Of a stretch of 42,625 nucleotides of DNA, positions 1 to 42,625 are shown one piece after another. The stretch lies in NCBI GenBank assembly GCA_937894085.1, contig CALCSG010000149.1, positions 1 through 42,625 on the forward strand, written 5' to 3'. Positions within the stretch are counted from its first letter, which is position 1. Each line of letters starts with the position of its first letter. This DNA is from an uncultured Gammaproteobacteria bacterium. Its GTDB lineage: Bacteria > Pseudomonadota > Gammaproteobacteria > GCA-001735895. The notes beneath the pieces were generated by a model. It did not search any database and was not told the origin of the DNA. It was given only the letters and a program-made list of their open reading frames with translations. The position numbers and the translations under genes were made by a program.

Positions 1-1665
1 CAGCAATTGACTAAAGCCGCCTATGAGGCTGGCGAGGGACGTTACAACACGTCACTCTCAGCAATCCGGGGCGGAGAACTGGGCGCGTTGGCAACAGCTT
101 TCCGTACCATGCTGCAACGTATCGGGGTACGGGATAGTGAAATCAGGCAGGTCAATGACGAGCTTGCACGCAGCGAAGCCTTTTCCAATCTCATTATTGA
201 CTCGGTTCCCGATGTAATCCTGATCGTCGATGTTGATGGCATGATAACCCGCGTCAATTCCCGGGTGGAGCCTATGTTCGGCTACACAGCGGATGAGCTG
301 CTGGGTCAGCCGGTGGAGATACTGGTTCCCGACCGTTTCCGTGCGCATCATCCGCCATTGCGTCAGTCCTATATGGATGAGCCCAGCATGCGTATGCTGG
401 GAAAAGGTCAGGAAGTCTTCGGCCAGCACCGCAATGGGCATGACATACCGGTAGATGTATGGCTTGTTCCCATGAAGACCAGCGAGGCACTTCACATTAT
501 CGTTTCCATTACTGACATCAGTGCGCGCAAGGCAGCCGATCAGGCCCTGCGTAGCAGCGAAGAGCAGTTGCGCCTGATGACCGATAACGTAAAAGGCTAC
601 GCCCTGATCATGCTTAATCCAGAAGGCCAGGTTTATAGCTGGAACGAGGGTTCACAACGCCTCAATGGCTATGGCTATAAAGACATCATCGGTCGACCGA
701 TGGCGAATTTTTTCACCGCTGAGGATGTTGCAGCAGGCAGGCCAGCCGCCTTGCTCAGGCAGGCAGAGATCGAAGGCCGCGCCGATGACGAGGGCTGGCG
801 AGTGCGCAAGGATGGCACGCGCTTCTATGTCGATATGGTACTCACTGCCATCCGCGATCCGGTCGGAGATCTGCTCGGTTTTGCCAACATCACGCGTGAC
901 ATAACCGAGCGCAAAGTCGCTGAAGAAGAGATCCTACGTCTCAACTCCAGCCTGGAAAACGAAGTCGCGGAGCGTACTGCTGAGCTACAGGCCGCCAATA
1001 GGGAGCTGGAGAGCTTCGCCTATGCCATTGCACACGATCTACGTGCACCACTACGTGCGATGATCGGCTTTAGCCAGGCGTTGATGGAAGACTACGGCGA
1101 GGGGTTTGAACCCGAGGCAAAGACCTACCTGGATCAGATTGTGATCGGCAGCACTCGCATGAGCGAGCTGGTGGATGGTCTGCTCACGCTGTCACGCAGC
1201 ACCCAGGGCGAGTTGCAACGTGACGAGGTAGACCTGTCTGCTCTTGCCGAACGTCTGCTGACCGAAATGGCCGGAATAGAACCCGAGCGCCAGCTAAGCT
1301 GGGAAGTGGCACCCGGACTCGTTACCCGCGGCGATGGCCGCATGCTGGAAGCAGTACTGCGTAACCTGCTTGGCAATGCCTGGAAGTACACCGAGGGTAC
1401 AGCTGAGGCGAAGATTCGCGTCTACGCCGATAAGGATAATCAGCAGCCCGTATTCTGCATTGAGGACAATGGCGCCGGTTTCGACATGGCGCATGCCGGC
1501 AAGCTGTTCCAGCCGTTCCAGCGCCTGCACCGTCAGGACGAGTTCGTCGGCATTGGTATCGGTCTGGCGACAGTACAACGTATCGTACATCGCCATGGTG
1601 GCCAAATTCAGGCTCAGGCGACACCGGGCAGAGGAGCGACGTTCTGCTTCTCTTTGGGACCTTAA
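1..1665 (+). CDS. Sensor histidine kinase, 5' end cut by window edge (HAMP-PAS-PAS-HisKA-HATPase)
   Basis: The frame is open from the first base, so the N-terminus (probably membrane segments and a sensor region) lies outside the window. The visible 554 residues begin in a HAMP linker (about 1-45), then a PAS domain (about 62-178), a second PAS (about 187-305, ending in the usual DITERK), a short coiled coil and a HisKA domain with the phosphoacceptor His at about residue 345 in HDLRAPL. The ATPase domain shows the N box (NLLGNAWKYT), G1 (DNGAGF) and G2 (GIGIGLATV). The HisKA type with FAYAIAHDLRAPLR is that of phytochrome-like kinases, which often pair with Rcp1-type regulators; such a regulator is two genes downstream. 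The stop TAA (1663-1665) lies one base before the ATG of the next kinase. The last 330 bp are nearly identical to the same region of that kinase. The stimulus is unknown. Confidence 0.93.
   Translation, partial: QQLTKAAYEAGEGRYNTSLSAIRGGELGALATAFRTMLQRIGVRDSEIRQVNDELARSEAFSNLIIDSVPDVILIVDVDGMITRVNSRVEPMFGYTADELLGQPVEILVPDRFRAHHPPLRQSYMDEPSMRMLGKGQEVFGQHRNGHDIPVDVWLVPMKTSEALHIIVSITDISARKAADQALRSSEEQLRLMTDNVKGYALIMLNPEGQVYSWNEGSQRLNGYGYKDIIGRPMANFFTAEDVAAGRPAALLRQAEIEGRADDEGWRVRKDGTRFYVDMVLTAIRDPVGDLLGFANITRDITERKVAEEEILRLNSSLENEVAERTAELQAANRELESFAYAIAHDLRAPLRAMIGFSQALMEDYGEGFEPEAKTYLDQIVIGSTRMSELVDGLLTLSRSTQGELQRDEVDLSALAERLLTEMAGIEPERQLSWEVAPGLVTRGDGRMLEAVLRNLLGNAWKYTEGTAEAKIRVYADKDNQQPVFCIEDNGAGFDMAHAGKLFQPFQRLHRQDEFVGIGIGLATVQRIVHRHGGQIQAQATPGRGATFCFSLGP
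1354..1577 (+). repeat. Perfect 224-bp direct repeat, copy 1 (ATPase domain of kinase 1)
   Basis: Bases 1354-1577 are identical to 3359-3582 (offset 2005). Flanking parts of the two kinase genes differ at many synonymous positions, for example around the HisKA domain, so identity is confined to the ATPase-coding segment. Confidence 0.9.
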
Positions 1666-1666
1666 G

Positions 1667-3685
1667 ATGTTTATTGCCGGTAGAACAGACCACAAAAATA
1701 TGCAAACCCAACTTGGGCAGCTTTTTGATTTTGGCTCCAGTATAAGAAAGCGTTTCATTGTCAGTTTTTCAGCCCTGGTATTTATATTTGCCGGATCTGT
1801 TTTACTGGCAACGATCAAGGTGGTAGACATCAGCGATATCTCTCACCGTATCGTTAAGCTGCGTGTCCCCACTTCCAGTCTCAGCGCACAGCTTGTGATA
1901 GATATTCATGGCACTCTTGACACACTCAGAGGCTGGATGCTTACCGGTGATACCACCTTCAAGACAGAACGAGCCGTGATCTGGGCCAACATGGACGAGA
2001 CACTGGAAACAATGGATCGTCTTTTGCCAACCTGGACGGATAGGCAAACTATACAGGATTATAAACTGGTAAAAAACATCCTGTCTGAGTTTCGAAGTGC
2101 ACAGGACAAGGTTGAGGATATAGCGCATGGCGCCGGAGAGTTCCCTGCCAACGTGCTCCTGCAGAGTGAGGCAGAGCCGTTTACGGATATAATTATTCAG
2201 CAGATTACGGCACTTATTGATGAAGAAATTTCCCTGCCGGCAAGCAGAGAGCGTAAGGATCTGCTTGGTAGTATGGCCGATTTTCGCGGTTCAATGGCCA
2301 TGAGTCTAGCTAATATACGCTCCTATCTTATGACAGGAAATATTGAATTTAAAAACAGGTTTGAATCTACCTGGACAACAAACGAACAACGTTTTACAGC
2401 GCTTACACGACAACAGGAACTCATGACGCTTGCCCAGGTCAGGGGATTCGAGACGCTGGTATCAGCTCGCAACCAGTTTGCGCCACTGCCGTCGCGCATG
2501 TTTGCTATTCGTGCATCAACGCGCTGGAACATGGCGAATTATACTTTGGTCACTGAGACAGTCCCGCGTGCCAGCAAAATCCTCGAGATACTGTCAGGGG
2601 CGGTATCCGCCGATGGAAACCGGTCTGGCGGTATGATAGGAAACCAGAAGAAACTGCTTAATACAGATGCCGCAGCAGCAGACACAGAGAGTCAGCACCT
2701 GCTCACTATGAACTGGATACTGCTGGTGCTGGGCATCCTTATCGCAACCACTGTCATAATTCTGCTTAACAGATCCGTTGTTGCGCCGCTCGTTAGCATC
2801 ACCAGGCGGATAACCCAGCTTGCCAGCGGCGACTACAGCGATGCGCTGGATAACCTGCAGCGTCGGGATGAGCTTGGCGCCCTGGTCACGGCCTTCCGTA
2901 ACATGTTGACCCGGATCGATTCTCGAGATCGGGAAATAAAGCAACTTAATGCGGATCTGGAGCAACTGGTGGCAGAGCGTACCGTTGAACTACAGGCTGC
3001 CAACAGGGAGCTGGAGAGTTTCGCCTACGCTATTGCACATGACCTGCGCGCTCCACTGCGCGGCATGGGTGGCTTCAGTCAGGCGTTACTGGAAGACTAT
3101 GGCGAGTCACTGGAAACCGAGGCGAAGACCTACCTCGATCATATCATTGCTGGCAGCACACGCATGGGCGAGCTGGTGGATGGCCTGCTCACTCTATCAC
3201 GCAGCACCCGCGGCGAGTTGCAACGCAACGAGTTAGACCTGTCTGCTCTCGCCGAACGCCTGCTGGCCGAACTGGCCCGAATAGAACCCGAGCGCCAGCT
3301 AAGCTGGGAAGTAGCGCCCGGACTCGTCACCCGTGGCGATGGCCGCATGCTGGAAGCGGTACTGCGTAACCTGCTTGGCAATGCCTGGAAGTACACCGAG
3401 GGTACAGCTGAGGCGAAGATTCGCGTCTACGCCGATAAGGATAATCAGCAGCCCGTATTCTGCATTGAGGACAATGGCGCCGGTTTCGACATGGCGCATG
3501 CCGGCAAGCTGTTCCAGCCGTTCCAGCGCCTGCACCGTCAGGACGAGTTCGTCGGCATTGGTATCGGTCTGGCGACAGTACAGCGTATCGTGCATCGCCA
3601 TGGTGGCGAAATTCAGGCCCACTCGACACAGGGCCAGGGCGCGCGGTTCTGCTTTAGCCTTGAGAATTTGACAGCAAATGACTGA
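1667..3685 (+). CDS. Transmembrane sensor histidine kinase (periplasmic sensor-HAMP-HisKA-HATPase)
   Basis: This 672-residue protein is the paralogue of the preceding kinase. A membrane segment lies at about residues 30-50 after an RKR cluster, followed by a helical extracytoplasmic region of about 300 residues, a second membrane segment at about 349-369, a HAMP domain (about 370-425) and a HisKA domain with His at residue 458 in HDLRAPLR. The ATPase domain is almost identical to that of the upstream kinase. There is no PAS domain, so sensing is probably by the periplasmic helical module. The start is chosen at 1667 because it follows the upstream stop by one base; ATG 1700 is an alternative, and neither has a strong ribosome site. 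The frame extends further upstream, but only as an antiparalogous reading of the previous gene. The 3' end overlaps the usual window for the next gene's start. Confidence 0.92.
   Translation: MFIAGRTDHKNMQTQLGQLFDFGSSIRKRFIVSFSALVFIFAGSVLLATIKVVDISDISHRIVKLRVPTSSLSAQLVIDIHGTLDTLRGWMLTGDTTFKTERAVIWANMDETLETMDRLLPTWTDRQTIQDYKLVKNILSEFRSAQDKVEDIAHGAGEFPANVLLQSEAEPFTDIIIQQITALIDEEISLPASRERKDLLGSMADFRGSMAMSLANIRSYLMTGNIEFKNRFESTWTTNEQRFTALTRQQELMTLAQVRGFETLVSARNQFAPLPSRMFAIRASTRWNMANYTLVTETVPRASKILEILSGAVSADGNRSGGMIGNQKKLLNTDAAAADTESQHLLTMNWILLVLGILIATTVIILLNRSVVAPLVSITRRITQLASGDYSDALDNLQRRDELGALVTAFRNMLTRIDSRDREIKQLNADLEQLVAERTVELQAANRELESFAYAIAHDLRAPLRGMGGFSQALLEDYGESLETEAKTYLDHIIAGSTRMGELVDGLLTLSRSTRGELQRNELDLSALAERLLAELARIEPERQLSWEVAPGLVTRGDGRMLEAVLRNLLGNAWKYTEGTAEAKIRVYADKDNQQPVFCIEDNGAGFDMAHAGKLFQPFQRLHRQDEFVGIGIGLATVQRIVHRHGGEIQAHSTQGQGARFCFSLENLTAND
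3359..3582 (+). repeat. Perfect 224-bp direct repeat, copy 2 (ATPase domain of kinase 2)
   Basis: Second copy of the 1354-1577 block. Just outside it the two genes differ at scattered third positions upstream (for example 1353 against 3358) and at 1578 against 3583 downstream. Confidence 0.9.
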
Positions 3686-3725
3686 GAAAACATTAACCAA
3701 CAATGAGGAAGAATTATGGAATGCT

Positions 3726-4169
3726 ATGCGCATGTTTAACAAAACCATTCTGCTGGTGGAGGACAACCCCCAGGACGAGATGCTGGCATTACGCGCCCTG
3801 GGCAAGGTCAATCTGGCGAACGACGTGATCGTGGTGCGCGATGGCCAGCAGGCCATCGATTACCTGTTTCGGGAAGGCGAATTCGCCGACCGAGAAGGCC
3901 CGGATCTGCCCGCCGTGGTGCTGCTTGATCTTGGCCTGCCACGTCTGGGTGGCCTGGAGGTACTGGAGCGATTGCGTGCCGACCCACGCACCGAGCTGCT
4001 GCCGGTGGCCATCCTGACCTCCTCGGACGAAGAGCAGGACCGGCTGCAGAGTTACCGTAACGGAGCCAACAGCTTTGTGCGCAAACCGCTGGATTTCGCA
4101 GAGTTTGCCGAAGCTGTGTCGCAGGTGGGCGTTTACTGGATGGCAGTGAACGATCCGCCAGTGTTTTGA
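3726..4169 (+). CDS. Single-domain response regulator, Rcp1-like
   Basis: A receiver domain only, with no output domain. The acidic pocket is in LVEDNPQDE, the phosphoacceptor Asp in VVLLDLGLP (residue 68 from this start), the switch Thr/Ser in ILTSSDE and the invariant Lys in VRKPLDF. The ALRALGKVNLANDV and DYLF signatures match Rcp1, the partner of cyanobacterial phytochrome kinases, in line with the phytochrome-type HisKA domains of the two kinases upstream. It likely takes phosphate from them and may relay it onward. The start is uncertain: ATG 3726 gives the short N-terminus usual for Rcp1, while ATG 3678 in the same frame overlaps the upstream stop and adds 16 residues. A GAGGAAG sequence before ATG 3716 would start only a seven-codon peptide in another frame. 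The stop is seven bases before the hybrid kinase. Confidence 0.85.
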   Translation: MRMFNKTILLVEDNPQDEMLALRALGKVNLANDVIVVRDGQQAIDYLFREGEFADREGPDLPAVVLLDLGLPRLGGLEVLERLRADPRTELLPVAILTSSDEEQDRLQSYRNGANSFVRKPLDFAEFAEAVSQVGVYWMAVNDPPVF

Positions 4170-4176
4170 GGTAAGT

Positions 4177-7100
4177 ATGACAAAACCAATCCATGTTCTG
4201 GTCATTGAAGACACCCCGGCTGACTTTCTGTTGCTGCAGCGTCAGCTGCGTAAGGACGGCCTGGACACCGAGTGTCTGCGAGTCGAAAGCGAGCAGCAGT
4301 TCTGGGAGGCACTGGACATTGGCAGTTGGGACGTGCTGATTTCAGACTATAACGTACCGGGGGTGGATGTCATCCAGTTGCTTTCCCATGCCCATGCGCG
4401 TTATCCCGACCTGCCATTCATTCTGGTTTCCGGAGCAGTGGGCGAGGAAGTGGCTGTCGACCTGCTCAAGCAGGGCGCAGCAGATGTCGTGCTGAAGGAT
4501 CGTCTCTCCCGACTGGCACCCGCTATCGAGCGCGCCTTACGTGATGTTCAGGATCGTTGTGATAAGTTGGCGGTGACCAGCCAGTTGCAACGACTCAACC
4601 GACTGTATGCCGTACTGGGTGACATTAATGAAGCGATTGTGCGTTGTCATGACCCGGACAGGCTGTTCACCGAATGTTGCCGCATTGCCGTAGATCAGGG
4701 AGGTTTCCGAATGACCTGGGTGGGTTCCATCGACTCTGACCGCAATGAACTCGTGATCCTTACCCATAGTGGTGAGGTGGGTGATTATCTGCAACAGCTA
4801 CAGATCCGTCTGCTGGATAATAGCCTTGTCCAGGGCCCCACCGGTCGTGCCCTGCGAGAAGGAAGGGCCAACGTTTGCAACGATATCGCGCAAGACGAGC
4901 GCATGGCTCCCTGGCGTGAGCAAGCCCTGCACATGGGATACCGTTCTTCCGCCGCCTTCCCGATCAAAGTTGACGGTGAAGTGCGTTACACCTTCTCACT
5001 TTATTGCGATCAGGTGGAATTCTTCGATACCTCGGAGCTCAATTTGCTGGACAGGCTGTCCGAGAATCTCGGCTATGCGCTGGACGCGATCAATGCGGAG
5101 ACACAACGCCAGACGGCCCAGTCAGCTCTGAAGGCCAGTGAGGAACGTTTTGACCTGGCCATGCGCGCCAGTAACGATGGCCTGTGGGACTGGAATCTGA
5201 TTACCAATGCGGTGTATTACTCACCCCGCTGGAAGGCCATGCTCGGCTTCCGCGAAGATGAACTGGATAATCATTTCAGTACCTGGGAGCGCCTTGTTGA
5301 TCCGGAAGGAAAAGACCGGGGCATGAAGCTCACCAACGACTGCCTGATCGGGAAGAGTGAGGGAATGGAAGTGATATATCGCATGCGCCACAAGGCTGGC
5401 CACTGGGTGGATGTCCTTTCCCGCGGTATGCTGGTGCACGATGCTAACGGTAAGCCGGTGCGTATGGTAGGTACGCACGTCGATATCAGCGAGCAAGTCA
5501 AGGCTGAACGTGAACTGGCCGAAGCGCAGCGCATTGCCCACCTGGGGCACTGGAGGCTGGATCTACTGCGGGAAGAGTTGACCTGGTCGGACGAGGTCTA
5601 TCGTATCTTCGAAATAGATCAGGAAGAATTCAAGGCTACCTATGCTGCCTTCCTGCAACGGATCCATCCTGACGATCGCGAGGGTGTGGATCGCGCCTAC
5701 CGGACTCACCTGGATTCCGCTGCTCCCTACGAAATTTCACACCGTCTATTGTTTGCGGATGGCCGCACCAAATATGTCCTCGAACGCTGCGAAACAGAAC
5801 GTGATGCACAGGGTGCAGCGCTCTACTCGCTGGGTACGGTACTGGATATCACCAAGCAAAAGTTACTGGAACAGGAGTTACGCGATAGCGAACAAAAATC
5901 ACTCGCTATTCTCGACAGCGTGCCGGAGACCGTGCTGGTGGTGGATCGGGATGGTCTCATCCTGCGCGCCAACATTCAGGCGGAGCGGATGTTCGGTTAC
6001 CCACCGAAGGAACTTCAGGGCCAGAACGTGGATTGCCTGTTACCTGACCAGTATCGAGGACACCATGCGCAATTGCGCAACATATTTATGGCACATTCAG
6101 AGAACCGGCGGATGGGTAAAGAGCTGGACCTGAAAGCGCATCGCTTCGACGGCAGCGAGTTTCCAGTGGAAGTCAGCCTGACCCCGCTGGTGAGCGGTGA
6201 CCAGCAACAGGTGATCGTCGCAATTCACGACATCTCCGAGCGCAAGACGAGCGAGAACCTGATCAGCATGGATCGTGAGCAACAGGCCATTCTGCGGGAA
6301 CTGCTGGAAACCGCCCTGTATAACCGACCACTGGTAGAAACTCTGCAAAAATGCCTGGAGCGGCTATTGGCGATTTCCTGGCTTTCCCTGCTGCCCAAGG
6401 GAGGGATTTTACTCATGGCGGAGGATGGCCAGAACCTGGAACTGATGGTCTCACACAATCTCTCAGCTCAGATCCAGTCCCTCTGCGCCCATGTGCCGCT
6501 TGGCTACTGTCATTGCGGCCAGGCTGCTTCCAGCGGCCTGATGCAGTTTTCCAAATGTCTCGACGAACGGCATGATATTACCTATCCTGATATAGTGGAT
6601 CACGGCCACTACAACCTGCCGCTGGTGTCAGATGAGTCAGTCCTCGGCGTACTGGTGCTGTACCTCCCACTGGGGTTCGAGCGTGATGCGCAGAAAGAGC
6701 AGTTTCTCGCCTCGGTGGCCGGTATTCTGGCCGGGCTGATCAGTCGCAAGCAGGCAGAAATCGAACTTATACAGCACCAGGAGCACCTGGAGGATTTGGT
6801 GGATGCCCGCACCATCGATCTGGAGCAAGCGAGGGAGATCGCAGAGAGCGCAAATCAGGCCAAGAGCACTTTCCTGGCGATGATGAGCCACGAGATCCGT
6901 ACGCCAATGAACGCGATGATGGGTATGCTGGAACTGGTCGGTATGCATCGCCTTAACGAAGAACAGGCCAGAATGCTGGAAGTAGCACAGGAATCGGGCA
7001 ACTCCCTGCTGTCGATTATCGATGACATCCTGGACTTTTCCAAGATAGAGGCTGGTAAGCTGTCGATCCATCCGGAGCCAGCCTCAATCACAGAACTGAT

Positions 7101-8430
7101 TGAGTTGACCGCGCTGACCTATCTGACTATTGCCAGCAGTAAGGGTCTGTTGCTTATTAGCAGCATTTCAGAAAATATCAGTGCTTATGTATTAATGGAT
7201 CGGCTACGCATACGCCAGATCCTGAATAACCTGCTTTCCAACGCCATCAAGTTTACCTTGCAAGGCAAAATCGAAATTAAGGCCGAGTTGATCGAGCACC
7301 GCGATGACGCTGATGTGGTGCGATTTACGGTGGCCGACACCGGCATCGGTATCAGTCCAGAAAACCAGCAGAATCTGTTCCAGGCCTTTAGCCAGGCCGA
7401 AGTCGATACTACTCGGCGTTTCGGTGGTACGGGTTTAGGACTGGCTATAAGCCGCAGGCTATGTAACATGATGGGAGGACAAATGGAACTGAAAAGTGTA
7501 CTCGGCCAGGGTACGTCCATTCACGTTACCCTGACCCTGCCGGTGGTTGAGTCCAAACTTGTACCTCGCACAAGTGCCGTATCCCGTAGGGTAAATGGAC
7601 AATCAGCGACGGTCGCATCGGTCATACCTACTATTGCCGAAGCCAGATCGACGGGCAGTCTGATCCTGCTGGTAGATGATCATCCGACCAACCGTGAAGT
7701 ATTGATACAACAACTCAATATGCTCGGCTATGCTTCGGAGGAGGCCACCACCAGTCTCGAAGCTCTGGAGAAATGGCGCGCGGGTGAGTACGGCCTGCTG
7801 ATCACCGACTGTCATATGCCGGACATGGATGGCTATCAATTAACCCGCGAGATTCGCCGTCTGGAAACTGAAACCAGGCGCAGGTATATGCCGATTCTGG
7901 GCTGGACGGCTGATGTGCTGCATGGTGAAGAGGCTTGCCGGTCTGCTGGCATGGATGACAATCTGGCCAAGCCCTCGAATCTGCAGAGCCTGCGGGATAA
8001 ACTCGAATCTTTTATCTCTGTGGACACCGAACAGGTAAACGCAGTGTCTCCCAACTCAACTCAGGAGGTTACTTCAGAGTTGCATGCAGATGACCTGAAA
8101 GGGGTACTGGATCCGACTCCGTTAAAGGAACTGTCCGGAGGAGATAAGGATATGGAAGACATAATCCTGGCTCGTTTCTGGAAGGCAGCTCAAGTTGATG
8201 GAGAGGCCCTTGGTCAGGCGCTTATCAGTCATGATGCCAATGCTGTGGCCAGCCTGGCTCATCGCATGAAGGGTGCTGCCAGACTGGTTGGTGCAACTGA
8301 ACTGACTCGTATCTGCGAAGCACTGGAGCAGGCCGGCAGGGAGCCGGACTGGTCAGGGTTTGAACAGAGCCAGTCAGAGTTTAGCGGTGCTCTGAAGCGG
8401 TTTGAACAGGCAATATTTAAATCAAAATGA
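4177..8430 (+). CDS. Large hybrid histidine kinase (REC-GAF-PAS-PAS-PAS-GAF-HisKA-HATPase-REC-HPt)
   Basis: A 1417-residue protein with no membrane segment, so cytoplasmic. Approximate layout: receiver 6-125 (Asp57 in ISDYNVPG), GAF 140-305, PAS domains 320-445, 455-565 and 572-695, GAF 705-860 with a Cys-rich stretch (GYCHCGQAA), coiled coil, HisKA with His905 in SHEIRTPMN, ATPase domain 1003-1125 (NNLLSNAIKFT, GGTGLGLAIS), receiver 1160-1280 (Asp1211 in ITDCHMPDMDG, Lys in AKPS) and an HPt domain with His1362 in AHRMKGAA. The His-Asp-His end resembles BvgS/EvgS-type kinases. The N-terminal receiver could accept phosphate from the kinases upstream, and the HPt could pass it to the downstream REC-EAL-REC protein; this wiring is inferred from gene order. 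The start has a GAGGT site five bases ahead, overlapping the previous stop. Confidence 0.95.
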   Translation: MTKPIHVLVIEDTPADFLLLQRQLRKDGLDTECLRVESEQQFWEALDIGSWDVLISDYNVPGVDVIQLLSHAHARYPDLPFILVSGAVGEEVAVDLLKQGAADVVLKDRLSRLAPAIERALRDVQDRCDKLAVTSQLQRLNRLYAVLGDINEAIVRCHDPDRLFTECCRIAVDQGGFRMTWVGSIDSDRNELVILTHSGEVGDYLQQLQIRLLDNSLVQGPTGRALREGRANVCNDIAQDERMAPWREQALHMGYRSSAAFPIKVDGEVRYTFSLYCDQVEFFDTSELNLLDRLSENLGYALDAINAETQRQTAQSALKASEERFDLAMRASNDGLWDWNLITNAVYYSPRWKAMLGFREDELDNHFSTWERLVDPEGKDRGMKLTNDCLIGKSEGMEVIYRMRHKAGHWVDVLSRGMLVHDANGKPVRMVGTHVDISEQVKAERELAEAQRIAHLGHWRLDLLREELTWSDEVYRIFEIDQEEFKATYAAFLQRIHPDDREGVDRAYRTHLDSAAPYEISHRLLFADGRTKYVLERCETERDAQGAALYSLGTVLDITKQKLLEQELRDSEQKSLAILDSVPETVLVVDRDGLILRANIQAERMFGYPPKELQGQNVDCLLPDQYRGHHAQLRNIFMAHSENRRMGKELDLKAHRFDGSEFPVEVSLTPLVSGDQQQVIVAIHDISERKTSENLISMDREQQAILRELLETALYNRPLVETLQKCLERLLAISWLSLLPKGGILLMAEDGQNLELMVSHNLSAQIQSLCAHVPLGYCHCGQAASSGLMQFSKCLDERHDITYPDIVDHGHYNLPLVSDESVLGVLVLYLPLGFERDAQKEQFLASVAGILAGLISRKQAEIELIQHQEHLEDLVDARTIDLEQAREIAESANQAKSTFLAMMSHEIRTPMNAMMGMLELVGMHRLNEEQARMLEVAQESGNSLLSIIDDILDFSKIEAGKLSIHPEPASITELIELTALTYLTIASSKGLLLISSISENISAYVLMDRLRIRQILNNLLSNAIKFTLQGKIEIKAELIEHRDDADVVRFTVADTGIGISPENQQNLFQAFSQAEVDTTRRFGGTGLGLAISRRLCNMMGGQMELKSVLGQGTSIHVTLTLPVVESKLVPRTSAVSRRVNGQSATVASVIPTIAEARSTGSLILLVDDHPTNREVLIQQLNMLGYASEEATTSLEALEKWRAGEYGLLITDCHMPDMDGYQLTREIRRLETETRRRYMPILGWTADVLHGEEACRSAGMDDNLAKPSNLQSLRDKLESFISVDTEQVNAVSPNSTQEVTSELHADDLKGVLDPTPLKELSGGDKDMEDIILARFWKAAQVDGEALGQALISHDANAVASLAHRMKGAARLVGATELTRICEALEQAGREPDWSGFEQSQSEFSGALKRFEQAIFKSK

Positions 8431-8477
8431 TAATTTTCCTTATATGAAAATAATGAAGTCTCTTATAGGTGATTGTA

Positions 8478-10409
8478 ATGGAACCTGAACAGTTAGCACG
8501 GCTCAGTTTTATGGTTATAGAGGATCAAAAGTTCCAGCGTGAAGCGTTGGTATTATTGCTCAATAGTATCGGTGCCCAGCATGTACTGGAAGCTGAGCAT
8601 GGGCAGTCTGCGCTGGAGCAGCTGAAAAAGTTACACACTACCATCGACATCATCCTGTGCGACGTCGACATGCCTACAATGGATGGTATGGCCACCATGC
8701 GGCATTTGTCTAATATGGATTACCCGGCTTCCATCATTCTGGTGAGTGCAGTGGGTCATGCTCTTCTCACCTCGATTGAAGCCATGACAAGAGCCTATGG
8801 CCTGAAATTGCTCGGTGTCATGCCTAAACCGCCGTCGCGCGGCATATTGCAGTCCCTGCTAAATAACCATACCAGTTCAATCAATAAACCTCGGGGTGTT
8901 GTTATTCGTGGTGTGCCTGTCACTTTGCAGGATATAGATTCTGCCCTCAAAAAAGGTGAATTTATACCGTATTTTCAACCCAAAGTGTCTATGAAAAGCG
9001 GCAAAGTCGTCGGTTTTGAGGCGCTGATACGCTGGAACAACCCTGCCCGGGGGTTGTTGATGCCAGGTGCCTTCCTGAAAATCGCGGAAGAGGGTGGTTT
9101 GATGGATCGCCTGACCTGGGTAATGCTGGAGAAATCTGCAGCCATTTGCAAGAAATGGCGAGATCAGGGGTTAAAGTTGTCCGTATCGGTCAATCTGTCG
9201 CTGAGTTCTTTGAGCCGCATTGAGTTGGCCGAGCGAATCATTGAAGTCATCACCCGGCAGGGGCTACAACCTGACGGTATGATTATGGAGGTCACCGAAA
9301 GTGCGGCTATGACCGATATAGGACATTGCATTGAAAATCTGGCACGTCTTCGATTACACGGTTTTGGTCTTTCCATCGACGACTATGGCACCGGCTATTC
9401 TTCCATGCAGCAATTGACCCGGGTACCCTTTACCGAACTTAAGATTGATCAGTCCTTCGTTATGGGCGCCAGCCAACATGAAAGCGCACGTCTGGTGGTG
9501 GAGTCCAGCCTGGATATTGCCAGAAAAATGGGCCTTCAATCTACCGTGGAAGGTATCGAAACGGCAGAGCAATGGGTCATGCTCAGAAATATGGGCTGCG
9601 ACATCGCGCAGGGTTACTGGATAGCCAGACCGATGCCGGAATCAGCTATAATAGGTTGGGTTGAGAGATGGAATAGAACCTCCAATCAACTACCCGATGC
9701 TCCCCTGCAGTCAGCGCTGAAAGTTTTGCTGGTAGAAGATGAGGATTTCCAGCGCGACACTTATGCCGACATGGTAACACAGCTTGGGTTTGGCTGGGTT
9801 CGTACGGCAGAGAATGTAGCCGAAGCGCTATTACGCCTGGCTGAATCCGACTATGACCTGATTATAACCGATGTCCAGTTAGGTGGACCCACCGGGCTCG
9901 ATCTGGCTGAACTGATCCGCACCAGGCAAACCCCGGCGAGTCCGGCGACGCGTATCATCGTGATGACCGCACACGATCAGGATCAGGACATGATGCTAGG
10001 TTCCATCGCACTGGATATCAATGGTTTAACCACCAAACCTGTGCCCCCGCGAGTCATGCGAGAAGTTATCCTGAATGCCATGAAAGAAGAATTTATCCCG
10101 CGCGATTGTTCCACCTATACAGAATCGACCCGGGAGGAACCCGTTGCCCCAGTGTCGACTACCCTGATACGAGTCGATGAGTTTGCAGAAACCGCTAACA
10201 ACCCTGTCGATTGCCTGCGAATCCCATTGGACAAGCTGTTACCCGGCATGACCCTCGACGAGACCGTGTATTCAAAGGATAAAATTCTTGTGCTATCTTC
10301 AGGCTTTAAGCTTACCGACAGTGTAATCAATCGCTTACAGGATATCCGCAAAGTACTGGCCTGTTCGGATATCCAGGTTGTTTGCCCCGAGTCTTCTGAG
10401 GTGGATTAG
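8478..10409 (+). CDS. REC-EAL-REC protein, probable c-di-GMP phosphodiesterase response regulator
   Basis: Receiver domain at about 8-125 (Asp62 in CDVDMPTMDG), EAL domain at about 155-395, second receiver at about 415-530 (Asp465 in ITDVQLGG) and a C-terminal module with LLPGMTLDETVY that resembles the domain found next to HD-GYP and HDOD proteins. The EAL domain keeps the expected catalytic residues: EALIR (Glu181), EVTES, DDYGTG, the Lys in LKIDQSF and the Glu in GIET, so hydrolysis of c-di-GMP is likely. Two receivers on one phosphodiesterase suggest dual phosphorylation input, perhaps from the HPt of the hybrid kinase 47 bases upstream. The start is ATG 8478, preceded by AGGTGA at 8467-8472; an in-frame GTG at 8469 overlaps that site and is less likely. 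The gene following is separated by 183 bases. Confidence 0.93.
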   Translation: MEPEQLARLSFMVIEDQKFQREALVLLLNSIGAQHVLEAEHGQSALEQLKKLHTTIDIILCDVDMPTMDGMATMRHLSNMDYPASIILVSAVGHALLTSIEAMTRAYGLKLLGVMPKPPSRGILQSLLNNHTSSINKPRGVVIRGVPVTLQDIDSALKKGEFIPYFQPKVSMKSGKVVGFEALIRWNNPARGLLMPGAFLKIAEEGGLMDRLTWVMLEKSAAICKKWRDQGLKLSVSVNLSLSSLSRIELAERIIEVITRQGLQPDGMIMEVTESAAMTDIGHCIENLARLRLHGFGLSIDDYGTGYSSMQQLTRVPFTELKIDQSFVMGASQHESARLVVESSLDIARKMGLQSTVEGIETAEQWVMLRNMGCDIAQGYWIARPMPESAIIGWVERWNRTSNQLPDAPLQSALKVLLVEDEDFQRDTYADMVTQLGFGWVRTAENVAEALLRLAESDYDLIITDVQLGGPTGLDLAELIRTRQTPASPATRIIVMTAHDQDQDMMLGSIALDINGLTTKPVPPRVMREVILNAMKEEFIPRDCSTYTESTREEPVAPVSTTLIRVDEFAETANNPVDCLRIPLDKLLPGMTLDETVYSKDKILVLSSGFKLTDSVINRLQDIRKVLACSDIQVVCPESSEVD

Positions 10410-10548
10410 TCAAAATAGAAAGCATGAAAGATTTTGCGACAGGTCATATAGTACTATTTCAATGTAAAGATTTAATTTTGACATGCGTAAGATTGACCTC
10501 GTTGTTATTCATCAACAGGATGCGCCACTGTTTACTAGCCTGGTTTCG

Positions 10549-10568
10549 TTGCTATCGAGGGATAGCAA
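10549..10568 (+). promoter_or_regulatory. Stem-loop in leader of the HisKA_2 kinase gene
   Basis: TTGCTATC and GATAGCAA form a perfect 8-bp stem with loop GAGG, ending 16 bases before the AGGA ribosome site at 10584. There is no T run, so it is not an intrinsic terminator. It lacks the hexanucleotide loop (A at 1, G at 4) of known ANTAR targets. Confidence 0.4.
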
Positions 10569-10592
10569 GAAATTATTCCATTCAGGACCTTT

Positions 10593-13448
10593 ATGAAGAA
10601 AGAATCAACACTCAGTAAAACCGGCTTATTGGAGGAGATCGAACAGCTTCGTACTGAAAACGCACGCCTCAGGAAAGCACAGGGAATGGATAAAGCGGAA
10701 CAAATCGCGATAGATAAAATCACAGGGAAAGCTGATGAAAACATGACGCAGTCGATCATTGAGAATACCCATAGCGTGATCTATGTGAAGGATCTTGAAG
10801 GAAAATACCTGCAAATCAATGCCCGCTTTGAAAACCTGTTAAAAATTAAACGTAATGCGATTATTGGCCATACCGATTACGATATTTTACCCACTGAAAT
10901 GGCCGATACTTTTCGTGAAAACGATTGCGAGGTTCTGAACAGGAAACAACTCATAGAGTTCGAGGACAGGGTTCCTTTGAACGGTGTGATGCATACCTAC
11001 TTAACGATGAAGTTTCCACTGCTCGATGCAAATCAGAAAATCTATGCAATCGGTGGAATATCTACCGATATTACGCTGCAAAAGGAATTGCTGCACAACG
11101 CGATTAGAAACGAAGAATTGCTGAAAGAGGCCCAGACCTTAGCTCATCTCGGTAACTGGAGTCATGATCTGATCAGTGGTCAGGTTAGCTGGTCTGATGA
11201 ACATTTTCGTCTGTTCGGTTATCAGCTGAATTCCATTGTCCCCGGATATGAGCATTTTATTAATGCGGTCCATCCCGATGATCGCGACATGCTATTTACC
11301 AGGATTGACAATGCAATAAGGCTTAATAAGAATGAAACTTATTCAGTTGAGTTCCGGGTTTTGATTAATACTAAAATTCGTTACCTGAGTACGAGGTTCC
11401 AGGTCGAATTTGATGCGACGGGTAAAGCGCTGAGACGGTTTGGCACCAGTATGGATATCACCGACAGGAAACTGGTCGAACAGGATCTTTTGAAAAGCCG
11501 CGCACTGCACGAATCCGCACAGCAGCTGGTTAGCCTGGGGCATTGGGAACTGCAACATAAGGGAATAAAAAAACTCTTCTGGTCCGATCAGGTGTATACA
11601 ATATTCGAGCTGGACAAGAGTTGTTTTAACCCATCTTATGATAAGCTTTTCGATGCCATTCACCCGGAAGACAGGGAACAGACGAGAAAGGCATTTACAG
11701 AGTCAGTCACTAACCACTCCCAATATAATATTATTCATCGACTACTGATGCAGGATGGAAGAATAAAATTCGTACAGGAAATTGGCAGTACGAGTTATAA
11801 CGATGCGGGAGAAGCACTCACCACTATCGGTACCGTACAGGATATCACGGCTATCCATAAAGCCGCATTAACCATGCAGCAGGCTTACGCAGAATTGCAA
11901 TTAACTCTGGATAAACGATCCGATGATTTGAGTGAGTTGAGTGAGCAGGTTGAGCAGGGTGTGCTAAAGCATATGGAGATGGTGAAAACGCTCAGGGATG
12001 AGCGTGATTTTGTCAAAAGCCTGATTGATATCGCACAGGTGATCATACTGGTACTGGACAAGGATGGCAGAATCGTACGTTTCAACCCTTATCTGACCAG
12101 TCTTACGGGGTATTCGCTGTCCGAGACCAGGGGTAAAAACTGGTTCGAAACCTTTATCCCCGATATTCACCATTCGAGTCTAAAACGACTCTTCAACATG
12201 AGTGTTGCTGGCGCTAAAGTCAGGGGGAATGTCAATCCCATCCTGACCAAAGATGGTGCGGAACGAATCATAGAGTGGTGGTCCGATCCTATGCTCAATG
12301 TCTACGGAGAGAGCAGCGGGCTGTTGGCTATAGGTCAGGATATCACCCAGCACCAACAGATCATCAACGAGCTGGAAACTGAACGTCTACTATTACGCAC
12401 CCTGATAGAAGAAAGCTCGTCGATTATCTGTTACAAAAACAGGCAGGGCAGATGGTATGTAGCCAACAAGGCAATTTTGAATTTATTTGGATTGCATAAC
12501 ATTCAATATAAGGGCATGTCGAATCAGCATATGTTTGAGTTAGTAGATCCTGTTGTACGTGATGCTTTTGAGACTTGCATTGGCTGGGAGGAAGATGTCT
12601 GGAAAAACAGGGCTCCAATTACTAAAGATTTAAAGATACCTCAGGCCGACGGCTCGAATAAAATTTACCAGATAACAAAAAAGCTTCTTTATAATCAACT
12701 CAACAAGGCTGAAGCTATTCTGGTCATAGGGCATGATATAACCGATAGAGAAATAGCTAAACGCCAACGTCTGGCAGAAATGAGGCAACAAAAGAATTCC
12801 CTGGTGAGAGAGGTGCATCACCGCATTAAGAATCATTTACAGGGACTAAAAGGTCTGCTCAATTTACACAAAAATAACAACCCCGAATATGATCAAGCTC
12901 TTAATGAAGCAATCAGCCAGATTAATTCGATAGCGGTTGTTTATGGACTACAATCGCAGAATCAGGATACGAGTATTTACTTTTACGAGATGCTGGGTGC
13001 CATCATTGAGGATATTGAAAAGCTGGATAAATTAGATCTAGCCCTCATTCTTGACCCGCAACAAATTAATTTTCAGATTGATGCCAATCAGGCCGTGGCG
13101 CTGTCCCTGGTAATAAATGAATTACTCATGAATGCTTTAAAACATAGGCGAATTCTGGATATCGATGCTGGAGTCGATGTCCAGGTCAGTAGTCGATCTG
13201 AGGGTGAAGTTACTTTCCTTTACATAGAAAATAACGGTGTTCTCCCGCAAGGCTTCAACTTTCAGGCGGGCACGGGTTTAGGGACTGGCCTGGAGCTGGT
13301 AAAAACCATGTTGCCATCGAAAGGGGCAAGTTTAAGATTATTTCAGCAAGGTGACCGGGTAGAAGCAGAGCTTGAACTCTGTGCGCCTTTAATCAAACAG
13401 CAGGCTGTAACCCCAGGTAGTAATGAAAATGGAGAAAATAATGATTGA
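10593..13448 (+). CDS. Multi-PAS sensor histidine kinase of the HisKA_2 family
   Basis: A 951-residue cytoplasmic kinase. An N-terminal leucine-rich coiled coil (about 8-30) leads to five PAS-type domains at about 50-160, 170-290, 300-420, 465-590 and 595-720, with a coiled coil at about 420-460. The phosphoacceptor domain is HisKA_2, with EVHHRIKNHLQGL at residues 740-752 (His742), followed by a HATPase domain at about 830-940 (NELLMNALKH, GLGTGLELV). HisKA_2 kinases commonly act on ANTAR regulators, as EutW does on EutV, and the next gene is exactly that. The start has AGGA six bases upstream. The gene overlaps the ANTAR gene by eight bases, which implies coupled translation. PAS 2 and 3 resemble the middle PAS domain of the hybrid kinase upstream, so domains have been shuffled within this locus. 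Confidence 0.94.
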   Translation: MKKESTLSKTGLLEEIEQLRTENARLRKAQGMDKAEQIAIDKITGKADENMTQSIIENTHSVIYVKDLEGKYLQINARFENLLKIKRNAIIGHTDYDILPTEMADTFRENDCEVLNRKQLIEFEDRVPLNGVMHTYLTMKFPLLDANQKIYAIGGISTDITLQKELLHNAIRNEELLKEAQTLAHLGNWSHDLISGQVSWSDEHFRLFGYQLNSIVPGYEHFINAVHPDDRDMLFTRIDNAIRLNKNETYSVEFRVLINTKIRYLSTRFQVEFDATGKALRRFGTSMDITDRKLVEQDLLKSRALHESAQQLVSLGHWELQHKGIKKLFWSDQVYTIFELDKSCFNPSYDKLFDAIHPEDREQTRKAFTESVTNHSQYNIIHRLLMQDGRIKFVQEIGSTSYNDAGEALTTIGTVQDITAIHKAALTMQQAYAELQLTLDKRSDDLSELSEQVEQGVLKHMEMVKTLRDERDFVKSLIDIAQVIILVLDKDGRIVRFNPYLTSLTGYSLSETRGKNWFETFIPDIHHSSLKRLFNMSVAGAKVRGNVNPILTKDGAERIIEWWSDPMLNVYGESSGLLAIGQDITQHQQIINELETERLLLRTLIEESSSIICYKNRQGRWYVANKAILNLFGLHNIQYKGMSNQHMFELVDPVVRDAFETCIGWEEDVWKNRAPITKDLKIPQADGSNKIYQITKKLLYNQLNKAEAILVIGHDITDREIAKRQRLAEMRQQKNSLVREVHHRIKNHLQGLKGLLNLHKNNNPEYDQALNEAISQINSIAVVYGLQSQNQDTSIYFYEMLGAIIEDIEKLDKLDLALILDPQQINFQIDANQAVALSLVINELLMNALKHRRILDIDAGVDVQVSSRSEGEVTFLYIENNGVLPQGFNFQAGTGLGTGLELVKTMLPSKGASLRLFQQGDRVEAELELCAPLIKQQAVTPGSNENGENND

Positions 13449-14100
13449 AAAAGAGTGCAGACTGTTGCTGGTTGATGATGACAGGATCATTTTGGCTACT
13501 TTTTCCAAACAACTGAAAAATGCGGGCTTTGACGTCATCGTGGCCAATAGTGGTGAACAGGGTTTAGAGCTGGCGAGCAGGGATAACGCCATTGATCTGG
13601 CTATTATTGATGTTGGAATGCCCGGTATCAGCGGACTTGAAATGGCTCAACAATTAAAACCTTTAGGGATTGCCTGGATTTTTTTATCGGCCTATGACGA
13701 TCAGGCGACGGTTGAAAGTGCCGTTAATGAAGGTGCCATGGGTTATCTGGTGAAACCGATCGATGTATCAAAAGCAATTCCTACCATCCTCTCAGGTATT
13801 AAAAGGGCCCGAGATATCGATAATTATATAGACACAGAGGCTCGTCTCAGTGGAGCGCTCGAAACAGGAAGTCAGGTCAACGTCGCGGTTGGTATGCTCA
13901 TGGAACGGCATAATCTGGGTAGGCAGCAGGCCTTTGATATGATGCGAAATAAGGCGCGTTCAGAGCGACGCAAGGTAAAGGATGTTGCGCTGGAGGTTTT
14001 ACATGCATGGCATATCTTTAATTTTATTGAAGATAAAAAAGCAGGTCATGCAATAACCGTTTCTCAAAACAGAAAAATCCATGTCGTTAGTTTCAGTTAA
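13441..14100 (+). CDS. Response regulator with ANTAR RNA-binding domain (transcription antiterminator)
   Basis: A receiver domain (about 5-125) with phosphoacceptor Asp57 in AIIDVGMPG and Lys in YLVKPIDV, followed by an ANTAR domain at about 145-205 (VNVAVGMLMERHNLGRQQAFDMM). Proteins of this family (AmiR, NasR, EutV) bind paired RNA hairpins and prevent termination once active. The partner kinase is the overlapping HisKA_2 gene. The start is ATG 13441 with GGAG at 13431; ATG 13423 and 13429 are in frame but have weaker sites. A tail of about 15 residues follows the ANTAR domain. Target transcripts are unknown. The leader of the next gene or other nitrogen or sulfur operons could be targets, but no convincing paired hexaloop hairpin was found in the window. 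Confidence 0.93.
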   Translation: MIEKECRLLLVDDDRIILATFSKQLKNAGFDVIVANSGEQGLELASRDNAIDLAIIDVGMPGISGLEMAQQLKPLGIAWIFLSAYDDQATVESAVNEGAMGYLVKPIDVSKAIPTILSGIKRARDIDNYIDTEARLSGALETGSQVNVAVGMLMERHNLGRQQAFDMMRNKARSERRKVKDVALEVLHAWHIFNFIEDKKAGHAITVSQNRKIHVVSFS

Positions 14101-14576
14101 AAACAGATAGTTTACAATATCAATGTATAAGATTTGATCCACAGTTTACAAATTGAAAGTAGGTCGAAGATCAACATAGATAGTGAATTTTATACCTCTA
14201 AATTCCAAGATTTTTTGGGAATAATTGATCCGCAATATGTGAAAAGTAAAAAAATGGCTATTTGCGGGATGATTGGCAGTCTCTTTAAGGAGGCACAGTA
14301 CTGTATAGTTAACATGCCATAGCTATATGAATCAGGATACTTATTATGACTTCAGGGCAGCAGTGTAATCTATGACTAGATTTCAATCCTGGTATTTACT
14401 TTTGTCGCGACAAGAAAATTTTTTCCGTACGAATGATTGATATGACGGTGAAAAATATTGATGAGTTTGTGTTCGTTACCCCAGAAAAAATAACTGGCAA
14501 ATTTTGCACCTTTTTAGCAATTCATTCGTCATCACTGAACATTAGCACTTTACAATTAACTTATTGGATGAATATT
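14101..14576. other. Long intergenic leader between the ANTAR gene and the rhodanese gene
   Basis: 476 bases, AT-rich. It holds an imperfect hairpin at 14202-14222 (ATTCCAA, loop GATTTT, TTGGGAAT with one bulged G), a longer imperfect pairing between about 14230 and 14270 (ATCCGCAA with TTGCGGGAT), and the palindrome at 14402-14413. A 62-codon open frame from TTG 14134 lacks a convincing start and matches nothing recognised. The rhodanese frame is open back to 14433, but the signal peptide begins at 14577. Confidence 0.5.
14402..14413. promoter_or_regulatory. 12-bp perfect palindrome TTGTCGCGACAA, possible operator
   Basis: It lies 164 bases before the rhodanese start and is followed within four bases by a run of A then T. 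A regulator cannot be assigned. It could also be a weak terminator hairpin in RNA, but the stem is short and has no loop. Confidence 0.35.
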
Positions 14577-15491
14577 ATGAAAAAAATAGTATTAGGTTTC
14601 TTATTGTTTTCAAGTCTTTTAACCGGGATTGCACAGGCAGATCGCGGTTTTTTAGTCGATGCTGAATGGTTATCAGAGCATATTGAAGACGATAATCTGG
14701 TCGTTCTTGAAGTGAGGTATCATCCACACAGGTATTACACCATCGGCCATATCCCCGGTGCAATACAGGTTCAACGGTTTAAAGATCTTGGAGACAATGA
14801 TGGCAATCCGATTATGAGGATCCCATCAAAAGAGGTATTTCAGGCTCGTTTACGAAACTGGGGAATTAATAATGATTCAACTGTAGTTATTTATGATGAC
14901 TCCAGTACCGCACTAGCCTCACGAGTCTATTTTTTACTGGATTTGTTTGGTTTTAATATGGATCAGGTCAAAATCCTGGGTGGTGGGACGATTGAATGGT
15001 CCGCTTTTGAAGAGATGACGAAAGATAAAACAGTGATTGAAACGGGTAATGTGACTTTAAAAGACCGCAATGAAAATAAAGTGGTCGAATGGACCGATAT
15101 TTATGATGATGTAGTTTCCCGTCGAGATCCTTCGGTTTTTTTGCTGGATGCACGCCCACATGATATGTATACCGGTGAAGTAATCAAACATTCTATTCTT
15201 GCCGGTCACATTCCTGGCGCTGTTAACATAGTCAGCCTTGAGGGTACTGAGTCACAAAAATGGATCACTGAGAAAGGTTTAAGCGATATGTATCAATCCA
15301 TTGGAAAAGATAAAACGGTATATCTGTATTGTCATGATGGGTTTCGCATGAGCCTGGCCTACGTACAACTTAAAAGTCTGGGTTATAAAGATGTCCGGTT
15401 GTATGACGGAGGTTGGTCTCATTGGGGTAATCGACTTACTTTGCCTACAGTTGAAGGTGAAAAGCCTTATGCCGGGGATTATGACCTGTAA
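14577..15491 (+). CDS. Exported tandem-rhodanese sulfurtransferase
   Basis: 304 residues beginning with a signal peptide (MKKIVLGFLLFSSLLTGIAQA, cleavage likely after residue 21), so periplasmic. Two rhodanese domains follow. The first (about 25-155) has Asp where the catalytic Cys would be (VIYDDSSTALASR), as is normal for the inactive half. The second (about 170-295) has the active loop YCHDGFRMS with Cys, in keeping with thiosulfate or 3-mercaptopyruvate sulfurtransferases. DARPHDMYTGE and AGHIPGA are typical rhodanese signatures. The start is ATG 14577 with GGATGA at 14566-14571; the frame is open further upstream without signal character. Substrate is not predictable. Together with the DsrE and TusE-like genes it suggests sulfur trafficking, though they are not in one operon. 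Confidence 0.93.
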   Translation: MKKIVLGFLLFSSLLTGIAQADRGFLVDAEWLSEHIEDDNLVVLEVRYHPHRYYTIGHIPGAIQVQRFKDLGDNDGNPIMRIPSKEVFQARLRNWGINNDSTVVIYDDSSTALASRVYFLLDLFGFNMDQVKILGGGTIEWSAFEEMTKDKTVIETGNVTLKDRNENKVVEWTDIYDDVVSRRDPSVFLLDARPHDMYTGEVIKHSILAGHIPGAVNIVSLEGTESQKWITEKGLSDMYQSIGKDKTVYLYCHDGFRMSLAYVQLKSLGYKDVRLYDGGWSHWGNRLTLPTVEGEKPYAGDYDL

Positions 15492-15803
15492 TCCGACAGT
15501 TATTGGTGATTAGTCTTTTGCCAGCATGAAGTATTGCCATACTGGCATTTGAACTTATCACCGAAAAAGACACCGTCAATGTGTATGCGCTGGTAGGAGA
15601 AATTGGGCCACGAAGTTATGAGGAGCATGCTCTAACTTAACACACCATGGGTTCTATAGTTTGCAAAGGAGGGTTCATTTTTCACCTATGGAGAGGAGTT
15701 GACACAATAAGATGATTGGAAGGTCCGTAGTTCACTGGTTTTCAGAGCTCTCATCTCTGAATCTAATAGGCAGATATCACTGAAGGGCTGGTCACTAATT
15801 TAA
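15492..15803. other. Intergenic region without a recognisable gene
   Basis: One short open stretch (about 15527-15639, ending EIGPRSYEEHALT) has no start codon and no family that I recognise, so it may be a gene remnant. A TTGACA at about 15697 has no good partner -10 element. Nothing else was seen. Confidence 0.4.
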
Positions 15804-16593
15804 AGTACCGATGTCACTGGATTTGAACTCAACGACATTTTTGTCGGTAATGGTTCAGCAAGTAATTTTGTGATCGTCGATGAGAATACCTATCGAGCCG
15901 ATATAACTCCGGATGGCTCTGGAAACGTTAGCATTGATGTAGTGACCAACGTTGCCCAGGACGCTTCACTGAATGGAAACACACCTGCATTACTGGTTGT
16001 TACTATACTGACTACTAATGCAGACAATGATGGTATTCCGGACAATGTTGAATGCCCTGCAGGATGGCGATGGTCGGATCGATAACTTCACTGACTCCAA
16101 AAACGATGGACTGGATGACGCTATCGATCCCACTATGTCCCCTGTGGATACTGATGCTGATTCCACGCCTGACTTCAGAGACCTGGACAGTGATGGTGAT
16201 AGTTTAAAAGATCTATTTGATTCTGCCGGGTTGAGTAATGCATTTGACAGTATTAATAAAGGTATTTTAGATAAGCTGCTGGATGTGGACATTGATGGTC
16301 TTGGTGATGTGGTAGATCCTGATGTACCAGGCGGTATCGCGGGTACAATTTTATCCAACCCGGATACAGACGGTGACAGGCAATCCAATTACCGCGACAC
16401 TGACAGTGATAACGATGGCTTGGGTGACGTTTTAGAACTGGTTGATACGAACTGAGACGGAATTCTGGATGGGCTGCAAAAATGTGACGGGCTGGAAACT
16501 GCAGTGCGTTGCACCGGTAGTTTCAGTCCAATGATGCTACTGTTGTTTTTGTCACTGCATTATTTAAGCTTAGAAAGTCTTTCTCCCGGTTGA
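15804..16593 (+). pseudogene. Remnant of a surface protein with bacterial Ig-like domain and thrombospondin type 3 repeats
   Basis: The frame opens directly after a TAA, without a start codon, inside a bacterial Ig-like domain (VTGFELNDIFVGNGSASNF). It continues into ADNDGIPDNVEC, shifts frame near 16055-16070, and goes on in the second frame with aspartate-rich calcium-binding type repeats (DSKNDGLDDA, DTDADSTPDFRDLDSDGDS, DTDSDNDGLGD). A TGA at 16453-16455 interrupts the sequence, after which the same frame reads DGILDGLQKCDGLE and a hydrophobic tail (MMLLLFLSL). Such proteins are large, secreted or outer-membrane adhesins. With a missing start, one frameshift and one nonsense codon, this is a decayed C-terminal part. 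Confidence 0.8.
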
Positions 16594-16996
16594 CTGTCGC
16601 CGCTTGACTGGTATTGATGGGCAGTACTTTTTCAGCGAATGCCGAAGATATCAATGAATGTGGTCTACATAACCCGTTAGACTCTGATGAAAATGATGAC
16701 TTAGCCAGGTGCTTCTATGTCGGTGCGAGCTGGTTGGCCAGCACGCATGTTGACCCGGAAGGCTCGGCTTTTGACTGGAGCACCAATGATAATAGCGATG
16801 CCGGTTATAATCTGTTTGTCGGCTGGCATTTTAAACCGCGCTGGTTTGGTGAACTGAGTTATGCCGATTTGGGTGAAGCCGGTTTATCGAACAGTAACCC
16901 GAGCATTACCGGTAGCGAGAAAATATCGTATAAAATTCCTGCCCTGCATGGGGTGCTGCTGCCAACGACACAGTCTGTGCTTAGTCATTGTGCCTG
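16562..16996 (+). pseudogene. Remnant of an outer-membrane beta-barrel (OmpA-like) protein
   Basis: Read from about 16562, a signal-peptide-like sequence (LFKLRKSFSRLTVAA, stop, LVLMGSTFSANA) is broken by a TGA at 16609-16611. After it comes a mature start EDINECGLHNP, then a barrel-like stretch with alternating aromatic strands (CFYVGASWLASTHV, YNLFVGWHFKPRWFGELSYADLGEAG). After about 130 residues the frame is lost near 16960 at GVLLP. The remaining barrel and any OmpA peptidoglycan-binding domain are absent. Read from ATG 16617 the fragment would have only a truncated signal peptide. It follows the TSP3 remnant closely and both could once have formed one surface locus. Confidence 0.7.
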
Positions 16997-17146
16997 GAAA
17001 TGATGTTCCTTGCTGACGAAGAGGTAGCCAGTCAATGGTTGTCCGAGTCGCCAGATACACGTGAAATTTTCTATCTGCAATCCGCGGTTGAGTTTTCCGC
17101 CGCTTTCTTCGTGCCACTTAGCGAGAAGTGCCGTACCGCAGCGTAA
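16997..17146 (+). pseudogene. C-terminal fragment resembling organomercurial lyase MerB
   Basis: About 50 residues, CLEMMFLADEEVASQW and onward to SAVEFSAAFF, ending at TAA 17144-17146. The spacing of Cys, the Phe-containing strand, the Trp after ten residues and the final helix resembles the MerB C-terminus. The rest of the gene is absent because the sequence joins the broken barrel gene. The identification rests on a short stretch and is tentative. Confidence 0.35.
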
Positions 17147-17345
17147 AAGGTAGAGTGACCCTATCTACAAATAATTTTTAGATTATTTCAGAAGACTGAG
17201 GAAGTCATTTATCAATATTATAAGGCTAAGCAGTAATTTATTTATGCCGCCAGCTGCCACACTTAATATGTTAAATGGTAAATTTTGACTGCAGGTTTCA
17301 AGAAGGATACTGTAAATATTATAACTATATCGATCCTAACCTGAA

Positions 17346-17380
17346 CTGTTCAACGGGCGATTTAATACACCGTTGAACAG
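17346..17380 (-). terminator. Inverted repeat after the DsrE-like gene, possible terminator
   Basis: CTGTTCAACGG at 17346-17356 and CCGTTGAACAG at 17370-17380 form a perfect 11-bp stem with a 13-base loop, 13 bases past the stop of the - strand DsrE-like gene. There is no clear T run on the far side, so termination is likely but not typical. Confidence 0.55.
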
Positions 17381-17392
17381 CTCATGGTCCCC

Positions 17393-17731
17393 CTACAAAG
17401 TAATAATTTGATCAGGCATATTCCCTGAAAGGGCACCATACAAATTTGGGAAGCAACCAATAGTCGCTCCTTCCACTAGCATGCCATCTATTTCACGTTC
17501 ATAGGCGCATTGATCACAAGCCATTAATAACATACCAGTATCGGCGGCAACTTTAGCAAGACGTTCTCCAAGAGGATTATTTTTTTGTAAAACGTAGGTG
17601 TTATCCTCAAAGAAAAACATTCCAACAACTTCCACTCCGTGTGCATTTTCTTCCAACTGTGGAAGAATCATTTTTCCTAGTTTGTATGAAACTGAGTGAC
17701 CTTGTGTAGAAAATATATATGCGACTTTCAT
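17393..17731 (-). CDS. DsrE-family small protein
   Basis: A 112-residue soluble protein of the DsrE/DsrF-like fold. The N-terminal strand MKVAYIFSTQGHS, the VGMFFFEDNTYVL stretch and the Cys pair in MACDQCAYER fit this family, in which single conserved cysteines carry sulfane sulfur or act in redox. It is close to the SaoD/DsrE-type small proteins rather than to true DsrE of the reverse dissimilatory sulfite pathway, and no dsr genes are next to it. The start has GAGGGA about eight bases upstream. It stands alone, with decayed genes on one side and a MITE-like element on the other, so its partners cannot be read from context. Confidence 0.8.
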   Translation of the reverse strand: MKVAYIFSTQGHSVSYKLGKMILPQLEENAHGVEVVGMFFFEDNTYVLQKNNPLGERLAKVAADTGMLLMACDQCAYEREIDGMLVEGATIGCFPNLYGALSGNMPDQIITL

Positions 17732-18494
17732 TTTTTTGTTCCCTCATTCTAAGTATGGTTAATATTTTTATTGGTATAAGAGATTTATCAGCTTGGCATT
17801 AAATTGAAATATGCTGCTGAATCTTCTCATGTAGAGGTTTGTTCATCAACGGATGCTTTTCTACACTTTATACGTATTCAGTCTAACTAGTGGCTACGAT
17901 CTGAATCGCCACAACAGGGTAATTCGTCCGAATACACTGCAAACCGGACTAAGGAGATAACGGAACATCGGTTTTCAGTTAAATCAGCGAAATTATCAAT
18001 TTATTCGATTAGTCTTAAATATGGAGAGGGTGTGTGAAAACTATTTTCGAAAAAGGTATTATGGTAAATACATGCATAATTTAACCATTTTACAGGCATG
18101 AAGTGGAAAATAAGCTCTGAATCAACTGTTTATACTTTCCTAAAGTGACAATGAATTTTAGTGATTTACCTATTTTCGAGTTTTCACACAGTCTGTGGAC
18201 TTAGCGGCCGTTCATTAATATTGGGAGAAGGAAAAAATATTTATAAACTTGATTAGGATTTTAGGGACTACAATGCCAACCATTACTCTAATATTATATG
18301 CTATCAGATAGGGCAATTATAAATTTAAGATCCCGTAATCCCGGTGCTGGATTTCAGCGCCTTTACTTTAAACTTAAACACTTCGCATTAAATAAGTACA
18401 TTGGTATCTGGTCCTAATGATAATTGAGCCATTGCTACTTATTTAAGTCAGTTATTTATCCAATTTTTCCCATGCTTTGAGTATGTGTAACTGA
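17732..18494. other. 763-base AT-rich region without genes
   Basis: No open frame with family character was seen. It holds the inverted-repeat element at 18031-18190 and, just beyond, ACTTAGCGGCCGTTC at about 18199, which looks like mobile-element end sequence. The first part probably carries the promoter of the divergent DsrE-like gene. Confidence 0.5.
18031..18190. mobile_element. MITE-like element or insertion-sequence ends with 12-bp terminal inverted repeats
   Basis: TGTGTGAAAACT (18031-18042) and AGTTTTCACACA (18179-18190) are perfect inverted repeats 160 bp apart end to end. The 136 bases inside have no coding capacity. TATTTTCGA occurs next to both ends in the same orientation. No clear target duplication was found. 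It could be a non-autonomous element or an internally deleted insertion sequence. Confidence 0.5.
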
Positions 18495-19562
18495 TCATTT
18501 GTTGCCATCCTTCAGCGTGATTGTGATTGAATCTGACGCCAGGCCACCGATCCCGGTACAATTAAGGCTGAACTTACTTTCCTTTTTCAGACCGCTGATA
18601 GTTTGGGCTCCAGAAAAACTCTTGGTGCCTGACCAGTCACTCAAAGCAATGCAGCTATCGGCATGTGAGCTTGACCAGCGTAGGGTGGTGGAACCATTGA
18701 TTGCTACCTCGGGTGGGCTGGCTGTCAGCTTTACCGTGGGTGGAGGTGCTGGATCAACTCTGACCCTGGCGGCATCAACACCTTCACCACCGCCTCCACC
18801 GGCTATACTGCAGGAAAGAATAAACTGGCTATCCCTGTTGAGATGTTTGATGGTTTGCATGCCGCTGCGGCCTTTACTGCCGAACCAGTTACCTGAGGCC
18901 CTGCAGATATCGGCATTCAGATTGTTCCAGCTGAGCGTTGTTGAGTCGTTATAGGATATCTTTGCGGGGGTGGCTGTCAGATTTACCCGTGGAACTGTTA
19001 TACCGTCTTCAAATACTTTAATACTCACTCTCTCATTTACTTCTCCTTGTGGGCCGCTGCAGATCAGGCGGAATTCGCTGTTGGTTTCAAGTCTCTCTAT
19101 GTTGAGAGATCCATTGAGTTCTTTCTGACCTGACCAGTCACCAACAGCGATACAGTTGTTTACATGCTGGCTTGACCAGGTGAGTGTTGTTGATTCCTGA
19201 AATGCAATGCTTAAGGGGCTGGCTGACAGGTTTAACCGCGGTATTTCCGGAGCCCGAACTTTAACCAGTACGGAGTCACTGATCTCGTTACCTGAATAAA
19301 AACAATTTAAAATGTAAATACTGTCTCTGGTAAGAGGGCCCAGGGTTTTGGAGCCGGTAGACTTTATATTTCCAGACCAGTCGCCCGAAGCAATACAATA
19401 ATCAACCGCCGTGGCTGCCCAGGACATGGTGAAAGTAGCATTGTAATCAATACTATCTGGAACAGGGTTCAGACTGATTTCAGGTTGGCTTTTATCTGTT
19501 TTATTACAGGCAGAAAGTAGTACAACAAAGATCCATGAAAATATTATGATGGTTTTCAACAT
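18495..19562 (-). CDS. Lipoprotein with four Ig-like Cys/Trp repeats
   Basis: 355 residues. A signal peptide with lipobox LLSAC puts the lipidated Cys at residue 19. The mature part is four tandem repeats of about 80 residues, each with a PxxLxxSPxSI strand, a TLTWSS-like strand, a first Cys in a CIASGDWSG-like loop and a second Cys in a FxLxCSG strand. The paired cysteines suggest a disulfide in every repeat, as in Ig folds. A Gly/Gly-rich stretch (GGGGGEGV) ends repeat three. The frame is open upstream to 19628, but the signal peptide begins at ATG 19562. No close relative by name is recognised; such repeats occur in envelope-anchored proteins that bind carbohydrates or proteins. It is an isolated gene. 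Confidence 0.85.
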   Translation of the reverse strand: MLKTIIIFSWIFVVLLSACNKTDKSQPEISLNPVPDSIDYNATFTMSWAATAVDYCIASGDWSGNIKSTGSKTLGPLTRDSIYILNCFYSGNEISDSVLVKVRAPEIPRLNLSASPLSIAFQESTTLTWSSQHVNNCIAVGDWSGQKELNGSLNIERLETNSEFRLICSGPQGEVNERVSIKVFEDGITVPRVNLTATPAKISYNDSTTLSWNNLNADICRASGNWFGSKGRSGMQTIKHLNRDSQFILSCSIAGGGGGEGVDAARVRVDPAPPPTVKLTASPPEVAINGSTTLRWSSSHADSCIALSDWSGTKSFSGAQTISGLKKESKFSLNCTGIGGLASDSITITLKDGNK

Positions 19563-19890
19563 ATATAGTCCACTGAGGTGAGAGTCGGTTTGATTAAATG
19601 CCTGTTCAGCAGGAAACTGTGCCGACAAGAAGTATAGAAAGTATAAAATCTATAACCACCGGCAACAAGCGCGATAACTGGTACTGTCAGGTAAAGGCCT
19701 GAGAGGCCGGACTGATGGTATGAATAATACAAATAAGTTTACCATGGATAGCGCTTTCCTACCGAGATCCTCAACCATGCGGTCTGGCTATTACATGTGA
19801 AGAGCGTATTTTTGAATTTATAAGGTGCATCAAGGTCTTGTATAGACGACCTACATAGAAGTAGGAAGTGCAGTTCATGTTTGGAACTAT
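19563..19890. other. Intergenic region upstream of the lipoprotein gene
   Basis: Probably carries the lipoprotein promoter on the - strand. No gene seen. Its right end may include the lost 5' part of the IS6-type transposase. Confidence 0.35.
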
Positions 19891-20182
19891 TTACTGCCTT
19901 TTATGATTATTCAGGATCATAGGTTCTTTCTCAGCTATCGCGATGTTGAGGATCTTCCGGCTGAGCGCGGAATTGTTGTTTCTTACGAGCCTATTCGCAA
20001 CTGGTGTAATAAATACGGCCCAGATTACGCTCGATCCATCAAAAAGCGCAGAGGTACACTGGGCGAAATATGGTACATGGATGAGGTTTTTATTAGCATT
20101 GATGTTAACATCTTTATCGGTGGCGAGCAGTAGACCAGGCAGGAGATGTTCTCGATACTCTGGTGCAAAAGACACGGATTTA
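19891..20182 (+). pseudogene. IS6-family transposase remnant
   Basis: The frame with FFLSYRDVEDLPAERGIVVSYEPIRNWC, then KYGPDYAR, RRGTLGEIW and MDEVFI, is the zinc-finger-to-DDE portion typical of IS6/IS26 transposases, with the first catalytic Asp in MDEVF. It loses frame after VFISID. A second frame carries on with VDQ.GDVLDTLVQK, the next conserved block, and then stops at about 20180. The N-terminus and the last third are missing, and no terminal inverted repeats were found. It is inactive. Confidence 0.85.
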
Positions 20183-20578
20183 GCTCTAAATTCAAGTTAT
20201 TCGTCACCTGGCCGACCGGCACATTGACTAAGAGGGTATTCCACAGATCAGCGCCGCCTTTACAGCATGAATAATAACGCCGCGTGGCTATTCCCAGTCG
20301 ACGATGACGATTAGACACCGACAGACAGGTCGGAATGACCTGAGTCCCTTAAGTCATCGTGGTTTCATACTAGCCTTCTCAGGCGTCCTGGATGGATGCT
20401 CCAGGGTTGCCTGATGAACGGCTGGAGATGTAGGTGCGCTACCGCACAGAATAAATCGGAAACGGGGCGTAAGGTGAATTTCGACCGTGTCATATCGACG
20501 GCAGGTGGTGTTGAGTTGATCTCAACCAAAACTGTCTGGCGCATAAGCGCAAGCCGGATTCAAACCACTAAGCCGTAG
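20183..20578. other. Non-coding stretch between transposase and PRC-barrel remnants
   Basis: Contains short frames only. A frame ending at TAG 20576-20578 (ISTAGGVELISTKTVWRISASRIQ) lies in phase with the PRC-barrel remnant that follows and may be its degenerate upstream part. Confidence 0.35.
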
Positions 20579-20752
20579 TTTGACAGCACGGTGTTGGTCA
20601 ACCTGACACGGCAAGACCTGAAAGATGCCCCGCCTTACAACACGGCGATGCAACTGAATCGTTTGCAGGAAATGAACATCTTCAAACATTATGGACAACC
20701 CGGTTATTGGGAGGACGTGGTGAAACGTGACGCGTCAATACCACATAATTAG
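20579..20752 (+). pseudogene. C-terminal remnant of a PRC-barrel domain protein
   Basis: 57 codons in frame after a TAG. The sequence STVLVNLTRQDLKDAPPYN, then FKHYGQPGYWEDVV, ends at TAG 20750-20752. The pattern of a strand, LTREQLKDAPxY and YYGxPxYW is typical of the C-terminus of bacterial PRC-barrel proteins. No start codon or intact N-terminal barrel is present, so it is not functional. Confidence 0.65.
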
Positions 20753-20820
20753 GCCTGTGTCAGGACCGGGCACGGGGAAAGATCCTGTCGCCTTATGATC
20801 TTTCACAGCACATCCACGAC

Positions 20821-20850
20821 TTGACGTCATGGTGTTGAATCTCGTGTTAA
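20821..20850 (+). promoter_or_regulatory. Candidate sigma-70 promoter of the SpoIIAA-like gene
   Basis: TTGACG at 20821-20826, 18 bases, then TGTTAA at 20845-20850, 28 bases before the start codon. The -10 match is moderate. Confidence 0.3.
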
Positions 20851-20877
20851 CCTGAAACTAAAACAAAGGAGCATCTA

Positions 20878-21240
20878 ATGCCCATACAACTCAATGAAGA
20901 AAACAGCGGCAAGCTGCTCGTCGTTCACGTCAGCGGCAAGCTGGTAAAGGACGATTATACAGAGCTGGTGCCTGCATTCGAGCGACTTGTCAAGCAGCAC
21001 GGAAAGATGCGCCTGCTGTTCGACATGTCCGATTTTCACGGCTGGGAAGCCAGCGCGGCATGGGAGGACTTCAAGTTCGGCATCGAACACTACGCCGATA
21101 TCGAGCGCATGGCGATGGTCGGAGAAAATAAGTGGCAGGAGGCGATGACGGTGTTCGCCAAACCGTTCACCAAAGCCGAGGTGCGATACTTCGATCATGG
21201 CGATGCCGCTGCTGCGCGCAAGTGGTTGAACGAAGCGTAG
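20878..21240 (+). CDS. SpoIIAA-like (STAS-superfamily) protein
   Basis: A 120-residue soluble protein of the SpoIIAA-like family (PF11964): VHVSGKLVKDDYTELVPAFE, LLFDMSDFHGWE, EDFKFGIEHYADIERMAMVG and a C-terminal FTKAEVRYFDHGDAAAARKWL. The order of strands and the final helix match the family closely. Members are widespread near stress and transport genes, and their lipid- or partner-binding role is not settled. The start has AAAGGAG at 20865-20871. It leads a + strand series of stress-related genes, but is followed by 82 bases before the oleate hydratase-like gene. Confidence 0.88.
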   Translation: MPIQLNEENSGKLLVVHVSGKLVKDDYTELVPAFERLVKQHGKMRLLFDMSDFHGWEASAAWEDFKFGIEHYADIERMAMVGENKWQEAMTVFAKPFTKAEVRYFDHGDAAAARKWLNEA

Positions 21241-21322
21241 TAACTTCTGCTGCAAGGCAAAGGAGCAACGGGGCTTGAGCTACAGATCAACTTACCAATG
21301 GAAATAATCAAAGGATAATTTT

Positions 21323-22915
21323 ATGAAAACAGAAACAGATAAATCCCCGAAAGGTTCAAAAGTCTACATTATTGGTAGCGGAATTTCTGGACTTGCGAGT
21401 GCTATATATTTAGAAAAAGATGCTGGCGTTGCGGGTGAGAATATTTACATTTTAGAAAAAGATTCCATTCCAGGTGGAGCCACTGATGGTGCTGGTGATA
21501 AAGAGAAAGGATATGTGGTACGTGGTGGAAGAATGCACGAAATGCACTACGAATGTTATTGGGAGCTGCTTTCTCATATTCCGTCACTGGAAAATCCAGA
21601 TATTTCTATTAGAGATGAATCTTATGACTTTAATGAGCGCTTCGTGTCAAACGGACAGGCGCGTCTATTGAAAGATGGAAAAAAGCTGGATGTGTCTTCT
21701 TATGGATTATCATTTAAACAGCAAACAGATTTTGTAAAATTAACCTTCGTTTCAGAGCATTCACTTGGCAATCAACGAATAGAAGACTGGTTTGATCAGG
21801 ATTTTTTTGATACCAATTTCTGGTATATCTGGACAACCATGTTTGCATTCCAGAAATGGAGCAGTGTTGCCGAAATGAGAAGGTATATGAAAAGGTTTAT
21901 CCATCTTATCGATGGCCTGCCAAGACTGGGTGGTGTTATGCGTACCAAATACAACCAATACGACTCTTTAGTAAGACCTGTAAAAAAATACCTGGAAGCA
22001 AAAGGTGTGAAGTTTCAAATGGGCAAGGAAGTTGTTGATATTGATTTCAATTTATCCGCAGACAAAAAGAGTGCCACAGTACTGCACCTTAAAGATAAAA
22101 CTGAAATAGTGCTTCGAAAAAATGATTTTGTGTTTATCACAAATGGCTCTATAACAGATAGCACGGACAATGGAAGCTGGGATACTCCTGCGAAATTGAA
22201 AGGTCTGGAACAATCCGGATCCTGGAAGTTGTGGAAAAAACTGGCAATAAAAGATAAGGCTTTCGGCAATCCTGATCCATTCTGTGACAATATTGATCTG
22301 CAAAAATGGTACTCATTTACCGCAACCATGAAAGACAGTACATTCCTCGATTATATGGAAAACTTCTCGGGCAATGTCGATGGAACAGGTGGTCTTGTTA
22401 CGTTGACAGACTCCAACTGGCTCATGTCATTTGTCATAGCGCGACAACCTCACTTTCCAGACCAGCCTGATGACGTTAAAATTTTTTGGGGCTATGGACT
22501 CTATCCGGATAGAAAAGGCAATTACATAGACAAAACAATGGCAGAGTGCAGCGGTGCTGAAATGCTGGAAGAGCTTTATTTCCATTTGAAAATTCAACAC
22601 ATCATGCAACCGGTTACACAAGCCGGAAAGGTCAATTGTATCCCGGTCGCTATGCCGTTTATTGATAGTCTTTTTATGCCCAGAGAACTGGGTGACAGGC
22701 CCAAAGTTGTACCAGATGGAGCCACCAATTTCGCCTTTTTAGGACAGTTTGCCGAAGCACCGGAAGATTGTGTATTTACCGTTGAATATTCTGTTAGGAC
22801 AGCTCAAATGGCAGTTTATGGTCTATTTGATACGGGAAAGAAGGTACATCCTATGTACGATTCGGCACACAATCCAAAATATCTACTTCGAGCACTCAAC
22901 GCGATTAGTGGTTGA
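21323..22915 (+). CDS. ohyA: Oleate hydratase-like FAD protein
   Basis: 530 residues of the oleate hydratase (myosin-cross-reactive antigen) family, which adds water to the cis-9 double bond of oleate to give 10-hydroxystearate with FAD as structural cofactor. The N-terminal dinucleotide-binding motif is IIGSGISGLASA, followed by VVRGGRMHEMHYECYWELL, the family block at residues 66-82. Later blocks (WTTMFAFQKWSS, RRYMKRFIHLIDGLP, NQYDSLVRPV, FTVEYSVRTAQMAVYGL) agree. At residue 71 a Met stands where many members have the Glu of RGGREM. The protein is also shorter than the common 560-650 residues, so it may belong to a distinct subgroup. The start has AAAGGA. Function in membrane fatty-acid detoxification is likely. 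Confidence 0.9.
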   Translation: MKTETDKSPKGSKVYIIGSGISGLASAIYLEKDAGVAGENIYILEKDSIPGGATDGAGDKEKGYVVRGGRMHEMHYECYWELLSHIPSLENPDISIRDESYDFNERFVSNGQARLLKDGKKLDVSSYGLSFKQQTDFVKLTFVSEHSLGNQRIEDWFDQDFFDTNFWYIWTTMFAFQKWSSVAEMRRYMKRFIHLIDGLPRLGGVMRTKYNQYDSLVRPVKKYLEAKGVKFQMGKEVVDIDFNLSADKKSATVLHLKDKTEIVLRKNDFVFITNGSITDSTDNGSWDTPAKLKGLEQSGSWKLWKKLAIKDKAFGNPDPFCDNIDLQKWYSFTATMKDSTFLDYMENFSGNVDGTGGLVTLTDSNWLMSFVIARQPHFPDQPDDVKIFWGYGLYPDRKGNYIDKTMAECSGAEMLEELYFHLKIQHIMQPVTQAGKVNCIPVAMPFIDSLFMPRELGDRPKVVPDGATNFAFLGQFAEAPEDCVFTVEYSVRTAQMAVYGLFDTGKKVHPMYDSAHNPKYLLRALNAISG

Positions 22916-23276
22916 TTTCATATGACTGATATACCACAAGGGGCCTTACAGAAGTCGCTCACTACGTTTAATTTCAGCAAGTGGCTGCGACTCTGGCGTA
23001 AGCTGGTAAAAACGTGAAACTTATTGGTTAGAATTCTTTGATTTTAGCTGGCATCGAAATGGCATTCATACTTCTTAAACCTTATGTACGCTGTCGTACA
23101 TACAAAATTCGATATGAGTGGGACACTGTGCGATGTGCTTGAAATGGCAGCAATGGCCGCCTTGGGGAACCCGGCACTGAGCGCAATTGCAGAACTGGTT
23201 CAGGCGAAATAAAAAAGTGCCTGCAAGTCTGTGAGCTAGGCGCAAGAGACTAATTAATATATTCGAGGAGAACACC
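22916..23276. other. Intergenic region with two small open frames and a palindrome
   Basis: A 31-codon frame at 22922-23017 (MTDIPQGALQKS...) has no ribosome site, and a 32-codon frame at 23114-23212 (MSGTLCDVLEMAAMAALGNP...) has a weak one. Neither matches a known family. The palindrome at 23083-23102 lies between them. Confidence 0.4.
23083..23102. promoter_or_regulatory. Palindromic site TATGTACG-CTGT-CGTACATA
   Basis: Perfect 8-bp arms and a 4-base spacer. It belongs to a 16-bp motif, TGTNCGNTNNCGNACA, that also occurs at 41968-41983 and 42024-42039. The nearest downstream genes are the DUF1840 protein and the copper ATPase. A regulator is not known to me. Confidence 0.5.
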
Positions 23277-23570
23277 ATGCTAGTGACTTTTACAACCGAT
23301 ACCTATGCTGATATCACGATGTTTGGCGATATAGCGCTTGCCATGCTGAAAAAGATGGGGCACAGCGCCACAGTGCCCGGCGCGATTCTGGCAGCAGACG
23401 TTCCTGCCGCGCTGAGCCAGTTAACCGCCGCAATCGATGCGGATACAACGCCGCCCGTTACGGACCAGGACGCGGAGGAGCCTGAGGTGAGCATGACGAA
23501 TCGTGCGCTGCCGCTGATTGAACTTTTTGCTGCCGCAGCAAAGGCAAAATCTAACGTCATGTGGGAATAA
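23277..23570 (+). CDS. DUF1840 domain protein
   Basis: A 97-residue cytoplasmic protein of the DUF1840 family. The opening MLVTFTTDTYADITMFGDIALAMLKKMG and the stretch GAILAADVPAALSQL are diagnostic. A short acidic linker (QDAEEPE) separates this from a C-terminal helix (RALPLIELFAAAAKAK) that is also conserved. The family is common in Beta- and Gammaproteobacteria and has no known function. GAGGAG lies ahead of the start. The copper ATPase begins 97 bases later on the same strand. Confidence 0.88.
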   Translation: MLVTFTTDTYADITMFGDIALAMLKKMGHSATVPGAILAADVPAALSQLTAAIDADTTPPVTDQDAEEPEVSMTNRALPLIELFAAAAKAKSNVMWE

Positions 23571-23667
23571 TTTGAAACGTGGGCTTTTCCTAAACTCCAG
23601 CAATGCTGTGGGTGGAGGTACAGGCGTTTCAGGAAGTTGATCCACAACCTATAGAGAAATCGATTAT

Positions 23668-25680
23668 ATGAAAATGCATGGAGATAACCCTGAAATGACT
23701 CAAGAACATCAGATGCATCACGATCATCAAAATCATCACGCCCATATGGCGGCAGATTTCCGTAAACGGTTCTGGATTGCGCTGGTACTTACGGTGCCGA
23801 TTCTGATGCTCTCTCCACTGCTGCAAAAGCTGTTTGGCTTACGTGATGCCTTCAGTTTGTTCAGCGATCTCAATGTTCTGTTCGGATTTTCTTCTGCTGT
23901 CTTCTGGTATGGCGGCTGGCCGTTTCTAAAAGGCTTATACGATGAACTTAAATCAAAACAGCCCGGGATGATGACGCTGGTAGCGGTTGCCATCACGACT
24001 GCTTATGCTTACAGCAGTGCTGTCGTGTTCGGCCTGAGCGGGAAGGTGTTCTTCTGGGAGCTGGCTACCCTAGTCGATGTTATGCTGCTTGGTCACTGGA
24101 TAGAGATGAAGTCGGTGATGGGCGCATCTAAGGCGCTGGAGGAACTGGCGAAGCTCATGCCTTCCAACGCTCACAAAGTCACGGCCGATGGCAGCGTGAC
24201 GGACGTGCCATTGAGTGAACTGACGGTGGGCGACAAGGTGCTGATCAAACCGGGTGAGAAAATCCCTGCAGACGGTGTCATTGTCGATGGCGAGAGCTCG
24301 GTCAATGAGGCCATGCTCACCGGTGAATCAACCCCTGTCACCAAAAAGACTGGCGGCAAGGTCATCGGCGGCGCCATCAATGGGGAAGGTTCCCTGACCA
24401 TCGAGGTCAAAAGTACCGGCAAAGAATCGTTTCTTTCGCAGGTCATCGACCTGGTCAAGCAGGCCCAGCAAAGCAAGTCGAAGACACAGGATCTAGCTAA
24501 TGCAGCGGCAATGTGGCTTACCCTCATTGCGCTGAGTGGCGGCGCGATCACTTTCTTTATCTGGTTGGGCGTCATGGGCAGGGATCTTTCCTTTGCCATC
24601 GAGCGCGCCGTAACCGTCATGGTCATCACCTGCCCGCATGCCCTGGGTCTGGCCGTGCCGCTGGTTATCGCTGTCTCTACGGCGCTGGCCGCGAGCAATG
24701 GACTGCTGATCCGCAATCGTCCCGCTTTTGAGCGCGCCAGAAAAGTTCAGGCAATCATTTTCGACAAGACCGGGACACTCACGGAAGGTCGCTTTGGCGT
24801 TACCGATACTCTGTTGTTAGCGCAGGACATCGTTGAAGAAACGCTGCATCGCTATGCGGCCTCGGTGGAAGCCAATTCCGAACATCCCATTGCCAGAGCC
24901 ATTGCCGACGTTGTCGAGGACAAATTACCCGTCGAAGACTTCAAAGGCATCGCAGGTAAAGGCGCTGAGGGTAGGGTTGAGGGCAAAAAGATCAAGGTGG
25001 TGAGCCCGGGATTCCTGCGCGAACAGAATATCTCCCTCGACGACAAGCGCGTGGAAGAACTGAAAGCACAGGGCAAAACTGTCGTATTTGTGCTTGTTGA
25101 TGGACAGTTGAAAGGAGCGATTGCGCTGGCGGATATCATCCGGCCGGAGTCGAAGCAGACCATCACCGCACTCAAGGCAATGAACATCAGGTGTATGATG
25201 CTCACGGGCGACAACAAACAGGTTGCCCAATGGGTTTCGGACCAGGTCGGTCTGGACGAATACTTCGCCGAGGTTCTGCCGCAGGACAAAGCAGCCAAAG
25301 TCAAAGAAGTCCAGTCCCGGGGCGTATTGGTGGCCATGACCGGCGATGGCGTGAACGATGCTCCCGCGCTGGCACAGGCCGATCTGGGTATTGCCATCGG
25401 CGCAGGTTCGGATGTGGCAGTCGAAACCGCCGACATCGTGCTGGTGCGAAGCAATCCATCGGATGTTGTGTCTCTCCTCGAGCTTTCCAGGGCCACCTAT
25501 AAAAAGATGATTCAAAATCTGGCATGGGCGACCGGCTATAACGCCTTCGCCATCCCGTTGGCCGCTGGTGCACTTTACGCGTGGGGTGTGGTGCTATCCC
25601 CTGCAGTGGGTGCGGCGTTGATGGCTGCCAGTACGGTGATTGTGGCTATAAATGCGCGACTACTGAGACTGAAGGAATGA
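23668..25680 (+). CDS. copB: CopB-type P1B-3 copper-translocating ATPase
   Basis: 670 residues. A His-rich N-terminal tail (HHDHQNHHAH) is in place of a ferredoxin-like metal-binding domain. Six to eight membrane segments surround the usual cytoplasmic domains: actuator with TGES, phosphorylation site DKTGT (Asp366), nucleotide-binding HP motif (SEHPIA) and GDGVNDAPAL. The transmembrane metal motif is CPH at residues 322-324. A His-rich tail with CPH marks the P1B-3 group, which exports copper (Cu2+ or Cu+) from the cell, rather than the CPC CopA group. No cueR, copper chaperone or cop operon lies adjacent. Several start codons (23668, 23674, 23695) are in frame; the first is used. Confidence 0.93.
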   Translation: MKMHGDNPEMTQEHQMHHDHQNHHAHMAADFRKRFWIALVLTVPILMLSPLLQKLFGLRDAFSLFSDLNVLFGFSSAVFWYGGWPFLKGLYDELKSKQPGMMTLVAVAITTAYAYSSAVVFGLSGKVFFWELATLVDVMLLGHWIEMKSVMGASKALEELAKLMPSNAHKVTADGSVTDVPLSELTVGDKVLIKPGEKIPADGVIVDGESSVNEAMLTGESTPVTKKTGGKVIGGAINGEGSLTIEVKSTGKESFLSQVIDLVKQAQQSKSKTQDLANAAAMWLTLIALSGGAITFFIWLGVMGRDLSFAIERAVTVMVITCPHALGLAVPLVIAVSTALAASNGLLIRNRPAFERARKVQAIIFDKTGTLTEGRFGVTDTLLLAQDIVEETLHRYAASVEANSEHPIARAIADVVEDKLPVEDFKGIAGKGAEGRVEGKKIKVVSPGFLREQNISLDDKRVEELKAQGKTVVFVLVDGQLKGAIALADIIRPESKQTITALKAMNIRCMMLTGDNKQVAQWVSDQVGLDEYFAEVLPQDKAAKVKEVQSRGVLVAMTGDGVNDAPALAQADLGIAIGAGSDVAVETADIVLVRSNPSDVVSLLELSRATYKKMIQNLAWATGYNAFAIPLAAGALYAWGVVLSPAVGAALMAASTVIVAINARLLRLKE

Positions 25681-26030
25681 CCAGGCTATTGATAAGGGGA
25701 ATCCCGGTATGAAGGACGAACTATGTGCGATGACGAACAGACGCTGAAAAGACAGGCCTGTATAAAGGACCTTCCAGCAAATGGCCATGCGGACTCCACC
25801 GGTGAGTATTGTTGCCAATATCGGAACTACTCATCTATTAAACGCTGAAAGAGCTGTTCTGCAATGCCCTCTGGTGCGGGTAGTCAGCGGCCATGATCAA
25901 GGGTCTGCTGTAAATTGGCTATTCGGCGCACAAAGTTCGCTGGTCTCGTGGTGGTTCGCAGGATTGGGAAGGTCTCAGGCTGACCACACTCAATCCATCA
26001 GGCAATCAACTACTTTTAAGGAGAAGGAAG
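25681..26030. other. 350-base intergenic region with one possible small gene
   Basis: A 41-codon frame at 25723-25848 (MCDDEQTLKRQACIKDLPANG...) has AAGGA seven bases ahead and several cysteines, and may be a small protein. An overlapping 86-codon frame ends in the SDR start and is unlikely. No promoter was clear. Confidence 0.35.
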
Positions 26031-26650
26031 ATGAATACTAAAGCTAAAGTTGCGTTAATCACGGGTGCCGGTCAGGGCATTGGGCGGGCCATTGCCTTAA
26101 GGCTGGCAAAGAATGGTGCGGACATTGCTATTGTTGATCTCAGGAAAGACAAAATAGATGCCGTTGCCAAAGAGGTGCAAGCCTTAGGCCGCAAAGCAAC
26201 GGTTTTCGTTGCCGATGTAACGAGTCGCGACCAGGTCTATGCCGCGGTTGACCATGCCGAAAAGGAACTGGGCGGCTTTGATATCATGGTCAACAATGCC
26301 GGGATCGCTCAGGTACAGTCGTTGGCTGATGTCACGCAACAGGAAGTTGAAACTATTTTCAAAGTGAATATCGAGGGTTTGCTCTGGGGAATTCAGGCTG
26401 CGGCCAGGAAATTCAAGGCTCGTGGACACAAGGGTAAAATCATTAATGCATCGTCGGATGCAGGCCAAAACGGATTTTCCATGCCAGGCGTGTATTCTGC
26501 CACCAGGTTCGCAGTCCGCGGTCTAACTCAGGCTGCAGCGCTCGAATATGCCAGCGACGGCATCACTGTCAATGCCTACAGCCCGGACCAGGTTCAGGCT
26601 ATATGACCGAACAGGCACCCATCATCGATGGTGGGATCGTTTATCGCTGA
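26031..26650 (+). pseudogene. Short-chain dehydrogenase (acetoin/diacetyl reductase-like), internally deleted
   Basis: The first 187 residues are a good Rossmann SDR: TGAGQGIG, NNAGIA, a VNIEGLLWGIQAA helix and the active-site region INASSDAG with YSATRFAVRGLTQAA. This resembles BudC-type (S,S)-butanediol/diacetyl reductases. After ITVNAYSPD the frame ends at TGA 26604-26606. In a different frame the true family C-terminus follows at once (YMTEQAPIIDGGIVYR, ending TGA 26648-26650). About 60 residues, including the substrate loop, are missing, so a deletion joined the two parts out of frame. The catalytic YxxxK is YSATR. A strong AAGGAG precedes the start. Confidence 0.85.
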
Positions 26651-26759
26651 TGCGTCCCGGTGTTGACTCAATTATTCAGGAATCAGGATTGTCCAACAAG
26701 TATGCAATATTAAGTTGTACTGACAATAAATTCTTTTCACGTACAAAATAGGAGATTAG

Positions 26760-28919
<2,160 letters not shown>

Positions 28920-29072
28920 CTCCCGGTGCACCTCCAGGCCCGTTTAGCGAATTCCGCAACGATCGTCTCGCTGCGTGGCAGCGTCGTGGATATCGTGTTT
29001 CAAGTGATTTTTCCAGTTTCAACTAGCAGTACAATCTGAATACAAACCCAGCTTTAAAACAGGAGCTTAGCA

Positions 29073-29366
29073 ATGAGCAAGAAAGAAACTTACCAAAAGA
29101 AACTACAGGCTCAATTGGACGAGTGGAGCGCAGAGATCGACAAACTCAGGGCAAAAGTTGATAAAGCGGGAGCCGAAACTCAACTTGAGTACCACAAACA
29201 CAAAGAAATCGAGGAACTGCGATCCATGCAACAAGCAGCCAGCAGTAAACTAGTCGAACTTAAGGAAGCCAGCGACGAGGCATGGGAGGATCTCAGGGCA
29301 GGCATGGATAGTGCGTGGAACTCGATCGGCAATGCGCTGAAGTCGGCTACCTCCAGATTCAATTAA
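29073..29366 (+). CDS. Coiled-coil stress protein (sll1863-like)
   Basis: 97 residues, predicted as almost continuous helix: heptads run through KLQAQLDEWSAEIDKLRAKVDKA and onward to about residue 65, followed by a short amphipathic segment (AWEDLRAGMDSAWNSIGNAL). The arrangement of a charged coiled coil with a Trp-containing C-terminal helix matches small stress-response proteins of the sll1863 type. It has no signal peptide or membrane segment. The start has AGGAG eight bases ahead. It is located between katG and the flavoprotein gene in a set with general stress functions. Molecular role is unknown. Confidence 0.75.
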   Translation: MSKKETYQKKLQAQLDEWSAEIDKLRAKVDKAGAETQLEYHKHKEIEELRSMQQAASSKLVELKEASDEAWEDLRAGMDSAWNSIGNALKSATSRFN

Positions 29367-29525
29367 ACAGTATGGTCAGGTCATCGCGGGCATAACGAAA
29401 AGAGATGACGAGTGAAATTTAGTATCTGAGCATTTTTTATCATCAGTTTGTCTAATCACAAATAGTAAATTATTTCTGCCCACTCGAGCAGCAGTCTATA
29501 AGATCAGAATTTATCGGAGAAAATA

Positions 29526-30898
29526 ATGACTCAATACGATGCGATTGTTATTGGTACAGGGCAGGCAGGACCTTCTATGGCTACACGACTGGCTGGAGAA
29601 GGATTTAAAACAGCTATTATTGAGAGAGGTAAATTTGGTGGTACCTGCGTCAATAATGGCTGTGTCCCCACTAAAACTCTGATAGCGAGTGCCCGGGCAG
29701 CGCATGTTGCCCGACATGCAGACGACTACGGTGTGATGATCGAAGGCCCGGTCAGGGTAGATATGAAGCAGGTAAAAGCACGTAAAGATAAAATATCCGG
29801 TAATAGCACTCACAGTGTCGAGCAATGGCTAAAAGAGACTGATAACTTAACTGTGTACCATGGAACGGGAAAATTTGAAAGCAGCCATACAGTTCGTGTT
29901 GGAGATGAATTATTACAGGCTGATAAAAATTCATCAATGTGGGCGGACATGCATTGGTTCCCCCATTTTCCGGGCTGGATGATATCGATTATCTGACCAA
30001 TGAAAACATCATGGATGTGGACTATCTTCCACCGCATCTGATCATTATTGGCGGCAGTTATATTGGTCTTGAATTTGCCCAGATGTATCGACGTTTCGGC
30101 AGTCAGGTCACGGTTGTTGAAAAAGGCTCAAGGATAATTCAACGCGAAGATGAAGACGTATCCAGCACAGTGATGGAAGTGCTGCAAAAAGAAGGTGTGA
30201 TATTCCGTTTAAATTCTGAATGTATCTCGCCACAAAAGCAGGGCGGCGAAATCGTCGTCAAACTGGACTGTAAAGATGATTTAAAAGAAGTGAGGGGATC
30301 GCATTTATTACTGGCTGTCGGGCGAACTCCAAATACGCAAAATCTGGGGCTGGATAAAGCGGGCATAGAAGTCGATGATCGAGGTTTCATAGTAGTTGAT
30401 GATAAATTGCAAACGACCGTTCCCGGAATCTGGGCATTGGGAGACTGTAACGGTCAGGGGGCATTCACCCACACATCATACAATGACTATGAAATAGTAG
30501 CGGCTAACTTGCTGGATGAAGATCCAAGAAGAGTAAGCGACCGTATTTTGACCTATGGCCTGTTTGTTGACCCTCCTCTGGGCCGCGTGGGTATGACTGA
30601 AAATCAGGCGCGTGAATCCGCGCGCAATGTTCTGATCGGCAAGATGCCTATGACACGTATTGGCAGGGCGGTAGAAAAAGGCCAGACCGATGGTTTTATG
30701 AAAATTCTAGTTGATGCAGACAGCAAAGAGATATTAGGTGCTGCCATCATTGGTTTGAACGGAGATGAAGTCATCCATTCAATTACCGATATTATGTACG
30801 CTAAAGTACCTTATACGGTCATTCAGCGAGCGATGCATATTCACCCCACAGTGTCGGAGTTGATACCCACGATGCTAGGCGACTTAAAGCCATTATAG
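29526..30898 (+). pseudogene. FAD-dependent pyridine nucleotide-disulfide oxidoreductase (MerA-like), frameshifted
   Basis: The first frame (29526-29996) has the FAD motif IVIGTGQAGPSMA and the redox disulfide GGTCVNNGCVPTKTL. It leaves the family after DELLQADK. The second frame picks up at FINVGGHALVPPFSGLDDI, near 29930, and continues through the NAD-binding motif IIIGGSYIGLEFAQ, the second FAD motif (WALGDCNG) and the dimerisation domain with HIHPTVSEL, to the stop at 30898. A single-base change in the A-rich GATAAAAATTC at about 29925-29932 explains the shift. The C-terminal Cys pair specific to MerA is absent, so mercury reduction is unlikely; general disulfide reductases of this type reduce other substrates. 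It may be a sequencing error or a real mutation. GGAG lies ahead of the start. Confidence 0.88.
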
Positions 30899-30916
30899 CA
30901 ATGAAAGAAATTACAG

Positions 30917-32558
30917 ATGACTGACAACAGTACAACAATGACGCTTTCCGGGAAAACGCTTTCCCCCGGTTTGGGCGAGGGTCAGATCTTTGTCTACCGG
31001 GATATCATGAACCGCTTTGACGAGTTTTACGATATCGACGATACCCAGATTGAACCCGAGCTGAAACGTTTGGACCGTGCGCTTGCGAGGATTTCAGATG
31101 ACCTGAGCGTGCTGGCAGGCCGCGTTGAGGCGGAGATCGATTCGGAACTCTCGGGTGTGTTTCACGCACACCTCGCTATGATGCAAGATGCAAGCTTGAA
31201 GGCAGAGGTAGAGAAGGAGGTCAAAGGCGAATTAGTCAGTGCGGGGAGCGCTGTGAGAACGGTGTTTCGTCGCTGGGAGCATCGGTTCCAATCCATGGAC
31301 GCTGAGGTGTCAAGACAGAAAAGCGATGACATGCGGGACCTGGCGCGACGGCTTGTCTCTGCGCTGGCAGGCGTCCATGCGCATGCCCTGGCGGATCTGC
31401 CCCGTGGCAGTGTTCTTGTAGCAAACCGCCTGCTGCCATCTGATACCGTATTCCTCGCGCGGAATATGGCCGCCGCAGCTTTGCTGGAAATTGGCGCAAA
31501 AGGCTCTCACGCAGCTCTATTCGCTCGCGAAATAGGGCTTCCGTGTGTGGCCGCTCTTCCGGGCCTTTTGGAGACAGTATCCGAGAGTTCTTATGCGCTC
31601 GTCGATGCCGATGGAGCTCAAGCCATCATTAATCCCAACGCGACGCAGCGCGATACGTTCCTGAAGAAGATCGAGCAGAGGACGCAGACAATTGCCAAAG
31701 CCCGTGCTCGCGCTCACAAGTCAGCTATGACACAAGATGGGACACGAATTGCCGTTCTCGCCAATGTGGGGGACGCAGAAGACACACGAATCGCCATCGA
31801 GAACGGGGCGGATGGGGTGGGTCTTTATCGCCTTGAACAGATTTACTTAAGCCGGCAGCACCCCCCCCAGCACGGTCGAGCTGGTTGAAGCAATGCAAAC
31901 GACATTGAAGCCCGCTAAAGGTCTGCCAGTGAATGTGCGGTTGCTTGATGTCGGAGCGGACAAGCCACTTCCCTTTATTGACATGCCCAGGGAGCAAAAT
32001 CCTTCATTGGGACAAAGGGGTATCCGCTTCCTGTTGCAATATCCAGAACTCCTGCAAACGCAGATGGACGCACTGCTCCAGCTTTCCCCCGATTTTGACC
32101 TGCGTATTTTAGTGCCGATGGTCACACTACCCGGCGATATGGCTGCAGTAGAGGAAGCTCTAAGGGCTTCAGCTTCAAGAGCCAGGACATCAAGAGTACC
32201 TGCACTTGGCGCCATGATTGAAACGCCAGCTGCGGCCCTTGCTGCTGCTGACATCTCAAGGCACGCATCATTCCTGAGTTTCGGAACGAATGACCTTACA
32301 CAGTACTCCTTTGCCGCCGACCGCGAGAATGCATCTGTTGACACCTACTTCGATGACACCCATGATGTCATTTTTCGCCTGATTAGCATGGTTCATGGTG
32401 ATATCCCCGACATGCCTCTTTCCGTCTGCGGGGAATTGGCCGGGCGATCCAATGCTACCTCCAGACTGCTGGGGTGCGGCATCACTTCCCTGAGTGTTGT
32501 CCCCCTCGCCATCCCCACAATCAAAGAAGCTGTTCGAAATTGCGGCAGGACATCATAG
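30917..32558 (+). pseudogene. Enzyme I-like PEP-protein phosphotransferase, frameshifted in a C8 tract
   Basis: The first frame (30917-31888) holds the enzyme I N-terminal domain (LSGKTLSPGLGEGQIF, helical HPr-binding region, RSVLVANRLLPSDT), with the phosphorylated-His motif GSHAALFAREIGLP, and the start of the PEP-binding barrel (GVGLYRLEQIYLSR). At 31861-31868 lies a run of eight C; after it the family continues in another frame from STVELVEAMQ, with LDVGADKPLPF, GQRGIRF, ETPAAALAA, SFGTNDLTQYSFAADREN and the catalytic Cys in CGELAG, to 32558. Everything needed for catalysis is present if one base is corrected. No HPr or EIIA gene is adjacent. It follows the flavoprotein by 18 bases and may form an operon with it. 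Confidence 0.88.
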
Positions 32559-32582
32559 CTATGTGCCAAGTGGAATAGGAAG

Positions 32583-32829
32583 GGGTTCTGTCCCAATGTC
32601 ATTAAGTTAAGGTTTTTTTGTCGTCATGCCCGCGTACGACTGCATGGATGCAGGAGGTAGAGCGAAGCAGGAAGCCAGAGCCGAGGCGGGTATCCATTTT
32701 AAAGGCCTGCAGGCTCGTTGTGATGGATTGCATCCCTTGTTTCCGTGAACGGTGCATCCATGCACCACTACTCTGGCCTTCGCCAGAATGACGCGAGTCG
32801 CTTAATTTAACGGCATTGGGTTCTGTCCC
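32583..32829. mobile_element. 223-bp MITE-like element with imperfect terminal inverted repeats and 12-bp flanking direct repeats
   Basis: The ends AATGTCATTAAGTTAAG (from 32595) and CTTAATTTAACGGCATT (to 32817) are imperfect inverted repeats. GGGTTCTGTCCC stands directly outside both ends (32583-32594 and 32818-32829), in the same orientation, like a target duplication. Inside are palindromes CTGCATGGATGCAG and GGTGCATCCATGCACC and the motif pair GTCATGCC / GAATGAC. No coding frame. The interior resembles the dispersed palindromic repeats seen in many gammaproteobacteria. Confidence 0.7.
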
Positions 32830-32991
32830 CTCCATTTCACAAAACCTGATTTTTCTACCCGTCAATATTCCAGACTCATGGAGATCGGATTAAAAATTTG
32901 GTCTTGTAAATCAGAGTGTGGTACGCATTTGATGAGTAGAGCAAAAGCCAGTTTGATATATCGACTAACCTATAATCTTTGAGTTCAACTA

Positions 32992-33084
32992 ATGCCTGGT
33001 TATAGCAAACTTGAAAGTACAATCCGGTATCTTGAAGTAGAAGTGGAGGATGACCTGGAAATATCTGAGCTAACCGATTCTTGA
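32992..33084 (+). pseudogene. C-terminal tail of a tyrosine recombinase/integrase
   Basis: 30 codons: KLESTIRYLEVEVEDDLEIS. This is the end of phage-type integrases (the LGHTKLESTVRYL block, where the Tyr nucleophile is the second-last residue of that motif, and the trailing VDDALEISE). The upstream catalytic Arg-His-Arg region is missing. It marks a past integration. Confidence 0.65.
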
Positions 33085-33215
33085 TGCAATTAACCAGGAA
33101 GTGTCAAAACATAGGCTTCCTGGCTTCTCTGTACCGGATATAGTAGCAACAGGACATTCGGTCTACCGGTAAATAACCGAAATAGTCAACAGTTGCTACT
33201 GTTAGGCCCCATCAC

Positions 33216-33731
33216 CTAAATGTGCAGTGGCTCTATGGTCCAACCAATCCCGCCGGTATGTGCTTCAGGGTGGGAGTGTTTAAGGGCCTTTAAAATGGGG
33301 GGAATACGCCAGCGAGGGATATCCACCAGCAGGATTATTTCACCATGTTTTAGTTCAGCCTGAAATTTTGATAAATGCATATGCGGGACATGTGTAGTGA
33401 AATAATATCCGCCGAAAAAAGTGCCTGACATAACCAGCAAACTGATCAATAAAACAGGCATCGAGAGGTTAAAAAGACTGACTAGAAAAACCAGTAAAGC
33501 CAGGAAAAATACCGCCAGATTGATCTTCCATAACCAGTCTTCGATGTATCTTGCAGTATCGTTTTGTTGGTAGACAGTGGCCTCTGGCAGACCAGATATG
33601 TTTACCTCTTTTTTGGCAATGGTGTGAATATGTTTTTTCATGACACCCATGCTGTTCAACACGTCGACGACTTCCAGCGCTTTTTCACGTTGAGGTAGTA
33701 ACAGATACAACCGTCGTTTCATCAGGTTCAT
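33216..33731 (-). CDS. Hypothetical membrane protein with two membrane segments
   Basis: 171 residues. A cytoplasmic N-terminal part (about 1-65) resembles the small alpha/beta domain of stress-type proteins (KRRLYLLLPQREKALEVVDVL, then MGVMKKHIHTI). Two membrane segments follow at about 70-90 and 93-113. The C-terminal part (HGEIILLVDIPRWRIPPILKAL) repeats the fold. Family is not recognised with certainty; DUF1269-like proteins have a similar layout. GGAGGG precedes the start and overlaps the end of the gene upstream, which stops three bases before it, so the two are cotranscribed. Confidence 0.7.
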   Translation of the reverse strand: MNLMKRRLYLLLPQREKALEVVDVLNSMGVMKKHIHTIAKKEVNISGLPEATVYQQNDTARYIEDWLWKINLAVFFLALLVFLVSLFNLSMPVLLISLLVMSGTFFGGYYFTTHVPHMHLSKFQAELKHGEIILLVDIPRWRIPPILKALKHSHPEAHTGGIGWTIEPLHI

Positions 33732-33734
33732 GAT

Positions 33735-33944
33735 TTAGCCCTCCGCTATATAGTCGTCAGTATCATTCCCTTGAAGAATTTTTTTATCTTCCATTTTTAT
33801 CATAAGAAAGGCCTGTTTATTCATTTCATTTTCAAAATAGACTTTAAATCCATTCTCTGCAGTGCCCTCTGTAACACTGGGGTGACTGGATAAATTATGT
33901 ACGTCTTTGAGGGTAATAGGGTCTGTTGTAGAGTGGATAAACAT
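33735..33944 (-). CDS. Small hypothetical protein
   Basis: 69 residues: MFIHSTTDPITLKDV at the start, a strand-rich centre (GFKVYFENEMNKQAFLMI) and an acidic tail (NDTDDYIAEG). No family is recognised. AAGGAG lies about nine bases ahead of the start, so expression is likely. It is the first gene of a two-gene unit with the membrane protein three bases downstream, and is separated by 95 bases from sufE. The Fe-S operon promoter may or may not reach it. Confidence 0.65.
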   Translation of the reverse strand: MFIHSTTDPITLKDVHNLSSHPSVTEGTAENGFKVYFENEMNKQAFLMIKMEDKKILQGNDTDDYIAEG

Positions 33945-34039
33945 AACGTTGACTCCTTCGTGCTTAACACGAGTAAAAGTTAGCGATTCGCTAACGGGTT
34001 GAGCTTTTTATAAGCTCTGCTATTTTCTAATGATTACCG

Positions 34040-34474
34040 TCAGGCTACGTTCCTGGATAAAATATCCAGTTTATGTGCCTGTTGTTTCATTAGTGTCACA
34101 ATGGCATATATGCCAACATGACGATTTGGCGATAAATGTTCATCAAGATGTAATCGTGAAAACAATTCATCGACATCCAGTAAATCGACTTCCCTGGCCG
34201 TTTTACCTTCAGTGAGTTGAATTAATATGGCCAGTACGCCGCGGATAATACTGGTATCACAATAGCCGTAAAACCGAATCAATGTTGAATCACTATTGTC
34301 TCGATAGGCGCTCACATATACCGTACTCATGCAACCACGAACATTGTTGCTTTCCACCATTAATTTTTGTGACATGGCAGGAAGATTTTCACCCAGTTCA
34401 ATGATGTAGTTGTAACGCTGATCCCAGTCATCGAATAGCTCAAAATTCTCAACCAGGTTATCCAGGCGGCTCAT
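34040..34474 (-). CDS. sufE: SufE, cysteine desulfurase sulfur acceptor
   Basis: 144 residues. SufE takes persulfide sulfur from SufS and hands it to the SufBCD scaffold. MSRLDNLVENFELFDDWDQRYNYIIELG and RGCMSTVYV, with the acceptor Cys at the position of E. coli Cys51, are diagnostic. The frame is open 20 residues further upstream, but the real start at 34474 overlaps the sufA stop by four bases (ATGA), showing translational coupling. It ends the suf operon. Its usual partner sufS is not in the window, so the desulfurase must be encoded elsewhere, for example as SufS or IscS. Confidence 0.93.
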   Translation of the reverse strand: MSRLDNLVENFELFDDWDQRYNYIIELGENLPAMSQKLMVESNNVRGCMSTVYVSAYRDNSDSTLIRFYGYCDTSIIRGVLAILIQLTEGKTAREVDLLDVDELFSRLHLDEHLSPNRHVGIYAIVTLMKQQAHKLDILSRNVA

Positions 34475-34827
34475 GGTATTGTCCTGACGTCTTTTTCCAC
34501 TTCGCCCAGCATAAATGATTCGCCACAACCACAAATATTCTGCACATTCGGATTATGAAATTCAAAACCCTGGTCCGTCGCATTGATAGCTACATAATCT
34601 ATTTCAGTTCCATCAAGGTTTGGTAAGCTCTCGCTATCAACTACAATTTTGATCCCAAAAGATTCAAATATTACATCCTCAGCATTTTGTAGATCGACAT
34701 AATCAACCTTATAGGAAAAACCACTGCAACCTGCTTTGGGGGTAGCCAGGCGAAACCCTGTTCCATGGCCACGTTTGTTTAACATTTGTTGAACATGAGT
34801 CGCTGCACGTTGAGTTAATTGAATCAT
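34471..34827 (-). CDS. sufA: SufA/IscA-type Fe-S carrier protein
   Basis: 118 residues, an A-type carrier that receives clusters from the scaffold and delivers them to apo-proteins. The three cluster-binding Cys are in AGCSGFSY and ICGCGESF. KAGCSGFSYKVDYVDL, EDVIFESFGIKIVVD and GFEFHNPN are family blocks. An AGAGGT site precedes the start by about nine bases. It lies after sufT and overlaps sufE by four bases. By order in the operon SufA is the usual name, although ErpA or IscA would look alike at this level. Confidence 0.92.
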   Translation of the reverse strand: MIQLTQRAATHVQQMLNKRGHGTGFRLATPKAGCSGFSYKVDYVDLQNAEDVIFESFGIKIVVDSESLPNLDGTEIDYVAINATDQGFEFHNPNVQNICGCGESFMLGEVEKDVRTIP

Positions 34828-34848
34828 TTTGTAGTGACCTCTGTGTTA

Positions 34849-35247
34849 TTAAAGTAATCCTAAATCCAGTCGCGCGGCTTCACTGAGACATCCCTGGTTC
34901 CAGGGTGGATCCCATACCAGACTGACTTTTGCATCGTTGATACCGGGTACTGTCTTAACCATTGCGACCACTTGAGCAGGTAATATTTCCGCCACCGGGC
35001 AGGCAGGTGCTGTTAGCGTCATTTCGATTTCAACCTCTGCATCATCATTAATACTGATGTGATATATCAGACCGAGATCATACACATTGACATGAATTTC
35101 CGGATCATAAACCGTTCGTATAGCTGCAATCACTTTCTGCTCCAGCGATGCATCGACCGGGTAATCAACTGCCTGAGCGGATACAGGCTTTCGCACCGGT
35201 AAATCAACCTGCTTTTTAGTGCGGAATAGAATGCCATCAATGTCCAT
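34849..35247 (-). CDS. sufT: SufT-type MIP18-family Fe-S maturation protein (DUF59)
   Basis: 132 residues with a PF01883 domain: VIAAIRTVYDPEIHVNVYDLGLIYHI, MTLTAPACPVAEILPAQV with the conserved Cys, and VSLVWDPPW. This family assists in Fe-S cluster maturation under demand, in agreement with its place between sufD and sufA. The start is ATG 35247, with GGAA about seven bases ahead and an overlap of eleven bases with sufD; an in-frame ATG at 35271 would add eight residues. The N-terminal 30 residues before the domain are variable. Confidence 0.9.
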   Translation of the reverse strand: MDIDGILFRTKKQVDLPVRKPVSAQAVDYPVDASLEQKVIAAIRTVYDPEIHVNVYDLGLIYHISINDDAEVEIEMTLTAPACPVAEILPAQVVAMVKTVPGINDAKVSLVWDPPWNQGCLSEAARLDLGLL

Positions 35248-36640
35248 TTTTATGTTCCATTTCTGATTCAACTGAATTTAATGTGTGCGCTATTTTTTCG
35301 CTCGCATAATCGCGTAGCTGCTGTAGCTCGAAACTCTCAATAATGTCAGTGGCAAATCCCTGGCATAACATTTTTCGAGCGCTATGTTCTGCAATACCAC
35401 GCGAGCGCATATAAAAAAGCTGCTCAGGGTCGAGTCGCCCAACCGTGGTACCGTGACTACATTTCACATCATCGGCGTATATTTCCAGTTGTGGTTTGGT
35501 ATTGACTTCAGCATCACGCACCAGCAGCAGGTTGTCATTCGTCAAAGCAGCATCAGAATGCTGTGCCTGCCTGTCGACCAGAATTCGACCATCAAAAACA
35601 GCCCGACCCCTGCCGTATAAAATACCTTTAAACTGTTCACTACTGCGGCAGGATGGCACCCGATGTTGCACATCAAGATGAAAATCGGTCAGCTGTTGAT
35701 CGCCAACGGTGTACAAGCCAAGCAAATCACACTCAGCCTGTTGTGCCTGGAACTCGACCCTGACTGCAGATTTTGACCAGAGACCACCAAATGCAAGGCA
35801 GGTGCTGAAATAGCGGCTGCGCCTGTGCTGAGTTATCTGGACGTTACTCAGGTGATAGGCCAGTCGGCTTTCATCCTGAATGCGGTAATGCCTGAGTCTA
35901 GAATCATCAGCAAGATTAATGTCAGTGAAGTTATTATGAAAATATTTTTCATGTTTGTTATTACTGATAAAATGCTCAATAACGGTTGCACTGGCCCCTG
36001 ATTCAAGATCAATAATATTACGGGTCTGTATCATGCTGCCAACATGCTGCTCAGAACGCGTGAGATTATTATTTAAATAAATTATTTCTACAGGCCGATC
36101 GAGTGTTACAGACTGATTGACATGAAGATATACACCGTCATTGAACAGGGCGGTATTTAACGCAGTAAAAAGTTGCTCACCAGGCTGATGAAGATGATCA
36201 AACGAACTCATTAACTGATCTGGTATGGTACGCAATGCTTCAGCTGTACCAGTTAATATTACGCCTGCAGGCAGTTCACTGAGTTCTGATAATGACAGAT
36301 CAATACGCCCATTGATAAAAACCAGCCGGTAACTATCAATAGCGGGCAACCCAATATCTTCAATACATATTTTCTGTTCAAGGTCATTATCGAACAGGGG
36401 GTCAAAGCTGTTCTGGAAAATATTATCCACACGATTGTAGCGCCAGGCTTCCTGTTTCCGGTTCAGCAATGGCAGGGTTGAAATAGATTGCAGGGCTTTC
36501 TCTCTCAACGGCAATAACCAGTCCGGGTCATATTCGGCATCAACTTCTGCACCGACAACAAGCTGCTGAAACCACTCTCGCTGCAGTTGCTGGCGTTGTT
36601 GTGGAGTTTGTAGTTGAGCGTTTTGAACTGGTGATTTCAT
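35237..36640 (-). CDS. sufD: SufD, Fe-S assembly scaffold subunit
   Basis: 467 residues, within the usual range. SufD forms a complex with SufB and SufC for cluster assembly. The right-handed beta-helix core is recognised from IIDLESGASATVIEHF, RHYRIQDESRLAYHLSNVQ, KGILYGRGRAVFDGRILVDRQAQ, the conserved His-containing end block DVKCSHGTTVGRLD and MRSRGI. The first 130 residues (with QREWFQQLVV and LPLLNRKQEAWRY) are the more variable helical part. The gene starts within the last four bases of sufC (ATGA), so translation is coupled, and ends overlapping sufT. Confidence 0.95.
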   Translation of the reverse strand: MKSPVQNAQLQTPQQRQQLQREWFQQLVVGAEVDAEYDPDWLLPLREKALQSISTLPLLNRKQEAWRYNRVDNIFQNSFDPLFDNDLEQKICIEDIGLPAIDSYRLVFINGRIDLSLSELSELPAGVILTGTAEALRTIPDQLMSSFDHLHQPGEQLFTALNTALFNDGVYLHVNQSVTLDRPVEIIYLNNNLTRSEQHVGSMIQTRNIIDLESGASATVIEHFISNNKHEKYFHNNFTDINLADDSRLRHYRIQDESRLAYHLSNVQITQHRRSRYFSTCLAFGGLWSKSAVRVEFQAQQAECDLLGLYTVGDQQLTDFHLDVQHRVPSCRSSEQFKGILYGRGRAVFDGRILVDRQAQHSDAALTNDNLLLVRDAEVNTKPQLEIYADDVKCSHGTTVGRLDPEQLFYMRSRGIAEHSARKMLCQGFATDIIESFELQQLRDYASEKIAHTLNSVESEMEHKNGH

Positions 36641-37389
36641 GCAGCATCTTCCTCTATAATCCAGTTATAGCCTTTCTGTTCCAGGGTTAGCGCCAATTGT
36701 TTATCACCACTACGCACAATGCGGCCATTCACCAGTACATGCACAAAATCCGGTTGTATATATTCGAGTAAGCGCTGGTAATGGGTCACCAGAATGATAC
36801 TGCGCTCGGCACTACGTAAACTATTAACACCCTGTGCAATGACACGCAGGGCATCGATATCCAGGCCGGAATCAGTTTCATCAAGAATAGCCAGTTGTGG
36901 TTCCAGCATGGCCATCTGTAAAACTTCATTGCGTTTTTTTTCACCACCTGAAAAACCGGCATTCACATTTCGTTTGAGAAGTTTTTCGTCGAGCTGTAAC
37001 TGTGCTGCCTTTTCGCGAATGAGCTGTAAAAATTCAAGCGTATTAAATTCATCCTGTCCCCGCGCACGGCGAATAGCATTAATGGATTCCCGTATGAAGG
37101 TCATGTTATTCACGCCCGGTAATTCCACCGGGTATTGCATCGCCAGAAACACGCCTTTGTGAGCGCGTTGTTCGGGTGACAGCTGCAGCAGGTTTTCAGC
37201 ATTAAATAACACCTGCCCATCTGTCACTTCATAACCTTCTCGTCCAGCCAGTACATGAGACAGGGTGCTTTTGCCAGAACCGTTCGGCCCCATGATAGCG
37301 TGAACTTCTCCGGCATTAACTGTCAGGTCAAGCCCGTTAAGAATTTGTTTGCCCTCTATCTTTACGTGTAAATTATTTATTCTTAGCAT
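36637..37389 (-). CDS. sufC: SufC, ABC-type ATPase of the Fe-S scaffold
   Basis: 250 residues. An ABC ATPase that associates with SufB and SufD, not a transporter. Walker A is GPNGSGKST, the signature is SGGEKKR (FSGGEKKRNEVLQM), Walker B is LAILDETDSGLD with the Asp after ILDET as in SufC proteins, and the H loop is VTHYQRLLEYI. GAGG lies eight bases ahead of the start. It is 44 bases downstream of sufB and overlaps sufD by four bases. Confidence 0.97.
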   Translation of the reverse strand: MLRINNLHVKIEGKQILNGLDLTVNAGEVHAIMGPNGSGKSTLSHVLAGREGYEVTDGQVLFNAENLLQLSPEQRAHKGVFLAMQYPVELPGVNNMTFIRESINAIRRARGQDEFNTLEFLQLIREKAAQLQLDEKLLKRNVNAGFSGGEKKRNEVLQMAMLEPQLAILDETDSGLDIDALRVIAQGVNSLRSAERSIILVTHYQRLLEYIQPDFVHVLVNGRIVRSGDKQLALTLEQKGYNWIIEEDAA

Positions 37390-37432
37390 TGTGTTAACCT
37401 CTGTGGGCGAAGATATCTGTAAAATTTTTCAT

Positions 37433-38902
37433 TCAACCTACGGCGCCTTCAAGCGTCAGGTTCAATAATTTTTGTGCCTCCACCGCAAATTCCATAGGTA
37501 ATTCCTTGAACACTTCTTTACAGAATCCATTCACAATCATCGACACGGCATCTTCTTCTGATATTCCGCGCTGGCGACAGTAAAATAGCTGGTCATCAGA
37601 AATTTTGGAGGTGGTCGCTTCGTGTTCTACCTCGGCATCAGGGTTCATGACCTCGATATACGGGAAGGTATGCGCTGCACACTGGTCACCCAGCAACAGG
37701 GAATCACACTGGGTGTGATTACGTGCATTCACCGCACCTTTCGACATACGGACCAGTCCTCGATAGGTGTTCTGTCCGTGTCCGGCAGAAATCCCTTTAG
37801 AGACGATGGTGCTTTTGGTATTTGCTCCAATGTGAATCATTTTGGTACCGGTATCGGCCTGTTGCCGGCCACGAGTTACCGCCACGGAATAAAACTCGCC
37901 TACCGAGTCATCACCGATTAACAGGCAACTCGGATACTTCCAGGTGATTGCCGATCCGGTTTCTACCTGGGTCCATGATATGTGCGAGCGTTTACCACGA
38001 CAGGCACCGCGTTTGGTGACGAAGTTATAGATTCCACCTTTACCCTGTTCATCACCGGGATACCAGTTTTGCACAGTGGAATACTTAATAGAGGCATCAT
38101 CCATCGCAACCAGTTCCACTACTGCGGCATGCAACTGATTTTCATCGCGCATGGGGGCGGTACAACCCTCTAGATAACTCACGGAACTACCTGCCTCGGC
38201 AATAATAAGCGTGCGTTCAAACTGCCCGGTATTGGCTTCATTGATGCGAAAATAAGTCGATAATTCCATCGGGCAGCGAACACCTTGAGGAATGTACACA
38301 AAGGTACCATCGGTAAATACGGCGGCATTCAGGGCTGCGTAAAAATTATCGGAATAAGGCACTACAGAACCCATATATTTCTGTACCAGTTGCGGATGTT
38401 TTTGAATCGCTTCTGACATGGAACAGAAAATTACACCCGCATCAGCCAGACTCTTACGAAAGGTAGTGGCTACGGAGACACTGTCGAATACCGCATCGAC
38501 CGCAGCGCCCGCTAGTGCTTTTTGTTCTTCCAGCGGAATACCCAGTTTGTTGTAGGCCTCGAGCAATTGAGGGTCGACCTCATCCAGGCTGTTCAGACTT
38601 TCCTTTTTTTTAGGTGCAGAATAGTAGGACATGGACTGGAAATCGATATCAGGATGCTTTACGTGAGCCCATTCAGGATCTTCCATCGCTAACCATCGGC
38701 GATATGCCTTGAGGCGCCATTCCAGTACCCAGTCCGGTTCGTTCTTTTTGGCGGAAATTTTAAGGATAGTGTTTTCGCTAAGACCAGGAGGGAAAGTGTC
38801 AGATTCAATGGGCGTGACAAAGCCGTGTGCATACCCGCTGCGGATTAAATCATCGATGGGAGTTTGATCATTTTCCTGGTCATTTTTCAGGGCCGAACGC
38901 AT
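37433..38902 (-). CDS. sufB: SufB, Fe-S assembly scaffold subunit
   Basis: 489 residues, full length. SufB carries the nascent cluster in the SufBCD complex. The family blocks [61 protein letters not shown], the YLEGCTAP Cys, [39 protein letters not shown] and the C-terminal [20 protein letters not shown] are all present. It is the first gene of the operon. AAAGGT precedes the start by about seven bases, and a perfect 19-bp palindrome lies 20 bases upstream of the start codon. Confidence 0.97.
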
Positions 38903-38922
38903 ATTAGCTACCTTTGTTAATT

Positions 38923-38941
38923 CCTGAGTAAATTACTCAGG
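38923..38941 (-). promoter_or_regulatory. 19-bp perfect palindrome upstream of sufB, probable IscR/Rrf2-type operator
   Basis: CCTGAGTAA-A-TTACTCAGG, written on the + strand, 21 bases before the sufB start codon. The spacing and the TGAGTAA...TTACTCA core resemble type 1 IscR-like sites of Rrf2 regulators that control suf and isc operons. No rrf2 gene is in the window. It probably overlaps the promoter, giving Fe-S-dependent repression. Confidence 0.6.
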
Positions 38942-39133
38942 TATTACCCATGTATACGCTTATCGATACAAATAACAACACTTATTAAAATGGGGGTATG
39001 CTGAAATTGTGGCATTTCCCGCCATTTGTGTGTCTATATTAGCTACTAACCAAAGAGGGACAACTGATCCAGAAATCTGAGATAAAAATGACCTGAACGT
39101 AAACATTCAACGGTTCAACTCATTTGCGATGCT
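38942..39133. other. Intergenic region between sufB and nhaA
   Basis: On the - strand, TTGTAT at about 38965-38970 and TAATAC close to 38946 could be the suf promoter. No clear terminator of nhaA was seen. Confidence 0.35.
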
Positions 39134-40498
39134 TTATTGTGTCAGATTGATTGTTTTGTTACTTATTTTAGTAGATATAATTCGAAGATATAATATGCCA
39201 AGAATTGCAGAAATAACTGAGGCGAACAAAATCGATGTTTTAGCGCTATGAAGATGCTCTGGTTGCGTGTCAAACCCCAGCGTGGCTATAAATGTCGACA
39301 TGGTAAAGCCAATACCGGCTATCAGTGATACACCTATTACGTGGTGAAGATTAATGCCATCAGGTAAACGTCCAATTTTGTATCTTAGGCCAAGCCAGCA
39401 TGCGCCTGAAATACCAACCAGTTTACCAACTACAAGTCCAGTAACAATTCCTAATCCCGTTGGATGTTGAAGGCTCTCTATAAATGAGCTTACGCTAAAT
39501 ACCACACCCGCATTAACCAGAGCAAATAGTGGCAGGACAAATAATGCGACGGGTAAGTCCAGCGCATCTTCCCAGCGGCGCAGAGGGGTGCTGGCGCTTT
39601 CCGCAAAATCACGTATCTCCAGCACTTGTTCATGATCCTGACGACTACCGAGAACATCAACCTGATCTTCATTATTTTGCATTGAATTAATTTTAGTTTT
39701 CGCTTTATCGAGCAATTTACCAGGTGCCAACATGGGTCTTGCGGGAATCGTTAAAGCAATAGCGACGCCTGCAAAAGTAGGATGAACACCGGATTTAAGC
39801 ATCGTCCACCAGGCGGCAATGCCAACAATGATATAGAAAACAGGCTGGCGGATACCTGCATAATTAGCCACAGCCAAAAACGCGATCAGAGTAAAGGAGG
39901 TTAACAGAAATGTTACCGATATATCCTGTGTATAGAATAAGGCAATCACCAGTATAGCGCCGACATCATCGACGATGGCCAGGCCAACGATAAAAGCTAA
40001 CAGGCTAGTGGGAATGTGTTTTCTAACCAGGGTGAGCACACCTAAGGCAAATGCCGTATCTGTCGCCATCGGGATACCCCATCCAATCTGTGAATCTAAA
40101 GACCAGTTGAAAAATGAGTAGATTACCGCTGGACAAACCATGCCACCGACAGCACAAAGAATTAACATGCGTCGATTTTCTGATAAAGCAAGATCCCCCG
40201 CGAGTACTTCACGTTTGATTTCAAGTCCGATGAGGAAGAAAAATATGACCATCAAACCATCATTAATAATATATTTTAGTGAAGCCTGTAGCTCGATATC
40301 ACCCAGAAAAATACCAATCGGTATATGAGTGAGATTCTGATAAGTAGAAGCATAATCTGAATTTGCCCACCACAGGGCCGTGATAGTGGCGACCAGAAGA
40401 AACAGACTGGATGTAGTCTGTGCACGTATAAAGGTTGAAAAAGGGGGCTGAATGTTTTTCAGACCACGCTGCAATAAATTATTTGTGTGATCAGTCAT
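39134..40498 (-). CDS. nhaA: NhaA Na+/H+ antiporter
   Basis: 454 residues with the usual eleven to twelve membrane segments. NhaA exchanges two protons for one sodium ion across the inner membrane and supports pH and salt homeostasis. The paired ion-binding aspartates are in GLAIVDDVGAI, the family blocks GIPMATDTAFALGVL, FFFLIGLEIKREVL and GIGFTMSTFIA are intact. A hydrophilic insertion of about 45 residues (around KTKINSMQNNEDQVDVLGSR) between the two halves is typical of the longer NhaA forms. ATG 40498 is chosen because GGATGA lies ahead of it; ATG 40507 in the same frame adds three residues. Transcribed apart from suf, with 231 bases between them. Confidence 0.93.
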   Translation of the reverse strand: MTDHTNNLLQRGLKNIQPPFSTFIRAQTTSSLFLLVATITALWWANSDYASTYQNLTHIPIGIFLGDIELQASLKYIINDGLMVIFFFLIGLEIKREVLAGDLALSENRRMLILCAVGGMVCPAVIYSFFNWSLDSQIGWGIPMATDTAFALGVLTLVRKHIPTSLLAFIVGLAIVDDVGAILVIALFYTQDISVTFLLTSFTLIAFLAVANYAGIRQPVFYIIVGIAAWWTMLKSGVHPTFAGVAIALTIPARPMLAPGKLLDKAKTKINSMQNNEDQVDVLGSRQDHEQVLEIRDFAESASTPLRRWEDALDLPVALFVLPLFALVNAGVVFSVSSFIESLQHPTGLGIVTGLVVGKLVGISGACWLGLRYKIGRLPDGINLHHVIGVSLIAGIGFTMSTFIATLGFDTQPEHLHSAKTSILFASVISAILGILYLRIISTKISNKTINLTQ

Positions 40499-40641
40499 TT
40501 TAGTCATCCAGTTGTCTATTATTAAGTTGTGCAGAAAATATATTAGAAGTTAATTCCAATAGTCGTAGACTCCCACATAAGATTCGCTATAAGAAATATG
40601 AAGCCTACATAATCGTCGTGCGTTTAAGCCCGGTTGATGCG

Positions 40642-40719
40642 TTAGACAGGCCAGGCTTCAACACGGTTTTTGCCTTTTAATTTTGCCGCATATAGAGCTT
40701 TATCTGCGTACCTGATCAT
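40642..40719 (-). pseudogene. C-terminal tail of a GGDEF diguanylate cyclase
   Basis: About 24 codons: IRYADKALYAAKLKGKNRVEAWPV, the invariant ADxALYxAKxxGxNRV end of GGDEF domains. Everything upstream is replaced: the bases coding for its first residues overlap the end of the TusE-like reading frame, so this is a recombination junction. Confidence 0.75.
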
Positions 40720-41067
40720 AATCGATGCCACTAATGGCTAATTCCATAAACAGGCGATGTGGATATTTACGACCGTCCTGGCTAGCCAATGTATTGTCAA
40801 GCATATCACCTAACTCACGACCGTTTTCAGGCACACCATGTTCCCGATAGTAGTCGCGCAATAACTGCGCTACCTGTAGGTGAGCATCAGTGAGCGCTAT
40901 ACCTTCGTCCCTGGCAACTTTGCGCGCCTGATCTTCATTCCAGCCATGTAATACTGCTTCGCGATTGATTATTGCGCTGCTGACTGGCCAATGTCGGTAT
41001 CAACGCTGACATCCATCAATTTTACAATCTCAGCGAATTCATCAACGATTTTTTCTCTATCAGTCAT
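40700..41067 (-). pseudogene. TusE/DsrC-like sulfur relay protein, frameshifted and lacking the C-terminal cysteines
   Basis: From 40978 down to TAA 40700-40702 the frame reads WNEDQARKVARDEGIALTDAH, then LLRDYYREHG, RELGDML and RKYPHRLFMELAISGI. The pattern Wn.e.A...A.eegi.Lt.aH...lLRdYY is that of DsrC/TusE. The usual C-terminal Cys pair is missing. This frame has no start codon. In another frame a strong ribosome site (AAAGGAG) and ATG 41067 begin MTDREKIVDEFAEIVKLMDV, which after DTDIG would meet the TusE frame if one base were changed near 40975-40985. I take it as one gene broken by a frameshift, with its last part joined to GGDEF sequence. Annotation is approximate. Confidence 0.65.
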
Positions 41068-41478
41068 ATAGTTTACTCCTTTATGGATAATGTCGCGGTG
41101 TGAAGACTTTACCAGTGGGGATAATGTTCCCAGGATAAAAAAGGCCTGCACCGAAGAGGCTATAATGACTACAGATTTTTCTTCAAAAGCCGGAAAAAAT
41201 TGTACAAAAACCAGCACCAGGATTGTACCCACCACGAGCCCGGAGATATTTCCCATAAGAATATAAAGTACCCGGCTTTTAGGTATGAACAATACAAAAA
41301 ATAATTTCTTGCTCAAGCGAAGACAGATAAAAACAAGGCTCACATAAAAAAACATATCTACGATCAGATATATGTCATCCTTAGCGTAATTCAGCAACGA
41401 ACTATAGAGTAAATACGAAATAGCAAGTGCCAGCAAATCAGTTATTCTGGAGGCAAGGTTGGAAGTTTCTGAAAACAT
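40969..41478 (-). CDS. Hypothetical membrane protein with four membrane segments
   Basis: 169 residues. Membrane segments at about 12-32, 36-56, 71-94 and 101-122, followed by a hydrophilic C-terminal part. No family is recognised. Residues 138-169 begin at an internal ATG (41067) with its own strong ribosome site and may really be the start of the TusE-like gene. If so, the membrane protein has lost its own stop and reads into that gene. The native start is uncertain because only a weak GGAA precedes ATG 41478. Confidence 0.55.
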   Translation of the reverse strand: MFSETSNLASRITDLLALAISYLLYSSLLNYAKDDIYLIVDMFFYVSLVFICLRLSKKLFFVLFIPKSRVLYILMGNISGLVVGTILVLVFVQFFPAFEEKSVVIIASSVQAFFILGTLSPLVKSSHRDIIHKGVNYMTDREKIVDEFAEIVKLMDVSVDTDIGQSAAQ

Positions 41479-41503
41479 CGTAAGTTAAATTTCCATTAAT
41501 AGT

Positions 41504-41541
41504 TAAAAATTCTGTGGCTATACAGAAAAGCTTTTCCACAG
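41504..41541 (-). terminator. Intrinsic terminator after the small Cys-rich gene
   Basis: On the - strand CTGTGG (41536-41541) and CCACAG (41512-41517) form a stem around the self-complementary AAAAGCTTTT, followed by AATTTTT. It lies 40 bases past the stop of the gene at 41581-41808. Confidence 0.6.
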
Positions 41542-41580
41542 CTTATAAAAAATCATTTATGCAAAGTTGAGTGGGATGAT

Positions 41581-41808
41581 TTAGTTCTTCATCGTCGTAG
41601 TGACTACGTTGTTAAGCACGCGAATATTTCCTTCCCATCCGCACGGATAGTTATGGCAGCGATAACGGTGCACGGGAAATATCGGGCTAAATATGCGATC
41701 TATAAAGCGGCGACGTATCCGCATTAAATATTTTTCAGTGCACACCGGGCAGCCAGACCTGGAGAAAGTGCCTTTATTAGACGATTCGTAATTTTGTTTG
41801 TGTTGCAT
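41581..41808 (-). CDS. Small Cys-rich protein, possible zinc ribbon
   Basis: 75 residues with two Cys pairs, SGCPVCTEKYL near residue 20 and YRCHNYPCGWEG near residue 50, separated by a basic stretch (MRIRRRFIDRIF). The arrangement is that of a small zinc-ribbon, but no family is recognised. CAGGAG lies ten bases ahead of the start, and a terminator follows, so it is likely a real gene. Confidence 0.65.
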   Translation of the reverse strand: MQHKQNYESSNKGTFSRSGCPVCTEKYLMRIRRRFIDRIFSPIFPVHRYRCHNYPCGWEGNIRVLNNVVTTTMKN

Positions 41809-41967
41809 GATTAGTAACTCCTGGTTGAATTCGATTCGTTGAGCAGGAAATACGGCATTGAATCTTAACCAGTGAAGTAGTCGCCTTTAATGGTGACAGC
41901 ATTCGTATTTTTAAGGTTAACGACGATATTTTATGACGCAATATTACGCGTGTGTTTGCGGTCCGTC

Positions 41968-41983
41968 TGTACGTTAACGAACA
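41968..41983. promoter_or_regulatory. Palindromic motif TGTACGTTAACGAACA
   Basis: One of three copies of TGTNCGNTNNCGNACA in the window. 14 of 16 positions are palindromic. It stands between the divergent small Cys-rich gene and the lipoprotein remnant. Confidence 0.45.
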
Positions 41984-42023
41984 CTCAATCTTATTTTAAA
42001 TTTGCGCCGGAATCGCGCCCGCA

Positions 42024-42039
42024 TGTGCGGTAGCGTACA
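42024..42039. promoter_or_regulatory. Palindromic motif TGTGCGGTAGCGTACA
   Basis: Third copy of the motif, 41 bases after the previous one. Flanked by ATAC on one side, as at 23083. Confidence 0.45.
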
Positions 42040-42184
42040 TACAGAAATGTATTTATATGCGAACCTGCAGGTCAGCGTAATGATGATCTTGCCAGTGGCC
42101 AGGTTGCCCACCACGCTCTGCAGGAATCCTTTCTGCCGGATATGGACGCATACACGGTTTAGTTAAATCCGTCTGGATCAAAAA

Positions 42185-42403
42185 ATTAAGACATACATAA
42201 ACGCCGTTGCTGTATTGTTAATTACTTGCCTGCTTGCTGGCTGTAGTAGTATTCCGGTATCTCAGGACTATTTGCCTGCAGCGGATTTCTCAGGCTTGAA
42301 AAGCTATCGCTGGAGTGCAGATAGCCTGCAAATGGAAAAGGAAACTAGAGGCAATAACCCCTTGATGCACAGCCGTATACACGTTCGGTTGATTGCCAAA
42401 TGA
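42185..42403 (+). pseudogene. DUF4136 lipoprotein, truncated remnant
   Basis: The frame reads IKTYINAVAVLLITCLLAGC, a signal peptide with lipobox, then SQDYLPAADFSGLKSYRWSAD, the start of the DUF4136 domain, and NPLMHSRIHVRLIAK before TGA 42401-42403. An ATT stands where the start ATG would be expected, and the domain ends after about 60 of the usual 170 residues. Read only from TTG 42215, the signal peptide would be incomplete. Hence a decayed gene. Confidence 0.6.
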
Positions 42404-42449
42404 TAGTCAAAATGCAGCTTCCTTTCACTTAACAAAGAGCACTATAGAC

Positions 42450-42596
42450 ATGAAAAAAATTATTCCATTATTAGGTCTGTTACTGCTAGTAACGCAGGCA
42501 AATGCAGCCGACCTGGATACCAGACAATTATATTTTGGTGCCGGTGTTGGCTTTAACAGTATTTATAATAGTGTAACTATTCAGCGTAAATTATAG
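42450..42596 (+). pseudogene. N-terminal fragment of an outer-membrane beta-barrel protein
   Basis: 48 codons from ATG 42450: signal peptide MKKIIPLLGLLLLVTQANA, then ADLDTRQLYFGAGVGFNS, one beta-strand of a barrel, and TAG 42594-42596. Family members have about 170-220 residues, so it is truncated. A short real peptide cannot be excluded, because the window ends 29 bases later. Confidence 0.5.
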
Positions 42597-42625
42597 GAAA
42601 AACATCTTGACAGGGTTTTAGCGTG

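Follow-up and report, generated by a model that had tools for sequence, protein, structure and literature searches.

The window analysed here, a stretch of 42,625 nucleotides from an uncultured Gammaproteobacteria bacterium, carries close to one end a junction at which pieces of three genes follow one another on the minus strand, namely a small membrane-protein gene, a broken DsrC/TusE-like gene and the tail of a GGDEF gene (Table 1). The membrane protein lies in a 169-codon open frame (41478..40969) that passes straight into the DsrC-like N-terminus MTDREK. The DsrC-like start, MTDREKIVDEFAEIVKLMDVSVDTDIGQ..., has its ATG at 41067 with AAAGGAGTAAACTAT directly upstream. A second minus-strand frame, 40972..40703, matches the Pfam DsrC model (PF04358) at E=2.5e-11 with 44.4 bits, above the cut-off of 24.9, and scores 39 bits against TIGR03342, below the cut-off of 53.5. 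The initial annotation, which described a membrane-protein frame running into a start with a strong ribosome site and then a shift into a TusE/DsrC-like frame, was right on both counts.

The third piece stands in yet another frame and reads MIRYADKALYAAKLKGKNRVEAWPV up to a stop codon. It aligns only with positions 144-161 of the 161 of the Pfam GGDEF model, its last 18, at E=0.06, which is below the cut-off; it is thus a domain end only, and not a GGDEF domain with its active-site motif. In a search at E<=1, 14 further open frames of this genome match it with 47-67% identity (E 0.03-0.9), these being similarity matches and not established GGDEF proteins. No close DNA copy of a GGDEF parent was found in the assembly, only distant protein matches. 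The overlap first reported between the DsrC-like frame and the GGDEF end exists for the frames (40703 versus 40719) but not for the homologies, which are separated by about 30 bases. The nhaA gene is next on this side. The one close relative of this nhaA, in G004, is 90% identical at the protein level; DNA homology to it ends at window position 40576, and the contig there starts 435 bp before nhaA, which limits the search for the remnant upstream of that gene.

Table 1. Features at the junction and in the adjoining segment (window coordinates; C354 is another contig of the same assembly).
Feature	Position	Strand	Remarks
GGDEF (diguanylate cyclase) C-terminal remnant	40645..40719	-	25 residues; stop codon at 40642-40644
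Short stretch between end of C354 homology and GGDEF remnant	40720..40747	-	C354 match stops at 40748
Second-frame part of the probable DsrC-like pseudogene	40703..40972	-	90 residues; residues 9-76 match Pfam DsrC
First-frame part of the probable DsrC-like pseudogene	40969..41067	-	32 codons, ATG to premature stop; AAAGGAG ribosome site upstream
Decayed DsrC-like gene with leader	40748..41093	-	91% DNA identity to intact C354 gene
Small membrane-protein gene	41083..41478	-	Whole to second-last residue; stop lost; homologues 133-141 aa
Stretch absent from C354	41094..41722	.	About 43 unmatched bases there instead; holds membrane gene and part of small Cys-rich ORF
75-codon ORF with CPVC...CHNYPC pattern	41581..41808	-	Zinc-ribbon-like by eye; open in window; only a 57-bp match on C354
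Remainder of duplicated segment, largely non-coding	41831..42398	+	91% identical to C354:4467-5027
DUF4136 lipoprotein gene fragment	42215..42403	+	62 codons; whole on C354 (193 aa); about 420 bp deleted in window
Outer-membrane beta-barrel gene, 5' fragment	42403..42568	+	Whole on C354 (184 aa)
Interspersed repeat at contig end	42573..42625	.	Matches on 14 other contigs

The genome assembly to which the window belongs comprises 6.02 Mb in 567 contigs, with an estimated contamination of 4.31%. A search of this genome for the DsrC family returned nine places; that on contig C354 shares 87% identity with the 90-residue piece over residues 3-80 of the latter. At the DNA level, four BLASTN blocks connect both contigs: window 40748-41093 with C354 4023-4363 (91% over 346 columns, E=3.6e-138), 41723-41779 with 4407-4462 (88% over 57), 41831-42398 with 4467-5027 (91% over 569) and 42403-42568 with 5447-5613 (93% over 167). 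The blocks are colinear, and the DsrC-like match at the junction is not a chance one because the DNA matches C354 with such an E-value over 40748-41093. The C354 gene (L029:3933-4337, minus strand), which has the same leader, is intact with 134 codons and the full C-terminal tail GPVTQGMRFANLPVPAHSEDSGFGTTR, and its product scores 70.5 bits against Pfam DsrC (cut-off 24.9) and 68.9 bits against TIGR03342 (cut-off 53.5). C354 also holds a DUF4136 lipoprotein gene and an outer-membrane barrel gene, both whole with 193 and 184 codons, respectively. The surroundings differ, as the gene next on the DsrC-like side encodes a CitMHS-type transporter on C354, whereas it is nhaA in the window.

Compared with this intact copy, the DsrC-like gene of the window is damaged in several ways. 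Two insertions, one extra nucleotide and a 4-nt tandem duplication, lie within about 25 bases of each other; both are absent from C354 and from the two orthologues aligned, those of Thiohalobacter thiocyanaticus and GSL.Bin27, so that all three agree against the window. Homology to C354 ends at residue ~105 of 134, and the last ~29 residues, thus the whole C-terminal tail, are gone. The lost part includes P109, G113, P122 and G131, each present in 40/40 aligned family members, as well as the invariant G108. Substitutions on the window branch include F92L, G96D and L101P, at positions where the aligned members have F or Y (position 92) or an invariant residue (G96 and L101) in 40 of 40 cases. 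Seven amino-acid-changing and four silent substitutions fall on the window branch, four and three on the C354 branch, and three are unplaced, numbers too few to show relaxed constraint. The same holds for the ratio of changing to silent substitutions (about 0.45 for the window versus 0.35 for C354, per 243 and 63 sites), the counts being too few to show a loss of constraint.

Programmed frameshifting would offer a way of joining both DsrC-like frames into one regulatory protein, as the second frame is recognisably DsrC-like and the first one corresponds in alignment to the beginning of the intact protein. However, inspection by eye shows no slippery heptamer where the frame changes, and neither the C354 gene nor the two orthologues require a shift. 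Even if joined, the two parts would give a product that stops at the GGDEF junction and has no conserved tail. Such a mechanism is therefore extremely improbable.

The damage extends to the rest of the segment, since its three genes (DsrC-like, DUF4136 and outer-membrane) are all broken in the window and whole on C354. The outer-membrane gene of the window stops at the repeat that also ends the contig, and a search of the assembly did not turn up its remainder. This repeat of about 50 bp, GTAACTATTCAGCGTAAATTATAGG..., probably marks the terminus of a mobile element; it stands at the contig end in all 11 contigs inspected among the 14 others that carry it. On C354, in turn, most of the 75-codon ORF has disappeared, while the window keeps it open, and decay is thus two-sided, each copy having lost something. 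At E<=0.1, neither a Pfam match nor a further genomic copy of this ORF was found. The region 41831-42190 is largely non-coding, yet within a block about 91% identical to C354, like the DsrC-like part. A search for RNA families over window positions 38500-42625 gave no match at E<=0.1.

Indel errors, or the joining of two sources during assembly, could in principle have created the frameshift or the junctions. The genome is a draft with the fragmentation and estimated contamination given above, the frameshift taken alone could be an indel error, and the gene of a PEP-utilising enzyme, also in the window, breaks at eight consecutive C. Homopolymer runs are a usual place for indel sequencing errors. 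Nevertheless, the extra 4 nt form a tandem duplication and not a homopolymer change, and the truncation, the loss of about 420 bp in the DUF4136 gene and the changes at two invariant residues need no indel. Moreover, contigs end at the one repeat examined instead of running through it. An artefact is, on this evidence, unlikely. The PEP-utilising enzyme gene (30917-32558, plus strand) is divided into two frames near 31861, a break that may be a sequencing error because of its location at the C run. The neighbouring gene for a pyridine nucleotide-disulphide oxidoreductase (29526-30898, plus strand) also consists of two overlapping frames, split near 29930-30000.

At the right junction, the end of the membrane-protein gene and the DsrC leader have ACATTATC in common, and about the last residue and the stop codon of the membrane gene are lost, so that its frame reads 37 residues onward into the DsrC-like leader and 5' end. 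Homologues of this gene were detected in seven of the 36 genomes searched, the window's own genome, in which a single copy was found, and six others. Five of these six relatives were read for the gene end (G001, G005, G010, G016 and G008), leaving out G013 (L051). In G001, G005 and G010, the gene has 133-141 codons, lies beside ORFs resembling by eye gspM/gspN and a sugar transferase, and ends in DIIQH, DIIHH and DIIAH followed by a stop, where the window has DIIH and then KGVNYMTDREK. The G016 and G008 proteins also end in their own stops, although in G008 the open frame extends far upstream, to 286 codons between stops. In the window's own genome, contig C229 begins within the gspN-like gene, of which only a part is present there.

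This arrangement raises the question of a new working protein made of the membrane part and a 37-residue DsrC-derived tail. The 169-codon frame is indeed open, its membrane part lacks no more than the final residue and has conserved proteins as relatives, and this is the only copy found in the assembly. However, none of the five relatives read shows a membrane/DsrC-like fusion or any DsrC-like sequence after the gene, and the intact one-frame fusion that would have made the window's frameshift look like a sequencing error was thus not found among them. For the 80 DsrC-like relatives described below, the longest surrounding stop-to-stop frame has 244 codons, a figure of frame length only that leaves the upstream content aside. 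Furthermore, the tail derives from a poorly conserved N-terminal region (34/40 aligned members have a gap at residue 8, the one early column for which a count was made), and the membrane part may work with a useless tail. A functional fusion at the junction is thus very unlikely.

Window positions 40748-42568 are very probably a decayed second copy of the C354 segment, its DsrC-like gene being a pseudogene. The alignments directly show the duplication and the indels, the two junctions and the damage to two further genes of the segment, and both the frameshift and the recombination that the initial annotation held necessary are now placed by comparison with C354 and the orthologues. The events themselves may have run as follows. 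The segment would have been duplicated, the better-preserved copy being now on C354, and the 4-nt tandem duplication, possibly by replication slippage, and the 1-nt insertion would have broken the DsrC-like frame. A rearrangement, perhaps through end-joining, would have swapped the 3' end of the gene for a scrap of a GGDEF gene. The second junction, within ACATTATC, could likewise result from end-joining, which would have set the near-whole membrane gene before the DsrC leader and removed its stop. The resulting DsrC-like copy would be non-functional. Given the 567 contigs and the estimated contamination, the window and C354 copies may stem from two strains and not from a single cell.

As such, the junction matters little, being apparently a case of ordinary gene decay and one more decayed duplicate. 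It also calls for caution, as the lack of a cysteine motif should not be taken as a functional change when the copy is truncated. Indeed, the window copy is devoid of C-terminal cysteines because its tail is truncated at 40748, which removes the region of the penultimate sulfur-binding cysteine. The absence of these cysteines had been read as the sign of a regulatory protein; as it follows from truncation, the window copy cannot show such a protein and is no evidence for a regulatory DsrC. Cysteine-less DsrC-like proteins do exist, on C354 and in relatives, and the regulatory idea fits better with the intact C354 copy, judging from a sequence free of cysteine in a subfamily mostly without the sulfur-binding one. 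This intact relative deserves attention, as it represents a cysteine-poor or cysteine-free subfamily testable in named sulfur oxidisers.

The C354 DsrC-like protein contains no cysteine at all. A profile of its subfamily, built from this protein and five relatives, was scanned on GTDB genomes, a scan that may omit records very near the window's genome; it yielded 254 pattern matches and 222 relatives, of which 80 were kept. All of them are of the GP[VI][AT][QGM]G[CMS][RK][LF]A type, and the subfamily ends in a conserved D-x-[SG]-F-G tail, with FG within the last eight residues in 78/80. At the first cysteine position, C occurs in 56, S in 21 and M in three relatives, counts that are conditional since the search pattern imposes the choice of residues. 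Beyond that position, 77 of the 80 have no cysteine, and 20 have none anywhere. The closest proteins to that of C354 are from Thiohalobacter thiocyanaticus (L072, 62% identity), GSL.Bin27 (L073, 63%) and BWSM_144 (L074, 55%); these are the three Met-type members, and all are free of cysteine. The C354 protein belongs with these SFG-tailed DsrC-like proteins of sulfur-oxidising proteobacteria, whereas the window copy has lost the tail that marks the group.

According to PMC3397948, Cys111 of Allochromatium vinosum DsrC is the penultimate, sulfur-binding residue. In contrast to the DsrC/TusE family, the C354 protein has no counterpart to it. Among 40 aligned relatives of the 80, this position holds Ala in 21, Ser in nine, Asn in five, Thr in three, Val in one and Cys in one, so that the cysteine is replaced in 39; it is Ser in L072. 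The TIGR03342 cut-off of 53.5 bits is also passed by L072 (73.3) and by the A. palmeri member L113 (69.2). Fold prediction was carried out for the Thiohalobacter orthologue, not for the C354 protein, and gave an AlphaFold model with a mean pLDDT of 81.6 and a pTM of 0.68, residues 129-134 being of low confidence. DsrC-family chains are the four best of its seven PDB matches; the first, A. vinosum DsrC, has E ~1e-3 and a TM of 0.65 by target length, and the tool counts none at <=0.001. According to this model, the Thiohalobacter SFG-tailed member keeps the DsrC fold.

From these sequence features, SFG-tailed proteins are probably unable to carry sulfur as DsrC does, and the intact C354 protein most likely cannot. 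If it acts at all, it would do so by binding the partners of the DsrC/TusE relay, and a regulatory role is plausible. Venceslau and colleagues reportedly described in 2014 a DsrC-family group named RspA, without C-terminal cysteines and with a regulatory role. The C354 protein likewise has neither of the two C-terminal cysteines, a likeness to RspA by description only. It may tentatively be suggested, although the odds are rather against it, that SFG-tailed proteins constitute a third class by function, next to DsrC with its two cysteines and TusE with only the last one, with the fold kept, the sulfur-binding cysteine lost and the D-x-[SG]-F-G end gained; in sulfur oxidisers, they might then serve the sulfur relay as regulators or as partners that carry no sulfur themselves.

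The subfamily occurs in many proteobacteria, including Thiohalobacter, Allochromatium palmeri (L113) and A. humboldtianum (L134), and with few exceptions is without the sulfur-binding penultimate cysteine (C354, L072-L074 and 77 further loci). In the other seven genomes of the same genus, the window piece gives at most a match of canonical-DsrC level (best E=5.1e-7, 37% identity), and the two loci read there, L021 and L022, have the canonical end PTGCV. Over the 57 genomes searched, the best match outside the own genome is in G050 (40% identity, E=1.7e-11), followed by G016 (42%); the nearest relatives overall, 62-63% identical, came from the GTDB scan. This patchy distribution of sequences is consistent with horizontal gain or repeated loss. 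Viral contigs searched with the subfamily profile gave 210 pattern matches and no relative by tblastn. The nine DsrC-family places of the own genome are on contigs C253 (two), C289, C453, C175, C445, C354, C159 and C149, with very different C-terminal ends: L001 has the canonical two cysteines, L006 the last one only, and several have neither.

Thiohalobacter is reported to have three dsrC/tusE genes, one of which is called genuine (PMC6504805), and phage DsrC proteins are known without one or both cysteine motifs (PMC8190135) or without the second C-terminal cysteine (PMC4164917), their function being unproven in both phage studies. A putative regulatory function of DsrC is mentioned in PMC7787665, with reference to Venceslau 2014. 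The SFG-tailed group is not named in the titles and abstract openings surveyed for a cysteine-less DsrC class, a body of text that leaves subscription papers mostly uncovered. No conserved neighbour is widely shared across the 80 loci (open frames of at least 90 codons, flanks of unequal length), and genomic context therefore gives no function for the subfamily; the commonest neighbour family, by eye an ABC-type ATPase, is present at 9/80 loci. Two different SFG-tailed DsrC-like genes are near neighbours at L074:4992-6144, and the ORFs after them resemble by eye c-type cytochromes and an NhaA.
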